A stretch of DNA of 64,000 nucleotides, taken from the NCBI GenBank assembly GCA_007996965.1, contig BIMP01000001.1, forward strand, positions 682,001 to 746,000, in the 5' to 3' direction. The notes under the pieces were generated by a model. The model was given only the letters and a program-made list of their open reading frames with translations. It ran no database searches and had not been told where the DNA came from. A program made the translations under genes and the position numbers. Source of the stretch: a cyanobiont of Ornithocercus magnificus. GTDB lineage: Bacteria; Cyanobacteriota; Cyanobacteriia; PCC-6307; Cyanobiaceae. Positions 1-64,000 of the stretch are shown piece by piece. Positions within the stretch are counted from its first letter, which is position 1; each line of letters begins with the position of its first letter.

Positions 1-438
1 AAGTACCAGGCTTAAGAGAATTGTAGTGCAGTTGGGATTGGCGATTACACCGTCGTGGCTAAGGGCAGATCTCGGATTTACTTCGGGTACTACTAGCGGC
101 ACTCCATTCTCAAGGCGAAAGGCACTAGAGTTGTCCACTAACAAAGCCCCAGCCATTTTAATAGGCTGTCTCCAGCGCCGTGAGACCAGGCTATTAGCTG
201 AAGCTAATACCAAGTCAACACCATCAAAAGCATTGCCAGACGCTTCCTGGAGTACCAAGTCCAAACCGTTCCAGCGCTGTATCTGACCAGCAGAGCGTTC
301 GGAACAAAGCAGCCGCAACTCTTTGATGGGAAACTGTCGTTCGGCAAGCAACTGAAGAATTTCCTGGCCAACGATTCCGCTAGAACCAAGCACAGCAACC
401 GTTAAGGGGCGGTTTGGAAGACGGACAGGAACAGTCAA
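1..438 (-). CDS. asd: Aspartate-semialdehyde dehydrogenase, N-terminal part
   Basis: This enzyme reduces aspartyl phosphate to aspartate semialdehyde for lysine, threonine and methionine synthesis in the cytoplasm. About 146 residues are in the window and the gene runs off the left edge. The translated minus strand begins MTVPVRLPNRPLTVAVLG and shows the nucleotide-binding glycine loop GSSGIVGQE. The catalytic-cysteine motif NPNCTT lies near residues 136-141. I placed the start at a TTG at 438 because no ATG or GTG lies in frame between the upstream stop and the conserved VAVLG strand; no strong ribosome site precedes it. It is divergent from tig, with about 140 bp between them. The frame is open to the edge, so nothing suggests decay. 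Confidence 0.9.
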   Translation of the reverse strand, partial: MTVPVRLPNRPLTVAVLGSSGIVGQEILQLLAERQFPIKELRLLCSERSAGQIQRWNGLDLVLQEASGNAFDGVDLVLASANSLVSRRWRQPIKMAGALLVDNSSAFRLENGVPLVVPEVNPRSALSHDGVIANPNCTTILLSLVL

Positions 439-578
439 GCTGAGGGAATGGTGGCAGCTGCTCGATTGCCGTGGCTGGGTTAGACCACGATCTTAAGAAG
501 TTACCCTAACTGGGCAGGGTTGGACCAGACTCTTCCTTAAGGTGATCAACTGTTCTCCTCATTGAATATCTGCTGCTG

Positions 579-1913
579 ATGAGTGCCGCCGACCTAAAGG
601 TCACAACCGAAACCCGGCCTGGGAGCCGTCTATTGGTAGTGTTAACTGTCTCAGCGGAGCGCTGCCATGCAAGCTATGAAGGGGCAATAAGGCGCCTAAG
701 CCGGTCAGTAAAGTTGCCTGGCTTCCGTAAGGGTCAAGTGCCTCGCCCAGTCTTGCTGCAGCAAGTTGGCTCACTACGCATCCGGGCTAACGCACTCGAA
801 GATCTCATAGAGACTGTCTGGCAAGAAGCACTGGAGCGAGAGTCTATTGAGGCTCTTGGCCAGCCTGAGATAAGCGCTGGCTTTGAAGTTTTGCTTGATG
901 CATTCCGAGCTGACGAAGCACTTACTGTCACTCTAGAGACTGACATTGCACCAACGCCGAAGCTGAAAGCCACAAAAGGACTCAAGGCTGAGGTGGAGAA
1001 AGTAGACTATGACCCCAACCGCATCGATGAGATGCTGGAGCAATCTCGCAAGCAACTAGCTACTTTGGTACCAGTTGAAGGACGAGCTGCCAAAAGTGGT
1101 GATGTAGCAGTAGTAAGTTTCCGCGGTACCTACAGTGACGATGGTAGCGAGCTCGAGGGTGGCAATACTGACACAATGGATGTAGATCTCGAGGATGACC
1201 AAATAATTCCTGGGTTTACCGAAGGAATTATAGGTATGGCAATCGGCGACGAGAGAGCTATCAATTGTCGTTTTCCAGATGATCATCCTAGTAAGAATGC
1301 TCGCGGACGCCAGGTCGATTTCCTAGTGAACCTTCAAGATCTCAAGACTCGCGAGCTGCCAGCACTTGACGATGCCTTTGCAAAGCAGGCTAGTGAGAAA
1401 GAGACGCTAGTTGAACTTCGGGCTGATCTAGAGCAGCGTCTTCGAGATGATGTTGAGCGTCAGAAGACTAACAATCGCCACGATGCTCTGCTCAAAGCAT
1501 TAGTGGAACAGCTAGAGGTTGATTTGCCTGAGACTTTAGTTGAACGAGAAACACGCAATCTTGTCGAGCAAACTGCTGAACAGTTTGCTCATCAGGGGGT
1601 AGATGTCAAGTCCCTCCTTACTCCAGAATTTGTGCGCAACTTGATGAAGTCCTCGCGCCCAGAGGCTGAGAGACGACTGCGACGCAGTCTAGCCCTCACC
1701 ACTCTTGCGCGAGATGAGCAACTCAAATTAGAAGAGAGTGTTATCAATGCCAAGATGCAAGAGCTTAGTCGTCAGCTTTCAGGCCAGGGAGGTTTTAGCC
1801 CTCAGCATCTACGCCAGGCTGTGACAAATAGTCTCTTGCAAGATCTGCTCCTAAAATGGTTAGAGGAAAACAGCACAATTATAGAAGTTAAGCCAGAGCC
1901 TAATCCGAAATAA
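579..1913 (+). CDS. tig: Trigger factor, ribosome-associated chaperone and prolyl isomerase
   Basis: Trigger factor binds the ribosome exit tunnel and shields nascent chains. The 444-residue protein has the ribosome-docking signature GFRKGQVP at residues 48-55. A central FKBP-type isomerase domain lies at roughly 165-260 (VVSFRGTY, then a [10 protein letters not shown] loop), followed by the charged helical C-terminal domain with a long run of Glu, Arg and Leu. The acidic stretch of the FKBP domain (DDGSELEGG) is typical of cyanobacterial versions. It starts at ATG 579 and lies upstream of clpP and clpX in the same direction, the usual tig-clpP-clpX arrangement linking folding to proteolysis. 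Length is normal for the family. Confidence 0.97.
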
Positions 1914-2075
1914 GGACAGGAATTAAGACCGAGACTAGGGTACCACACTGTGCCCCTTTGTACATATGTAAGGGCTGCCGTAGCTGGTAAAGAAGACGCA
2001 CATACAGGATATGTTAGCCCCCAAAGTGAAAGATTCACTCATAGATTAAATCCATTCACTCCTAAATGCTGTCAC

Positions 2076-2765
2076 GTGATTGAAGCTATCCAACGCCATC
2101 CTGTCCATAGCCTTTGGCAGGCTAGTCTTCCTGTCTCTGGACCACTCGAGGCTTCTTCATCACTACTGCCTACAGTAGTAGAGCAATCTGGTCGCGGCGA
2201 GCGTGCTTTCGACATTTACTCGCGCCTATTACGAGAGCGAATAATTTTCCTTGGAACTGGGGTTGACGATGCAGTAGCCGATGCTCTTGTTGCCCAAATG
2301 CTATTTTTGGAGGCCGAGGACCCTACAAAAGACATCCAAATTTATATAAATTCTCCGGGTGGCTCAGTCACAGCTGGTCTTGCTATTTATGACACCATGC
2401 AGCAAGTAGCACCTGACGTAGTGACAATCTGTTATGGATTAGCAGCAAGTATGGGAGCTTTTCTACTCTCAGGTGGTGCTAAGGGCAAGCGCCTAGCACT
2501 ACCAAATGCTCGAATAATGATCCATCAACCCCTTGGAGGTGCACAGGGTCAAGCAGTGGATATTGAAATTCAAGCTAAGGAGATTTTATATCTTAAGGAA
2601 ACGCTCAACAGACTAATGGCTGACCATACGGGCCAACCGCTGAAGAAAGTTGCTGAAGACACTGACCGAGACTACTTCTTGGCTCCTCATGAGGCTGTAA
2701 CCTATGGTTTAATTGACCGGGTGGTAGACAGTTCTGGAGACGGAGGAATCATTACGGATGGGTGA
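2076..2765 (+). CDS. clpP: ClpP protease catalytic subunit
   Basis: ClpP is the serine peptidase chamber that degrades proteins unfolded by ClpX or ClpC. From a GTG at 2076 it has 229 residues with the catalytic Ser in AASMGAF (about residue 126), His in MIHQP (about 150) and Asp in DTDRDYF (about 199). The oligomer-handle sequence is conserved. The open frame extends upstream to an ATG at 1950, but those extra 42 residues are rich in Cys, His and Pro and do not resemble ClpP; I prefer GTG 2076, though no clear ribosome site is present. The core from [19 protein letters not shown] onward is certain. It sits between tig and clpX. Confidence 0.94.
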
Positions 2766-2856
2766 CATGACTCAGATCTAGCACGATCCTAGTGGTATTC
2801 AGACTATCCGGCACTGAGTCGGATTCTGTAATTCGGACTGAGGTGTCTAGCGCTCG

Positions 2857-4200
2857 ATGGCCAAGTTTGATGCTCATCTAAAATGCTCGTTCTGTGGGAA
2901 GTCTCAGGATCAGGTGTGCAAGTTAATCGCCGGCCCAGGAGTTTATATCTGCGATGAGTGCATTAATCTCTGCAATGAAATTCTAGATGAAGAACTGATT
3001 GATACCCATGGTCCAAGTCGTCACAGTGTCGAAAACCCTCGCAGACCATTTTCTGCAAGCCGCTACAGTAGCAAACTTGCACCGAATTTGGCTTCGATCC
3101 CGAAACCACAAGAAATTAGTGCCTTTCTAGATGAGCAAGTTGTCGGTCAGGAAGCTGCCAAGAAAATACTCTCGGTTGCTGTCTACAATCACTACAAACG
3201 CTTAGCTTGGTACGGCCATAACCAAGCAAAAAGCAATTTTGCTACCACAAAACTGCACAAGTCAAATATCCTGCTGATTGGACCTACAGGCTGTGGTAAG
3301 ACATTGCTAGCGCAGACCTTAGCCGAGTTACTAAAAGTACCCTTCACGGTAGCTGACGCTACAACACTTACGGAAGCGGGCTATGTTGGCAAAGATGTGG
3401 AAAATATTTTGCTGCAGCTACTGCAGAAAGCTGACATGGATGTGGACCAAGCTCAGCGAGGTATTGTCTACGTCGATGAGATTGATAAGATTGCCCGTAA
3501 GAGTGAGAATCTATCGATCACCCGTGATATTTCAGGTGAAGGTGTCCAGCAGGCTCTACTAAAAATCTTAGAGGGCACCGTAGCTAGTGTGGCGCCACAA
3601 GGAAACCGCAAGCACCTTTATCAAGACTGTATACAAGTTGACACTAGCCAGATCCTATTCATTTGTGGTGGTGCCTTCGTTGGACTTGAGGATGTTGTGC
3701 AACACCGCCTCGGTCGAAATGCCATAGGGTTCGTACCAACAGATGACTGCGGGCGCAGTCGCACTCGTCATGAGATACAGGCAGCGCAAGTGATGCGACA
3801 TCTAGAACCTGACGACTTAGTAAGGTACGGTCTTATTCCAGAGTTCATTGGTCGTATGCAGGTAAGTGCTGTGCTTGATCCACTTGATGCTAGAGCCCTG
3901 GAGTCAATTCTCACTGAGCCACGTGATGCACTTGTCAAGCAATTCCGTGCCCTGCTAAGCATGGATAATGTACAATTGGAATTTGAGCCTGGCGCAGTTA
4001 GAGCTATAGCTTTAGAAGCACACCGCCGCAAAACTGGTGCCAGAGCATTACGTGGAATAGTTGAGGAACTAATGCTTGATCTTATGTATGATTTGCCTTC
4101 GCAGAAGGGTATTCGAAGTTTTACTGTGACACGCCAGCTCGTTGAGGCAGTTGCTACTGGTAACAAGGTCTTACCCCTTTCTGGTAGCGAGCGCAGTTAG
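2857..4200 (+). CDS. clpX: ClpX, ATP-dependent unfoldase of the Clp protease
   Basis: ClpX recognises tagged substrates, unfolds them with ATP and threads them into ClpP. The 447-residue protein has the N-terminal zinc finger with cysteines at 10, 13, 32 and 35, a Walker A GPTGCGKT at about 142-149, the Walker B segment VYVDEIDK, and the pore loop GYVGKD. The linker after the zinc finger and the insert [14 protein letters not shown] are variable and read as normal cyanobacterial variation. The gene is 91 bp downstream of clpP. The intergenic gap is long enough for its own promoter, but I saw no convincing one. Confidence 0.97.
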
Positions 4201-4215
4201 GAGTCTGCATTAATA

Positions 4216-4887
4216 GTGATGGGTATAAGAGCGGGAGATCATCTACAAGTGCCGCGTCAGCATGGGTTATTTATGCATCATGGGATCTATCTAGGTGACG
4301 GCAGTGTTGCTCATTATCTAGAAGGACGCGAAATTCTACGCAGCTCGGTTAAGAAATTCAGTTGTGATCAACCAGTGACTATCTTAACACATTTCCAATG
4401 CTCGCCGATAAGCGTGACACTTCGGCGAGCATTGAGCCGTATCGGTGAGCAGAAGTATAACTTACTATTCAATAACTGTGAACACTTTGCTAGTTGGTGC
4501 AAAACTGGCCGCCACCAAAGTCGCCAGGTGGAAAGCTGGCTACAAACTAGCAGCCGTGGGTTTCTAGCTATCGGTCAGCTAATGCCAGCTGCCTTACTTG
4601 CTGGGCTTGGAATTTTATTGCAACAGGGCTTAATGAATGAGGACTCTCGTGCTCATGCGCGCCGTGGTCTTGCTCAGTTAGCCCAACTACGCGAGACCCT
4701 GCTTAGCCGATTAGAAGATACTCTCAATCAGGCAGAAGATGGGATTCCAGATGCCCACCCTGATAATTTCGTTAATCGAAAGCAGCAACTCCTGCTTATT
4801 GGTCAAGCCCTGGCTGATGAACTGTCTACTGTTGAAGACCTCGAGACCCGCTTAAGCGCTATGCTTAACGAGCACCAAAGTTTTTAG
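4216..4887 (+). CDS. LRAT-domain (NlpC/P60-fold) protein
   Basis: This 223-residue protein has the lecithin:retinol acyltransferase core. His residues lie in MHHGIYLGDG and AHYLEG (about residues 20-35), and the catalytic cysteine motif NNCEHFASWC lies near residues 85-95. Known members are thiol acyltransferases or phospholipases acting on membrane lipids; the substrate here cannot be read. After the domain comes a hydrophobic segment (LMPAALLAGLGILLQQGL, about 125-142), then a charged helical tail, suggesting membrane attachment. It begins 15 bp after clpX, so it is probably cotranscribed with the Clp genes. The domain assignment is secure from the paired His and Cys motifs; the function is unknown. 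Confidence 0.85.
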   Translation: MMGIRAGDHLQVPRQHGLFMHHGIYLGDGSVAHYLEGREILRSSVKKFSCDQPVTILTHFQCSPISVTLRRALSRIGEQKYNLLFNNCEHFASWCKTGRHQSRQVESWLQTSSRGFLAIGQLMPAALLAGLGILLQQGLMNEDSRAHARRGLAQLAQLRETLLSRLEDTLNQAEDGIPDAHPDNFVNRKQQLLLIGQALADELSTVEDLETRLSAMLNEHQSF

Positions 4888-4948
4888 CAAGCCCACTCGG
4901 CTCGAGTAACTTGTGTAAGATCTAGGATCAACTCATTGTCTGCAGCGC

Positions 4949-6556
4949 ATGGGTCAAATCTACCAGCCGCTGCACCATAAATACCGGCCACAATGCCTTG
5001 ACCAACTAGTTGGTCAAGAGGCTATTGCTACAACGCTTGGGCATGCTCTCACCAGTAGTCGCATAGCGCCAGCTTACCTGTTTAGTGGACCACGTGGCAC
5101 TGGCAAAACTTCCAGTGCCCGCATTCTAGCCCGGTCCCTCAATTGTCTTGGCAGCAATATCCCTACTCTGAAGCCTTGCGGAAGTTGTGGGCTATGCATC
5201 GCTATCGCCGCTGGTACTGCCCTTGATGTGACTGAGGTTGACGCCGCTTCTAACACTGGTGTCGACAGCATAAGGGATCTAATTGAGCGCTCTCGCTTTG
5301 CCCCAGTCCGGGCCCGTTGGAAAGTCTATGTGATAGATGAATGTCACATGCTTTCTACTGCAGCTTCCAACGCTTTACTTAAGACCCTAGAAGAGCCACC
5401 GCCGCAGGTAGTTTTTATATTGGCCACCACTGATCCTCAGCGAGTTCTACCAACCATTCTTAGCCGTTGTCAGCATTTCAGCTTTCGCCGCATTCCTCTG
5501 AAAATTCTAGAAAACCACCTTCGTTGGATTGCTGAGCGTGAGGGAATTTCAATCCAGCCAGAGGCACTGCATTTAGTAGCACAGCAAGCCCAAGGAGGAA
5601 TGCGAGATGCGGAAAGCTTGCTAGATCAGCTTAGTCTATTGCCTGGGATAGTGGAAGCTGACACAGTCTGCGAACTGCTAGGCACTGTATCAGAGCAAGA
5701 TCTAATAACGCTGGCCGAGGCCTTAGCCGAGGCTGAGCCATCATCTCTACTGGAAGTAACGCGTAGGCTGCTAGAACGCGGCCGCGATCCCAGCGTCGTA
5801 CTTCAAGGCCTAGTTGGTATTCTGCGCGACCTAGTGCTGATAGTAACTGCTCCGGACCGCACTGAACTAACTGGCATCTCATTCCAATTCCATGATCGGG
5901 CACTACGACTAGCAAAGCACATTGGCCGCAGCTGTTTACTACAGTGGCAAGCCCAATTAAAGGATAGTGAGCAGCAACTACGTCAGAGCACGCAGCCGCG
6001 TCTCTGGCTAGAGGTATTGCTCCTGGGTCTATTAGCAGCAGTGGAACCTAGTTCTCTTGCATCAGCGCCAGTACCTATCTCAGCTACTATGGGGGACGAC
6101 GAAGATATTTCGGCTTTACCAGAGCTATGGCAGGAAATCCTGGCAAATCTAGATTTGCCCTCAACCCGCGTATTATTGTCTCAGCAAGCACAGTTAGTGC
6201 GTCTTGATAACGAGAGAGTTGTTGTAGAAGTAACTAGTAACTGGATGAGTATGGTCCACAGCCGAGCTAGCCTTTTACAAGAAGCGATTCGTCGTTGCTT
6301 AGGGGACAATCATCAATTAGTTCTTGAGACTTCGGCCTCTAAGACAGCAGTGCTGGAGCAAGCTATACCTCCTTCTTCAATAGTAGAGACTACTACAATG
6401 TCAGATTCTGTTTCAAAGCCACTGGAAAAGCCTAAAGTAGACGTAAACCTAAATCTAACAGCTACCTCTGGTTCGTATAATGGGCTTGACAGGCAAGCCC
6501 ATCAGCTAGCAGACTTTTTCAACGGCCAGGTGCTGGATGTGGACTTGGAGAACTAA
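4949..6556 (+). CDS. dnaX: DNA polymerase III subunits gamma/tau (clamp loader ATPase)
   Basis: DnaX is the ATPase of the clamp loader that opens and closes the DnaN ring on DNA. The 535-residue protein has Walker A GPRGTGKTS (about 46-54), a zinc site with CGSCGLC, the Walker B DECH, and the sensor motif LSRCQ. The C-terminal third is tau-like and poorly conserved. I saw no obvious slippery heptamer for producing a short gamma form. The 3' end overlaps the convergent glycosyltransferase by 38 bp. The clamp gene dnaN is also in this window, near 52-53 kb. Confidence 0.95.
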   Translation: MGQIYQPLHHKYRPQCLDQLVGQEAIATTLGHALTSSRIAPAYLFSGPRGTGKTSSARILARSLNCLGSNIPTLKPCGSCGLCIAIAAGTALDVTEVDAASNTGVDSIRDLIERSRFAPVRARWKVYVIDECHMLSTAASNALLKTLEEPPPQVVFILATTDPQRVLPTILSRCQHFSFRRIPLKILENHLRWIAEREGISIQPEALHLVAQQAQGGMRDAESLLDQLSLLPGIVEADTVCELLGTVSEQDLITLAEALAEAEPSSLLEVTRRLLERGRDPSVVLQGLVGILRDLVLIVTAPDRTELTGISFQFHDRALRLAKHIGRSCLLQWQAQLKDSEQQLRQSTQPRLWLEVLLLGLLAAVEPSSLASAPVPISATMGDDEDISALPELWQEILANLDLPSTRVLLSQQAQLVRLDNERVVVEVTSNWMSMVHSRASLLQEAIRRCLGDNHQLVLETSASKTAVLEQAIPPSSIVETTTMSDSVSKPLEKPKVDVNLNLTATSGSYNGLDRQAHQLADFFNGQVLDVDLEN

Positions 6557-7871
6557 GATTTACTTCTCCATTATGATCAGTTTTTGCCCAAACTAGCCGC
6601 TTCGGTAACAGTGCCATACGTAAACTAACCCAGGGAATCACAACAAACCAGTGCGTAAGGTAGAGAATACTAAATAATAGTGGACCAAGACCGGGTACTG
6701 GTAAAGTTGGTCCTTCGCTGTTACTGCGGCAGCCTCGCCAGAAGGCTAGACCTGAGATACTAAAAGCAACTAAAGATAATGGCCAGTACAAAGGCAGACT
6801 ATGACTAAGCAGACTCATGGCTATATCTGACAGGGAAATCACTGGCAGTGCGTACTGAAGCAGGAAGAAAGAGGCAAGATCACATCGCTGCAGGAGTGTT
6901 AAGCGGCTAGATAGTAGTTGAGGCCAGTAATCTAGGAAGCGCTGAAGGCCACCCTCTGCCCAGCGCTGTCGCTGCCGCCACAGCCCTGTCCAGGTTTCTA
7001 CAGCCTCTTCCTGTACAGGAGGATTCCAGAGTATGCCAATAGGAATACCATCTATTAGTAGGCGAAAGCTCAGATCAAGATCATCTGTAACCGTCTCCTC
7101 GTTGAAGCCACCACAAGCTTCAATGACATCTCTTCTAAGCAACTGTCCATTGCCTCGCAGTTCAGTAACACCACCAGTAGCCAGACGTCCTTGTTGAATT
7201 AGGGCATCAAAGGCCATTTCCATCGCCTGGGCTTGCGTCAGCATGCTTGCGTCAGCATTAGTCACTGCCTTACGTAACTGGACAGCTGACCAACCACCCT
7301 CGAGTGCGAAGGGCAGTAAACGTTCTAGCAAGTCCTCTTGGAGCTGAGCGTCAGCGTCAAGCACAAGCAGCCATTCACCCTCACATTGTGCGAGTGCAGC
7401 ATTCAGAGCCCCCGACTTACCGCCACCCGCATCACGAGTACGGCGTAGAACTTGCAAACAAGGAAACTCACACTGCAGCTTTTCAAGTAGTATAGGAGTA
7501 CAGTCTTTACTACCATCATCCACCACCCAGGTAGTAAGCCTCCCTGGAGCGTAGCGAAGCTTACCTAGGCGTTCTACTAATCGGGTTACTACCGCCTCCT
7601 CGTCGCGGGCTGCCACTATGAGATCTAACCTAGGAAGTTGCTCATGATCTACCTTGGTAGCAAGAGCACTGGTCTCTTCTTGGTAGGTGCTGCCGCGCAG
7701 CACTATACGAAGACCATAGCCTCCAAGAAATAGAGCCAGAGTTAACCCTGGCAGTAGGCCACGCGCAGGATCAATCCAGTGGGGAGCAACACCAGCCCAA
7801 CCACAAGCGGCTAAAAACAGGACTGTCTTGCCGCGTCGGTAGGCTCCTATAGGGGCAGCAACGGCCATCAA
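6519..7871 (-). CDS. Membrane family-2 glycosyltransferase (cellulose-synthase-like)
   Basis: A 450-residue processive-type glycosyltransferase. The GT-A signature residues appear in order: VVDDGS (nucleotide), VLDADAQ (metal-binding DxD), TDDLDLSF (catalytic acidic motif) and QRQRWAEGG (the QxxRW motif). Two hydrophobic segments lie at the N terminus (about 15-50), and three or four at the C terminus flank PVPGLGPLLFS. It would act at the cytoplasmic membrane and export or extend a polysaccharide; the sugar cannot be told. The 3' end overlaps dnaX by 38 bp on the opposite strand. The start is ATG 7871 or the next codon, ATG 7868. No polysaccharide operon surrounds it. Confidence 0.88.
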   Translation of the reverse strand: MMAVAAPIGAYRRGKTVLFLAACGWAGVAPHWIDPARGLLPGLTLALFLGGYGLRIVLRGSTYQEETSALATKVDHEQLPRLDLIVAARDEEAVVTRLVERLGKLRYAPGRLTTWVVDDGSKDCTPILLEKLQCEFPCLQVLRRTRDAGGGKSGALNAALAQCEGEWLLVLDADAQLQEDLLERLLPFALEGGWSAVQLRKAVTNADASMLTQAQAMEMAFDALIQQGRLATGGVTELRGNGQLLRRDVIEACGGFNEETVTDDLDLSFRLLIDGIPIGILWNPPVQEEAVETWTGLWRQRQRWAEGGLQRFLDYWPQLLSSRLTLLQRCDLASFFLLQYALPVISLSDIAMSLLSHSLPLYWPLSLVAFSISGLAFWRGCRSNSEGPTLPVPGLGPLLFSILYLTHWFVVIPWVSLRMALLPKRLVWAKTDHNGEVNLSSPSPHPAPGR

Positions 7872-8054
7872 CCCTCCTGGATGAGGCGACTTTAAGGGTC
7901 CTGCAGCAGGTTCTGGGGTATTCTGTGGATAGTGCCAGGATAGTAATAACCAATGATCTTCTCAATTGACTGTCTCTGACGCACCAGATCCACAGCACTT
8001 GCTTGAGATAGACCAACTTACCGTCCAAGACACCTCCTTGTAACTGTCACCGGC

Positions 8055-8408
8055 CTAACCTCTGAGGCTAGCTACGAGTAGCAAACTGGGGAGCTGCTGT
8101 GAATATTGATGAATTCCGTGCAGCCGCAAAAGCATTCTCGCATCTGGAATATCTCTAGCAATTTCCAGGGCTGATACTCATCCAATAAAGCCATGCTTTC
8201 GCACTATCAAACGGTCACGGATTTCCCAAAAGTATCGGTTCAAGAAAGAACAACATAGCGTAGTTCCTCGAGTGTTAAAGCATGGGTCTAGCACCGGAGT
8301 AGATGAGCGGGGCTATGCAAGCTATCGACAGCAGCTAACTCAGACTTAGCACATCTCCATGGTCTTGTAGAGATAACTGTCGGTGATAGCGCTATCTTGT
8401 AGGTTCAT
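8055..8408 (-). pseudogene. Possible decayed gene of unknown family
   Basis: From an ATG at 8408 the minus strand reads MNLQDSAITDSYLYKTME, then continues protein-like only by changing frame. The pieces are AKSELAAVDSLHSPAHLL, LTLEELRYVVLS, RYFWEIRDRLIVRKHGFIG, and, after an in-frame TGA at 8178-8180, VSALEIARDIPDARMLLRLH through to a stop at 8055-8057. Two frame changes (near 8355 and 8245) and two stops would be needed. The residue makeup looks like a soluble helical protein of about 115 residues. I do not recognise it. Open segments of this size can occur by chance, so the call is tentative. Confidence 0.3.
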
Positions 8409-8982
8409 CTGGCCAGACCTACAAACTAAGATGATAACATGACCATTTAAGCCTTAGGGGTAAGTTTCGTTAATATCCCCATTAGTAGCATGTTACCGCA
8501 TTTTACCTTTCTAGGCCACTTTGGTACCGACCCGTAATCCAATTAGGGTGCCTGAGTCTTGTAGACAGTGGATCCCTAAGTATAAACTATTGTAAACCTG
8601 ACATTAGGTATTACTGTACACTCAGAGAAGTAAAGCTTGTATAAAACCTATCGCCATAGTGCAAACACTAAACATAATCAAAGTGCAGCGGATAATTAAA
8701 GAAGTTAATATACTTGAATATTGTCACTGCTTTGCAGCGACAATGCTGCCAGCAGTGCCTAAGCCTTCCAATTGCCTGAGTAGGCTATTACACTGTTAGC
8801 CCCACTGCCTGCTAAGTTTATGTACAACTTGACTGCACTTAATTTGGGATTGGTAATACTATGCTAGCTTAAATATTGGTACCATTAAGACTCGACGGTA
8901 ACCCTAGACTGGTAACAACTTCTTGGTTAAGCTAACTAGGTGGAGCAACTTGCAGACTCAGAGGTGCAGGCATGTTAAGAGG

Positions 8983-9006
8983 CACTAGGCATGACAATGC
9001 CTAGTG
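8983..9006. repeat. Perfect stem-loop upstream of rpmI-rplT
   Basis: CACTAGGCAT and ATGCCTAGTG pair over 10 bp around a 4-nt loop (GACA). It lies about 155 bp upstream of rpmI. No T-run follows on either strand, so it is not a standard terminator. A role in the ribosomal-protein leader is possible, because L20 represses its own operon in other bacteria, but the sequence does not show this. Confidence 0.5.
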
Positions 9007-9161
9007 AGCTTAGGTAAAGGAGTAGTTGAGTACACTGATGGCAACAGAGACAAGATACCCTAGGCACACACACCGAAGCGAGGAGGATTCACTAGTGTCA
9101 CGACATAGCTACCACGGTGTGACATTGTAAGGTTATTGTTCTGTACCTGATTGCTAGGAGC

Positions 9162-9359
9162 ATGCCCAAACTCAAGACCCGGAAAGCAGCCGCTAAACGG
9201 TTTAGGGCAACTAGTACGGGCAAGTTCATGCGACGCCGGGCGTTCCGCAACCATCTTCTTGACCGCAAGAGTTCCAAGTTGAAGCGTTATCTTGCTACCA
9301 AAGCTGTAGTAAGTGAGCAAGATGTAAACAATGTAAGCCTAATGCTCCCTTATGCCTGA
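9162..9359 (+). CDS. rpmI: 50S ribosomal protein L35
   Basis: The 65-residue basic protein starts [14 protein letters not shown] and carries the Lys/Arg-rich core [21 protein letters not shown], standard for L35. A good ribosome site (TAGGAG) sits a few bases before ATG 9162. It is followed by rplT after 89 bp, the usual pair; the initiation factor gene infC, often the first gene in other bacteria, is absent here as is normal in this group. Length is normal. Confidence 0.97.
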
Positions 9360-9448
9360 GTAAGGTTCCAGTCTGGTTGCTTGGCGAACCGGTCTGTAAA
9401 AACAGCATCTTGCAAGTATTTCACTAAGCTTCTCCCCTATTTAATCCA

Positions 9449-9796
9449 ATGGCCCGAGTTAAACGAGGCAACGTAGCCCGCAAGCGCCGAAACAAGATTC
9501 TCAAGCTTGCCCGCGGTTTTCGCGGTAGCAATGGCACTCTTTTCTGTACTGCTAATCAACGAGTGATGAGGTCGCTTTGCAACGCCTATCGTGACCGGCG
9601 ACGACGCAAACGTGATTTTCGGCGTCTCTGGATCGCGCGCGTTAACGCAGCCGCACGTCTGAATGGGCTTACTTACAGTTGCTTAATGGGAGAATTGAAG
9701 AAAGCAGATGTGCGCCTCAATCGCAAGATGCTTGCGCAAATTGCCGTGGCTGATCCCAGAAGCTTCGCTAGTGTGATTTCCTCGGTAGAAACCTAG
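9449..9796 (+). CDS. rplT: 50S ribosomal protein L20
   Basis: L20 is an early 23S rRNA-binding assembly protein. The 115-residue product starts [20 protein letters not shown] and carries the conserved ARGFRG and [23 protein letters not shown] segments and [10 protein letters not shown]. It is cotranscribed with rpmI. In other bacteria L20 represses this operon by binding its leader RNA; here no tRNA- or rRNA-mimic fold is obvious beyond the stem at 8983-9006. Confidence 0.97.
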
Positions 9797-9797
9797 T

Positions 9798-9803
9798 TAT
9801 AAT
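9798..9803 (+). promoter_or_regulatory. Likely -10 box of the TPR gene
   Basis: A perfect TATAAT lies just after the rplT stop. No good -35 hexamer is found 16-18 bp upstream. It would put transcription start near 9810, which agrees with translation from ATG 9842. Support is positional only. Confidence 0.35.
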
Positions 9804-9841
9804 CAGCATAATTGATGCTTCTCGAGTTTTCATCATTAGTT

Positions 9842-10417
9842 ATGGCCACTTTTCTGCCCCAAACTTATTTGCTTGGGCTAACCGCTCTGCTAGCTATAGT
9901 AGCTTTAGTAGTAGGTCGCCAGTTTTTGCAAGTACGTCGGGACGAATTAAACCTGGTCCGACTTGAACGAGAAGGAGGGGTAGCTGGCTCCAAAGATGCA
10001 GCTACTCTCTATGAACTGGGAGCAGTACAGCTACGTAAGCGACTCTACCCACAGGCTATTTCTAGCTTAAGGCAAGCTATTCGGAGACTTGGCAACGAGC
10101 CTGATGAGGCGCGTGCAGTTATCGAGAATGCTCTTGGATTCGCTCTAGCAGCCCAAAAAGACTTTGATGGTGCTGTCAAGCATTATTATGCAGCCCTGCG
10201 CGCTAAGCCAGAATACCCTGTCGCATTGAACAATCTTGCTTTTGCCCAGGAGCGTTTGCTCCAGCCTGAGAAAGCAGAGTGCAATTACCGTGAGGCTATT
10301 CGTCTCGATCCGGGCAACCGGACAGCGCGACGGCGGTTAGCACGTCTGGAGCGAGGTAAAGTCCTACGCCCTACATCAAAGCAATTACCAGAGCCTGTAG
10401 AGGGAAAAGGGTTCTAA
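9842..10417 (+). CDS. Membrane-anchored TPR protein
   Basis: About 191 residues from ATG 9842. One hydrophobic N-terminal helix (LLGLTALLAIVALVVG) is followed by a cytoplasmic TPR domain of about three repeats (ATLYELGAVQLRKR, NALGFALAAQKDF, VALNNLAFAQERL, then NYREAIRLDP). The role is probably protein-protein interaction at a membrane; cyanobacterial relatives are often linked to photosystem assembly, but that is inference. A perfect TATAAT at 9798-9803 lies about 39 bp upstream of this ATG. The open frame extends to a TTG/ATG at 9812-9817, which would leave almost no leader. Confidence 0.8.
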   Translation: MATFLPQTYLLGLTALLAIVALVVGRQFLQVRRDELNLVRLEREGGVAGSKDAATLYELGAVQLRKRLYPQAISSLRQAIRRLGNEPDEARAVIENALGFALAAQKDFDGAVKHYYAALRAKPEYPVALNNLAFAQERLLQPEKAECNYREAIRLDPGNRTARRRLARLERGKVLRPTSKQLPEPVEGKGF

Positions 10418-10801
10418 ACCCTATCAACACATCAATTTAATCTATCTTCAGTCTAAGGATTCCCTGACCAGCTGAGCCTAGGGCTACTAGAATTACTAAT
10501 ATGTGTAGATGACCCTCACTGCTGAGATGCTGACAGGGACTACATTAATACTGCGATATTGATAATGATGAGGTTAGTAGTGTAGATCCGGTAGACTGAG
10601 GTTTTCACCTGATCCTCTTAAAGTGAGATGAGAGATTAGCAACCATTGTTAGCCTGGCGGTAAGACAGGTCTAAATAAGCTTGCAGTTGCTGCAAGCAGA
10701 CCTATGGCGAGCAAAAGCAGAATTAGGTATTGGTAAATGAATGACGGGCGCACGGTAAAGCTAGTCAGCTTTTCCAGTGCGTCAGGCGATAACGCCCTCA
10801 G
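10418..10801. other. Leader and gap upstream of thiG
   Basis: No long open frame lies on the plus strand. A CTGAGATG near 10520 and an ACCTGATC near 10609 recall parts of the thiamine riboswitch but are not in a foldable arrangement. The right half is covered by a minus-strand 53-codon frame (10649-10810). Confidence 0.5.
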
Positions 10802-10810
10802 ATGAACCAC
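10649..10810 (-). CDS. Candidate 53-residue single-helix membrane protein
   Basis: The minus strand is open from a GTG at 10810 to TAA at 10649-10651. It encodes a polar N-terminal part ([12 protein letters not shown]), a clear transmembrane helix ([16 protein letters not shown], about residues 28-43) and a short tail ending FRPVLPPG. The amphipathic segment followed by a helix looks like a real small membrane protein or the surviving 3' end of one. The start overlaps the thiG start on the other strand, which argues for caution. No family was recognised. Confidence 0.4.
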
Positions 10811-11653
10811 ACCGGCATGGCCCAGACGCCCGATATCGTGAACTCACGTCCAGAAAGCCTTGATGTGCTGACAATTGGTCAGCGGCAATTCTCCAGCCGG
10901 CTTTTCACTGGAACCGGAAAGTATCCAGATACCGCCACTATGCAGCAGAGCCTAGATCGATCAAGGTGCGAGATGGTCACTGTAGCAGTGCGTAGAGCAC
11001 AAGGGGCAATGGGGAGCAGCACTAGTTTGATGGAGGCAGTCGATTGGAGTCGCATTTGGATGCTGCCCAACACTGCTGGCTGCACAACCGCTGAAGAGGC
11101 TGTACGAATAGCCCGCCTAGGGAGAAAGTTGGCTTGTCTGGCGGGTCAGGAAGACAACGATTTTGTGAAACTGGAAGTGATACCAGATAGTCGTCATCTA
11201 CTTCCGGATCCTATCGGCACACTTGAGGCAGCTAAGCAATTAGTAAAGGAGGGTTTTACCGTGCTGCCTTACATTAATGCTGACCCAGTCTTGGCCTGTC
11301 GTCTCGAGGACATCGGTTGTGCCACGGTGATGCCTCTGGGATCTCCGATTGGTTCTGGCCAAGGTTTGCGCAACGCCAGCAATATTGCCATGATTATCGA
11401 GAGCGTTTCGATACCAGTAATCATAGACGCCGGTATTGGTGTTCCTAGCGAAGCAGCCCAGGCCCTCGAAATGGGAGCAGCAGCAGTTCTCGTGAATAGT
11501 GCTATTGCCATGGCTGGTAATCCTCCTGTCATGGCTGAGGCAATGGCCCTAGCAGTTGTTGCTGGCCGTAATGCGTTTCAGGCTGGGCGACTGCCACTGC
11601 GCTATAAAGCTTCACCAAGCTCTCCGGCCACTGGCCAGGTAGCTCAAAAATAG
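10802..11653 (+). CDS. thiG: Thiazole synthase
   Basis: ThiG makes the thiazole phosphate of thiamine from deoxyxylulose phosphate, ThiS-thiocarboxylate and dehydroglycine. Up to 283 residues, with the start of the conserved TIM barrel at [12 protein letters not shown], the Schiff-base lysine in FVKLEVIPD, and phosphate-binding segments GSPIGSGQG and NSAIAMA. Starts ATG 10802, ATG 10817 and GTG 10838 are all in frame upstream of the conserved core, and none has a strong ribosome site. ThiL, acting later in the same pathway, is at 28.8 kb. No classical TPP riboswitch is visible upstream. Confidence 0.95.
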
Positions 11654-11969
11654 GTGGCGTAGGCTAGCTAACTCCCATACAAAGCAGGTTGTACTTATTG
11701 ACTCCCCCCGTAGGCACTAGCAGAGGCAATGCTAGCTAGACCGTTAGAGTAAGACAGTAGCAGGAACCTTAATACTCTGCCAGGAAGCTACTCACCATCA
11801 CGAGATCTTATGCAAAGCTAAACTAGCTAAAGCTTTCAGGTACTAGCTGCTGTTACTAGGTTCTAGGCAGCTCATCCTGGCATTGGCGTTCTGTGAGGGC
11901 CATTGAGCTGAAAAGCTTGTAGTAACTTGCCCAAAACGAGCGTTTCGTTCTGTCCTGCAGGAGTTTGGG
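11654..11969. other. Gap between thiG and sqdB
   Basis: About 316 bp with frequent stops in all six frames. The only functional element seen is the ribosome site CAGGAG near 11958-11963, serving sqdB. I see no RNA gene or strong hairpin. Confidence 0.6.
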
Positions 11970-13166
11970 GTGAAAGTTCTCGTTCTCGGCGGTGATGGCT
12001 TCTGCGGTTGGCCCTGTGCTGTAAACCTGGCCAACCAAGGACATGACCCACTGATTGTTGACAATCTCAGTCGCCGCAAGATTGACATTGATCTTGAAGT
12101 GGAGTCACTTACACCGATAGCCAGCATTGGTGAACGTTTACGAGCCTGGGCTGAGATGGGTGGTCGGCCTATACGATTTTTGCGCCTTGATCTTGCCCAC
12201 GAATATCAACGACTTCTGGATTTGCTGATCGAGGAAAGACCGGATTCCGTTGTGCACTTTGCTGAGCAGCGAGCAGCACCTTACTCGATGAAGAGTAGTG
12301 CAACCAAGCGCTACACAGTTGATAATAACGTCAATGGCACTCATAACCTATTAGCTGCGATTGTGGAGAGTGGCATTGATATTCATGTAGTACATCTGGG
12401 TACTATGGGAGTCTATGGCTATGGCTCTCATAGAGGCGCAACTATCCCTGAAGGATATCTCAAGGTGGAGGTTCCACAGCCAGATGGCAGTCGCTTTGAG
12501 GAAGAGATCCTTCATCCTGCCAGCCCAGGAAGTGTTTACCATATGACTAAAACACTTGATCAGTTACTTTTTCTCTACTACAATAAAAATGATAGGGTAC
12601 GGATCACTGATCTGCATCAAGGCATTGTCTGGGGTACTAATACCGAGGCTACTGACTGTGACCTGCGCCTAACTAACCGCTTTGATTATGACGGTGACTA
12701 CGGCACAGTACTCAACCGTTTCCTAATGCAAGCAGCTATTGGTTACCCTCTTACTGTACACGGTACTGGTGGCCAAACTCGAGCTTTTATTCACATCCGT
12801 GATTCGGTGCGTTGCGTGCAGCTAGCTCTAGAAAACCCGCCTCAAGCTGGCGAGCGAGTGAAGATCTTTAATCAGATGACTGAAAGCCATCAGGTGGGTG
12901 AACTAGCGAAGAAGATAGCTGCTCTCACTGGTTCCCAGATCAACCATCTTCCCAATCCAAGGAATGAGGCAGTAGAAAATGACTTGATTGTGGATAACCG
13001 CTGTTTTATCAAGTTGGGCCTCAATCCAACCACTCTCGACGATGGTTTGCTCAAGGAGGTAGTGGAGATCGCTAGCCGCTATGCGGATCGCTGTGACCGT
13101 GCCCGTATTCCCTGCATGTCAGCCTGGACCAAGAAACAAGCTCAGGCCATCTGCCAGCCAATCTAA
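11970..13166 (+). CDS. sqdB: UDP-sulfoquinovose synthase
   Basis: SqdB converts UDP-glucose and sulfite to UDP-sulfoquinovose, the head-group donor of the thylakoid sulfolipid SQDG. The 398-residue protein has the Rossmann loop GGDGFCGWP (about 7-15), the family marker SRRKIDIDLEVESLTP, and the YxxxK pair in YHMTKTLD. The start is a GTG at 11970, set by a good CAGGAG site. The family-specific insertion GTNTEATDCDLRLTNRFDYD confirms SqdB over other epimerases. The downstream partner sqdX follows after 42 bp. Sulfolipid lets phytoplankton save phosphate. Confidence 0.97.
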   Translation: MKVLVLGGDGFCGWPCAVNLANQGHDPLIVDNLSRRKIDIDLEVESLTPIASIGERLRAWAEMGGRPIRFLRLDLAHEYQRLLDLLIEERPDSVVHFAEQRAAPYSMKSSATKRYTVDNNVNGTHNLLAAIVESGIDIHVVHLGTMGVYGYGSHRGATIPEGYLKVEVPQPDGSRFEEEILHPASPGSVYHMTKTLDQLLFLYYNKNDRVRITDLHQGIVWGTNTEATDCDLRLTNRFDYDGDYGTVLNRFLMQAAIGYPLTVHGTGGQTRAFIHIRDSVRCVQLALENPPQAGERVKIFNQMTESHQVGELAKKIAALTGSQINHLPNPRNEAVENDLIVDNRCFIKLGLNPTTLDDGLLKEVVEIASRYADRCDRARIPCMSAWTKKQAQAICQPI

Positions 13167-13208
13167 GCAGTTCAGGCCGGGCTACTGATTAACCACCACG
13201 AGGATTCC

Positions 13209-14354
13209 GTGAGGATCGCCTTTTTCACTGAGACCTTCTTGCCCAAAGTGGATGGTATCGTCACTCGCCTAACAAAAACTGTGCGCCACTTGGTGGAAGC
13301 AGGCGACGAAGTAGTAGTGTTTTGCCCTGAGGGAGCACCTAATCACTATATGGGAGCGCAGGTGGTTGGCGTACCCGCTATGCCTCTACCTTTCTATCCT
13401 GAACTGAAGCTAGCTCTACCCCGGCCTGTGGTAGCTGAAGCACTCGATGACTTTGCTCCAGACCTTGTACACGTAGTAAATCCAGCTGTCCTTGGCCTTG
13501 GCGGCATCTGGTTGGCTCGAACCAAATCCATACCTCTTGTGGCTAGCTACCACACACATCTGCCAAAATATCTTGAGCATTACGGTATGGGCATACTTGA
13601 ACCTTTGCTCTGGGAACTCCTCAAAGCGGCGCACAATCAAGCTGTACTAAACCTCTGTACCTCTACGGCAATGGTAGGTGAGCTCAGTGAGAAAGGTATC
13701 CAACACACAGCTCTTTGGCAGCGAGGAGTTGACACAGAACTGTTTCGGCCAGCCTTGCGTGGTGACGCGATCCGCCGTCGCTTACTTGGCTGCCATGATG
13801 ACCGTGGTGCCTTACTACTCTATGTTGGCCGTCTATCCGCTGAGAAGCAGATAGAACGAATTCGTCCAGTACTTGATGCGCTGCCTGATGCTCGTCTGGC
13901 GCTAGTTGGTGATGGGCCATACCGGCAGCAACTAGAGAGAACTTTTGATGGTACTGCCACTACTTTCCTGGGTTACTTAGCAGGCGAGGAACTTGCTGCG
14001 GCCTATGCAAGTGCTGATGCTTTTCTCTTTCCTTCGAGCACCGAAACACTTGGGCTAGTTCTTCTGGAAGCTATGGCAGCTAGCTGTCCTGTCATTGGTG
14101 CTAACCGTGGTGGCATCCCGGACATTATAACAGACGGAGAGAATGGCTGCCTTTACGACCCTGATGGGGAAGCAGGTGGCTCTGTTAGCCTAATTGCTGC
14201 TACTCGCCGTTTGCTGGGAAGCGATCTTGAGAGGCAGGCCCTACGTAGGGCTGCACGCACTGAGGCAGAGCGCTGGGGGTGGGCCGGAGCAACCGAACAG
14301 TTACGCAATTACTACCAGCAGGTACTCAATTCCGGTGTGAGCACCGTTACTTAA
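13209..14354 (+). CDS. sqdX: Sulfolipid synthase (SQDG glycosyltransferase)
   Basis: SqdX transfers sulfoquinovose from UDP to diacylglycerol at the membrane. The 381-residue GT4-family protein has the N-terminal motif FTETFLPKVDGIVTRL, LVASYHTHLPKY in the acceptor domain, and the donor-binding FPSSTETLGLVLLEAMAASCPV. The start is GTG 13209 with a GAGGA site 5-9 bp upstream. It forms an operon with sqdB and ends 5 bp from the convergent PBP2 gene. The assignment rests on the GT4 motifs plus adjacency to sqdB. Confidence 0.95.
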   Translation: MRIAFFTETFLPKVDGIVTRLTKTVRHLVEAGDEVVVFCPEGAPNHYMGAQVVGVPAMPLPFYPELKLALPRPVVAEALDDFAPDLVHVVNPAVLGLGGIWLARTKSIPLVASYHTHLPKYLEHYGMGILEPLLWELLKAAHNQAVLNLCTSTAMVGELSEKGIQHTALWQRGVDTELFRPALRGDAIRRRLLGCHDDRGALLLYVGRLSAEKQIERIRPVLDALPDARLALVGDGPYRQQLERTFDGTATTFLGYLAGEELAAAYASADAFLFPSSTETLGLVLLEAMAASCPVIGANRGGIPDIITDGENGCLYDPDGEAGGSVSLIAATRRLLGSDLERQALRRAARTEAERWGWAGATEQLRNYYQQVLNSGVSTVT

Positions 14355-14359
14355 AGGGC

Positions 14360-16168
14360 TTAGCCACCATGAGTGCGTTTCCAGACCTGCAAAATCTTCT
14401 TCGCCATTGGAAGAGCATGAACTGAGCCACCACCAGGAGTATTTTGTGCAAAGGCTACAACTACAATCCTGCCTTCTGGATAAGGTGCGTAGCAGGCAAA
14501 CCAAGCGTGATCAAGTCCGCCTGTACTATCCTCAGCAGTGCCGGTTTTGCCCGCAGCAGCTGGGATCCCTGGTCCATTAAGACTGGAGCCAGTACCTTTT
14601 TGCACTACCTCGCGTAGCCCCTCACGAATTTTCGTGAGAGTAGATCTTCTTAGCTTTACCTTAGTTCGCCGTTTTGGCGACATCCAGTCCAGGCCACTGT
14701 CTGCAAGATGTGGGGTTATGAGCCAGCCCCCGTTAGCGAAAACCGCATAGGCGCGAGCAAGCTGGAGCGGTGTGATCTGCACTACAGACTGGCCAATTGA
14801 TGCGCTAGCCATGTCCTCAGGAATCCATGGAGTTGTGCCTGCCTTAGACCAACCACGACCAGCCTTAGCCCAATCTTCATCGCCCACTAAACCAACGCTT
14901 TCCTCCAAGCCAGTTTCTATACCAGTTCGTTGCCCAAAGCCAAGCTGATTGGCTGCCTGCTTGAGAGCGCGTGAGCCTATACCTACGCCAACTTGATAGA
15001 AAAATGTATTGCTAGAGAGACTAAGAGCATCAGTGTAGCCAATTTGGCCAAAACCAACACCATTGTGCTCGGGAAAACAGTGACTACCATAGGTAATGCA
15101 GTTAGTTGTTTCAAGAATTATGTCCGGCGGGAAGCGACCGGATTCCATACCTGCCAGTGCTGTAACTGGCTTCCAGGTACTGCCAGGATCATAGGCACTC
15201 ATTGCCCGGCTTAGTAAAGGCTTATGAGGGTTAGAGAAAAGCTGATCGTATTCTTTCTGTGTAGTAACTGGCTTCGAAAAGAAGTTAGGGTCAAATCCAG
15301 GTCTGCTAGCGATAGCAAGGATAGATCCATCGCGCGGGTCAAGCGCCACAATCGCACCGCCGGGTTTATTTAGCAGTGTCTGCTCCGCAGCAAGCTGTAA
15401 CTCGAGATCAAGGGTAAGAGTAAGATCACGACCAGCGATAGAGGGCCTATTGCCAAGATTGCGCTGCACCTCACCCATGAAATTTACCTCCAACATCTGG
15501 CTACCCCACTGGCCACGTAGGTGAGACTCATAGGCAGCCTCAACGCCGGTGCGACCTATGCGATCGCGAATCTTGTAGCCCTTTGCCGCTAGTGTTTTGT
15601 ACTCCTGTTCAGTGATTGGCTGTGTGTAGCCAAGAGCATGTGCGGCGAGGGTTCCATGCGGATAAAAGCGCAGAATATCAACATCAACTTGAGCCCCTTG
15701 TAGATTAGAAGACTGTTCACGGAAGCGTAATACTTGCTCCGGCTTTAGATCAGTCGCAAGAGTAATGCGATAGCCATCTTGGTCAATGCCACTAATGCGG
15801 TGCCGGTCTAACTCTGCCGACTCCAAGGTCAGCAGAGCAGTCAGGCGATCACGCAATTCAGGCCACTGGTTATCGTCTATCAGATGCGGTTCTATATAAA
15901 GAGAGTACGTAAGTCGACTAGAAGCCAGTACACGACCACGACGATCTGTCAAACGACCGCGGATAGGTGAGCGCGGAACTAAGCGAATCCGATTCTCATC
16001 TGCAAGCCGTCTATGGCGAGCACCTTCTAGCACCTGGAGCCAGCTGAGTCTAAAGACTATTGCGCCACTGAACAACAGTACGAGTAGGAAAAGTACTACT
16101 GGCTGTTGTCGCAAGCCGCTCTGCCGCTGCGGTGGTACCCTGCCTAGCAGCTTTACAGATCTGACCAT
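14360..16168 (-). CDS. mrdA: Penicillin-binding protein 2 (class B transpeptidase)
   Basis: PBP2 crosslinks peptidoglycan during cell elongation. About 602 residues from ATG 16168. It has an N-terminal membrane anchor (VVLFLLVLLFSGAIVF), a dimerisation or pedestal domain, and a transpeptidase domain. That domain has the SxxK motif in PGSTWKP, the SxN motif in LSSNTFF and the KTG motif in GKTGTAED. A longer frame reaches 16228 but would overlap the upstream gene; 16168 leaves 4 bp between them. It ends 5 bp from sqdX on the opposite strand. MraY, MurB and MurC in the window belong to the same pathway. Confidence 0.94.
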   Translation of the reverse strand: MVRSVKLLGRVPPQRQSGLRQQPVVLFLLVLLFSGAIVFRLSWLQVLEGARHRRLADENRIRLVPRSPIRGRLTDRRGRVLASSRLTYSLYIEPHLIDDNQWPELRDRLTALLTLESAELDRHRISGIDQDGYRITLATDLKPEQVLRFREQSSNLQGAQVDVDILRFYPHGTLAAHALGYTQPITEQEYKTLAAKGYKIRDRIGRTGVEAAYESHLRGQWGSQMLEVNFMGEVQRNLGNRPSIAGRDLTLTLDLELQLAAEQTLLNKPGGAIVALDPRDGSILAIASRPGFDPNFFSKPVTTQKEYDQLFSNPHKPLLSRAMSAYDPGSTWKPVTALAGMESGRFPPDIILETTNCITYGSHCFPEHNGVGFGQIGYTDALSLSSNTFFYQVGVGIGSRALKQAANQLGFGQRTGIETGLEESVGLVGDEDWAKAGRGWSKAGTTPWIPEDMASASIGQSVVQITPLQLARAYAVFANGGWLITPHLADSGLDWMSPKRRTKVKLRRSTLTKIREGLREVVQKGTGSSLNGPGIPAAAGKTGTAEDSTGGLDHAWFACYAPYPEGRIVVVAFAQNTPGGGSVHALPMAKKILQVWKRTHGG

Positions 16169-16172
16169 ATTG

Positions 16173-16580
16173 TCAAACTTTCTGCGGGCAGTTGAGGAAT
16201 TCCTTGAGAAGCTGTAGATGCTCGTCAATACGGGTTAGCACTCCTTGCAGTTCCTCTTGGTCGACTGCAGGATTAGTGACTAGATCAGCAGTATGTGACC
16301 CGTTATCCACTTCTACCACTACTGGCATGATGGGGTTGCCAAGGCCTGGACTAACCCGATCGAGTTGCTCACGCAAGCTACTGGCAGCTGGCTCGCCCTC
16401 GCGTCGTAAATCTCCTAGAGGGTCACCAGTACTGGATGTGGTGAAAGCCTCAACTAAACCGCGCGGGCCATTACTGCGTGCTCGCTCGAGCAAAGCAAGA
16501 CTAACAGGCAGCACATCTTGCATCAGGGTCAGGCGCAGACCACTGATTGAAGAGTCTTCTTCTGAAGAAGCGGTTGCCAT
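16173..16580 (-). CDS. Conserved-looking hypothetical protein upstream of PBP2
   Basis: A 135-residue acidic, soluble protein from ATG 16580. Visible features are a Ser/Glu-rich start, LRLTLMQDVLPVSLALLERAR, a polar linker with SSTGDPLGDLRREGE, and a helical C-terminal part ending LKEFLNCPQKV. No known domain is recognised. It ends 4 bp before the PBP2 start, so the two are almost certainly cotranscribed. The opposite-strand open frame (16192-16701) is a mirror of this gene. The close coupling to PBP2 suggests a cell-wall link, but that is inference. Confidence 0.65.
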   Translation of the reverse strand: MATASSEEDSSISGLRLTLMQDVLPVSLALLERARSNGPRGLVEAFTTSSTGDPLGDLRREGEPAASSLREQLDRVSPGLGNPIMPVVVEVDNGSHTADLVTNPAVDQEELQGVLTRIDEHLQLLKEFLNCPQKV

Positions 16581-17378
16581 AGATTTCATGTTCAACAAAT
16601 CTCAGTTTGCTCCGACAGTGGCATCGAAGGAAGAGCTGCTCCAACCAGGACGCCGTTTATCCAAGTTTCAAAGATGCCATCAACCAGCCAACAGCAAATA
16701 GGTAAGACCGCAGTTCAATGAATTTGGTAACTACTTTAGTGTGCTTGTAATTAGGAGATAGTGGGGATATAGAGAAATTATTGCTCTAGTACTTCTACAT
16801 AGAAACGAAATTGCTGGTCCAAGTGGAACTGACGGTTTAAGCTAGATGCAAGGACCTAACTTCCTGAACTATTACCACCCAACAGTCCCGGCTACTGGTT
16901 TTCTCCTACTGCTACCAGGAGATTTCGGGCGGCTTAATCGGATGGGGTAGTTATGGGGTGCTGAGAACTTCCGTGCTGAAGGGGATTCTCTAGCGAAAGA
17001 AAACACCTCAAGGCTCGAGGTTGTTGAACCCTTCTCAAAGGTTACCTCAATCATCACGCCAGGGGCATGCTCACCCCATCCATTCCAAAATCTAAGCGGG
17101 TGAGAAATGTTGATCATGGACTTGGTGTGTCTGCTTCATGGTTTTTGTAAAAATTGAAGAGAGATATTGACTAAGCCTAAGTTTTTTCAGCTCTCTGGCA
17201 CGAAATTGGATGTTCGGACTGCTGTATCACTCAGGTGTTTTCACGCTGATCTTCCTAAGCAGATTGGTGCACCTCCCAACCAGAAGGACGGATAGAATTT
17301 GTAGTAGCGTTGAGATAACGGAACAAACTTTTTACCTGTGCGACGCACCTTATCATCCGTGATTAGGTTCTCGTCAGC

Positions 17379-17430
17379 GTCCAAGGTACTGGTGCATCTG
17401 CGATCTCCCAGATGCACCAGTACCTTGGAC
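17379..17430. repeat. Perfect 22-bp inverted repeat
   Basis: The 22-nt arms 17379-17400 and 17409-17430 are exact reverse complements around an 8-nt loop (CGATCTCC). Because of the symmetry, both strands encode the same peptide (SKVLVHL and CTSTLD). No T-tract follows either side. This could be the centre or end of a small mobile element, a strong structured RNA, or a terminator for a lost gene. I saw no second copy in the window. Confidence 0.8.
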
Positions 17431-17700
17431 AGCGTCATAGGACTAAACTGTTTGCTCCTCTGCTTTCCATTTCCGCTCTGCTATCTTGGGTCTTGGATAC
17501 TTGTTGGAGCAAGCGTAAGACAATTTTTCTACGATTACTCGCAGAAGAAGACCCTCTACTTGACGTTCTTTTCTCATGGTTTTTTCTACGCCAAACAGTC
17601 TTGTAGGAAGGGACAAAAGATGCAAAAGTGTTCCCATACTGAGACGTCCAGTGCCCGCAGCCGCTTGAAGCAGCAGCAAGAGGACCCACTGATGGGAGAG

Positions 17701-17738
17701 ACGGAAGGTGTAGAAAACTCGTTCTACGCCTTCTCCGT
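17701..17738. terminator. Long hairpin downstream of guaA
   Basis: Left arm 17701-17715 pairs with 17722-17738 over 15 bp, with one G-T pair, a 2-nt bulge and a 6-nt loop. It lies 80-117 nt beyond the guaA stop on the guaA transcript side. No U-tract follows, so intrinsic termination is uncertain; it could instead protect the mRNA 3' end. Confidence 0.45.
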
Positions 17739-17817
17739 GGAGAAGAGATTTTTGTGCCAGGTGAATCTCGGGTGAAGCCAAGTCTTTGAGTAGTAAGCAG
17801 GGATTTGACCTCCTCAA

Positions 17818-19404
17818 CTATTCCCACTCAATAGTGCCAGGGGGTTTGCTAGTGATATCAAGCACAACCCTGTTTACACCCTTAACCTCATTAACAATAC
17901 GGTTAGAGATTCGCTCTAGCAACTCATTTGGTAAGCGTGACCAATCAGCAGTCATCCCATCCTCACTTGAGACGCAGCGCAGCACAATTGGCCAAGCATA
18001 GGTACGCTTATCACCCATTACTCCAACTGAACACACGGGTAGCAGTACAGCAAAAGCCTGCCAAACTTTGTGGTGGAGGTCTGCTTTTTTAATCTCCTCG
18101 CGCACAATTAAGTCAGCGTCCCGCAAGCAGTCCAATTTTTTGGTAGTCACCTCGCCCAAAATGCGGATAGCTAACCCTGGGCCGGGAAATGGGTGACGGC
18201 GCACAATTTCCTCTGGTAAGCCAAGAGTACGTCCTAGCTGGCGTACCTCATCTTTGAATAACCAACGCAATGGCTCAACTAGCTTGAACTGCAGATCCTT
18301 GGGCAAACCACCAACATTATGATGACTTTTGATTTTCATGGCAACCCGCTTACCCATCTTGGGGTCGATATTGGTACCAGCACTCTCTATTACATCAGGG
18401 TAAAGCGTTCCCTGGGCTAAGTAGTCAAATGGTCCGAGACGTTTGCTTTCTTCCTCAAACACACGGATAAACTCAGCCCCTATGATCTTGCGCTTTTTCT
18501 CAGGGTCTGTTACACCTTTCAACTTGCTAATAAATCTCTGCCGGGCATTAATATATTCAACATGAATGTTTAGCTTACGGTCAAAGCAATCCATTAAAAA
18601 CTCAGGCTCTTTCTTCCGCATAAAGCCTTGATCGATAAACATGCAGGTGAGCTGACTACCAATTGCTTTCTTCAGCAGAAATGCAAGGGTAGATGAATCG
18701 ACACCACCTGACAGAGCTAATAATACCCTTTTATTGCCGACCTGACGACGTATCTGAGTTACTGCCTCTTCAATAAAAGTTGAGGTATTCCAATCTGGAT
18801 TACAACCACAGATATGGTACACAAAGTTCCGTATTAGAGCCATTCCACTAGTAGAATGTACTACTTCTGGGTGAAATTGTACTCCATAAAGTTTTCTAGA
18901 GTGATCGGCTACTGCAGCCTCAGGTGTGTTTGCTGTATGTGCTAAGCGAATGAAGCCTTCCGGCAGTGTTTTTACTGAGTCACTATGACTCATCCACATC
19001 GTCGATTTGCTGCTAATGTCTGAGAATAGATTTCTAGAGTCATCGATTTCGAGTGGGGCTTTGCCATACTCAGCCTGTCCTATTGCTGCTTCAACAGTTC
19101 CTCCTAGCTGTTGAACCATCAGCTGCATACCATAACAAATACCTAATATCGGGATACCAAGTGACCAAATTTGTGGATCACACAGTGGTGCTTCTTCAGC
19201 GTAGACCGAGTCAGGACCGCCACTAAGGATAATGCCCTTTGGCGCGATACGTTGCAGATCCTCTGCGGTAGTGCTATAGCCCATTACCACTGAGTAGACT
19301 TCTGTCTCACGTATGCGCCTCGCTATTAGCTCCGAGTATTGGGAACCAAAGTCTAGGATAACGATTGCTGGTTGACGTGAACCGTCAAGCTGGGACTGCA
19401 ACAT
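17818..19404 (-). CDS. guaA: GMP synthase (glutamine-hydrolysing)
   Basis: GuaA aminates XMP to GMP with ATP and glutamine. The 528-residue protein has the class I amidotransferase domain first (SGGPDSVY, nucleophile Cys in GICYGMQ, and HPEV with the catalytic His and Glu nearby), then the ATP-pyrophosphatase P-loop LSGGVDSS. The C-terminal dimerisation part ends with the conserved KPPGTIEWE. It follows cbiD after 39 bp on the same strand and is probably cotranscribed. Length is normal and all catalytic residues are present. Confidence 0.97.
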
Positions 19405-19443
19405 TGATTCAGGAAAGTCCAGATGGCGGAAACCGTCAGTAGC

Positions 19444-20568
19444 TCAGTTTAGGGAAGTTTTCAGGAGCTGTTTACCTATCGGCCCACGCCAACGCAGTTG
19501 ACGGCGGCGATCAAACAGCACGGCACCAATCGCAATCGGTGCACTGTTATAGCGAGCTACGTAGGCGCTACTGCGCCGTTCAACTGCTGTAGCTAGGGAC
19601 TGCCAGAGCTGCTTGGCCGCTGTGGCATCTAACGCTACTAGCTGAGTTAGAGCTTGCTCTATCGAGTTTGCCCCTCTCAGGAGCTGAATTCTCTCAATAG
19701 GTAGATTTGCATCTACTGCGAGCGCTGTTAGGGTCTCTAACCTCCCGTCTGCAAGATGGTGATGCGTGTGAAATATGCCCCCAGCAAGCTTGATAAGTTT
19801 GCCATGATATCCCAAGAGCAGGAGTTCGCTCACACCTGCTTCAGCAGCAGCTACCAGCAAAGGACCAAGCCAGTTTCCAGTCTTGATCACCGGATACTGG
19901 TTCAGCCTACTACGCTGAGCGATGTCACGACCATTTTCACCAATCACAAAAGTAAGAGCACCACGGAACTTTTTACTTGCTACAGCTTGGCGTAGCTCCT
20001 CTAAAGCTAGATTAAGTTGACCAGGCGCAGCACTACGTTGAACCTCTGCTTGAGTGCCGATCAGCGCCAAACCATCCACAACCCCAAAAGCTGCGTTGCT
20101 AGTGCGAGCTGCTAAATCACGACCACGTGGCAGCACCACTTCCAATCTCACCTTGCGCTCCGGTAGTAGCAGTGGTCTTAAGTTTCTACGCAGTAGCTCA
20201 CGAGCAAAGGCGCTAACAGAAACTCTACCACCACGACCGTGAGTGCCAACACCTTCACCAGCCTTTAGCTCCAGCCACTCTTCTGCCGGAGCGCCAGACC
20301 AACTAGCTCTTACCCAGATCTCTAGATTGCGAGTGAGATCTAATCCAGGTCCTGGATCGCAGTAACCAATTGCTAACGCTTCCGTACCTTCTTTTAGAAG
20401 AGCAGCACTACTCACCGCAACCTGTATCGGGCTATCACGGTCTGGCAGCAGTAGTGGCTGATGTTCTTCGAAAGGATACCCCAGTAATTTTGTGACAGCA
20501 GCTCGGGCTACTGCTGCTATCCATACTGGCAGGGTCCATCCCATTGTGGCAAGCTTAGGAGATGGCAA
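19444..20568 (-). CDS. cbiD: Cobalt-precorrin-5B C1-methyltransferase
   Basis: CbiD methylates C1 of the corrin ring in the anaerobic cobalamin route. The 374-residue protein opens with the family motif TLPVWIAAVARAAV, then GEGVGTHGRGGRVSV and a C-terminal NGRDIAQRSRLNQYPVIKTGNWLG region. Marine picocyanobacteria make pseudocobalamin, so the gene fits a B12-type pathway. The gene pairs with guaA downstream and is divergent from the aminotransferase at 20.6 kb. The opening of the protein may extend a few residues upstream; only ATG 20568 was seen. Confidence 0.92.
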   Translation of the reverse strand: MPSPKLATMGWTLPVWIAAVARAAVTKLLGYPFEEHQPLLLPDRDSPIQVAVSSAALLKEGTEALAIGYCDPGPGLDLTRNLEIWVRASWSGAPAEEWLELKAGEGVGTHGRGGRVSVSAFARELLRRNLRPLLLPERKVRLEVVLPRGRDLAARTSNAAFGVVDGLALIGTQAEVQRSAAPGQLNLALEELRQAVASKKFRGALTFVIGENGRDIAQRSRLNQYPVIKTGNWLGPLLVAAAEAGVSELLLLGYHGKLIKLAGGIFHTHHHLADGRLETLTALAVDANLPIERIQLLRGANSIEQALTQLVALDATAAKQLWQSLATAVERRSSAYVARYNSAPIAIGAVLFDRRRQLRWRGPIGKQLLKTSLN

Positions 20569-20631
20569 GTTGGTATCAATAATGAGAGCATGCGGACAAT
20601 TTTTTAGAATGGTCGATTGACAGGCCTAACT

Positions 20632-21780
20632 GTGCAAGACAAGCTCACCCTGATGATTCCTGGACCAACCCCGGTTCCTGAAACGGTACTTAAGGTCTTG
20701 GGCCGTCATCCCATTGGTCACCGCAGCAACGAGTTCCAGGCAATAGTGCATCGAACAACGGAGCAGCTAAAATGGCTACACCAGACCAATGGTGATGTGA
20801 TGGTCATCACTGGTAGCGCCACAGCTGCCATGGAAGCTGGCATTATCAACACTCTCAGCCGCGGTGACCGAGTGCTCTGTGGAGACAACGGCAAGTTTGG
20901 TGAGCGCTGGGTAAAAGTATGCCGTACCTATGGACTCGAGGTAGAAACCATTAAGGCCGATTGGGGCCAACCACTTGACCCTGAAACCTTTAGTGCAGTA
21001 CTCAAAGCTGACAGAGACAAGACCATACGCGCTGTGATAATTACCCACTCAGAAACTTCTACTGGTGTGATCAATGATCTGGAGACTATCTGTCATCACA
21101 TAAAGACACATGGCAAATCTCTAGCTATAGCTGACTGCGTCACCAGTCTTGGGGCTGCTGATGTACCTATGGATAATTGGGGACTGGATGTAGTTGTCTC
21201 TGGTTCCCAAAAGGGCTACATGCTGCCACCTGGCCTAAGCTTCGTCGCCATGAGCAAGCGTGCCTGGCAAGCGTATGAACGTTCAGACCTGCCAAAATTT
21301 TATCTAGATTTAGGCTCTTACAGAGAAACAGCTGCAAAAGATAGTAGTCCATTCACACCTGCTGTTAATCTCTACTTTGGGCTTGAAGTAGCTCTGGATA
21401 TGATGCAGATTGAAGGTCTCGAGACTATCATAGCCCGGCATGCCCGGCATCGTGATGCTGTTCAGTCCGCTATGAAAGCTATTGGCTTGCAACTGTTCGC
21501 TGCTGAGGGACATGGAAGTCCTGCAGTTACAGCAGTTATGTCAGGGGATATTAATGCTGAACAACTACGACATGCAGTAAGACAAGATTACAGCATCCTG
21601 CTGGCAGGTGGACAAGACCGTCTAAAAGGCCAGGTATTTCGTATAGGACACCTTGGCTTTATCTGTGATCGCGATGTTTTAACAGCTGTTGCAGCTATCG
21701 AGGCAACCCTACACAAGCACAAACTTCACAAAAGTCTTATGGGGGCGGGTGTGTCAGCTGCGGTAACTCAATTATACTGA
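20632..21780 (+). CDS. Class V aminotransferase (serine/alanine-glyoxylate type)
   Basis: A PLP enzyme of 382 residues from GTG 20632 that most resembles alanine or serine-glyoxylate aminotransferases, which act on photorespiratory glyoxylate. Motifs include LMIPGPTPVPE at the N terminus, GSATAAMEA binding the cofactor phosphate, and the Schiff-base lysine in SGSQKGYMLPPG. A TTG at 20617 is an in-frame alternative. The exact amino donor cannot be read. It lies divergent from cbiD, and tRNA-Gly follows immediately. Confidence 0.92.
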   Translation: MQDKLTLMIPGPTPVPETVLKVLGRHPIGHRSNEFQAIVHRTTEQLKWLHQTNGDVMVITGSATAAMEAGIINTLSRGDRVLCGDNGKFGERWVKVCRTYGLEVETIKADWGQPLDPETFSAVLKADRDKTIRAVIITHSETSTGVINDLETICHHIKTHGKSLAIADCVTSLGAADVPMDNWGLDVVVSGSQKGYMLPPGLSFVAMSKRAWQAYERSDLPKFYLDLGSYRETAAKDSSPFTPAVNLYFGLEVALDMMQIEGLETIIARHARHRDAVQSAMKAIGLQLFAAEGHGSPAVTAVMSGDINAEQLRHAVRQDYSILLAGGQDRLKGQVFRIGHLGFICDRDVLTAVAAIEATLHKHKLHKSLMGAGVSAAVTQLY

Positions 21781-21799
21781 GTCGTTAACGTTATATGCC

Positions 21800-21871
21800 G
21801 CGGGTGTAATTCAGTGGTAGAATGTCAGCTTCCCAAGTTGAACGTCGCCGGTTCGAGCCCGGTCACCCGCT
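21800..21871 (+). tRNA. tRNA-Gly (anticodon CCC)
   Basis: A 72-nt cloverleaf: acceptor GCGGGTG with CACCCGC, D-arm TAATTCAGTGGTAGAA, anticodon stem TCAGC/GTTGA with loop TTCCCAA (anticodon CCC, reads GGG), and T-arm GCCGG-TTCGAGC-CCGGT. The discriminator base is T and no CCA is encoded. It starts 19 bp after the aminotransferase stop. This is the only tRNA I found in the window. Confidence 0.95.
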
Positions 21872-21892
21872 TAAATCATCAAACGGGCTCTT

Positions 21893-22111
21893 TCAAGAGC
21901 GAGGTTTAATCAGCTGCATCACCTGTGGCCCAACCTCACCGGCACGGCGTTCACACTCTAGAGCCCTGAGGATCAATGTGCCGGCTGCTGAGACATCTCC
22001 TGTCTCTGCCTCGTTGCGCGCCTGACCATAAAGGGAAGCTGCGCTTGTAAGAAGCTTATCTTTCTTAGATGACACGGTGGTGAAAGGTCGCCGAAGGAGA
22101 GTAAATGTCAA
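21893..22111 (-). CDS. Small hypothetical protein, 72 residues
   Basis: A short helical soluble protein starting MTFTLLRRPFTTVSSKKDKL. The central part SAASLYGQARNEAETGDVSAAGTLILRALECERRAGEVGP reads as two helices like a single TPR-like hairpin. It ends 22 bp from the tRNA-Gly on the other strand. The amino-acid pattern and codon use look coding, and I believe similar small proteins occur in picocyanobacteria, but I cannot name a family. Confidence 0.65.
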   Translation of the reverse strand: MTFTLLRRPFTTVSSKKDKLLTSAASLYGQARNEAETGDVSAAGTLILRALECERRAGEVGPQVMQLIKPRS

Positions 22112-22186
22112 TGCCGGCTAAGAACTAGTCCCTTTAAAATAGTAGGACCAGATGGCTAAAAAGGGTCAACCAGTAATCTGCCTGCC

Positions 22187-22435
22187 TTAGGTTCCAGGCT
22201 CTTCATTATTACCGCCAAGTGCGGCGATCTGCTCGCTAAGGATTTGAGAACGCTGCCGATCTCCATTTGAGCAAGCAACAGCAAGAGCAAATTCAAGCTT
22301 CTCAAGCTGATGACCACCTTCTATAAAGTGACCGCTCCCGCACGAGGACACTGGTGAGGATAGTTGACCTTCTACATTAGGGTCTTTAGACTTGCTTTCA
22401 GTGGATGCACTTGAGCTGGAGATCTTGGATGACAT
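22187..22435 (-). CDS. Small hypothetical protein, 82 residues
   Basis: It has a Ser-rich disordered N-terminal half and a structured tail, LEKLEFALAVACSNGDRQRS followed by QILSEQIAALGG, that reads as a two-helix motif. The start is ATG 22435. It lies 75 bp upstream of the other small gene on the same strand, so the two may be cotranscribed. No domain name is known to me. The tail pattern makes it likely to be a real gene. Confidence 0.65.
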   Translation of the reverse strand: MSSKISSSSASTESKSKDPNVEGQLSSPVSSCGSGHFIEGGHQLEKLEFALAVACSNGDRQRSQILSEQIAALGGNNEEPGT

Positions 22436-22798
22436 AGTGCTAACTTTCTGCTTATCTTGGCATCCCTAACTGGGCTTGTGCGACCTAACTCGAACTATCC
22501 TAGCTAAACCTAGTGCCACTGGTACCTTGGTTGAAGCAATTAGGTATCTAGCCGCGACTCTGTGGATACAGGGCTAAATCTAGTTACCGGAACTGTCAAC
22601 TTGATATTGCTGTTACAGCTGTAGAGGCCTGTTGCTATGGGCTATTCCCAGCCTGACTTTAGCAAGCTGCTTAGTAGTAGATATTCTAGCATCTACACCT
22701 TGCTACTTAATACTTATCATTGACGCTTGATGTGCCAGTGCCGACGTATAGACTAAGCAGGGCCAAATAGACTGAAACATATTCGCACGGCACCAAAG
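22436..22798. other. Gap between divergent genes
   Basis: About 363 bp. It should hold the promoters for the minus-strand small genes and the plus-strand AbrB-type gene. I saw a 33-codon open segment ending near 22575 (LAKPSATGTLVEAIRYLAA), too short to call. A tRNA-like TTCGA near 22487 does not fold. Confidence 0.5.
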
Positions 22799-23314
22799 AT
22801 GCCCTTGCCACTCACTCTATTGATCTATATCATGGCCGGCACAGTTGTGGGCTTGCTCGCGATTTGGACCGGTATCCCAGCAGCACCGTTAGCTGGGGCG
22901 CTTGTCGGTACAGCAGCTGTAAGCATGAGTGGACGTCTAGATACGGCCAGCTGGCCAGCTGGTACAAAGACAGCCCTAGAAATTGGCATCGGTACTGTAA
23001 TAGGAGCAAGTTTAACAAGGGAGGTATTGCAACAGCTGGCGACTCTTTGGCGACCTGCAGTGCTGATCACAGTTACCCTAGTAGTTACCGGGCTTGTAGT
23101 TGGCCTCTGGAGCAGCCGTCTCTTTGGGATTGATCCCTTAGTTTTGTTGCTAGGTGCTGCCCCCGGTGGTATTAGTGGCATGAGCCTTGTGGGGTCAAAC
23201 TTTGGGGTTGGAAGTGCTGTTGCTGCTCTGCACGCAGTCAGATTGATCACCGTGCTGTTAGTACTTCCAGTAGTGGTCAAGCTACTACTGCCGCGCGGTC
23301 TGGACCCTTCCTGA
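22799..23314 (+). CDS. AbrB-family membrane protein (AmoA-like duplication family)
   Basis: A 171-residue polytopic membrane protein with about five hydrophobic helices. The conserved core includes GIPAAPLAGALVG, ALEIGIGTVIGASLT and GAAPGGISGMSLVG, the marker of the AbrB/YgjV-type membrane duplication family often labelled ammonia monooxygenase-like. Length matches one repeat of the family, whose full proteins have two. Substrate is unknown. It begins a tight run with the next two short genes. Confidence 0.8.
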   Translation: MPLPLTLLIYIMAGTVVGLLAIWTGIPAAPLAGALVGTAAVSMSGRLDTASWPAGTKTALEIGIGTVIGASLTREVLQQLATLWRPAVLITVTLVVTGLVVGLWSSRLFGIDPLVLLLGAAPGGISGMSLVGSNFGVGSAVAALHAVRLITVLLVLPVVVKLLLPRGLDPS

Positions 23315-23351
23315 AGCTACCTTGACGATCTTCTCCTCATATCGCCTGGTT

Positions 23352-23765
23352 ATGCTCAGGCAGTGTTTCTGTTGCGCACGCTTTGTTGGTCCGGCAATTC
23401 TCCTCAGTGGTTTTGTTCTAGCCTCATTGCCGGGTAACACTGCATCTGGTAGTGGCGGTGATAAGGGTGCTAGGGTCTATTGCTATATGCGCAGCAATAA
23501 CAATAACCATGCTGTGAGTTGGCAAGCTGCTTATGCTCTTATCAAGCGCCAAAGCAGTGGTCTGTTTAAAACCTCGCCAGAGCATGCAGCAGTGATGATT
23601 ACAGAAACTGTGGTAGACAGACCAGAGGATCATCCCGGTTGCGCTCGCTTCTTAGGTGACCTCTTCGGCAAGCCTAGAAGTGGCAGTTACCCATCGGATA
23701 GCGAGACTCCTGCTAAGACCCCTGTGCTAATCCCAGATGATGGCTCTGATCGCTACAGTTATTAA
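23352..23765 (+). CDS. Small exported cyanobacterial protein (DUF6554-like)
   Basis: About 137 residues from ATG 23352, with an N-terminal signal-like segment (VGPAILLSGFVLASLPGNTASG) and a conserved middle VYCYMRSNNNNHAVSWQAAY, then LFKTSPEHAAVMITE. The tail is Pro/Ser/Asp-rich and likely disordered. I believe this matches a cyanobacterial domain of unknown function (DUF6554). A TTG at 23322 is an alternative start. It precedes a putative lipoprotein with a small overlap or short gap, suggesting one transcript. Confidence 0.7.
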   Translation: MLRQCFCCARFVGPAILLSGFVLASLPGNTASGSGGDKGARVYCYMRSNNNNHAVSWQAAYALIKRQSSGLFKTSPEHAAVMITETVVDRPEDHPGCARFLGDLFGKPRSGSYPSDSETPAKTPVLIPDDGSDRYSY

Positions 23766-23784
23766 AAGAGAGGCATGGTCTGCT

Positions 23785-24165
23785 ATGCCTATTTTCCTAC
23801 TTCCACTAAGTTTTTTAGGTGGATGTCGTAACAACCCACAGAGTGATGTATATAGCGGGAAACAGGATCTGGCTATACATGCTTGTCTAGAGAATCTAGA
23901 GCTGAAGGTCTTGGAGAATTCTCTTAGCCACTGCAACCGTGTTGTTACTGCCTATCCTAATAGTCCGGTTCCTTTAAATGATCGTGCTTTCATCTACATA
24001 CTAATGGGCCACCGGAATGCAGCTTGCCAAGACGTAAAAATGGCACAAAACCTTATTCAACAGTTTAACACCGGTGGTGATGCACTGAGCACAATTCTTC
24101 GGCATGAACTGTTAGTGCGTCATGTTGTCTGCAGTGCAGGTAAGCCTGATGAGCAAGCTCTATGA
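23785..24165 (+). CDS. Putative lipoprotein with TPR-like helices
   Basis: About 126 residues from ATG 23785. The signal MPIFLLPLSFLGGC ends in a lipobox (LGGC), so the mature protein should be lipid-anchored at the outer face of the plasma membrane or in the periplasm. The rest, VLENSLSHCNRVVTAYPNSPVPLNDRAFIYILMG, looks like one TPR repeat. An AGAGG site lies before the ATG. The open frame extends to 23737, overlapping the previous gene by 29 bp, but the lipobox position favours the shorter form. Confidence 0.65.
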   Translation: MPIFLLPLSFLGGCRNNPQSDVYSGKQDLAIHACLENLELKVLENSLSHCNRVVTAYPNSPVPLNDRAFIYILMGHRNAACQDVKMAQNLIQQFNTGGDALSTILRHELLVRHVVCSAGKPDEQAL

Positions 24166-24422
24166 TACTTACAGACCGGCAAAGGGTGACCAGCCTCCCA
24201 TTTATTTTAATTAGAGCCCCAGAACTAACAATTGAGCAAAGACCTAATCATACTACAATTATCGCCTTCATGGCAAAACTGTAGACATTACGTTTGGATT
24301 GACTAGGCCAGTAGTAACATAGCCAAGGCAATAGCTGCTGCTATTCTATAGATACTAAACTGGTGCAATTGCTAATCAATATAGCTGTTCCCCACACAGC
24401 TAACGCAATGGGAAAGTAGTAG

Positions 24423-25391
24423 ATGTACAACACAGATGGAAGTATGAGCAGTGGTGCTGACAACGTGGGCTTACTGGTTCCTAGAAAACTTATTAAGCGG
24501 ACGCGAGCTTTACCAGCTAATTCCAGACTTCTAATACTAGGCTTGGGTTATAGTGGTAGTCGTGTGCGGGCTCTAGCAGAAGCTATTGGGACTGAAGTAA
24601 TTGCGACTCGCCGCCAGTTTGACAAAGGAGGTAACCTCGTCTTCGATAGTACTACTGGTCAAAGACCAACAACGCAGCAGTTGCGCGGGGTCACACACAT
24701 GCTGAGCTGCATCCCGCCTGACTGTTTAGGACAGGAACCCGTACTGACTGCATTTGGCAGTTCACTTCGGGATTTGCCGCTGCAATGGGTAGGCTACCTT
24801 TCCACAACTGGCGTCTATGGAGATCGTCAAGGTGGCTGGGTGGACGAGATAGATAAACCACGCCCAGAGCAAATACGTAGCTGTCGCCGTCTTGAATGCG
24901 AGCGGTACTGGCAGCAGGCTGGACTGAGAGTTCCAGTACAAATCTTGCGTTTACCAGGGATTTATGGACCAGGACGGTCAGTGCTGCTATCTCTACGTAG
25001 TGCGCAAACCCGCTGCATTGACAAACCTGGGCATAAATTCAGCCGGGTTCATGTGGATGATATAGCTGGGGCGGTGCTGCACCTTATCACTGAAGCTGAA
25101 TTTGGCCGTCGCCCAGAAGTGGTTAACATTTGTGATGACTATCCCGCCTCGATACCTGAGTTGACACAGTATGCAGCTCGATTAATGTCCTGCCCTAAGC
25201 CAAAATTGCAGTCATTCGACACAGTGGCTGCTGATATGACTCCTATGGCTCTGTCTTTTTGGCGGGAACACCGACGGGTCAGTAATGCTTTGCTTGTTCG
25301 AACGCTCGGTTACCGACTACTTCACCCAGACTTTCGTTCTGGCCTCACAGATTGCTATCGGCAGGATATAGCTTGCGGACCTAAACTCTAG
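24423..25391 (+). CDS. SDR-family NAD(P)-binding protein (YeeZ/epimerase-like)
   Basis: A 322-residue protein with an extended N-terminal tail, then the Rossmann start LLILGLGYSGSRV and the middle VGYLSTTGVYGDRQGGWVDE, typical of YeeZ-like atypical SDRs. It also has LRLPGIYGPGR and the cofactor-end HVDDIAGAVLHL. The classical YxxxK is replaced by a CRRLECERYW segment, as in atypical members. The substrate is unknown. It lies 109 bp before pdxA, a pairing I recall from related genomes. Confidence 0.85.
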   Translation: MYNTDGSMSSGADNVGLLVPRKLIKRTRALPANSRLLILGLGYSGSRVRALAEAIGTEVIATRRQFDKGGNLVFDSTTGQRPTTQQLRGVTHMLSCIPPDCLGQEPVLTAFGSSLRDLPLQWVGYLSTTGVYGDRQGGWVDEIDKPRPEQIRSCRRLECERYWQQAGLRVPVQILRLPGIYGPGRSVLLSLRSAQTRCIDKPGHKFSRVHVDDIAGAVLHLITEAEFGRRPEVVNICDDYPASIPELTQYAARLMSCPKPKLQSFDTVAADMTPMALSFWREHRRVSNALLVRTLGYRLLHPDFRSGLTDCYRQDIACGPKL

Positions 25392-25536
25392 AATCCACTG
25401 GCAGAAGAACGTTTCAGTCAGTGGTGTAAGTTATGTCTTAATAAGCTTTTTTCCACCATCGTATAATTTTAAATATTATGTGGTCTAGTTCCCAGGAGTA
25501 TTGTTATTTCAGCAATGCAGATGCGACAATACTACC

Positions 25537-26595
25537 ATGCCTTCTCAGTTGTCCAATAGTAATCATTGTGATCAGCGCATAGTGGTCGCACTTGGTGATC
25601 CTGCTGGAATTGGGATGGAGGTAACCCTGCGCGCACTAGCCCCTCACAATGGTTTGGATATCAACCAGTCACCATTACTGGTTGGCTGTCGCCGCAGCTT
25701 AGAGAGATGTCATAACAGGCTGCGAAAACTAGGGGTTGAGGCTATTGCTGAACCCAATACTCTTGAGACACTGGATTTGCCACTGGAAGGGCCAGTGCTG
25801 CCTGGGAAGCTCTCGGCAACAAGTGGAGCAGCCTCATTTCGTTGGCTAACATGTGCTGCAGAATTGGTTCTAGCAGGGCAGGGCTGCGCTCTAGTAACTG
25901 CACCAATCTCTAAGTACGCTTGGCACGCTGCAGGTCACTACTATCCTGGCCAGACTGAGAGGCTATCAGAGCTAGCTGGTGGTGCTGAAGCCTCGATGCT
26001 ATTCACTGCTCGTTCTCCTAACAATGGCTGGAGGCTAAATACCCTGCTTGCAACAACTCACATTCCTTTAGCAGAGGTTCCAGCACTTCTAAATCCTATG
26101 CTCATACATAACAAACTAGATGTGTTGCTTGCCTTCTGTCGCCGCTTCCGTGATAAGCCCCATCTGGCTATAGCTGGCCTCAATCCTCATGCAGGTGAGC
26201 AGGGTCATCTCGGGCGCGCCGAAGTGGACTGGCTCCACAATTGCCTTGATAAGTGGCGCAAGAGCCATCCTGAGATCCAGCTTGATGGCCCTATATCACC
26301 AGACACTTGCTGGCTTTCTGCAGGGCAAGCCTGGCATGCAGCTAGATCAGCTTATGTTGACAACGCACCCGATGGCCTATTGGCCATGTACCACGATCAG
26401 GGTCTGATCCCTGTGAAACTCTTAGCTTTTGATGAAGCAGTGAACACCACGCTGGGCTTGCCCTTCTTGCGCACTTCACCAGACCATGGCACAGGATGTG
26501 ATATCGCTGGACAGGGTCTTGCCCGGCCCAACAGCATGGCAGCAGCAATGATGACAGCTTGGGAACTTACAGCACCAGCAGCAGCGTTTCCCTAA
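25537..26595 (+). CDS. pdxA: 4-hydroxythreonine-4-phosphate dehydrogenase
   Basis: PdxA oxidises 4-phosphohydroxy-threonine on the way to pyridoxal phosphate. About 352 residues from ATG 25537. Motifs include ALGDPAGIGMEV at the start, TAPISKYAW, GQTERLSELAG, and the metal-binding His residues in GLNPHAGEQG and MYHDQGLIPVK. The C-terminal end DHGTGCDIAGQG is conserved. The frame extends to 25501 upstream, but those residues are not family-like. It is convergent with accB, with 27 bp between stops. Confidence 0.96.
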   Translation: MPSQLSNSNHCDQRIVVALGDPAGIGMEVTLRALAPHNGLDINQSPLLVGCRRSLERCHNRLRKLGVEAIAEPNTLETLDLPLEGPVLPGKLSATSGAASFRWLTCAAELVLAGQGCALVTAPISKYAWHAAGHYYPGQTERLSELAGGAEASMLFTARSPNNGWRLNTLLATTHIPLAEVPALLNPMLIHNKLDVLLAFCRRFRDKPHLAIAGLNPHAGEQGHLGRAEVDWLHNCLDKWRKSHPEIQLDGPISPDTCWLSAGQAWHAARSAYVDNAPDGLLAMYHDQGLIPVKLLAFDEAVNTTLGLPFLRTSPDHGTGCDIAGQGLARPNSMAAAMMTAWELTAPAAAFP

Positions 26596-26622
26596 ATTCT
26601 ATCTACATTTAGCTGGGAAAGT

Positions 26623-27111
26623 TTAGGAGGGCTTGATACGCATCAACACCTGTCCAAACTCGACCGGGGTGCCATTGTCGACCAATATTTCAATGACCTC
26701 GCCACTGACCTCAGCTTCAAGCTCGTTCATAAGCTTCATTGCCTCTAGGATACAAATGGTCTGACCGACGTTAATACGGCTTCCAATCTCAACGAAAGCT
26801 GGTTCTCCCGGAGCCGGAGCCCGGTAGAGAGTTCCCACCATGGGAGCAGTGACATCAACCAAGTCAGCACGAGCTCCGGCTCCGGCAGGTGGTGGAGCAC
26901 CAGCTGCTGCAACTTCTGGAGCTAAGGGAACTATTGGCGGGACAACACTGCTGACGGGAGACATCGGCAATGTTGAAGCCACTACGGCAGGAGCAGGCAG
27001 GTTCCTCTTGATCTCAAGCAGGAAATCTTCCCCCTCGAGGCGAAACTCCTGGATGTCACTCTCACCGAGAGCCTCAAGCAGGCGATGGAGCCTATCGTGA
27101 TCAAGCTGCAT
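26623..27111 (-). CDS. accB: Biotin carboxyl carrier protein of acetyl-CoA carboxylase
   Basis: AccB carries biotin between the biotin carboxylase and carboxyltransferase in fatty-acid synthesis. The 162-residue protein has an N-terminal helical part, a Pro/Ala/Gly-rich flexible linker (about 60-85) and a C-terminal biotinyl domain. Its biotin lysine is in LEAMKLMNE. It begins 5 bp after efp stops on the same strand, so efp-accB is one operon, as in other cyanobacteria. Confidence 0.97.
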   Translation of the reverse strand: MQLDHDRLHRLLEALGESDIQEFRLEGEDFLLEIKRNLPAPAVVASTLPMSPVSSVVPPIVPLAPEVAAAGAPPPAGAGARADLVDVTAPMVGTLYRAPAPGEPAFVEIGSRINVGQTICILEAMKLMNELEAEVSGEVIEILVDNGTPVEFGQVLMRIKPS

Positions 27112-27116
27112 GGCGA

Positions 27117-27677
27117 TTAGTTCTCGCGGCCAAGATAGGTGTTGTTGCGTGTGTCGACTTTGATCTTCTCGCCCACTGAGAGGAACAGTGGCACCATCAC
27201 CTGAGCACCGGTCTCGAGGATGGCGGGTTTTGTGCCGCCTGTAGCTGTGTCCCCTTTGACACCTGGGTCTGTCTCTGTAATTTTCAGCACGACTGAATTG
27301 GGGAGCTCTACTTCCAGAGGGCGGTTGTTCCAGGAAACAACATTGACCTCCATACCCTCCTTTAGGTATTTGCAGCTTTCACCTATCTGTTTGGCTGTGA
27401 GGCGTGTCTCCTCATATGAGGACATGTCCATGAAGACATAATCCTCAGCCTCCATATAGGTGTGCTGTAGTGTTGCCTTCTCGAGAATGGCCTGTGGCAC
27501 CATCTCGCCAGCCCGGAAGGTTTTCTCAACAACACTGCCAGACTGAACTGACTTGAGCTTGGTTCGGACGAAGGCAGATCCCTTGCCTGGTTTCACGTGC
27601 AAGAACTCCACCACACGCCAGACAGCACCGTCAAGCTCGATCGTGGTGCCTGTGCGAAAGTCGTTGCTGGAAATCAT
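27117..27677 (-). CDS. efp: Translation elongation factor P
   Basis: EF-P relieves ribosomes stalled at polyproline. The 186-residue protein starts [17 protein letters not shown] and has the tip loop [10 protein letters not shown], where the Lys is the usual modification site, then two OB domains ending [10 protein letters not shown]. It leads the efp-accB operon. A TATAAT lies 23-28 bp upstream of the ATG. It is divergent from the cyclophilin gene, sharing a 65-bp intergenic region. Confidence 0.97.
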
Positions 27678-27699
27678 CCCCGCAGAACGATTCGGGGGG

Positions 27700-27705
27700 A
27701 TTATA
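27700..27705 (-). promoter_or_regulatory. Likely -10 box of the efp-accB operon
   Basis: On the minus strand a perfect TATAAT sits upstream of the efp start and would give a short 5' leader of about 16 nt. No consensus -35 is present 17 bp upstream. Strong because of the exact hexamer and tight spacing, weak because only one element is seen. Confidence 0.45.
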
Positions 27706-27742
27706 AGAGCTATGCCAAAGTCCAGGCAGCACAGGGATTTCG

Positions 27743-28819
27743 ATGGCCTCTCCCCGCGTCGTTAACGCTCTATTGGTAGTTGTCACTGCCCTGAAACTTT
27801 TCTGGTGGACGTCACCAGTCTTGGCAGGCCTACCTCAGGGCAATGCAGTTAAGGACCCTGAAGCGATCCTGCGGGATGCACTGCCTTTCAATCAAGAAAA
27901 TCTGCGTAGGCTACAGCATCAAATCGAGGGCACCAGCAATGACCTTCGCGCTAAGCGCTGGGGAGCTCTCGTCAAGTCAGTGAAACAAGGCCAAGATCTG
28001 TTGGGCGCTAGCGGTAGCCAGATTCTTCAGGATATCCCAGCGAACCATCAGCAGATGGGACAGCAGCTTTTGGAGGAGATTGCTGCTGACCTCGAAACCC
28101 TTAGCCAGGAAGCTAGCTCTGAAGACAAGTCCTCATTTATTTCTTTGCGACGGACCACATTGCGTCGTATTGGAGAGCTGGAGAACTTGCTAGTAAATGG
28201 CATAAGTTTTACTATTCCAGAAGATTTTGATGACCTACCGCGTCTTCTTGGACGTGCTACAGTATCTATAGAAACCACTCAAGGCCAATTGACTACTATT
28301 GTTGATGGCTTCAATGCTCCACTAACTGCTGGAGCATTTGTTGATCTGGTAGAGAAAGGATTCTACGATAATCTCCCATTCACTCGAGCTGAAGACTTCT
28401 ACATTCTCCAGACAGGAGATCCTGAAGGTCCTGCGATCGGCTATGTTGACCCGGCTATGGGTGTTGAACGTCATGTCCCTTTAGAAATCAGTATCCCTGG
28501 TGAGCCGGAAATCTTTTATAACCAAACCTTTGAAGATCTCGGCTTTTACAAAGCTACCCCAACACTTCCCTTTGCCACTCTTGGCACCCTTGGCTGGGCA
28601 CATTCTGACCAAGCTCTCGATGACGGCTCCTCGCAATTCTTTCTATTTCTCTATGAGGCTGAGCTAACGCCAGCAGGTCTCAATCTTGTCGACGGCCGTA
28701 ACGCTGCTTTTGGTTATGTAGTAGACGGTTTCGATGTACTGGAGCAGATTGGCGTTGACGATCGCGTACTTGCTGCGAAGGTGGTAGCTGGGCAGGATAA
28801 TTTTAGGCCTCATGCTTAG
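27743..28819 (+). CDS. Exported cyclophilin-type peptidyl-prolyl isomerase (TLP40-like)
   Basis: A 358-residue protein with an N-terminal export signal ([14 protein letters not shown], then a likely cut after SPVLA). A helical region follows (about 30-165) and then a cyclophilin domain starting near [10 protein letters not shown] and including [27 protein letters not shown] and [14 protein letters not shown]. The architecture matches thylakoid-lumen cyclophilins linked to photosystem II repair, here probably lumenal or periplasmic. The start is ATG 27743, divergent from efp. It precedes thiL by 14 bp. Confidence 0.9.
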
Positions 28820-28833
28820 GAAAGCTTGCCACA

Positions 28834-29811
28834 ATGGAAACCTTAGCTGATTTAGGCGAGACAGAGCTGCTGCAACGACTTAAATGCTATGCACCTCCTG
28901 GCCAGTTTAGCGACGACACTGCCCTAATAAATACTGGGGCAACAGGTTTGCTAGTTAACTCTGATGTTCTAGTCGAGGGGATTCACTTCAGCAACTGTAC
29001 CGTGCCGCCCTGTGACTTAGGCTGGCGCGCTGTGGCTGCTAATGTTTCCGACCTTATTTGTAGCGGAGCTGATAGTGTGATTGGTATTACTGTTACTCTT
29101 GTAGCTCCACCATCAACACCCTGGTCTTGGGTTGCATCAGTTTATGAAGGATTACAGCAGGCTTTAAAAGTCTGTAGTGCTGAACTTTTAGGGGGAGACT
29201 GCTCAGCAGGAAAAGAGAGATTGTTAGCAGTTACCGCGCTAGGCAAAGCTGGACTGCTGCATCTACATCGTGGGCGAGCACGCCCTGGTGACATGCTGGT
29301 AACAGCAGGTCCACATGGTCTTAGCCGCCTTGGCCTTGCCCTGCTCCGATCGGAAGTGTTACCACAGGGAACCACAATACCAGAGAATCTTCGATGTGAG
29401 GCTATCCGAGCACATCGTCGACCATCAATCAATCTAGACTTGGTTCAAAGTTTACTGGTGACTCACCCGCCAGGGTTGCCCTGGAGATTAGCTGGTACTG
29501 ATAGCAGTGATGGTCTCCTGAAAGCAGTTCGCAGTATTTGCCACAGTAGTAGATGTCAGGCCGTTCTGAATCGGTCATGTCTGCCACGAGCATCAGGCTG
29601 GCCCGCTGGTGGTATTTGGGACCATTGGTGCTTAGAAGGTGGCGAGGATTTTGAGCCAGTGTTGAGCTTGCCACCAAGCTGGGCTGAAGCATGGCTTTGT
29701 GATGTTCCTGACGCAGTCTGCATTGGCTCAATGCAGACTGGACCTGCCACAGCTATTTGGACTAGTGGTGAAGAGTTAGCTGATAATCTCAGTTTCCGCC
29801 ACTTTCAGTAA
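28834..29811 (+). CDS. thiL: Thiamine-monophosphate kinase
   Basis: ThiL phosphorylates thiamine monophosphate to the active diphosphate. The 325-residue protein has the ATP- and metal-binding acidic motifs SDDTALI, SDVLVEGIHF, NVSDLICSGAD and GGDCSAGKE, then DSSDGLLKAV and GGEDFEPVL. The last replaces the usual GGEDYELL but keeps the acidic residues. It is probably cotranscribed with the cyclophilin. It converges on gap2 with a 13-bp gap. Confidence 0.94.
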   Translation: METLADLGETELLQRLKCYAPPGQFSDDTALINTGATGLLVNSDVLVEGIHFSNCTVPPCDLGWRAVAANVSDLICSGADSVIGITVTLVAPPSTPWSWVASVYEGLQQALKVCSAELLGGDCSAGKERLLAVTALGKAGLLHLHRGRARPGDMLVTAGPHGLSRLGLALLRSEVLPQGTTIPENLRCEAIRAHRRPSINLDLVQSLLVTHPPGLPWRLAGTDSSDGLLKAVRSICHSSRCQAVLNRSCLPRASGWPAGGIWDHWCLEGGEDFEPVLSLPPSWAEAWLCDVPDAVCIGSMQTGPATAIWTSGEELADNLSFRHFQ

Positions 29812-29824
29812 CTCAGCTAGGTAG

Positions 29825-30847
29825 CTATTTCCAATTACGCGCAACAATCTCTGCTAAGTCTACAACACGCTGGCTGTATCCCCACTCGTTGTCATACCAA
29901 GAGAGAATCTTGACTTGGTCACCCCCCATGACCTTAGTAAGTTCGGCGTCAACAATTGTTGATTCGTTGGCACCGGCGTGGTCTGTAGAAACCAGTGGTA
30001 GTTCGCAATATTTAATTATGCCTCTCATACCATTTTGTGATGAAACTTTTAAGGCCGTGTTTACTTCATCCGTAGTAGTAGTGTGACTTACACTAAAGAC
30101 CATATCGACCAGGGACACATTAGGAGTAGGCACTCGTAAGGCGAGACCATCCAGTTTGCCTTTGACTGCTGGGTAAACTAGAGCAACAGCCTTTGCAGCT
30201 CCAGTAGTGGTAGGGACTATGTTCATGGCTGCTGCTCTGGCGCGACGTAGGTCGCGGTGACTAGCATCGAGTATGCGCTGGTCACCTGTATAGCTATGCA
30301 CAGTTGTCATCGACCCCTTAACAATGCCAAATTTCTCGTCAATGACCTTGACAATGGGAGCCATGCAGTTAGTGGTGCAACTGGCATTGGAAAGTATGTC
30401 GAAGTCTTCATGCCTATACTGATCAGCATTGACACCCACTACAAAGGTCCCAACACCATCACCTTTGCCGGGAGCAGTTAAAATAACTTTCTTAGCACCG
30501 GCTTGCAGATGTAGACTGGCTTTCTCATCAGTATTGAACACGCCAGTAGATTCTATTACTAGATCGATACCCCATTCTTTCCAAGGCAGATTAAGAGGGT
30601 TACGGTCAGAAAAGCACTTTATCTCATTGCCATTAGCGATAATTGAATTATCAGTGTAGCCAATATCAGCATTCCGTATCTGGCCTAACATCGTATCGTA
30701 GGTCAGCAGGTGCGAGTTTGTTTTCGGGTCAGAGGTGTCATTCAGGCCAACTACTTGAATGTCGGTCTCTCTACCGCGGCTCAGCCAGCAACGCATGAAG
30801 TTGCGACCTATCCGGCCGAATCCGTTGATCGCAACGCGCAAGGTCAT
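29825..30847 (-). CDS. gap2: Glyceraldehyde-3-phosphate dehydrogenase (Calvin-cycle type)
   Basis: This enzyme reduces 1,3-bisphosphoglycerate in the Calvin cycle and runs gluconeogenesis. The 340-residue protein has the Rossmann start [15 protein letters not shown] and the catalytic cysteine in [13 protein letters not shown]/Gap2-type features include the [13 protein letters not shown] and [11 protein letters not shown] segments. It is the photosynthetic isoform by its similarity to plastid GAPA. It is divergent from murC, and a TATAAT lies about 45-50 bp upstream. Confidence 0.97.
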
Positions 30848-30891
30848 GGCAGAAGGAGGAACGCGAGGTACTTGGTTTGGTTTGGCCGCTG

Positions 30892-30897
30892 ATTATA
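30892..30897 (-). promoter_or_regulatory. Likely -10 box of gap2
   Basis: On the minus strand TGTATAAT includes a perfect TATAAT, 45-50 bp upstream of the gap2 ATG. Spacing gives a leader of about 35-38 nt. No TTGACA-like -35 is seen. Support is moderate. Confidence 0.45.
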
Positions 30898-30998
30898 CAG
30901 AAATTACCCCGAATTTCTCTGCCACTGCATTGATTTCAAGAAACTAGCGGACAAAGCGGTCACGTTACGAGATCCTGACCTATTGTCCGTGCGTCCGA

Positions 30999-32453
30999 TT
31001 GTTGTCCTTGTTCAGCCCGCTCACGTATCAGCGGCCAGTCCACTTTGTCGGTGTGGGTGGTATAGGCATGTCGGCTCTAGCACTAATATTAGCGCATCGA
31101 GGATATCGCGTCACTGGCTCAGACCTCCGTGAGAGTCAAGCACTGAGGCATCTCCAGTCGTTGGGTGTTCGCATTTTCCACCACCAAGGCGCTGCTACAA
31201 TCGAATTAATTTGCCAGGATGTTAATGAGCCTCCTCTACTTGTAGTTAGCACGGCCATTCCGGACACGAATCCTGAACTGCAAGCAGCCCGCGAGCGGAA
31301 TCTACCTATCTGGCATCGATCCGATATCTTGGCATCTTTAATTGCTAGTCAACCGTCGATTGTTGTTGCTGGCAGTCACGGCAAGACCACAACTAGCACG
31401 CTTATTACAACACTTCTAGCAGCGGCAGGAGAAGATCCCGTTGCTGTTGTTGGTGGCGTTATTCCTTACTACAAAAGCAATGGACATGCTGGAGAGGGAC
31501 GTCTATTGGTGGCAGAGGCGGATGAATCAGATGGAACCCTAGTCAAGTTCCGAGCAGAATTAGCAGTTGTCATGAATCTAGAGCTAGATCACACCGACCA
31601 TTACTCCCATCTAGGTATTCTGATTAGGACAATGCAACAATTTACAGGTGGCTGCCGCACACTTTTAGCCAATTATGATGACCTAATCCTGCGGCATCAC
31701 CTTCAAGCCTCAGCCTGGTGGTCTACCTGTACTAGTTTTGGTGTGGACTATGCTTGCCTACCGGCAAAGCTTGATGGTAACTGTACGGTTGCTGAAGTTT
31801 TCGAGCAGGGTTTGTCTTGTGGCCACATTATTGTGCCATTACCAGGCCTGCATAACCTTAGTAACGTGACAGCTGCAATCGCTGCGTGTCGTTTAGTAGG
31901 GTTGCCTATGGAACGTATCTTAAGCGGCCTTAGTCAACTTCAATCACCTAAGCGGCGCTTCGACTTCCGCGGCATATGGCAAGGGCGCCTTATAGTTGAT
32001 GACTACGCTCACCATCCAAGTGAAGTTAGAGCTACTCTCTCAATGGCTCGAATGATGGTGCGGAGCGGTCGTAGTCCCCTACCCATATCACCCGGAAGGC
32101 TCCTGGTTGTATTTCAACCTCATCGCTATAGTCGTACTAGCAGATTCTTAACCGATTTTGCCGACGCCTTTACTGAGGCCGATATTTTACTCCTCGCACC
32201 AGTCTATAGTGCTGGAGAAATCCCCGTTGAGGGTGCTAGCAGTGAAAGGCTAGGTGCAGTTGTAAAGGAGCGGTATCCCAAATTGCCAGTTGTTGTAGCT
32301 GAAGATCTCAGCCAGCTTGTGACTCTTGTCCAAGAATATAGCGTCCACGGTGATTTGGTCCTGGCGATGGGTGCTGGTGATGTCAATAGCTTGTGGGCCA
32401 GGCTGATGTCACTAGAGGAGACAGAAAAGTGCCCGCCTCTTTTAGTAGCCTAA
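30999..32453 (+). CDS. murC: UDP-N-acetylmuramate-L-alanine ligase
   Basis: MurC adds the first amino acid to the peptidoglycan precursor. The 484-residue protein has [13 protein letters not shown] near the start, the ATP P-loop [18 protein letters not shown], and LDHTDHY in the Mur-ligase core. No ATG or GTG is in frame upstream; candidate starts are TTG at 30999, 31002 and 31008, none with a clear ribosome site. It overlaps murB by 25 bp, showing translational coupling. Confidence 0.95.
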
Positions 32454-33346
32454 AAAATACCTCAGTGCAGGCACAAAGAAATATCCCGTTGGCCCCTTTC
32501 ACTACTTGGCGGGTAGGCGGATTAGCTCAGTGGCTTGTCGAGCCAAATAGTGAGGAAGAATTACGCCATCAGGTTGATTGGGCACGACGTCAGGGTCTAC
32601 CTTGCCATGTCATTGGCGCCGGCTCCAATTTGCTGATTTCAGACACAGGGCTGCCGGGGCTTACGATCTGTCTACGCCGACTTCAAGGATGCTGCCTAGA
32701 CGTAGGCAACGGTACGATAATGGCTTGGGCTGGGGAGTTGTTACCAACTCTAGCTCGAAGAGCCGCCCGCTGTGGCTTGCAGGGTCTTGAGTGGTCTGTT
32801 GGTATTCCAGGAACAGTCGGGGGGGCCGCGGTAATGAATGCTGGTGCGCAGGGAAGTTGCACAGCTGAGCGTTTAATTGCTGTCCGTGTGCTTCCGCTAG
32901 AAGGTGGTGATCCTTTCGAGATTCCTGCTACAGGACTCGATTATGCGTATCGGTATAGTCGACTGCAACAGGAGTGTCTCATTGTCACTGCCATGCGACT
33001 GCAGCTAGAGCCAGGCTACGATCCTCTACATTTAGGGCAAGTAATTAGTGCTAGTTTACGCCACCGTATAGCTACACAACCTTACCAAAGACTCAGCTGT
33101 GGCAGTGTATTCCGTAATCCAGAACCTCTCAAAGCCGGTCGCTTAATAGAGGATGTTGGACTTAAGGGCTGTCGCATTGGCGGAGCAGAGGTGTCTACAC
33201 TGCATGCCAACTTCATCACCAATAGTCATGGAGCTTCAGCAGCTGATATAGACAGTTTGATCAGGCTCGTGCGAAGTTGCGTACGGCAGCGTCATGCTGT
33301 TACTCTCCACACTGAGGTAAAACGACTTGGCTTCGAGAGGTCCTAA
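32429..33346 (+). CDS. murB: UDP-N-acetylenolpyruvoylglucosamine reductase
   Basis: MurB makes UDP-MurNAc using FAD and NADPH. From GTG 32429 the protein has 305 residues. FAD-binding motifs are [15 protein letters not shown] and [15 protein letters not shown], the catalytic Ser lies in CGSVFRNP and the final Glu in LHTEVKRLG. The start is set by GAGGAG about 7 bp before the GTG, inside the murC end; an upstream TTG at 32393 is less likely. MurB, murC and ybaB lie in one run. Confidence 0.96.
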
Positions 33347-33370
33347 TCTGCCGGTTGCTTCTATAGTGTT

Positions 33371-33712
33371 ATGGCGGGCTTCGGATTTCCCAACTTCGGT
33401 CAGCTCACGGAAGCCTTTCGGAAAGCGCAGCAGATACAGCAAGATGCAGAGGGGTTGCAGGAAGAGCTTGATGCTATGGAGATCGAAGGCAGCAGCGAGG
33501 ACGGACGCGCTAGTGTTTGGCTATCAGGTAACCAACAGCCGCTGCGGGTTCGGCTTGATCCAGCGCTCCTTAATGAGGGGCAGCAGGCTTGTGAGGCAGC
33601 TACTCTTGCTGCTTTACAGGCAGCCTATGCTCACTCCACTGCTACAATGAGAAAGAAGATGGAAATTCTCACAGGTGGGCTAACTTTTAACCTGCCAGGC
33701 GTAAATAAATAG
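33371..33712 (+). CDS. YbaB/EbfC-family nucleoid-associated protein
   Basis: A 113-residue DNA-binding protein. It starts [19 protein letters not shown] and has the long helix [21 protein letters not shown], then a beta region and the C-terminal helix [11 protein letters not shown]. Family members bind DNA as dimers and may aid nucleoid organisation. It follows murB by 24 bp. Ordinary length. Confidence 0.92.
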
Positions 33713-34058
33713 ACGGCAGATGATCCAAGAAACAGACAACTTTAACTGTGGGGTCTAGGATCTTCCAGGACTGTGACTGAGTGTCACAGTCTATCTCTCG
33801 TTAGACCAGAGAGTCAAGACTCGACAAGTTAGGGGTAAAGCTTAGGAATATTAGAAAAGCTTACACAAGCTACCAAAGCAGCCAGGACTGAGAGAGGCAG
33901 TCAACACCAAAACTATGTTGAGAGCACAATTTCTACTACAACAAGCATAATTACTTCAGCTATTTCTTGATATATACTGCCGCACTTTAGATAATTCAGC
34001 TGGCTACGGTACATATTCGGAGAATTATGACCATTAAGATCAAATACAGACCTTCTTT
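33713..34058. other. Gap where a GTPase gene (rsgA) might be expected
   Basis: About 346 bp between ybaB and the TusA-like gene. It holds a 9-bp stem-loop at 33769-33791, and at its right edge a weak AGACCT/AGGTCT hairpin just after the TusA-like stop. No RsgA-type motif is seen. As I recall, rsgA stands here in related genomes. Confidence 0.5.
33769..33791. terminator. Stem-loop after ybaB
   Basis: GACTGTGAC pairs exactly with GTCACAGTC around a 5-nt loop TGAGT. It begins 57 bp after the ybaB stop. No U-tract follows, so its role as terminator of the murC-murB-ybaB run is inferred from position. Confidence 0.45.
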
Positions 34059-34310
34059 TTAGGTCTTGCCATGCGTCACCTGCAGCCGCAGCCATGCTTC
34101 GTGCTTCAGTACTATCTCCACTTGATACCCTGTTTCTCGTAAGCTAGGAATTACCATTGCTTCTGGTTCTCCACAGTCAAGGTCAACTTGTAACCGACCT
34201 GCAGGTGGTAGATGCTCGAGGGCAAGTCGGCAGCGGATGAAGTTTACTGGGCAAGGCGTGCCGCGTAGATCAAGTCTTGCTTCTGACACAGATTCAACCC
34301 CGTTGACCAA
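34059..34310 (-). CDS. TusA/SirA-family sulfurtransferase-like protein
   Basis: About 83 residues with the family signature [16 protein letters not shown], where the Cys-Pro pair carries the persulfide cysteine. TusA-type proteins pass sulfur for tRNA thiolation or cofactor synthesis; the partner here is unknown. The start is unclear: TTG 34310 or GTG 34289, the first overlapping the dnaJ stop. It follows dnaJ on the same strand and is likely cotranscribed with grpE-dnaJ. Confidence 0.8.
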
Positions 34311-35418
34311 ACAGTCGTGCAAATAGTCCACTGTTATGGTGATGATGTGGACGACCGCGGGCAGAATGATAGCCGGCAAGCTGCTCAAGGAGCTTGTACT
34401 CAGCTTCGGAAAGGCGAGTTGGAAGTTGCACGTTTACATGAACACGCTGGTTGCCTCGAGCAACTGGATTGCCTAGCTTGGGTATCCCATGATTTTCAAG
34501 AGTAAGAACAGCGCCAGGTTGTGTGCCGGCTGGGATATCTAGATTGGCATTGCCATCGACTGTTTCTACCTCAATCTTATCACCAAGGATAGCTTGTAAG
34601 TAACTAATATTAACTTCGCTCGTGATAGTGAGTCCATCGCGTTGTAACCGTGGATGAGACTTAACCGTAAGGAAAATGTAAAGGTCACCAGCAGGGCCAC
34701 CGCGCTGGCCAGCATTGCCCTCACTCACAACTCGGAGTCGTGTCCCTGTGTCTACCCCAGCAGGGATATTAATGCGTAACTTCTTACGGATTTGCCGTAA
34801 ACCCTGGCCACTACAACTGTTACAGGGATCTGCAATCATCTGGCCGCTACCGCCACAATTTGGACACTCAGCAACCTGGGTGAAGCTGCCAAAAGGGGTC
34901 CGGGTTGCACGACGTACCTGGCCAGCACCGCCACAGGTAGAGCAGGTAGCAGGACCACTGCCTGCCTTAGCGCCACTGCCACCACATACATCACAGCTCT
35001 CAAGATGAGGAATACGTATCTCGCGCTCCTGACCAAAGACAGCTTCTTCAAAGGAAATTGTAAGGTCGAAGCGTAAGTCATCACCCTGCTGTGGTCCCCT
35101 ACGGCGACGCGTACCGGTACCAGTGCTGCCAAATCCGCTGAAAAAGGTCTCAAATAGGTCTGCAAATCCGCCCATGTCGCCCATGTCGGGCATACCACTA
35201 CCGCCAAGGCCAGCTTCACCAAATTGGTCATAGCGTGCCCGCATCTGAGGGTCGCTGAGGATCTCATAAGCACGGCCAATTTCCTTAAAACGGTCTTCTG
35301 CCCCAGGATCCTTATTGATATCAGGGTGGTACTGGCGTGCTAGACGGCGATAGGCACGTTTGAGAGCTTCGCCATCTACATCGCGGCTAACCCCTAGCAG
35401 ATCATAATAATCTGCCAT
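34294..35418 (-). CDS. dnaJ: DnaJ (Hsp40) co-chaperone
   Basis: DnaJ delivers clients to DnaK and stimulates its ATPase. The 374-residue type I protein has the J domain with HPD (YHPDINKD, about 31-38), a Gly/Phe-rich linker, and four zinc-binding repeats ([32 protein letters not shown]), then the substrate domain. It overlaps the end of grpE by one base, TGA over ATG, so translation is coupled. No CIRCE operator is seen. Confidence 0.97.
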
Positions 35419-36128
35419 CAGATCTCCTGAGAGGATTGATCAACAGAATTTATGGTACCCATATCGGGCGGTGTGGATACAGCCTCTGGATCAGCTGCAG
35501 AATGAGTAGGACCTGGACCCATAGAGACTTTCACCATTGCATGGCGCAGTACACGGTCCTTGAGCTGATAGCCACGCTGTAGTTCTTCTATTACCACATC
35601 CTCAGGATGCTCTTCACTGGGCTCGCGCATTACCGCCTCATGCAAGGTGGGATCGAACTCCTGTCCAACAACCCTCATTGGTGCAACACCCATCTGCTTC
35701 AGCACGTCTACGAGCTGCTTGTACAGCCCTTGGTAGCTACGGTGGAGAGACTGTGCTTCCTCGCTTTCAGGGCTCAGTTGCTGGCGGGCCCGCTCAAAGT
35801 TGTCAACCACTGGCAGGATTTCCCCTAGCGCACCGCACACGAGCTGCAGCTTCAGATCATCCTGATCACGTCTCTGGCGCTTGCGAAAATTATCAAAGTC
35901 AGCGGCGATACGTACGTACTGGCTTCGCAGCGTCTCATGTTCTTGCAATAGATTTTTGTGCTCATCCTCTAGTTTTCGCAGGTGGCTGTCATCATCTGTT
36001 ACCGATGGGAACATCGTGGTCTCCTGTTCACCAGCTTTAGATGCTGGAGTGATCTCTTGGACACCGGCCTCCGGCACGGTGTCTGCAAAGGAGTCGTGAT
36101 CTGGTGGTTGGGGTGCTTCGCCGCTCAT
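35418..36128 (-). CDS. grpE: GrpE nucleotide exchange factor
   Basis: GrpE releases ADP from DnaK. From ATG 36128 the protein has 236 residues: an acidic disordered start (about 1-60), a long coiled-coil with [16 protein letters not shown], and a beta domain with [13 protein letters not shown]. An upstream frame to 36212 adds an unusual Val/Asn-rich stretch and is less likely. It leads the grpE-dnaJ operon. A stem-loop lies in the leader region at 36298-36334. Confidence 0.95.
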
Positions 36129-36615
36129 ATTGACCGAATGCGGATTCACGTCTAAACATGTTGATAGGTAGTTCGTAACTTTTACAAGCACGGAAGCCCG
36201 CACCTCTGCCATTAATACTTGCGGTTTGGGTCCATGACCTGCTCTTGTTAATCTTGATACCTTCGAAAATGTGTTCTGCTGCTCTTATTAGGTCATTCTT
36301 CTTTACTTGGCACTTGTATCATGCCAAGAAAGAAACTCTAGTTGATCCTAGCGCTAGGTCCCTGAATCTAAGCAAATCAGGATTCTAATCTAGATAAATA
36401 AGCAATGGATTTAGCTTATCTAAAGCTCTTACTATTTACTACGGCTGCTTTACGCGGCAGGCTAAGTTGACGCTAGGCTTTAGAGGATACTAGCCTGAAG
36501 ACACGAGCCTGATCTCAGGTAGCTGCCAAGAATTTCTGCTGCGGACGTCAAGCTTGGGATGTCGATTGGTCTTAGGTACCATAAGGTTAGCTCCCATGCA
36601 TTTCTTAGTTAGTTG
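36129..36615. other. Gap and leader between grpE and msrB
   Basis: About 490 bp, the part nearest grpE forming its leader. It has a stem-loop at 36298-36334 and short palindromes (CCTAGCGCTAGG). No open frame is convincing. No CIRCE inverted repeat (TTAGCACTC-9-GAGTGCTAA) is present, so HrcA control is not supported. Confidence 0.5.
36298..36334. promoter_or_regulatory. Stem-loop upstream of grpE
   Basis: CTTGGCA at 36306-36312 pairs with TGCCAAG at 36322-36328, extended by TTCTTT with AAAGAA across a one-base bulge. It lies about 170-206 bp upstream of the grpE ATG. Could be a regulatory RNA element or a terminator of msrB-side transcription. Function is not shown. Confidence 0.3.
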
Positions 36616-37122
36616 TTAGAGCTCAGGATAAAAAGTAAGAGCAACACCATTATTGCAGTAGCGCTTACCAGTTGGCAGGGGACCATCATTAAAGACGTGA
36701 CCTTGGTGACCACCACAGCGGTAGCAGTGGTACTCAGTACGGGGAAAAATCAACCTGAGGTCAATCTTGGTAGCAGTTGCACCTGCCAAAGGTTGCCAAA
36801 AGCTAGGCCAACCAGTGCCGCTATCGAACTTGGTAGAAGATGAGAACAGCGCTAGACAACAGCCTGCACAGTAGTAGGTACCAGCCCTCTTTTCAGCATT
36901 CAGTAAACTGCTGAATGGCTTCTCGGTCCCCTCTTGTCTTAAAACATTATAGGCTTCAGGAGAGAGGCGTTCTCGCCACTGCTCATCTGTAAGAAACCAT
37001 TCTGAATCTGTTGCCCTTGCAGTAGCAAAGGCCACTCCAGGCTTCCAAGTGGTACCAAGTACACCAGCTAAGGTGGCGAATAGAAATGAGCGACGACTCA
37101 TCAATACAGATTTGGAGATCAT
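36616..37122 (-). CDS. msrB: Peptide-methionine (R)-S-oxide reductase with Tat signal
   Basis: MsrB repairs oxidised methionine. The 168-residue protein has a twin-arginine signal (MSRRSFLFATLAGVLG, with cleavage near VAFA), so it is exported across the plasma or thylakoid membrane. Zinc ligands lie in CAGC and CYRCGG, and the catalytic Cys in GKRYCNNGVAL. The start is ATG 37122 or ATG 37101. Exported MsrB fits oxidative repair near the photosynthetic membrane. It lies divergent from dus. Confidence 0.95.
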   Translation of the reverse strand: MISKSVLMSRRSFLFATLAGVLGTTWKPGVAFATARATDSEWFLTDEQWRERLSPEAYNVLRQEGTEKPFSSLLNAEKRAGTYYCAGCCLALFSSSTKFDSGTGWPSFWQPLAGATATKIDLRLIFPRTEYHCYRCGGHQGHVFNDGPLPTGKRYCNNGVALTFYPEL

Positions 37123-37193
37123 TGCAGCTCATCACAAGTGCTGTAAAACTGCTCTAATCAAGCTCCATACTGACAAACTAGCAAACAAATATT

Positions 37194-38198
37194 ATGGTTA
37201 ATCGTCCACAGCTACAAGATACTGAGACTCGCCGCTTTAGTGTGGCGCCTATGCTGGATTGTACGGACCGTCACTTCCGGGTCTTAATGCGGCAGGTCAC
37301 TAGACGGGCCCTACTCTATAGCGAAATGGTAGTAGCCCAAGCACTACACCACAGTCGGCAGCGACAGTTACTTCTCGACTTTAGCCCGGAGGAGCACCCA
37401 ATTGCTCTTCAGGTAGGCGGTGATAACCCACAGCTTTTGGCAGAGTCAGCACGATTAGCAGAAGCGTGGGGTTACGATGAAGTCAACCTCAACGTGGGTT
37501 GCCCTAGCACACGAGTACAGGCCGGCAATTTCGGAGCCTGCTTGATGGCTGAGCCAGACACAGTAGCCCGTTGTGTAGAATCTATGGCTAACGCTACCAG
37601 TCTAGCAGTAACAGTAAAGCACCGTATCGGCATCGACAATCTCGACAGCGATGCTTTTCTAGCAACCTTCGTTGACCGGGTAGCTGTAGCTGGTGCAAGT
37701 CGCTTCACCGTCCATGCTCGCAAGGCTTGGCTAAAAGGACTGGACCCAAAGCAGAACCGTACAATTCCATTATTAGAACACGAGCGGGTACTGGCCTTGA
37801 AGCGATCTCGACCCAATCTAATTATCGAGATCAATGGCGGACTTGAGACACCAGAAGACTGCTTACTAGTTTTGCAGCACTGTGATAGCGCTATGGTAGG
37901 CAGAGCAGCGTATGCTCATCCACTGCGTTGGCAAAGCATAGATATGAAATTGTTCGGTGATGAACCAAGGCAAGTAAAAGCTTCTGACGTAGTGAGGGGT
38001 CTACTACCACATGCCGAATGTCATCTGAGATGCGGCGGCCACCTTTGGGACATCGGTCGCCATCTACTCCAGCTAGTGAAGGGAGTCCCAGGCGCTCGTA
38101 GATGGCGTAATGAGTTCAGACTCCAAGCTCAAAGTCCTAATGCGAAGCTTCGGGTTTTGGAACGTACAGCACGACAGCTAGAGGGAGCAGGTCTTTAG
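37194..38198 (+). CDS. dusA: tRNA-dihydrouridine synthase (DusA type)
   Basis: It reduces uridines in the tRNA D-loop using FMN. The 334-residue protein begins with VAPMLDCTDRHFRVLMRQ, the DusA signature, and has NVGCPSTRVQAGNFGACLM with the catalytic Cys, then VKHRIGID and TVHARKAWLKG for tRNA and FMN contact. The start is ATG 37194. It converges on the RRM gene with 27 bp between stops. Confidence 0.95.
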   Translation: MVNRPQLQDTETRRFSVAPMLDCTDRHFRVLMRQVTRRALLYSEMVVAQALHHSRQRQLLLDFSPEEHPIALQVGGDNPQLLAESARLAEAWGYDEVNLNVGCPSTRVQAGNFGACLMAEPDTVARCVESMANATSLAVTVKHRIGIDNLDSDAFLATFVDRVAVAGASRFTVHARKAWLKGLDPKQNRTIPLLEHERVLALKRSRPNLIIEINGGLETPEDCLLVLQHCDSAMVGRAAYAHPLRWQSIDMKLFGDEPRQVKASDVVRGLLPHAECHLRCGGHLWDIGRHLLQLVKGVPGARRWRNEFRLQAQSPNAKLRVLERTARQLEGAGL

Positions 38199-38225
38199 AC
38201 CGGAAAAATGAAAATATGGCCAATG

Positions 38226-38597
38226 TTACCGCCTACGGCCATCGTCAGCGCCATCATCAGCATTAGTTCCGTAACTGCGATCTTCCCAACCACGAGCCCC
38301 GGATCTTCGTTGTTCGAAGTTACCGCTGTAATCATTACTACGACGAGGAGTACTGCCGCGGGGCTCAGCTTTGTTAATACGCAATGAGCGCCCCATCAAT
38401 TCAGCCCCTTGGAGAGCTTCTATTGCAGTAGCTTCACTAGCTTCATCTGCCATTTCTACGAAAGCGAAACCACGCTTGCGACCTGTATCACGCTCAAGCG
38501 GGATAGCACAGCTTACTACCTCACCATAGGCAGCGAAGAGTTCGACGACGTCATCCTGCTCGGCGCGGAAGGGCAGATTGCCGACAAAAATGCTCAC
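38226..38597 (-). CDS. RRM-type RNA-binding protein
   Basis: A 123-residue protein with one RNA recognition motif: RNP2 IFVGNL at residues 3-8 and RNP1 RGFAFVEM near residues 43-50, then a Gly/Arg/Ser/Asp-rich tail. Cyanobacterial members are cold- and stress-linked, and some bind mRNA for thylakoid-located translation. It is followed downstream by argH on the same strand after 117 bp upstream. No special regulation visible. Confidence 0.9.
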   Translation of the reverse strand: MSIFVGNLPFRAEQDDVVELFAAYGEVVSCAIPLERDTGRKRGFAFVEMADEASEATAIEALQGAELMGRSLRINKAEPRGSTPRRSNDYSGNFEQRRSGARGWEDRSYGTNADDGADDGRRR

Positions 38598-38713
38598 GTT
38601 CCTGATAGCCGGGGGAAGGATGGATCAATAGACTGGGGCTTACCATTGGTTTTGAGTTCTGTGAACACATACCGCCGGCCATCTGCAAGCGTAGACCCGA
38701 TAGGCAGTTCTGT

Positions 38714-40129
38714 TTAGAAGGATCTGATGTGGTTTAGAAGCTGGCGCCAGCGGTCAAGCTGCTCATCGACACGGTCGAACCCAGTACCTCCTTCACTACA
38801 GCGCGCTGCTACTACTTGGCGGGGGGCCAGAGCATCGAATAAGTCGTTGTCGAATGCAGGGTGCAGCTGTTGCCAATCCTGCAAATCTAACTGTCTGAGG
38901 AGAACCGCGCGTTCAAGACAGCGCTTCACAACAGAGCCGACTAGTTGGTATGCATCACGGAATGCTACTCCCTTGTGTACTAAGTAGTCTACAACATCGG
39001 TGGCGTTAGAGAAATCTGACTCCACAGCCTTTTCAAGGCGATCTTCTCGGAATTCCAGGCCCTGCTCAAACAAGATCGCCATAGCCTCAACACAGTTATG
39101 GCTAGTGTGCACAACATCGAAGAGTGCTTCTTTATCCTCTTGAAAATCCTTGTTGTAAGCCAGCGGTAAACCCTTAATCATTGTTAGCAAGCCCTGAAGA
39201 TGACCGAAGACTCGTCCGCATTTACCACGCACAAGTTCTGGAACATCAGGATTTTTCTTCTGCGGCATTAGACTGCTACCAGTAGCACAGCAGTCCAAGA
39301 GATGCACAAAGGCAAACTCTTCTGAAGCCCAGAGAATAACTTCCTCAGAAAGACGACTAAGGTGTACCATCACCAGTGACGCGGCACTACTGTACTCAAC
39401 TGCGAAGTCCCGGTCGCTAACCGCATCAAGACTATTTGCATAAATGCCATCAAAGCCAAGCTCAACTGCGGTCATTCGCCGATTAATTGGTACAGCTGTG
39501 CCAGCTAATGCTGCGGCGCCTAACGGCGAGATGTTGAGACGGCGCCTCAAGTCTATAAATCTTTCGCGATCCCGATGGATCATCTCGATATAAGCTAGTA
39601 AGTGGTGCGCTAGGCATAGAGGTTGGGCTCGCTGTAGGTGGGTATATCCTGGAATAAGCGTGCGCCTGTGGCGATCAGCTTGCTGCCAGAGCGCTATCTG
39701 GAGACGAGTTAGGGTTTCATCTAACTTATCAAGGCGGCGCCTTAGCCAGAGTCTGAGATCTGTGCCCACCTGATCATTGCGACTACGCCCGGTATGCAGC
39801 TTTTTACCCACCGGACCAAGGAGCACTATTAGCCTCCGCTCAACTGCAAAATGCACATCTTCATCCTCGAGGCCAGGCCTAAAAGTGCCATCTGTAGCTT
39901 CCTTCCGAATTTGCTCTAATCCTTGCTGTAGCTGCTCACCCTCGTCAGTGCTGATAACGCCACATGCTGACAACATACGAGCATGAGCAGATGAGCAGTC
40001 TAAATCCTCTTGTAGCAAGGTGATATCAAAACTGATCGAGGCATTGAAGCGCTCAATAACAGGGTGCAAGCCTTGATCGAAGCGATTGCTCCATGTCGTA
40101 TTACTATTGTCGGTGACTCCTTGTGCCAT
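38714..40129 (-). CDS. argH: Argininosuccinate lyase
   Basis: ArgH splits argininosuccinate into arginine and fumarate. The 471-residue protein has [19 protein letters not shown] near the start, [10 protein letters not shown] with the substrate-binding segment, and the catalytic Ser in [12 protein letters not shown]. All core motifs are present and the length is normal. The start is ATG 40129. It lies downstream of the PP2C phosphatase with 54 bp between. Confidence 0.97.
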
Positions 40130-40183
40130 TGCCTCTTAGTAATTGCACTTAAGCTTGTCAGGTCACTTTGGTAGTAGGATTAC

Positions 40184-41404
40184 CTAGGCTTGCACTTTGA
40201 GTACCACCATAGAGGCGTCGTCCTGTAAGTTGCCGCTAGGTCCAACAAAGCGGTCAAGACAGCAAAATAAGCAATCTAGGATACCTTGTGAGCTGAGATG
40301 GCTATGGCAGGCCATCTCGAGTGCCTGAATTAATCGCTTTTCATCGAAGCGATCACCTGACAGTCCCGGAGCCTCAGTAACCCCATCAGTGTAATAGAGG
40401 AGGACATCTCCAGGTTCAAGGACCACATCATCACAACCATAATCAGCTTCTGGCTGGAGGCCGATAAGCAGACCAGTGGTATCAAGTCGGCTGATACGGC
40501 ACTGTTGTGCCCTCCAAATTAAAGGAGGATTATGTGCAGCATTGGCGAATCGAAGGCGTCGCGTACGCGGATCGAAGTCTGAATAAAAGAGGGTGACGAA
40601 ACGGTGGGATTGAGATAGATCTTCTTGCGCTAACTGATTAAGGTCATGTAAAATTCTATCAGGAGGAAGGCCGCTGAGTACTTCAGCTCGTAACATGCCG
40701 CGCAACATTGTCATTAGTAGACCGGCAGGGACACCTTTACCCATCACATCACCTATTACTAGAGCCCAGCGGCCATGTTCGCGCCGCGGACCTAATAATT
40801 CAGGTCTGGTAGGGATGAAGTCATAGTAATCACCACCAACCTGAAAGGCCGGCCTGCAACATGCTGCTAATTCAATACCCTCAATTACTGGGCAGCGGTC
40901 TGGAAGCAGTTGTGCTTGGATCTCGGCACCGATACTGATCTGGCGATCGACTCGCTCATGAAGGCGGGCTTCTTGAAGCATTAGGTCACTCTCAATCGCT
41001 ACACCACTGAGGTCAGCAACTAGCTGGATATAGCGCCGATGAACCTCACTCCAAGTGACTCTGTCCCGCCTATCAAAGACATAAAGACGACCGCGCTGGT
41101 GACCTCGGGCAACGATGGAGGTGGCAAACAAAGTTGGCGAATTGAGATGAAATCGGACAAGATGATCCATCGCTAAAACTCGACGCTCCTCAATTCCAAA
41201 ACCTGGCTTTTGTCCTGCCTCAAGAGTCTCAAGTTGATGCAGTAGCTTGCTGCAACTCTTAACTGGTACTGCCTGTAGCTGCTCGCGCCATAGGCGCCCA
41301 TCAGCTTTGAAGGGAACTAGTAGAGCTCCCTCAGACTTCACGAGCCGCATAGCTACCACTGGGACAAGCTCGAGGAAGCGATGGAGATTTGTGAAGCTGC
41401 GCAA
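40184..41404 (-). CDS. PP2C/SpoIIE-type protein phosphatase with GAF-like domain (RsbU-like)
   Basis: A serine phosphatase of the SpoIIE/RsbU class, usually acting on anti-sigma antagonists or other signalling proteins. About 406 residues from TTG 41404. The first half (about 1-150) is GAF-like and the second is the PP2C domain with metal-binding acids in GGDYYDF, GDVMGKGV and YYTDGVTEA. The start is doubtful: a homologous-looking stretch continues upstream in the same frame as LLDNFSREQDHNQELLASLG, yet that frame has no ATG, GTG or TTG between it and a stop near 41523. An ATG in another frame just upstream is separated by an A6 run. See findings. Confidence 0.88.
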   Translation of the reverse strand: MRSFTNLHRFLELVPVVAMRLVKSEGALLVPFKADGRLWREQLQAVPVKSCSKLLHQLETLEAGQKPGFGIEERRVLAMDHLVRFHLNSPTLFATSIVARGHQRGRLYVFDRRDRVTWSEVHRRYIQLVADLSGVAIESDLMLQEARLHERVDRQISIGAEIQAQLLPDRCPVIEGIELAACCRPAFQVGGDYYDFIPTRPELLGPRREHGRWALVIGDVMGKGVPAGLLMTMLRGMLRAEVLSGLPPDRILHDLNQLAQEDLSQSHRFVTLFYSDFDPRTRRLRFANAAHNPPLIWRAQQCRISRLDTTGLLIGLQPEADYGCDDVVLEPGDVLLYYTDGVTEAPGLSGDRFDEKRLIQALEMACHSHLSSQGILDCLFCCLDRFVGPSGNLQDDASMVVLKVQA

Positions 41405-41524
41405 GGCAAACCCTAGTGAAGCCAGAAGTTCCTGGTTGTGGTCCTGCTCGCGGGAAAAATTGTCCAGAAGCTGTCTTGGTGAGGCTAATTTTGTCTGTGT
41501 AAGTTTTTTCTCATGGATTGAAGG

Positions 41525-42970
41525 TCAATGTCTAGCTAGTAGAGCTTCGATGAATTCAAAACTGTTAAACGGACGCAGATCGAGTATTCCCTCTCCAGCA
41601 CCAATAAAACGGATTGGCAGTCTGACCTCGGATGCGACGGCAAGTGCTACGCCGCCACGGGATGTTCCGTCAAGTTTAGTGATTGCTACACCTGTGAGGT
41701 CCGCGGCTTGTGCAAATGCTGCTGCCTGACGCAGACCATTTTGTCCTTGACTAGCGTCGAGCACTAGTAGGGACTCGACCTTTGCCTCAGGGGCTTGGCG
41801 ATCGACGGTGCGGCGAATCTTCTGGAGTTCTTCCATCAGGTTGCGCTTTGTGTGGAGACGCCCTGCAGTATCCACAAGGACGAGATCAGTTCCACGGGAA
41901 CGAGCTGCGCCGATAGTGTCAAATACTACTGCTGCGGGGTCAGCATTATTGGAAGTATTTGCAACAACTGGAACCCCACTCCGGTCACCCCAGATTTGTA
42001 CTTGTTGAACAGCAGCAGCTCGGAAAGTGTCGCCAGCAGCAATCATTGTCGAATAGCCACTGCGTGTGGCCAGATTAGCCAGCTTACCGAGCGTAGTGGT
42101 CTTGCCAACACCATTAACACCCACCACTAACCAAATATTAAGATGGCCACGAACCGGTGCAAGTAGGCTCACACCACTTGCCCGGATTGGCACTTCAAGA
42201 ATCTCGGTTAGCTGCTGTTTTAAGAGGTGCAAACCCTCAACAGGCTCAACCACCTCCTCATTCATGCGACGACGCAGTGCCTGCAGCGCGTGATCGGTGG
42301 CTTTGACACCGACATCGGCTCGCAACAGCCGGGCCTCGAGATCATCAAGAACCTCGGACGTGAGTGGATCGCTACCGAAGTTTTCTAGCAGTCCAGTGAC
42401 GAAACCACGGCGGGTCTTCTCTAGGCCGCGACGTAGTCTTCCGAGCCAATCAATTTCCTCGACAGAAACAGTGTTGGCTAGGCGACCTTGAGCAGCAAGT
42501 ACATCAGCAGACCAGGCAAAAGTGTCATCAAAGGCACCCAGGACTGGTTTCTCTAGCTCTGGTTCTGTTCGGGATCTAGCTGCTGTGAAAGGGACGCTCA
42601 CCTGTTGGGTTTGTTGAGGATGTTCTTGATGCTGTATTACTGGCTGCCCGAACAGTGACTGAGTCTGCTGCTGTGGTACTTCTGCAATAGACTGATCCGC
42701 TTGGGCAGGCATTTCTTCAGGTTTGACCAAATGTTCAGGTTGACTCTTGAAAATACCAACAGGCTCAATCTCTGTAGGCCCTGACTCAGCTCGCTGCTGA
42801 GTCTTAAGACGTGCATATGCCTCGCGAGCCCAGGCAAGAGAATCATCTTCAGTCACGTTCGGTTCTGAAGTTCCAGCTTCTCTAGCTTCTTGCTGCTCTT
42901 CTATCTCCCGGCCTGGCTTTGGTAGTCCAGGCTCTCTCTCAGCGCCACGTTTGAACCAATCGTAAGCCAT
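41525..42970 (-). CDS. ftsY: Signal recognition particle receptor FtsY
   Basis: FtsY is the membrane receptor of SRP and a GTPase that targets nascent membrane proteins. The 481-residue protein has a long acidic Gln/Glu-rich N-terminal part (about 1-170), then the NG domain with GVNGVGKTTTLGKLA, DTFRAAAVQQ, DTAGRLHTK and TKLDGTSRGG. The large acidic start is common in cyanobacterial FtsY. It begins one base after the nusB stop, giving an operon nusB-ftsY. Confidence 0.96.
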   Translation of the reverse strand: MAYDWFKRGAEREPGLPKPGREIEEQQEAREAGTSEPNVTEDDSLAWAREAYARLKTQQRAESGPTEIEPVGIFKSQPEHLVKPEEMPAQADQSIAEVPQQQTQSLFGQPVIQHQEHPQQTQQVSVPFTAARSRTEPELEKPVLGAFDDTFAWSADVLAAQGRLANTVSVEEIDWLGRLRRGLEKTRRGFVTGLLENFGSDPLTSEVLDDLEARLLRADVGVKATDHALQALRRRMNEEVVEPVEGLHLLKQQLTEILEVPIRASGVSLLAPVRGHLNIWLVVGVNGVGKTTTLGKLANLATRSGYSTMIAAGDTFRAAAVQQVQIWGDRSGVPVVANTSNNADPAAVVFDTIGAARSRGTDLVLVDTAGRLHTKRNLMEELQKIRRTVDRQAPEAKVESLLVLDASQGQNGLRQAAAFAQAADLTGVAITKLDGTSRGGVALAVASEVRLPIRFIGAGEGILDLRPFNSFEFIEALLARH

Positions 42971-43618
42971 TTAGGAAAAAGGAGTAAGGGTGGCATCCTG
43001 AAGTCGCCGGAGTACCCCATTAATCATGCGGCGGCCATGATCATCGCTGTAGCGATGGGCGAGCTCAACAGCCTCATTGCAGCTCACTGCCACTGGGGTA
43101 TTCAATGTAGAGAGATCAACAACGGCTAGACGTAGAATGTCACGGTCGATTCGTGGAAGACGGCTCAGCCTCCAGGCTTCCATGGCGTTGTCTAGGCAGC
43201 TATCAATAGCTCTTTTCTCTTTAATAACAAGATAGACGCGATTCAGGGCATCGCGACGTACCTGCTCTTGACTAGCTATAGTAAGGAGACTAGGTAACTC
43301 AATAGTGGCTGACAGACTATTAAGCACCTGCTCTGCAGAAGTTAAACATATATGCATGTGACTACGGACTCTGGCACCAGAGCCAGAATTCCAACTATCC
43401 CGACCTTGTGGCTCGCTGTCAAGGAGAGACTGCTGCGCTTTCTCAAGCTCGGCAGCTGCAGCATCTAATCCATCACGCCAGTGCTGTGTCAAGGTGTCTA
43501 GCGCCTTTTGAAGGAGTCCTTCTATGGATTGATCAATAGGAAGATACGCCAACTTCCGATCGGGAATTTGACCTAGAACTAGCAGGGCTAGCTCACGCGC
43601 AAGGGATCGAGATTGCAT
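42971..43618 (-). CDS. nusB: Transcription antitermination factor NusB
   Basis: NusB with S10 binds boxA RNA in rRNA operons and aids antitermination. The 215-residue protein starts MQSRSLARELALLVLGQ, has an inserted variable middle typical of cyanobacteria, and ends with the conserved LPRIDRDILRLAVVDL and VAVSCNEAVELAHRYSDDHGRRMINGVL. The gene directly abuts ftsY. It follows the DUF502 gene after 26 bp. Confidence 0.93.
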   Translation of the reverse strand: MQSRSLARELALLVLGQIPDRKLAYLPIDQSIEGLLQKALDTLTQHWRDGLDAAAAELEKAQQSLLDSEPQGRDSWNSGSGARVRSHMHICLTSAEQVLNSLSATIELPSLLTIASQEQVRRDALNRVYLVIKEKRAIDSCLDNAMEAWRLSRLPRIDRDILRLAVVDLSTLNTPVAVSCNEAVELAHRYSDDHGRRMINGVLRRLQDATLTPFS

Positions 43619-43644
43619 TGCATAGTCTTAGAGTAAGAATAGAG

Positions 43645-44391
43645 TTAGGCTCCAGAAGTGGAGGATGAGGGTGCTGCGGAAGCACGCAGCTGGGCAAACA
43701 GACTTGATAGGCCCTGGTTTGCAGGAACTTGACGCTCATCAGGATTGACGATCCCAGCGGAGATGATGGTGCGGAAGGCGTCCTCGACACTGATTTTAAG
43801 GTCTTTTACAGAGTGCTCTGGGACTAGGGTATACCAACCAGTAGTGGGGTTAGGTGCTGTTGGAATGAATACACTCAAAAGAGGTTCTTCAAGGCCAGCC
43901 TGCAATGATCTAGCAACCGTGCCGGTAACAAAACCTACGCTGTAAAGACCTTCGCGGGGGTACTCTACGAGTACAACGCGGCGAAAACGACGAGATTTAT
44001 CTCGCAAAAATGTCTCTAGCAATTGCTTCAAGGTCTTGTAAACCGAACCCGCAAGCGGAATACGGCTAAGAGTCCCCTCCCCAAAATCAAGGAGCCACCG
44101 GCCCACAATGTTGCGTGCCATTAGGCCAATCAGCAAAATCCCCAACAGGGGTACCGTTAGTCCAAGAGCCAAGTTGATTAGGTCTTGAAGTAGGGGATTG
44201 AGAGTAATGAACGGATTGAACTGCTTGGGAATTGAGGTCAGAAACACCAGCACGAAGCGACTGACAATAGTCGCCATCCATATAGTGGTTGCCAGGGGAA
44301 TGACCACCAGAAGTCCGGCGATCAAGTCGTTCTTAAGGTCTTGCCACAGTTTGGCTGGTAGCGGCAAATTGGATCTGGGTTTGGAGTGCAC
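43645..44391 (-). CDS. DUF502-family membrane protein
   Basis: A 248-residue membrane protein with two N-terminal helices (GLLVVIPLATTIWMATIV and LALGLTVPLLGILLIGLMA), then the family core RIPLAGSVYKTLKQL and FIPTAPNPTTGWYTLVPE and a C-terminal acidic loop. Length and motifs match DUF502 (PF04367), which is common next to nusB in cyanobacteria. The function is not known to me. In a run with nusB and ftsY. Confidence 0.88.
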   Translation of the reverse strand: MHSKPRSNLPLPAKLWQDLKNDLIAGLLVVIPLATTIWMATIVSRFVLVFLTSIPKQFNPFITLNPLLQDLINLALGLTVPLLGILLIGLMARNIVGRWLLDFGEGTLSRIPLAGSVYKTLKQLLETFLRDKSRRFRRVVLVEYPREGLYSVGFVTGTVARSLQAGLEEPLLSVFIPTAPNPTTGWYTLVPEHSVKDLKISVEDAFRTIISAGIVNPDERQVPANQGLSSLFAQLRASAAPSSSTSGA

Positions 44392-44450
44392 CGAGAGACG
44401 ACCGGACAGTGGAGTCTTGATATTCAGACCAACCTAACTAGGTCATGAGT

Positions 44451-45101
44451 TCAGAGCACGGCTGCTAACGCCAGCAGTAAGAAGCCAACCGCTAGGACAG
44501 TGACACTCATGGTTCCGCCGAAACGACGTTGATTAACTGCCAAGTCACGCTGACGCTCAGCACGTTTGATCTGCTTATCCATTTGTCCTAGCTGACCACT
44601 GATAAAGTCTTGAGCAGCCTTAATCTTGTCTTCAGTGGTGACGTCGCTTGGAAGCTGACCAGCTTGAGCTAGCTGCTCACCCAACATCTGTAGTGACTCA
44701 GGATTTTTGCCCTGCTGACGAGCATTCTCCAGCTGAGCCCGCCGTCGCTGCAGTGCCTGATTGGCTTCAACAGAAAGGACCCGGTTTCCAGAAATACCAA
44801 GAGGAATAACAGAGATCATGCCAACCGCTAGAAAAGAGGAAAGAGCACAAACGGTCCAATTGATCACTGAACGCGTGGCCCTTGGATGTTCGAGCCTCGA
44901 ACCGATCAGCATCAGCATTAAGCCAACGAAGGCCATTGGACTCTGGCTAACCATACGCTCGATCAAGAGCTGCTGGTAGGCATACTGTGTCCAATCAAGA
45001 CCAACAAGAACTGCAATTATCTGCAATCCTAGTAGGACTACAAGCATAAGTCCAAGCCACTTGAGCAAGGAAGCCAAACGCAGATCTGTAGAAGAGGCCA
45101 T
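44451..45101 (-). CDS. HpsJ-like membrane protein
   Basis: A 216-residue membrane protein with about four helices: LLKWLGLMLVVLLGLQIIAVLV, AFVGLMLMLIG, WTVCALSSFLAVGMISVIPLG and SVTVLAVGFLLLALAAVL. A charged coiled-coil loop lies between (about 110-190). The layout matches HpsJ-family proteins first studied for hormogonium polysaccharide; in unicellular forms the function is open. Divergent from queG with a 65-bp gap. Confidence 0.8.
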   Translation of the reverse strand: MASSTDLRLASLLKWLGLMLVVLLGLQIIAVLVGLDWTQYAYQQLLIERMVSQSPMAFVGLMLMLIGSRLEHPRATRSVINWTVCALSSFLAVGMISVIPLGISGNRVLSVEANQALQRRRAQLENARQQGKNPESLQMLGEQLAQAGQLPSDVTTEDKIKAAQDFISGQLGQMDKQIKRAERQRDLAVNQRRFGGTMSVTVLAVGFLLLALAAVL

Positions 45102-45166
45102 GCACTTGAGGACTTGGCATCACGCCAAACGGCGCTCAACTGTATGGGGAAATCTCGTAGCTTCCT

Positions 45167-46108
45167 ATGGCTAACCAGGATTCAATCGGACGCTTGAGCG
45201 CAGAGCTCAAGCGTCAAGCTCGCAATCAGGGCTTCGAACCAGTTGGCATAGCCTGCCTGCCTGGCGGACCACAGTTACAGCTACGCACCGCTGCCTTGCA
45301 GCGATGGCTGGCAGCTGGCCATCAAGCGGATATGAGCTGGATGGCCAAGGCAAGTCGTACGCAGGCAGGGCTACTGCTAGACGGGGCTAAAAGCCTGCTG
45401 GCGGTAGGCCTCAACTACTATGTCAGGCAGGAACGCAAGCCTGGCTGCTTGGCTGTTGCACGCTATGGCTGGGGCCGAGATTATCATCGCGTTGTCAGTC
45501 GGCGGCTACGGCGGCTCGGCCATTGGCTAGAAGAACAGTGTCCAGGAAGTCGCTGGAGAGTCTGTGTTGATACTGCGCCCCTACTCGATAAGGCTTGGGC
45601 TGAAGAAGCAGGACTCGGCTGGATCGGTAAGCACAGCAATCTGATACAGGCGCAGCGGGGATCGTGGATGGTGATAGGGCATCTGTTAACAACGGAGAAG
45701 TTGCAAGCTGACCGCCCATCTACGCCACTTTGCGGTCGCTGTCATGACTGCATAGATGCTTGCCCAACAAAAGCAATACGAGAACCATTTGTAGTTGATG
45801 CTCGCCGATGTATCGCTTACCATACAATTGAGAACCGCTCTCAGCAGTTACCATCAATGATTACAGCAACTTTAGGCCCTTGGGTTGCTGGCTGTGACAT
45901 TTGCCAGGATGTGTGCCCATGGAACCATGGCCCGATTCCTAGTAGTGAGGATCCTGACGTTCAGCCAAGGCCATGGTTGTTAAGCCTAGAGCGAGAAAAG
46001 GCTATGGTCTGGAGTAATGCCTCTTGGGATAAGAGATTACAGGGCTCAGCGCTGCGCCGAATCAAGCCCTGGATGTGGCGCCGTAATATCACCTCAGCAC
46101 AGCCATAA
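45167..46108 (+). CDS. queG: Epoxyqueuosine reductase
   Basis: QueG reduces epoxyqueuosine to queuosine in tRNA using cobalamin and two 4Fe-4S clusters. The 313-residue protein has the substrate segment AEEAGLGWIGKHSNLI and the cysteine motifs CGRCHDCIDACPTKAI and CDICQDVCPWN, plus CIAYHTIENR. Start ATG 45167. The cobalamin need fits the cbiD gene in this window. The 3' end overlaps the open frame of the next TPR gene. Confidence 0.95.
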   Translation: MANQDSIGRLSAELKRQARNQGFEPVGIACLPGGPQLQLRTAALQRWLAAGHQADMSWMAKASRTQAGLLLDGAKSLLAVGLNYYVRQERKPGCLAVARYGWGRDYHRVVSRRLRRLGHWLEEQCPGSRWRVCVDTAPLLDKAWAEEAGLGWIGKHSNLIQAQRGSWMVIGHLLTTEKLQADRPSTPLCGRCHDCIDACPTKAIREPFVVDARRCIAYHTIENRSQQLPSMITATLGPWVAGCDICQDVCPWNHGPIPSSEDPDVQPRPWLLSLEREKAMVWSNASWDKRLQGSALRRIKPWMWRRNITSAQP

Positions 46109-47033
46109 AGTATATCTAAGATGGTTTTGTATTAACTACAAGACCATAGATCAAAGATCAGGGGGGAGATCAAGTTATCTAACTTACGCTACTGTTCTGG
46201 CACTGTGGGCGCTTTTAGCTACTGCTCCTGCCTACGCTTTTACTCCTTATATTTATACTCCAGTACCGCAAAAACTTATTAAACATGCCGTTAACATTGG
46301 CCGTATTGCTGCACAACTTTTACGGTCAGATCAGCCTCAGGAGTCAGTTAAGCTAGCTGCTCTAGCAGTGCAACTAAAACCTGGGGATGAACGTCTCTGG
46401 TCAATGTTGGCTGAAGCTCAACTGCGTAGTGGTCAGATCAACGCTGCTGTAGTTTCTCTAGCAAGAGCCAAAGAACTAAGCCCTAATAAAGCTGAACTTT
46501 GGTTCGCTGAAGCCTCACTAGCACTACATACCAACCATCCAGAGACAGCAGTGGATCTATTGGGTCAAGGACTTAAGCTTGACCCTGATAACGCCTATGC
46601 CTACTTCGATCTTGGCAATGCACGAATCATGAAAGGCCAGCTCAGATTAGCTCTGAAGGCCTTTGAAAAGGCGACTGTAATCGAGCCAAGCTTTTGGGAG
46701 GCACTCAACAACCAAGCACTTGTCTTGTTCGAGATGGGTAGCCACAGCGAGGCTATCCGACGTTGGCGATGTGCTCTCGAAATTAATGCTAGCCCTGAGG
46801 CAATGCTGGCCCTCGCAGCAGCTCTAAACAGTAGACAGCCAGGTGATAGGGAAGCTATTGATCTAGCTGTCAGCGCCCTAGCTACTGACCCCAATTATGT
46901 GTTAACTAGTTACCAGAAGTCGCACTTATGGGGACTACAGCTACGTTGGGCCACAGAACGTCTTCTATGGGAACCAATGCTCCGGGCTAGTGTAAGTAGT
47001 GCCGAAGACACTACCGATCCAGATGGTGGTTAA
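46017..47033 (+). CDS. Exported TPR protein, start unresolved
   Basis: The open frame runs from ATG 46017, but that start overlaps queG by 92 bp and gives a first part unlike a protein. A good signal segment (YLTYATVLALWALLATAPAYA) begins near 46180, and the mature part is a TPR array of about five repeats (SVKLAALAVQLKPGDERLWS through EAIRRWRCALEIN). The start should therefore lie near 46160-46180, after the GGGGGGAG site at 46160-46167, but no ATG, GTG or TTG is present there. Rare starts or a lost ATG are possible. Function: protein interaction in the periplasm or lumen. Confidence 0.75.
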   Translation: MPLGIRDYRAQRCAESSPGCGAVISPQHSHKVYLRWFCINYKTIDQRSGGRSSYLTYATVLALWALLATAPAYAFTPYIYTPVPQKLIKHAVNIGRIAAQLLRSDQPQESVKLAALAVQLKPGDERLWSMLAEAQLRSGQINAAVVSLARAKELSPNKAELWFAEASLALHTNHPETAVDLLGQGLKLDPDNAYAYFDLGNARIMKGQLRLALKAFEKATVIEPSFWEALNNQALVLFEMGSHSEAIRRWRCALEINASPEAMLALAAALNSRQPGDREAIDLAVSALATDPNYVLTSYQKSHLWGLQLRWATERLLWEPMLRASVSSAEDTTDPDGG

Positions 47034-47607
47034 CACTGACAGTAACTGCAAGCTGAGCTTTGTCCGCATCTAATTTCTGAGCTGGATGGCTGAGAAGCAT
47101 ACGCAACTAATTGCTTTGCATCAAAACATAGCACTCTTACTTATAGTACGCTATGAATAGAATCCTAAGATAGATATTTCCTGATGCTCATGATGAGTTT
47201 ATAGACTGTGCATTAATGTGTTCTCTTTCTCTACACAATGCACGAGTCAGGCCTAGCTCTGGACAAACTTTATTGTTAAGTATGCATGCATTTTGGGTGA
47301 TGTAACTGGGCAAGTACCATTTTCATAATGATCAAACAGTTTATGAGGAATTGCTATGCTGGTACAAACTTTTCCGCTATTACCGCCCAATTGATAGCAT
47401 AGCCATGGCAACTTTGGATCAGTTCATTTGTTAAACTTGTATACTATGCTGGCTATAGACAGGTTCTAAGCGCTTTGGGACAGTATAAGCCGCCGCATAG
47501 TGTAGAATCTCTAGTGCAATTAATTGCTAGTTAGCGTTTCTAAGATCTAGAGACAAAGCCTTATTACTTCGATAGAGTTAAACATTCACGGATTTAATCC
47601 ATCTGGT
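47034..47607. other. Gap where a parC/gyrA-type gene might be expected
   Basis: About 574 bp between the TPR gene and purF. It is AT-rich with stops in all frames; I see no topoisomerase motif or stable hairpin. As I recall, related genomes carry a type II topoisomerase A-subunit gene here. Confidence 0.5.
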
Positions 47608-49065
47608 TTAGGAAACCTGAGTCTTACCTAGCCAGTCAAGGTAATCCTCTGTAATTGTACCTGTAACATAATGACCATCAAAACAGGATAAATCTAAGTC
47701 AACCAAGGACGAGTTATATGTAATAGAGTTGCGAAGGTCATCAATTTCTTGGTAAATTATGTGGTCGACAGCAAGCTCAGAAGCTATTTCGGCGATTGAA
47801 CGGTCGTGGGCAATAAGTTCCTTGCGGCTAGGCATGTTAATGCCGTAGACATGGGGAAATCGTATAGGTGGTGCAGCAGAGGTAAACATCACCTTGTTTG
47901 CACCGGCAAGACGTGCCATCTGTATAATTTCTTTCGATGTAGTACCTCGAACAATAGAGTCATCAACAATCAGAATATTTTTTCCCTTGAATTCTGAACC
48001 CATAGCATTAAGCTTCTGGCGAACTGACTTCTTCCGCTCAGCTTGTCCAGGCATAATAAATGTTCGTCCAACATAGCGGTTTTTGAAGAAGCCTTCACGA
48101 TATTCAATTCCAAGCTGTTTAGCAACTTGCATTGCAGCTGGTCTAGATGAGTCAGGTATAGGCATCACGACATCAATTTCTCCGCTGTTGATCTCACGAG
48201 CAATAGTTAATGCGAGGCTGTCTCCCATCCTTAAACGGGACTCATAAACAGACACGCCATTCATCACTGAGTCAGGACGTGCTAAATAGACATATTCGAA
48301 CGCGCATGGGACGAGTTTAGGAGAGTTGCAGCACTGTTGAGAGTAGAGTTTTCCCTCAGAGGTGATAAAAACAGCTTCGCCAGGGCTAACATCTCTAACG
48401 ATTTCATAATCTCCGTTCTCGAGAACAAGAGATTCGCTAGCGACAATCCATTCTTCAATACCACTTAAAGACCAGCGACGTCCCAAAACCAGTGGCCGTA
48501 TCCCAAAAGGATCACGAAATATAAGAAGGCCATGGCCAGCGATCAAGGCAATCGCAGCGTAAGATCCCTCTACACGTTGATGTACAGAGGCCACAGCGCT
48601 AAAGATTTCTTCTGGTGTCAGATCACAACCATGGATCTGCTGTTGTAGTTCTGTGGCCAGAACATTGAGTAACATCTCAGTGTCACTAGAAGAATTCATG
48701 TGGCGACGGTCAACACGGTAGAGGGCACTCTCTAGCTCACGGGTGTTAGTAAGGTTACCATTATGGACGAGAATAATCCCATAGGGAGCATTTACGTAGA
48801 AGGGTTGTCCCTCATTCTCGCAATTTGCTGCACCTCTGGTCGCATAGCGAACATGCCCCAAACCAATATTACCGAGAAGGTTGCGCATATCACGTGTTCG
48901 GTAAACTTCGCGGACTTGCCCTTTGTCTTTATGCATGTGAAACATGCACCCATCCATCGTAGCAATGCCAGTCGAATCTTGACCTCGATGCTGAAGCAAT
49001 AGCAGACTGTCATAGAGCTGCTGATTTACTGGCTCCGTGGAGACCACTCCGACAATGCCGCACAT
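47608..49065 (-). CDS. purF: Amidophosphoribosyltransferase
   Basis: PurF commits to purine synthesis by making phosphoribosylamine from PRPP and glutamine. The 485-residue protein starts MCGIVGVVS, where Cys2 becomes the catalytic nucleophile. It has the amidotransferase HVRYATRG and HNGN segments and the PRPP-binding ILIVDDSIVRGTTSKE. Typical class with a maturation-free start. It follows purL by 71 bp on the same strand; the two encode steps 1 and 4 of the pathway. Confidence 0.97.
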   Translation of the reverse strand: MCGIVGVVSTEPVNQQLYDSLLLLQHRGQDSTGIATMDGCMFHMHKDKGQVREVYRTRDMRNLLGNIGLGHVRYATRGAANCENEGQPFYVNAPYGIILVHNGNLTNTRELESALYRVDRRHMNSSSDTEMLLNVLATELQQQIHGCDLTPEEIFSAVASVHQRVEGSYAAIALIAGHGLLIFRDPFGIRPLVLGRRWSLSGIEEWIVASESLVLENGDYEIVRDVSPGEAVFITSEGKLYSQQCCNSPKLVPCAFEYVYLARPDSVMNGVSVYESRLRMGDSLALTIAREINSGEIDVVMPIPDSSRPAAMQVAKQLGIEYREGFFKNRYVGRTFIMPGQAERKKSVRQKLNAMGSEFKGKNILIVDDSIVRGTTSKEIIQMARLAGANKVMFTSAAPPIRFPHVYGINMPSRKELIAHDRSIAEIASELAVDHIIYQEIDDLRNSITYNSSLVDLDLSCFDGHYVTGTITEDYLDWLGKTQVS

Positions 49066-49136
49066 GTGAGAATTAACTCCCTAAATCTTGTTTCCCAGTG
49101 AGGATTGTGATGAGTAGGTAGCTAGTCTGCTAGCAC

Positions 49137-51467
49137 TCAAGAATCTTCTCTCAGTATACGACGTGCTATAGCACTATTGTATACTGTGCGAAGTGATGTA
49201 ATGCTAAGTGACAAACATAATCGCCCTGACTGGCGGATTACTAAGTTAGCTGCAGTGGTTACTTTGCCAAGTTTAGTTACTAAACTTGTATCCAGTACTG
49301 CTTTTAGTTGAGGAGAGATAAGAGGATTAAGGCTAACAAGTACTCTAGCACCTCCCTCTGCGAACAGAAGCCGATCAGTCCGCACTTCTGGTGCTTCAAG
49401 ATCAAGGCAAGCTCCTAAACCAGAAGTTAAGCAGCACTCTGCTGCTGCGATAGCAAGCCCACCATCGCTGATGTCATGGGCTGATTGAAGTAGGTTTGTC
49501 TGGATCAGCTTGCGCAGAGCTAACTGGACTGAGCATTCCATATCTAGGTCAATGCAGGGCGGCCTGCCTGCTAGCAGTGAATGGGCTATCTGAAGATAGC
49601 TACTTCCGGCCAAACCAAGACGCGTATCCTGTGGATCAGCATCTGGAGGAATTCCCAAAAGCCAGATCTCATCGCCATCTGTCTGCCAACCCGAGCTACA
49701 GATGTTGGCAAGATCCTCGACTAGACCTACCATGCCAATTACTGGTGTTGGGTGAATTGGTATTAACCTTCCGTCTGGATTTCGAGTCTCATTATAAAGT
49801 GATACATTTCCTCCTGTAACTGGTGTTCCTAGTGCCTTGCAGGCTCTAGCTATACCTTGACAAGCCATAGCTAACTGCCAGTATCCATAAGGGGTGTCTG
49901 GCGATGAGAAATTAAGGTTATTAGTTACAGCTAGTGGCTCAGCACCAACACAACTAAGATTTCTAGCCGCTTCAGCAACAGTGGCTATCGCCCCACGCTC
50001 AGGATCCAAGAATGCCCAGCGATCAAGAGAGTCCACTGTTGCTGCGATTCCACGGACTACATTTTGTAATGCGGCCTCGCCTTGCTGGGGTCGCAGCCGA
50101 ACAATAGCAGCATCTGCAACACCGGCTGGAGTAACAGTATTTGACAACACCTGCTGATCGTACTGGCGGTAAATCCAGTTTTTGCTAGCAATACTTGGAT
50201 CATCAAGGAGTTTGAGAAGATCAACAGACCAGTCATGATCAGAACCATGACAAGGCAAGGCTTCCTCACTCCAATTCCAGAGCTTTTGTAACTCCTGTGG
50301 AGGTTGCTCGAGCAAGATATGGTCATTAGTCGGTGTATTGTCAGTTAAAGCAGTTGCTGGAATCTCTGCAACCACTACGCCACTGTGTGTCACTCTCACT
50401 ACAGGGGTTGGAATGACACAGCCAACTACAGCAGCTTGAAGCCCCCAATGATGGAAGCGCTCTATCAAGGATTCCTCGCGTCCCGGGTAGACAACTAACA
50501 GCATACGTTCCTGAGATTCCGATAGGAGAAACTCGTAGGCAGTCATGCCCGACTCACGTGCAGGGACACAATCGAGGTTGAGTTCGATACCTACCTTGCC
50601 TTTAGCAGCCATCTCAGAGCAGCTACAGGTTAAGCCTGCCGCACCCATATCTTGCGCTGCGATGATGACGTCTTTACTTTGAAAAACTTCTAGGCAGGCC
50701 TCAATTAAGCTTTTTCCCAGAAACGGGTTCCCTACCTGTACCGCAGGTCGATCTTGCAGAGAGGCAAAACTAAGTTCAGCACTAGCGAAGCTAGCCCCAC
50801 CCATGCCATCCCGACCTGTTGTACTGCCAACATAGACCACTGGACTGCCAAGACCTACAGCAGTAGATGGAACAATATCGCTAGTTTCCATAAGCCCCAG
50901 AGCCATGACATTGACAAGAGGGTTGCCGTTATAAGAAGTGTCAAAGGCAATTTCTCCACCGACCGTCGGTACGCCAACGCAATTGCCATAGTGGGCTATC
51001 CCAGCCACTACTCCCTCCATTAGGACAGCATTAGCTGGATCTTCAAGAGGGCCGAAGTGTAAGGAATTAAGCAGGGCAATGGGTCGGGCACCCATTGTGA
51101 AGATATCTCGTAGTATGCCACCTACACCAGTAGCTGCACCTTGAAAGGGTTCAATGGCAGAGGGATGATTATGACTCTCAATCTTGAAGGCAAGTCGCTG
51201 GCCAAGCCCGAGATTGATAACCCCAGCATTTTCGCCAGGACCAACGAGAACGCGGGAACTTTTTGTTGGAAAAGCACTCAACAGAGATCGGGAGCTGCGA
51301 TAGCAGCAATGCTCAGACCACATGACACCAAACATACCAAGTTCAACCCGGTTTGGCGCGCGCCCTAAGCGATACCAGATCTCTTGATAATCATTGGGTG
51401 TCAACCCCTCCTGACGCAGAGCTATAATTACATCAGAGGTGATCTCTGGGCAAGAAGATTGTGTCAT
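49137..51467 (-). CDS. purL: Phosphoribosylformylglycinamidine synthase, large subunit
   Basis: PurL converts FGAR to FGAM with the PurQ and PurS subunits. The 776-residue small-PurL form has the [11 protein letters not shown] start motif, [25 protein letters not shown], the metal-binding [15 protein letters not shown] and the second-half GNVSLYNET. Small PurL means separate purQ and purS genes elsewhere. It is in a run dnaN, PRC gene, purL, purF. Confidence 0.97.
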
Positions 51468-51510
51468 AGTAAGGCCTGAGAGCCAATGTTTAAGTGTGTC
51501 AATAGAGCCG

Positions 51511-52281
51511 TCAGATCCAAGGCTCTTCTAATTCGCTATCACCATTAGAGCTAGACCTACGCTGCGGCGGGCGAGAGAGTGGTACCCAGTCTTCTTCTTG
51601 AAAGCTTTTTAGTGAATCGGGTTTAGGGGTGTCATCGCGACTAGATAGAAAATCCCCCCGTGCCCTAGACTCCCAGGGTAACTCCTCTAACCAGCCTTCT
51701 AGTCGCTGAGTAGCACGACCACTAAATGTCTGTAGTTGCTTACGCCAACGGTGTGAGCGCAGCAACAGCTCTTGCCGAACACTGGCACGGGCAAGCGGAA
51801 GATTATCTAGTGTTATTAGATTTGAGCTAACTTGCCCCGGATGCTGGTCAGTGATATGGCTAGGCGATAGACGCCAGCGACTGCTACCTGGAAGTCGCGG
51901 ATCACTACGCGCCACTAAGTAGTGAAGAATTGAGCCATCAGTAATATCATAAACTAGGTCAACAACTTGGCCAAGAGGGTCACCTTCACAACTAAGTAAT
52001 GAAGCCTTCAGAAGTGTAGGTAATTGGCCAAGGATATTGGTATCAGATTTGACTGGCTTACCTTTTGCATAGACACGTTGACTATTCATGCTGTCATATT
52101 GATCGAGACGCCAGACAACATAGTGCTGGTCTAGCATTGAAGGGCGACTAACCCACCCCAATAGACGATGAACAGGGGGATGCATCCAGCCCATGACACC
52201 CATGCCATAATTTATTCCCCGCTCACAATAAACATGGCGACATAACAGGTCACTGAGTAACAAACAGTTTGAATGAAACAA
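51511..52281 (-). CDS. PRC-barrel domain protein
   Basis: A 256-residue protein between dnaN and purL. It has an N-terminal region with [16 protein letters not shown] and [17 protein letters not shown], a PRC-barrel-like part ([19 protein letters not shown], then [21 protein letters not shown]) and a polar Ser/Arg-rich tail. The start is ATG 52281, 4 bp after the dnaN stop, so the two are coupled. This second-gene position is conserved in related genomes. The function is unknown; PRC barrels often aid RNA or photosynthetic assembly. Confidence 0.8.
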
Positions 52282-52285
52282 GGGT

Positions 52286-53440
52286 TTAAGCTCGGATCTG
52301 AACTGGCATAACTAGGTAAGTAAAGAGAGAGCAACTGTTAACAGGGGTCAGGATAGCTGGGGCGATTGCGCTATTGCAGCGAAGCATAACGAACTGACTA
52401 TCTATAGCTTTTAGACCTTCCAGGATGTAACGGACATTGAAGGCAATTTTTACCGGCTCGCCATTGAATTCAGCTGACAAGGATTCTAGGCCACTACCTA
52501 CTTCCTGAGCATCAGTGCTTATACGGATACTAGCGCACTCTAGATCACTTTCTATAGTAATGACACTGTTGTACTGACCTGCCATCACACCAACTCGCTC
52601 TAACGCTGCAATGAATTCACGCCGGTCAAGCTGGATGCTATGTGAAAAATCTTCGGGTACTAGCTGCTGATAATTGGGATAAGTACCCTCAAGTGTACGA
52701 CTGGTGACTACCTGACCAGCGGCAAGAAAGACAACCTGTCCACGGTCGTAGAATAAACTCACTGATTCTTTGCTGTGCCAATTAGTCATCAAACGTTCTA
52801 CCTCGCGTAAAGACCGAGCTGGAAGCGTTACAGATAATTCTTCAGCTTTGTCGCTCTGCCCTTGCGATGTCTGTAGAGCATCGGCGATGCTTAAAATGGC
52901 AAGGCGATGGCCATCAGTAGATGCTGCCTCTAACTTCTCTCGGCTAAAGCGCAGGTGTACTCCGGTAAGCAATTGCTTAGTGTCATCGTCACTGCTAGCA
53001 AATAGAGTGCTGCGCAATGCTCTTCCTAAAGGTTCAACTAACACCTTCAAGGCTATGCCGCTTTCTACTGAGGGCAAGTCTGGGAAGTCATCTGCCGGCA
53101 TACTGCGCATTTGATAACTACCACTGAGGCTAGTAAGCTCAACTTGACTCTTCTCTGTATTACTACTTAGTGTGACTGGAGAGTCATTAGCAAGGCGAGC
53201 GACAATCTCAACCAGTAATTTTGCTGGTAGGGTAACCGTGCCACTAGACTCGACGGTAACACTGAGAGCAGTCCGAATGCCCAAGTTGAGATCAAATCCA
53301 GTGAGGCTCAGGTAACCGGTATCAGCATCTGCCGTGAGCAACACATTTGCTAAAACGGGGTGTGTGGGGCGCAATGCTACCGCCCGGCTGACAAGCTGCA
53401 GTGCGCCATGAAGTTCCGACCGGGAACATACCACCTTCAT
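52286..53440 (-). CDS. dnaN: DNA polymerase III beta sliding clamp
   Basis: DnaN is the ring clamp that keeps the polymerase on DNA. From ATG 53440 the protein has 384 residues with three clamp repeats. It starts MKVVCSRSELHGALQLVSRA and ends CSLFTYLVMPVQIRA with the typical PVxxR-like end. A GAGG site 7 bp upstream of this ATG decides the start over 53458. dnaN marks the conventional start of these chromosomes. No dnaA gene or DnaA-box cluster lies next to it. Confidence 0.96.
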   Translation of the reverse strand: MKVVCSRSELHGALQLVSRAVALRPTHPVLANVLLTADADTGYLSLTGFDLNLGIRTALSVTVESSGTVTLPAKLLVEIVARLANDSPVTLSSNTEKSQVELTSLSGSYQMRSMPADDFPDLPSVESGIALKVLVEPLGRALRSTLFASSDDDTKQLLTGVHLRFSREKLEAASTDGHRLAILSIADALQTSQGQSDKAEELSVTLPARSLREVERLMTNWHSKESVSLFYDRGQVVFLAAGQVVTSRTLEGTYPNYQQLVPEDFSHSIQLDRREFIAALERVGVMAGQYNSVITIESDLECASIRISTDAQEVGSGLESLSAEFNGEPVKIAFNVRYILEGLKAIDSQFVMLRCNSAIAPAILTPVNSCSLFTYLVMPVQIRA

Positions 53441-53590
53441 GACAACCTCGACAATCAATTGGGATTTGGAGCCTATACAGTTTCATAAGGACGAGAAATA
53501 TGCAACAGTTTTATCTCACAGGCCGTCTCCTGTTGTTATTCCAAGGTTTATTAAGCCCCTTACCCATAACATCATATGGGACTGTAGCCT

Positions 53591-54649
53591 TTAGAGGCCC
53601 ATGGTTCTCGCGATGTTGACAATATCAGGGTCTAAGTCTGTGTGGAAAACGGCATCGTTATTGGCAATCGCAGTATCAGGATCTTTGAGACCATTACCAG
53701 TAAGCACACATACTACAATGGCTCCTTCAGGTACCTCAGTCGACCGCTTAAGTAGTCCTGCTACTGAGGTAGCACTTGCTGGCTCACAAAAGATGCCTTC
53801 CTCGCTTCCAAGAAGCTTGTAAGCCTGGATGATCTCGTCATCGCTGACATCCAAAAAGTCCCCACCACTTGCTTGACGGACAGCTATGGCTTTATGACGG
53901 TTCACTGGGTTGCCAATCCGGATGGCTGTTGCAATAGTTTTGGGGTCTTTCACAGTACTATTAGAAACTAGTGGTGCAGAACCACTCGCCTGAAAGCCCA
54001 TCATTCGCGGTAAATGTTTACTGCGGCCTGCCTGCAGGTACTCCTCAAATCCCATCCAGTAGGCTGTAATGTTTCCAGCATTACCCATCGGGATACAGAG
54101 CCAGTCTGGGGCATCACCAAGGGCATCTACTACCTCAAAAGCGGCTGTCTTCTGACCCTGCAACCGGTAAGGGTTTACAGAATTAACTAAGGTTACAGGG
54201 TAGCTTTCTGCCATTTGACGAACAATATCCAAAGCGCGATCAAAATTGCCTCGTATTGCCAAGACTTCTGCACCATAGACAAGGGCCTGAGCAAGTTTTC
54301 CCTGAGCCACAAAGCCATCAGGGATCAAAACAAATGCCCGCATGCCACCGCGCCGAGCATAGGCTGCTGCTGCTGCGCTTGTATTGCCAGTGCTAGCACA
54401 GATGACAGCTTCGCATCCTGCCTCCTTTGCCTTGCTGATAGCCATTGTCATCCCTCGGTCTTTGAAAGATCCCGTTGGATTCAGGCCTTCGTACTTGATG
54501 TACACCTGCACGCCACGTCCTATTCTGTTAGCAATTGAGCGGATTGGGATAAGGGGAGTAGCACCTTCTCGCAAAGTGATCACGGGCGTAGATGCACTTA
54601 CCGGTAGCCATGCTCGATACGCCTCTATCAGTCCCAGCCAGTCCTGCAT
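53591..54649 (-). CDS. thrC: Threonine synthase
   Basis: ThrC makes threonine from phosphohomoserine with PLP. About 352 residues from ATG 54649. The PLP lysine is in TGSFKDRGMT, and the phosphate-binding STGNTSAAAAAYA and the end CVLTGNGLKDPD are conserved. The frame extends to GTG 54757 with 36 extra residues of unclear nature; I prefer the short form starting MQDWLGLIEAYR, although no clear ribosome site supports either. It lies upstream of dnaN on the same strand, 150 bp away. Confidence 0.93.
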   Translation of the reverse strand: MQDWLGLIEAYRAWLPVSASTPVITLREGATPLIPIRSIANRIGRGVQVYIKYEGLNPTGSFKDRGMTMAISKAKEAGCEAVICASTGNTSAAAAAYARRGGMRAFVLIPDGFVAQGKLAQALVYGAEVLAIRGNFDRALDIVRQMAESYPVTLVNSVNPYRLQGQKTAAFEVVDALGDAPDWLCIPMGNAGNITAYWMGFEEYLQAGRSKHLPRMMGFQASGSAPLVSNSTVKDPKTIATAIRIGNPVNRHKAIAVRQASGGDFLDVSDDEIIQAYKLLGSEEGIFCEPASATSVAGLLKRSTEVPEGAIVVCVLTGNGLKDPDTAIANNDAVFHTDLDPDIVNIARTMGL

Positions 54650-55058
54650 TACAGGACGTGCAGACGGGCGCAAGCGTCTGTGGAGAGTCTGGATCAGCGA
54701 CACTGGACATGCCGTTAGCAGTGGCTGAAATCTAAATGTCAAAGCTTGCTGTCCCACAGTTCACTCAGAGGAGATTCAGAAAAGAGCGCTGCCAGTTTGG
54801 CTGCAGTAAGTAGTTGGGACAGATCAACTTTTAGTATATAGGTTAAATAAACCTGCAAGATGGATAACGTTCAGACTATTTTCATTCGGTGAGGGTAAGG
54901 TCAACCTCTGTTTCCAGAGAACGACTTCCTAAGCAGCACAAATGTTGGAGCCACTAGCTAGTGAAACTACTAGAATAGCTGCAAAACCCGGATAGTGAAA
55001 GGTAATGATGCAAGAACACTCTAGAAAACTCAAAGTCTAAAAATGCGTTCATCTTTTA
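54650..55058. other. Leader and gap between thrC and the ABC1 kinase
   Basis: About 400 bp, the left part being a possible N-terminal extension of thrC. It includes the exact palindrome CACTAGCTAGTG at 54952-54963. No gene is seen. Confidence 0.4.
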
Positions 55059-56918
55059 CTAACTGCTAGAGCCAGCAGCTACGCGCACCAGGCGTACAAC
55101 CCCCCGTTCCGCCAAGCCTTGAGCTAAAGCCATTCCCATGTGCCGTAGACCAGGCTCGCGTATGATTCGTGGTAAGCGGCTCATAATTAACTCTGGCTGG
55201 AAACCCGGAAGCTGTCGGAGTACGGCAATTAGTTGACGGACTGGCTCAAGATCCAACAGATTATCGTTGTCAATCTCGGTGGCTGAAAGTAATTGTTTAG
55301 GGCGCAGCGATTGTGGCAGATGGCTCCCAAGACGCTGCACAGTTTGCCAGCTAAATGTGTCAATCCGTTCCACTAAAGCTTCCACAAGCTGGCGACGCAG
55401 TAAACCTCCATTAGAAGAGAATAAAAAGTCTAGTACTTGGTCAAGCAACCCATCAAGATCTAACTGCGCCTGACTGGCAGCACTTGCCAAGAGATTCTCG
55501 AGACGGCTCCAGCGAAAAATCTCGCCATCAAATAACATCTCCTTAAGGCTCTCTCGTAGCTGAGGATCAGGATCCTCCATGAGCCGCCGGGCAAAGTAAG
55601 GGTAGGCAGCACCTAGGATCTTAAAGTCAGGGTCTACACTAAGGGCAATGCCTTCTAGTGTTACCAATGACCTGATGATTAGGGCATAGTAAGGTGGCAC
55701 TCGAAAAGGAAAGCGATACATTACTCCCGACATATCGTCAGTAACACTTTTGAAATCCATTTGGCTAACACCCATTTCAATAGCCTGGGTAAAAATGCTC
55801 TCGAAGGCAGGAACAATTGGTTCTAGGTCAACATCTTCAGCCAAGAAACCAAGCTGCACGAAGTCATGGGATAGTTGACGAAAGTTACGATTTACCAAAT
55901 GCACTACTGCCTGGATTAATCCAGTTCTTGAGTCTCGGCTAACCTCACTCATCATCCCAAAATCGAGATAGCAAAGGCGCCCATCGGCAAGTGCTAGAAG
56001 ATTGCCTGGATGGGGATCGGCATGGAAGAAGCCATGCTCCAGTAATTGCTGTAGGCTACAATTAACTCCAACCTCGACCATGTTATCTGGATCGACACCC
56101 AGTTCACGTACTGCGTGTAGCTTGGTGAGCTTGACGCCATCTATCCATTCCATTGTCAATACCCGGCGGCTAGTAACCTCCCAAAATATGCGTGGCACTG
56201 CTATTCGTGGGTTGTGATTGTGTAAATCGCGGAAACGTTCAGCATTGGAAGCTTCATTTATATAATCCATCTCCTCAAATACCCGCCGGCCTAGTTCATC
56301 AATTAGTGCTACTAAATCACTACGAATCACTCGAATATTGCCCTTAAGCCAAGCTGCTATATTACGCACAATATATAGGTCGAGCGTAATCTGCTCCCGT
56401 AATCCTGGGCGTTGTACTTTCACTGCCACACACTGCCCATCCTTAAGCACACCGCGGTGTACCTGTCCAAGAGAAGCTGCAGAAATTGGTTCTTGGTCTA
56501 GCTCGCCAAACAGCTCCGCGATTGGCGCACCAAGATCTTCCTCAATACACGCCATTGCGAGACAACTATCAAAGCCTGGCAGCTGATCTTGAAGCTGGGC
56601 AAGCTCCTCAAGTAAAACAGGAGGCACAATGTCAGGACGAGTCGACAGTGCCTGGCCAGCTTTAATGAAAGCTGGTCCCAGTTTTACTAGAAGCTCAGCA
56701 AATTCGCGAGCTCTGCTGCGAGCTCGTTCATGGTTGCTCAGTATCCCCATTGACCACTCTGTACCTAGCCCTAGTAGGAATAGGCCAATCGGCACTAAAG
56801 TCTGCCAAAGACGACGGAGCAGACGCTGAGGATGTCCAGCGTAAATACGTGTGATGGCTACTGGATCATACTCCAGTAGTCCTGCTGCTTCAATAAAGTC
56901 TCCGAGATCTTCACTCAT
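55059..56918 (-). CDS. ABC1/AarF/UbiB-family protein kinase
   Basis: A 619-residue member of the ABC1 atypical kinase family, linked to quinone or lipid metabolism in cells and plastids. It has the KxGQ motif in KAGQALSTRPDIVPP, AASLGQVHRG, the catalytic FHADPHPGNLL and YLDFGMM. The C-terminal part is helical with hydrophobic segments. The start is ATG 56918. Member choice (quinone or plastoglobule type) cannot be decided. Confidence 0.92.
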   Translation of the reverse strand: MSEDLGDFIEAAGLLEYDPVAITRIYAGHPQRLLRRLWQTLVPIGLFLLGLGTEWSMGILSNHERARSRAREFAELLVKLGPAFIKAGQALSTRPDIVPPVLLEELAQLQDQLPGFDSCLAMACIEEDLGAPIAELFGELDQEPISAASLGQVHRGVLKDGQCVAVKVQRPGLREQITLDLYIVRNIAAWLKGNIRVIRSDLVALIDELGRRVFEEMDYINEASNAERFRDLHNHNPRIAVPRIFWEVTSRRVLTMEWIDGVKLTKLHAVRELGVDPDNMVEVGVNCSLQQLLEHGFFHADPHPGNLLALADGRLCYLDFGMMSEVSRDSRTGLIQAVVHLVNRNFRQLSHDFVQLGFLAEDVDLEPIVPAFESIFTQAIEMGVSQMDFKSVTDDMSGVMYRFPFRVPPYYALIIRSLVTLEGIALSVDPDFKILGAAYPYFARRLMEDPDPQLRESLKEMLFDGEIFRWSRLENLLASAASQAQLDLDGLLDQVLDFLFSSNGGLLRRQLVEALVERIDTFSWQTVQRLGSHLPQSLRPKQLLSATEIDNDNLLDLEPVRQLIAVLRQLPGFQPELIMSRLPRIIREPGLRHMGMALAQGLAERGVVRLVRVAAGSSS

Positions 56919-57803
56919 TTTTGGCTCCGCTCAAACCCCTCCTCTCTTCTAAACAGCATGGTTTCACCATAGTTCAAGCTGATCAATAGGGGTGAATGTG
57001 CTGGATCTTCCATGACTATAGGGAGAAAACATGGCTTATGCAGTACTAAGCATTCCTTCCAGAAGCACTAGAATCTCTATAGTATATAGTACTAGTACAT
57101 CTAAACATGGATCATGGAGAATTAGTCCAGCGTCAGAAATGAGTCACTACTTGCATTTCTAGTCCCACACTGACCATGCGCAAGGTAATCAAACAGAAAT
57201 AACTAGCCCAGTATACTGAGATAGTAAGTTTCTGCAAACTTTCACTTTGTCATTTGTTAGGATAGTCCATTAAGGTCGTCGGGATCTTTGGTTGGCTTAC
57301 CTAGTATAAAAAGTCCGAACCTCCTGATTCTCAATCTAAGCATTAGTAACACCTGAATGTAAAGTTGCGGTAGCCACAAAGCACCCTAGTTCAGCACCAA
57401 TAGCCGATCAGAGTTAGCCTACAGCCATAGCAGCTTCTATGAATTTTGTGATCGCTTGAACTAAGTTTTCAGCCAAGACTGCCTTGGTCAGAACGCCAAT
57501 ACCTGCTCGGCAACATTAGCTATGCTTTTCTTAACTTGGCTATATCTGTGTTTAGCTCAGAGGCTAATTGCTTTTGATAGTGATGCTAGCTCAGCCAAAC
57601 TGGGTGCTGTTTAAACCTCCTAGCTTAAACCTTGTTAAGTCTTCAACAACCTTAATATTTAATTAACCTAGCGATCCTGAGTTCAGTCTGGTGGTGATAT
57701 GCCTCTTCAGAACCGAATGATGCTAGTTTTTGCTTTCCAGGTGATGAGTTCTTGAGGAAGGCCCTCAAAAACGACATCACCACCCTAGGCTAAGAAAGGC
57801 ATT
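56919..57803. other. 885-bp gap where recN might be expected
   Basis: No intact gene was found. On the minus strand 57417-57515 an open segment reads AGIGVLTKAVLAENLVQAITKF, and near 57700-57790 two overlapping frames read DVVFEGLPQELITWKAKTS and VVMSFLRAFLKNSSPG. These are coding-like scraps too short to assign. As I recall, recN lies here in related genomes, but none of these matches RecN motifs I know. No DnaA boxes were seen. Confidence 0.5.
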
Positions 57804-60734
57804 ATGGACGACAGATTGTTCGAGCACGTAATCCACATTCGCGGTGCGCGTCAACACAACCTCAAGAATTTTGATCTCATCTTACCACGTAACAAGCTGA
57901 TTGTATTTACTGGAGTTAGTGGTAGTGGTAAGAGCTCACTTGCGTTCGACACAGTTTTTGCTGAAGGCCAACGGCGTTACGTTGAGAGTCTCTCAACTTA
58001 CGCCCGTCAGTTTTTAGGGCAACTTGATAAACCTGACGTTGATGCAATTGAAGGTCTTTCCCCTGCCATCTCTATCGATCAGAGGTTTACTAGTCACAAC
58101 CCTCGTTCTACCGTCGGTACAGTCACAGAGATCCAAGATTATCTTCGTTTGCTGTTTGGCAGGGTTGGTGAACCCCACTGTCCGCTTTGTGATCGCCGCA
58201 TACGCCCTCAAACTATAGATGAGATGGTCGATCAGATTATAGCCTTGCCTGAAGGGACTCGCTACCAACTTCTAGCACCAGTTGTACGTGGTAAAAAGGG
58301 TGCTCATTCTCGCTTACTTAGCGGACTAGCTGCCGAAGGTTTTGCCCGTGTCCGTATCGATGGTGAGGTATATGAGTTAGCTGACAGCATAGAGCTAAGT
58401 CGCAGCCAGTCACACAATATTGAGGTTGTGGTTGACCGGCTTGTATCTAGAGAAGGTATACAAGAGCGGTTAACAGATTCCCTACGCACAACGCTGAAGC
58501 GTGGCAATGGTCTAGCAATGGTCGAAGTAGTTCCAAAACCTACTGAGGAAATACTGGATCTTACTAAGTGTGAATGGCTATACTCTGAAAACTTTGCCTG
58601 CCCAATTCATGGGGCAGTAATTGAGGAGTTATCTCCACGGCTGTTCTCATTTAATAGTCCCTATGGAGCTTGTAAAGACTGCCATGGCATTGGCTATCTG
58701 CGTAGGTTCGCAGTTGAAAAAATTGTTCCTAATCCTTCTCTTCCAGTCTATGCTGCTATCGCTTGTTGGAGTCAGAAAGAAAACAGTTATTACTCCTCAC
58801 TGCTCCTTTCCGTAAGTGAGGCTTTAGGCTTTGATATCAGCACACCATGGCAAGATCTAACAGAAACTCAGCGTGATATCCTACTTAATGGTAGTTGTGA
58901 TCTTGTCCAAGCCCAAAAAAGTAATTACCGTAACCATAGAAGTACCAGCTATACCAGAATATTCGAAGGCATAGTGCCGATTCTAGAGCGTCAACTTCGC
59001 AATGCGAGCAGCGAAGCTATCTGCCGAAAACTGGAAAAGTACCTAGAGACACTCCCTTGCACCAGCTGTGCTGGTCAGAGACTTAGGCCCGAGGCTCTTG
59101 CCGTAAGAGTGGGCCCTTTCCAGATTACTGATCTCACAGGAGTAAGTATTAGACAGGCCTTAAATCGGATCGAGTCACTAATGGGAGTTGTCACTACTAA
59201 GGCTGAGAGTTCTGAGCTGTTGCTAACACCACGTCAGATACAAATTAGTAGTCTTGTGCTACATGAGATTCGCACGCGGCTGAGGTTCTTGATCGATGTA
59301 GGCCTTGATTACTTAAGCTTAGACAGACCAGCGATGACACTATCAGGAGGCGAAGCTCAGCGTATCCGCCTGGCTACCCAGGTAGGTGCTGGACTTACAG
59401 GTGTGCTTTACGTATTGGATGAGCCTAGTATCGGATTGCACCAGCGGGATAATCAGCGCTTGCTATTTACCCTAGAGCGGCTTCGTGATCTTGGAAACAC
59501 TTTAATAGTTGTCGAACATGATGAAGATACTATCCGTGCTGCTGATCATATTGTCGATATTGGTCCGGGGGCGGGAGTACACGGAGGTCATATTGTTGTT
59601 GAAGGCTCCCTAGAGGATTTACTTGCCTCAAAGAAATCTATTACTGGTGCATATCTTAGTGGTCGTTATTGTACCCCGACGCCAGCAAAGCGACGAAATA
59701 CTGTTAACCAAAGCCTTAAATTAATTGATTGCAATCTAAATAACCTTAAAAATCTATCAGTGGACTTTCCTCTAAAACGTCTTCTTGTAGTTACTGGGGT
59801 TAGTGGGAGTGGAAAGAGCACCTTAGTTAACGGGCTACTTCGGCCTGCTTTAGAACACCATCTTGGACTCAAAGTAGCATTTCCTCAGGGTCTTAGCCAA
59901 CTGCATGGTGCTGATTCTATTGATAAGGTAATTGTTATTGATCAGTCTCCTATTGGTCGCACACCCCGCTCTAGTCCAGCTACATACACTGGTGCTTTTG
60001 ACCCTATTCGGCAATTATTTGCTACTGTCGTTGAAGCTAAAGCCCGTGGCTATCAGCCTGGTCAGTTCAGCTTTAACCTGAAAGGTGGTCGCTGTGAAGC
60101 GTGCCGCGGACAAGGTGTGAATGTTATCGAGATGAATTTCCTGCCAGATGTCTATGTACAGTGTGATGTTTGCAGAGGAGCCCGCTTTAATCGCGAGACC
60201 CTGCAAGTAACTTATAAGGGATACACTATTGCCGATGTTCTCCAGATGACAGTAGAGCAAGCAGCTGAGGTTTTCTCAGCTATTCCGCAGGCCGCTGATC
60301 GTCTCTGTACACTTGTAGATGTAGGCTTAGGTTATATCAAGCTGGGACAACCTGCTCCGACACTCTCAGGAGGTGAGGCTCAACGGGTAAAACTTGCTGC
60401 TGAGCTATCACGTCGTGCAACTGGCAAGACACTTTATCTGATCGATGAGCCGACCACTGGACTGAGCTTTTATGACGTCCACAAGTTAATGGACATTATG
60501 CAACGTCTTGTTGATAAAGGCAACTCCATTTTTGTCATTGAGCATAACCTTGATGTTATTCGTTGTGCCGATTGGGTAGTTGATCTTGGTCCTGAGGGTG
60601 GGGACTGTGGTGGCGACATTGTGGTAACCGGTACACCAGAAGATGTGGCTGCTCATTCGAGCAGCCACACTGGTCGCTATCTTCGTAAAGCTTTGCAACA
60701 ACATCCTCCTAGAGCTAATCCTGCTAGTACTTAA
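57804..60734 (+). CDS. uvrA: Excinuclease ABC subunit A
   Basis: UvrA finds bulky DNA damage and loads UvrB, essential for repair of UV damage in sunlit cells. The 976-residue protein has two ABC ATPase halves: GVSGSGKSSLA (about 37-47) and GVSGSGKSTLV, with signatures LSGGEAQRIRLA and LSGGEAQRVKLA. Zinc sites are CPIH...CKDC and CEAC...CDVC. The CxxH at the first finger matches cyanobacterial forms. The start is ATG 57804. Confidence 0.98.
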   Translation: MDDRLFEHVIHIRGARQHNLKNFDLILPRNKLIVFTGVSGSGKSSLAFDTVFAEGQRRYVESLSTYARQFLGQLDKPDVDAIEGLSPAISIDQRFTSHNPRSTVGTVTEIQDYLRLLFGRVGEPHCPLCDRRIRPQTIDEMVDQIIALPEGTRYQLLAPVVRGKKGAHSRLLSGLAAEGFARVRIDGEVYELADSIELSRSQSHNIEVVVDRLVSREGIQERLTDSLRTTLKRGNGLAMVEVVPKPTEEILDLTKCEWLYSENFACPIHGAVIEELSPRLFSFNSPYGACKDCHGIGYLRRFAVEKIVPNPSLPVYAAIACWSQKENSYYSSLLLSVSEALGFDISTPWQDLTETQRDILLNGSCDLVQAQKSNYRNHRSTSYTRIFEGIVPILERQLRNASSEAICRKLEKYLETLPCTSCAGQRLRPEALAVRVGPFQITDLTGVSIRQALNRIESLMGVVTTKAESSELLLTPRQIQISSLVLHEIRTRLRFLIDVGLDYLSLDRPAMTLSGGEAQRIRLATQVGAGLTGVLYVLDEPSIGLHQRDNQRLLFTLERLRDLGNTLIVVEHDEDTIRAADHIVDIGPGAGVHGGHIVVEGSLEDLLASKKSITGAYLSGRYCTPTPAKRRNTVNQSLKLIDCNLNNLKNLSVDFPLKRLLVVTGVSGSGKSTLVNGLLRPALEHHLGLKVAFPQGLSQLHGADSIDKVIVIDQSPIGRTPRSSPATYTGAFDPIRQLFATVVEAKARGYQPGQFSFNLKGGRCEACRGQGVNVIEMNFLPDVYVQCDVCRGARFNRETLQVTYKGYTIADVLQMTVEQAAEVFSAIPQAADRLCTLVDVGLGYIKLGQPAPTLSGGEAQRVKLAAELSRRATGKTLYLIDEPTTGLSFYDVHKLMDIMQRLVDKGNSIFVIEHNLDVIRCADWVVDLGPEGGDCGGDIVVTGTPEDVAAHSSSHTGRYLRKALQQHPPRANPAST

Positions 60735-60810
60735 AGCTAAGGGTTTGATGAACAGCCCACCTAGTTGCAGCTGAATCCAGAGGACACAATCTCTGGGGCG
60801 AGAGATCAGC

Positions 60811-60850
60811 GAGTGGAGGACACTCTATAAAAATATTTCGTCCTCCACTC
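60811..60850. terminator. Likely uvrA terminator hairpin
   Basis: GAGTGGAGGAC pairs exactly with GTCCTCCACTC (11 bp) around an 18-nt AT-rich loop, 77 bp after the uvrA stop. The T-run is inside the loop, not after the stem, so termination is probable from position but not classical. Confidence 0.45.
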
Positions 60851-60989
60851 TAGCTGTTCTGAATCTATTGTCCTTACTACAGCGTAAGCCTTGGTTTAAG
60901 ACACTGCATAGTCTTGTTACAGTTCCATTTCGATCCAGCTATCTACCTGTAGCTTCTTAGTCTTCCTTTAGCTTTCTTTAGTCTAGCGA

Positions 60990-61017
60990 CAAAATACCAT
61001 TATAGGCTGGTATTTTG
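60990..61017. promoter_or_regulatory. Stem-loop in the sps leader
   Basis: CAAAATACCA pairs exactly with TGGTATTTTG over 10 bp around an 8-nt loop, ending 34 bp before the sps ATG. It could act in transcription or translation control of sps, a salt- and cold-linked gene in this group. No known riboswitch matches. Confidence 0.35.
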
Positions 61018-61051
61018 GAATTGTCACGACTCCAGTCATAAGATCTGAGCA

Positions 61052-62434
61052 ATGGGTTTTCGGTTGCTGCATTTGCATTTGCATGGTCTGCTCCGTGCCC
61101 ATGACCTTGAGCTTGGCCGTGATGCCGATACTGGAGGTCAAACCCTTTACGTACTGGAATTAGCTAGGAGTCTGGCCTCCCGATCTGAGGTTGACAAAGT
61201 TGAGGTGGTTACACGACTAATACAAGATAGCCGGGTTTCCCGCGACTATGCTCAAACAAGAGAGCAAATCGCGCGAGGTGCAGAGATTGTGCGATTGCCT
61301 TTTGGTCCTCATCAGTATCTGCGCAAGGAGCTCCTTTGGCCATACCTCTCTGATCTTGCTGATCAGCTCGTCAAGCGCTTGCAAGATTCTCAAGCTTTTC
61401 TCCCTGATTGGATCCACGCCCACTATGCTGACGCTGGCTATGTAGGTGCTCTTGTAAGTCAGCAACTTGGGATTCCGTTAGTCTTTACCGGACATTCCCT
61501 TGGGCGTGAGAAGCAACAGCGACTCTTAACAGCTGGCGTTGATCTTAAGCAGATCGAAAAGTCCTATGCTATCAGTCGCCGAATCGATGCTGAAGAATTA
61601 GCACTAAAGCAATGCTCTTTAGTAATTACAAGTACCCAGCAAGAGCTAGAAGAGCAATACTGCCGGTATAGTTGCTTTGAATTTAGTAGAGCTGCAGTAG
61701 TTGCACCAGGGGTTGATACCAAGCGCTTCTACCCACATTCTGCACCAGAAGAACTGGCTGATATTGACAGATTGATGTCTCCTTTTCTTCGCCAGCTGTC
61801 GCAGCCACCACTACTGGCAATCTCCCGGGCTGTTCGTCGCAAGAATATTCCAGCTTTGCTCGAGGCTTACGGTCAATCCCCCCTGCTGCGCCAGCGCCAT
61901 AACCTAATCTTGGTCTTGGGCTGTCGAGATGATACCCATCAGATGGATAAGCAGCAGCGGGACGTCTTCCAGCAAGTATTTGAGCTAGTCGACCATTACA
62001 ACCTTTATGGCAAAGTTGCATATCCAAAGCATCATCAACGTACACAAGTTCCCTCAATCTATCGCTGGGCTGTGCATCATCGCGGACTATTTGTTAATCC
62101 AGCTCTCATTGAACCTTTTGGACTTACCCTACTTGAAGCTGCAGCCTGTGGTCTACCGATGGTAGCAACAGATGATGGCGGCCCTCGTGACATTTTAGCC
62201 TGCTGTGGCAATGGACTACTAACAAATGTGACTAACCTTAAAGCTCTTCAGGGTACTCTAGAGCAGGCAGGCACTAATAAACAACGCTGGCACCGCTGGA
62301 GCAATAATGGTATTGAGGCAGTTAAGAGGTGCTTTAGCTGGGATGCCCATGTCTGTCGCTATCTAAAGCTTATGCAGTACAGGCAAAGTCGTAGCTATTT
62401 ACCCGTCTTGATTAGATCAAAAGCTGCCGCCTAG
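61052..62434 (+). CDS. sps: Sucrose-phosphate synthase, glycosyltransferase domain only
   Basis: It transfers glucose from a nucleotide sugar to fructose-6-phosphate for sucrose, a compatible solute. The 460-residue GT4 protein has LHLHGLLRAHDLELGRDADTGGQ, the family start, HAHYADAGYVGA, FTGHSLGR and the donor site LIEPFGLTLLEAAACGLPMVATDDGGP. Some cyanobacterial proteins have about 700 residues with a fused phosphatase-like domain; this one ends after the transferase. Nothing coding follows for 317 bp. Its phosphatase would have to be elsewhere. Confidence 0.93.
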   Translation: MGFRLLHLHLHGLLRAHDLELGRDADTGGQTLYVLELARSLASRSEVDKVEVVTRLIQDSRVSRDYAQTREQIARGAEIVRLPFGPHQYLRKELLWPYLSDLADQLVKRLQDSQAFLPDWIHAHYADAGYVGALVSQQLGIPLVFTGHSLGREKQQRLLTAGVDLKQIEKSYAISRRIDAEELALKQCSLVITSTQQELEEQYCRYSCFEFSRAAVVAPGVDTKRFYPHSAPEELADIDRLMSPFLRQLSQPPLLAISRAVRRKNIPALLEAYGQSPLLRQRHNLILVLGCRDDTHQMDKQQRDVFQQVFELVDHYNLYGKVAYPKHHQRTQVPSIYRWAVHHRGLFVNPALIEPFGLTLLEAAACGLPMVATDDGGPRDILACCGNGLLTNVTNLKALQGTLEQAGTNKQRWHRWSNNGIEAVKRCFSWDAHVCRYLKLMQYRQSRSYLPVLIRSKAAA

Positions 62435-62752
62435 GCTTGATAATCTTCATGGCTGAGCCAATCTTGCATAAGTCAATGTAGCTTGTAGTAGCTTAAGGCA
62501 ATGCAATAGAGTGATAAAAGTATTTCATAGGGCTTTGCTTACACGAAACTCGGCTATTATCAATGCTACAGTTTTTTATACTGCTTGTGGTCGGAACCAA
62601 GATTAATCTGTTAGTCCCCAGGGTTAACCACATGAGAATAATGACTTTGCAATCTGAGCTACTGGCATCTGTACCATCGTTAACTCCATCCGTGCTTTAG
62701 TGGAGAGGGATTTGCTCAGACTGCCAGAAGTGAGAATCGAGATCTGCCCTCT
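62435..62752. other. Gap after sps
   Basis: About 318 bp with stops in all frames; only short open runs. I saw no remnant of a phosphatase-like domain and no strong hairpin. It should contain the promoter of the small membrane ORF at 62753. Confidence 0.45.
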
Positions 62753-62914
62753 ATGGTAAAGATTCTTGGATTTAGTACCACTGGTGACATTGACAATGAT
62801 TTATTGCTTGGTCTAGATATCGTATCCTTGCAAAAGTGGGTAGTCCTTTACCTAGTAATCTCAGTACTCGCATTTGCGCTTGTCTGGCTAGTTGGTACCT
62901 TGCGGCAACGCTGA
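62753..62914 (+). CDS. Candidate 53-residue single-helix membrane protein
   Basis: An ATG at 62753 opens a 53-codon frame to TGA at 62912-62914. It has a short acidic start (TTGDIDNDLLLGLD), then one clear transmembrane helix (WVVLYLVISVLAFALVWLVG, about 29-48) and a basic end LRQR, a topology that suits a small membrane subunit with the C terminus inside. It is too short to be found by common length cut-offs. It could be an accessory subunit of a thylakoid complex, but no family is recognised. Confidence 0.6.
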   Translation: MVKILGFSTTGDIDNDLLLGLDIVSLQKWVVLYLVISVLAFALVWLVGTLRQR

Positions 62915-62921
62915 ATGAATC

Positions 62922-63173
62922 TTAAGGATCTAGATCAGGGATAAGGTTTAGCTGTCGTGCTGATGTCTCCTCACTAATAAAACCCCAAGCATTGAAGATA
63001 TCTTGATCTGGGTGGACAATATGCTGTAGACCTTGTCTCTTTTCAAGTCGGAATCCCCCGCTGCTCATGCGTCGCATAAGCCTAGCTGCCTCCTCAAAGC
63101 GTGATGCCATTGCCTCAAGGCTCTTACAGTCACTGGTCAGTCCAGTATCTTTCCAGGTGAAGTAACTGCCCAT
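62922..63173 (-). CDS. Small conserved cyanobacterial hypothetical protein, 83 residues
   Basis: It starts MGSYFTWKDTGLTSDCKSLE, followed by MASRFEEAARLMRRMSSGGF and HPDQDIFNAWGFISEE. The compact helical-plus-strand make-up and well-formed ends say it is a real gene. I recall similar short proteins next to mraY in related genomes but no function. It is 9 bp downstream of the mraY stop on the same strand, so probably cotranscribed. Confidence 0.8.
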   Translation of the reverse strand: MGSYFTWKDTGLTSDCKSLEAMASRFEEAARLMRRMSSGGFRLEKRQGLQHIVHPDQDIFNAWGFISEETSARQLNLIPDLDP

Positions 63174-63182
63174 AGCAGATGG

Positions 63183-64000
63183 TCAGGTAGATGGACGCAG
63201 CAGTAGCCCAATCAGCACCAGGCTACCTGTCATTGCCCAAAAGCCTTGTACCACCCTCTGTTCGCAGACACCTCTAAGCTCGAAATGGTGGTGTAGTGGA
63301 GCCATGCGAAGCAAGCGATATCCAAAACCGTCAATTTTCTTGGTGGCCTTGAACACACATACTTGAAGGATTACGGACATTGACTCCACAAAAAAGACCC
63401 CTCCCATGACAAGTAAGGGCCAGAGACTATCAGAGAAAAGAGCAATGCCAGTCAGTGCACTTCCCATGGCCAGGGAGCCAGTATCGCCCATAAATACCTT
63501 TGCAGGAGCACAGTTGTGGATAAGGAAACCTAACCAAGCGCCTGCCATTGCCATGCTAAATCCTGCGATGGCGGGGTCACCACCATTACCCCGCAGTATC
63601 AGTTGTAGAGCCAGTCCTGTAAATACTAAGGCCCCGCAACCACTGGCTAGTCCATCAAGGCCATCAGTTAGGTTAGTTGCATTGCTCTCGGCAATGAAGA
63701 CCAGAAGGGCAAATGGCCAAAATAGCCAGCCAATATCTAGGCTTAAGTTCCATGGAAGACTAATAGTTGGACTAATCCAACCTTGTGCAGATGACCAACT
63801 AAGGAAGAATACAGCAGTAGCTACTTGCAGCAATAGCTTACCGCGTGGAGTTAAGCCAGCGTTGGTACATCGTATAAGACTAAGTAGGTCATCTAGTCCG
63901 CCAATTACCATAGCAGCAAGCGTGACTGCTACTAGGCCAAGCACCTGAGCACTACTATGGCCAGCAAAACTCGTCAAACTACCAACGATAGTACCAACCG
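63183..64000 (-). CDS. mraY: Phospho-MurNAc-pentapeptide transferase, C-terminal part
   Basis: MraY makes lipid I by joining UDP-MurNAc-pentapeptide to undecaprenyl phosphate at the membrane. About 272 residues are in the window; the N-terminal part lies beyond 64000, since the frame stays open to the edge ([13 protein letters not shown]). It is a multi-helix protein with [15 protein letters not shown], the active DD-region seen in [20 protein letters not shown] and the diagnostic [14 protein letters not shown]2, MurB and MurC in the window belong to the same pathway. Confidence 0.97.

Follow-up and report, generated by a model that had tools for sequence, protein, structure and literature searches.

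A conserved gene for a 53-residue single-helix membrane protein in picocyanobacteria, a candidate accessory subunit of a membrane complex

The window analysed here is a stretch of 64,000 nucleotides from a cyanobiont of Ornithocercus magnificus. A short open reading frame near its end (positions 62753-62914, + strand) is very probably a genuine gene. Judged from its relatives, it is a vertically inherited, conserved picocyanobacterial coding gene. Its annotation is sound and ordinary in kind. We predict, with a probability of about one half, that the encoded protein is an accessory single-helix subunit or a stabiliser of a larger membrane complex. The features that are relevant to this prediction are the following.

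61052-62434, + strand: sps, the upstream neighbour, glycosyltransferase domain of sucrose-phosphate synthase (TIGR02472, E 8.1e-212)
62753-62914, + strand: the small gene, encoding a 53-residue single-helix membrane protein (frame, homologues, and purifying selection in 79 relatives)
62768-62788, + strand: N-terminal motif (G/A)-F/Y-S/T-T-x-G-D, residues 6-12, on the predicted outer side (lumen or periplasm) (column conservation)
62837-62902, + strand: transmembrane helix, about residues 29-50, with the conserved face S37-F41-W45-G48 (AlphaFold2, conservation periodicity)
62903-62911, + strand: basic tail, residues 51-53, with conserved R51, on the predicted cytoplasmic side (column conservation)
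62922-63173, - strand: orf83, the convergent neighbour of 83 residues, conserved and without a named family (homologues in relatives)
63183-63998, - strand: mraY, a syntenic neighbour which runs off the end of the window as an open frame (TIGR00445, E 5.8e-70)

In the list of open reading frames, the small gene has 53 codons, from the ATG at 62753 to the TGA at 62914, and this ATG is the first start codon past the upstream stop. An earlier, sequence-only reading had proposed a 53-residue ATG-to-TGA frame with one strong helix. The frame is as described, a single stretch of the protein (about residues 29-50) is strongly hydrophobic, and one helix is predicted, so that this proposal was borne out. 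The basic C-terminal end, which had also been pointed out, is present in the window copy (RQR). It is, however, not a feature of the family, as the Prochlorococcus-type copies have PWD or PWE at this end. The length of the frame is uninformative by itself because frames that long abound in the window (the last 8 kb contain 68 frames of at least 30 codons); conservation is the test.

When the window protein was used as the only query, 14 of 60 relatives matched, including the genome of origin, and the 13 others did so at 33-55% identity (E ≤ 0.01). The copy from a relative, used as a second query, matched 142 of 201 Cyanobiaceae genomes. A 23-row profile found a copy in 153 of the 222 Cyanobiaceae genomes that are at least 95% complete (own genome included), which is about two thirds of the genomes and covers 27 of 31 genera. 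Among the matches listed in the second-query and 222-genome searches, there is one copy per matching genome. One genome has an additional, weak match (G005:C1:351428-351532, E 7.5e-4, class-level search), which is located inside a frame of 155 residues and is possibly a distant paralogue or a chance match. The copies from genus g5 match over the helix only and, in the two loci fetched, are encoded on the same strand as orf83, which is the reverse of the usual arrangement. They are counted as family members with less certainty and might represent a different gene.

Outside of Cyanobiaceae, profile A1 detected nothing above chance level in 173 genomes. The underlying class-level search covered 194 genomes (21 Cyanobiaceae and 173 others, a split inferred from the order of the list), 140 of which had no match; 19 of the 173 matched at E ≤ 0.1, compared to about 17 expected by chance, with a best E-value of 0.0024. 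Thirteen loci with weak matches were inspected; most are fragments of a longer frame, of an unrelated one or of a frame that is repeated (G249 has 16 copies). The locus with an E-value of 0.0024 (L059) is a free-standing short frame with similarity confined to the helix. Two genomes of another family have a homologue of orf83, and no relative of the small gene was found near it. Phage records, searched with one query, gave no match at E ≤ 1. None of the titles and abstract beginnings listed by the literature searches names the family, which may nevertheless have been published, as a text search cannot find a sequence.

Selection was measured with 79 named loci, which were collected with a Synechococcus/Cyanobium-like alignment and hence represent that side of the family. 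Synechococcus sp. WH 5701, a strain in culture, is among the carriers of the gene (locus L150). The median dN/dS is 0.28 among the 1879 of 3081 pairs that have 0.05 < dS < 1 (the other 1202 pairs being left out, and pairs being non-independent as they share ancestry). Only 0.16% of these 1879 pairs have a dN/dS of at least 1. Over all pairs of the 79 loci, differences at the first, second and third codon position number 31852, 19768 and 65614, so that third positions change most. For the window copy, we infer such selection from the family, the measurement having been made in its relatives. The sequence-only reading had made its case depend on the conservation of the frame in relatives. This conservation was found, with a homologue kept in 153 of 222 genomes and with dN/dS well below 1. 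Both marks of a conserved small protein are present, namely purifying selection (measured in relatives) and a gene order that is shared across species.

The gene order is as follows. Among the genes searched for, purT (divergent), the small gene and orf83 (convergent) are encountered in this order in 76 of the 79 named loci. One of the three exceptions has purT on a contig which ends before orf83; in the other two, the closest upstream gene among those searched for is uvrA or sps. Thus, orf83 adjoins the small gene in 78 of the 79 loci, and purT is its neighbour in 77. For one copy, the purT name is backed by a Pfam match (PF21244, E 5.7e-22). Neither purT nor a remnant of it gave a significant match anywhere in the window (best E 1.4). 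A gap of 318 bases (62435-62752) follows sps and may be a former purT site. On the other side, 7 bases separate the stop codons of the small gene and orf83. The latter had been considered a small orphan gene, which does not hold: in a class sample of 59 genomes that includes the own one, this 83-residue protein has homologues in all five Cyanobiaceae and in 2 of the 54 others. Sequence identity is 58-65% in the four other Cyanobiaceae and 37% in the two genomes of another family. It has no Pfam match, and its one NCBIfam match (E 0.16) is at chance level.

A synteny check in the vicinity of mraY, which the sequence-only reading had suggested, was made and placed the small gene near mraY, on either side, in most of the lineages fetched. 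In the longer Prochlorococcus-type form, the gene is found across mraY from its usual site, next to a gene for a 73-residue membrane protein, in all nine loci fetched (L075-L083, chosen from 20 loci). In eight of these nine, those whose contig reaches it, argG is also adjacent. The 73-residue protein (L075:5676-5897 in one of these loci) has no Pfam match. Also beside mraY is a gene for a 101-residue DUF3134 protein (L075:5347-5652; PF11332, E 2.8e-23). In six genomes (G001, G010, G021, G028, G061 and G074), the copy is located elsewhere and the mraY block is intact; five of these six relocated copies are of the shorter form that ends in PWD or PWE. A gene of the Pfam family PSII (PF00421) was observed 2-3 kb away from two of the relocated copies, at L085:4863-5957 (E 1.9e-33, 364 residues) and L086:2929-4014 (E 3.5e-34, 361 residues); Pcb antenna proteins are of this length. 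A scan for NtcA, HLR1 and Pho-box sites with five patterns (one strand, 260 bases upstream) found a site in 0 of 89 sequences.

The small gene has been lost in g18, a genus with small genomes and a G+C content of 32%. The 153 genomes matched by the profile and the 142 matched by the second query include no member of g18, and a profile search of six g18 genomes at E ≤ 10 gave chance-level matches only (best E 0.066). All four g18 genomes that were searched for mraY have kept it without the small gene. In two mraY regions of g18 (L197 and L198), 36 and 9 bases lie between the alignments of sps and orf83, and in both, the stretch from argG to the DUF3134 gene holds the counterpart of the 73-residue membrane protein. 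As both usual sites are filled in these two regions, loss rather than misplacement is indicated. Three other genomes (G006, G030 and G071) have no match at E ≤ 10, and three more (G002, G008 and G014) have weak matches only (E 0.23-0.61); G002, G006 and G014 are less than 90% complete. The losses in g18 and in a few other genomes argue against indispensability and suggest that the subunit would be accessory, not core. The loss in one genus is also a natural experiment.

From the single sequence, AlphaFold2 predicts one helix (residues 7-52), with a mean pLDDT of 97 for residues 31-40 and 95 for residues 41-50; the first two ten-residue blocks have values of 54 and 66. Column conservation was computed from an alignment of 185 rows, which contains many repeated loci and 108 distinct sequences. 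Among the distinct sequences, the helix columns W45 (0.98), G48 (0.90), F41 (0.85) and S37 (0.72) are conserved, as is R51 (0.78), which is beyond the stretch used in the periodicity test. In the N-terminal motif, D12 (0.93) and T9 (0.75) stand out; the short Prochlorococcus-type copies do not have this motif. Of three residue intervals that were the analyst's choice, two have their strongest conservation periodicity at 100 degrees (shuffle p 0.004 and 0.0024), while in the third, 180 degrees is slightly higher (0.38 vs 0.37; p at 100 degrees 0.0106). L31 (0.90) and G35 (0.81) are well conserved, yet they are off the favoured face. At positions 35 and 38, the window copy has V, unlike most relatives, which have G and S there. 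One kept helix face points to a docked helix, as such a face would not be required in a plain lipid anchor. The arginines at the C-terminus and the acidic residues on the N-terminal side suggest an N-out/C-in topology according to the positive-inside rule.

We thus propose that the N-terminus of the small protein would face the lumen or the periplasm and that its arginine-bearing C-terminus would be on the cytoplasmic side. The S37-F41-W45-G48 face would pack against a helix that belongs to a larger membrane complex, and the packed helix would stabilise or tune this complex in the manner of NdhP, NdhQ and further accessory subunits of low mass. The role would be that of an accessory subunit, since loss is tolerated. 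A thylakoid complex is our first guess, for the sole reason that such complexes contain many of the known small one-helix proteins of cyanobacteria. More tentatively, the protein could be a subunit that is confined to picocyanobacteria, belongs to a membrane complex of photosynthesis or respiration, is new to solved structures, and is dispensable where one streamlined genus lives. Marine and freshwater picocyanobacteria account for a large share of aquatic photosynthesis, and their complexes are largely inferred from those of other cyanobacteria. A conserved lineage-specific helix would be a tangible candidate for an additional subunit of the picocyanobacterial complexes.

The conserved face only implies that the protein binds something in the membrane. 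The partner might instead be a membrane protein outside of the photosynthetic apparatus, such as a transporter or an oxidase, with the small protein acting as its regulator. KdpF and CydX are examples of small regulators of membrane proteins, and the anatomy is the same. However, no identified neighbour points to a target, and we consider such a role rather unlikely, though it is the strongest of the alternatives.

The small protein might also be the diverged picocyanobacterial version of an already known small subunit, either of NDH-1 (NdhP or NdhQ) or of a photosystem. The window protein matches no Pfam or NCBIfam family at curated cut-offs and no PHROG family at a low E-value. For 23 relatives, scattered matches only were obtained, with best E-values of 0.0017 (Pfam), 0.0068 (NCBIfam) and 0.036 (PHROG). 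The absence of the family from these three libraries illustrates that genes of 50 codons escape them; the small gene is worth adding to family libraries and to the search sets used in proteomics. In the PDB, no chain was found at E ≤ 10 with the single sequence or with profile A2. Profiles A1 and A3 gave an insignificant match to chain N of 8ydm, a hypothetical protein (E 0.85 and 0.9). Beta chains of purple-bacterial light-harvesting complexes were observed recurrently and at insignificant levels, three of them at E 0.28-0.77 with profile A4 and one at E 1.9 with A1. PsbX from this genome (39 residues), the sole control and a lenient one as it is a well-conserved subunit, matched 15 distinct PDB sequences, with a best E-value of 1e-13. 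The NdhP and NdhQ chains of the solved NDH-1L, the entries of which are named in the accessible part of PMC6992706, are assumed to be in the PDB library; no match confirmed their presence. A known subunit would fit the size class and the predicted topology, which are those described for NdhP in the available text of PMC4131877. This identity is nevertheless improbable, as no significant PDB match was obtained by sequence or with profiles A1-A4 while the PsbX control was found, and as the family is not above chance outside of Cyanobiaceae and has no match in g18.

As the gene is close to mraY, on one side or the other, in most of the lineages fetched, the small protein might have a cell-wall role and act on MraY. 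The gene and mraY are on opposite strands, however, both in the window and in all fetched loci but those of g5. Six genomes have the gene elsewhere while mraY is still in its block, and the four g18 genomes searched have mraY without it. A function in connection with MraY is, therefore, even slightly more doubtful than that of a known subunit. A type I toxin-like hydrophobic peptide would share the size, the single helix and the basic end, but it is very improbable given the single copy per matching genome (among the matches listed), the fixed gene order in most loci, and the phage records, which gave no match to one query at E ≤ 1. A chance frame without a product, to which the many frames of this length in the window might point, is refuted for the relatives by homologues, purifying selection and synteny and is equally improbable for the window copy.

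The preferred reading, an accessory single-helix subunit or stabiliser, can be compared to several known systems. PsbX and other low-mass photosystem II subunits are of the same size class and also have a single helix. PsbX differs in that it has no match to the small protein, and the true PsbX is encoded elsewhere in this genome. When compared to the light-harvesting beta chains, about 20 residues of the helix align (pattern L-x-x-x-G...LVW; A4 columns 26-45). The match is, however, insignificant. The histidine of the beta chains is a chlorophyll ligand; it falls on F41, so that no pigment site is implied in the small protein. Psb34-type one-helix assembly factors, which are small accessory proteins of cyanobacteria according to the available part of PMC9458560, are likened to it by description; the small protein has no Pfam or NCBIfam match. 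NdhP and NdhQ occur in Thermosynechococcus (PMC4131877) and are described as early acquisitions in cyanobacterial history (PMC12038448), each as far as the accessible text of the source goes. Their chains, assumed to be in the library, have no significant sequence match to the small protein. As far as these two partial sources cover it, they are present in distant cyanobacteria, whereas the small protein was seen only in part of Cyanobiaceae. Both this distribution and the failure to match a solved chain count against NdhP and NdhQ. Of the resemblance to small photosynthetic or NDH subunits that had been proposed from the sequence, an identity with these two subunits is disfavoured, and the anatomy would fit in general terms (single helix, predicted N-out/C-in topology, one more conserved face). 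NdhP and NdhQ, too, have a mass below about 5-6 kDa and one helix, and the lumenal N-terminus predicted for NdhP in the available text of PMC4131877 matches the topology predicted here.
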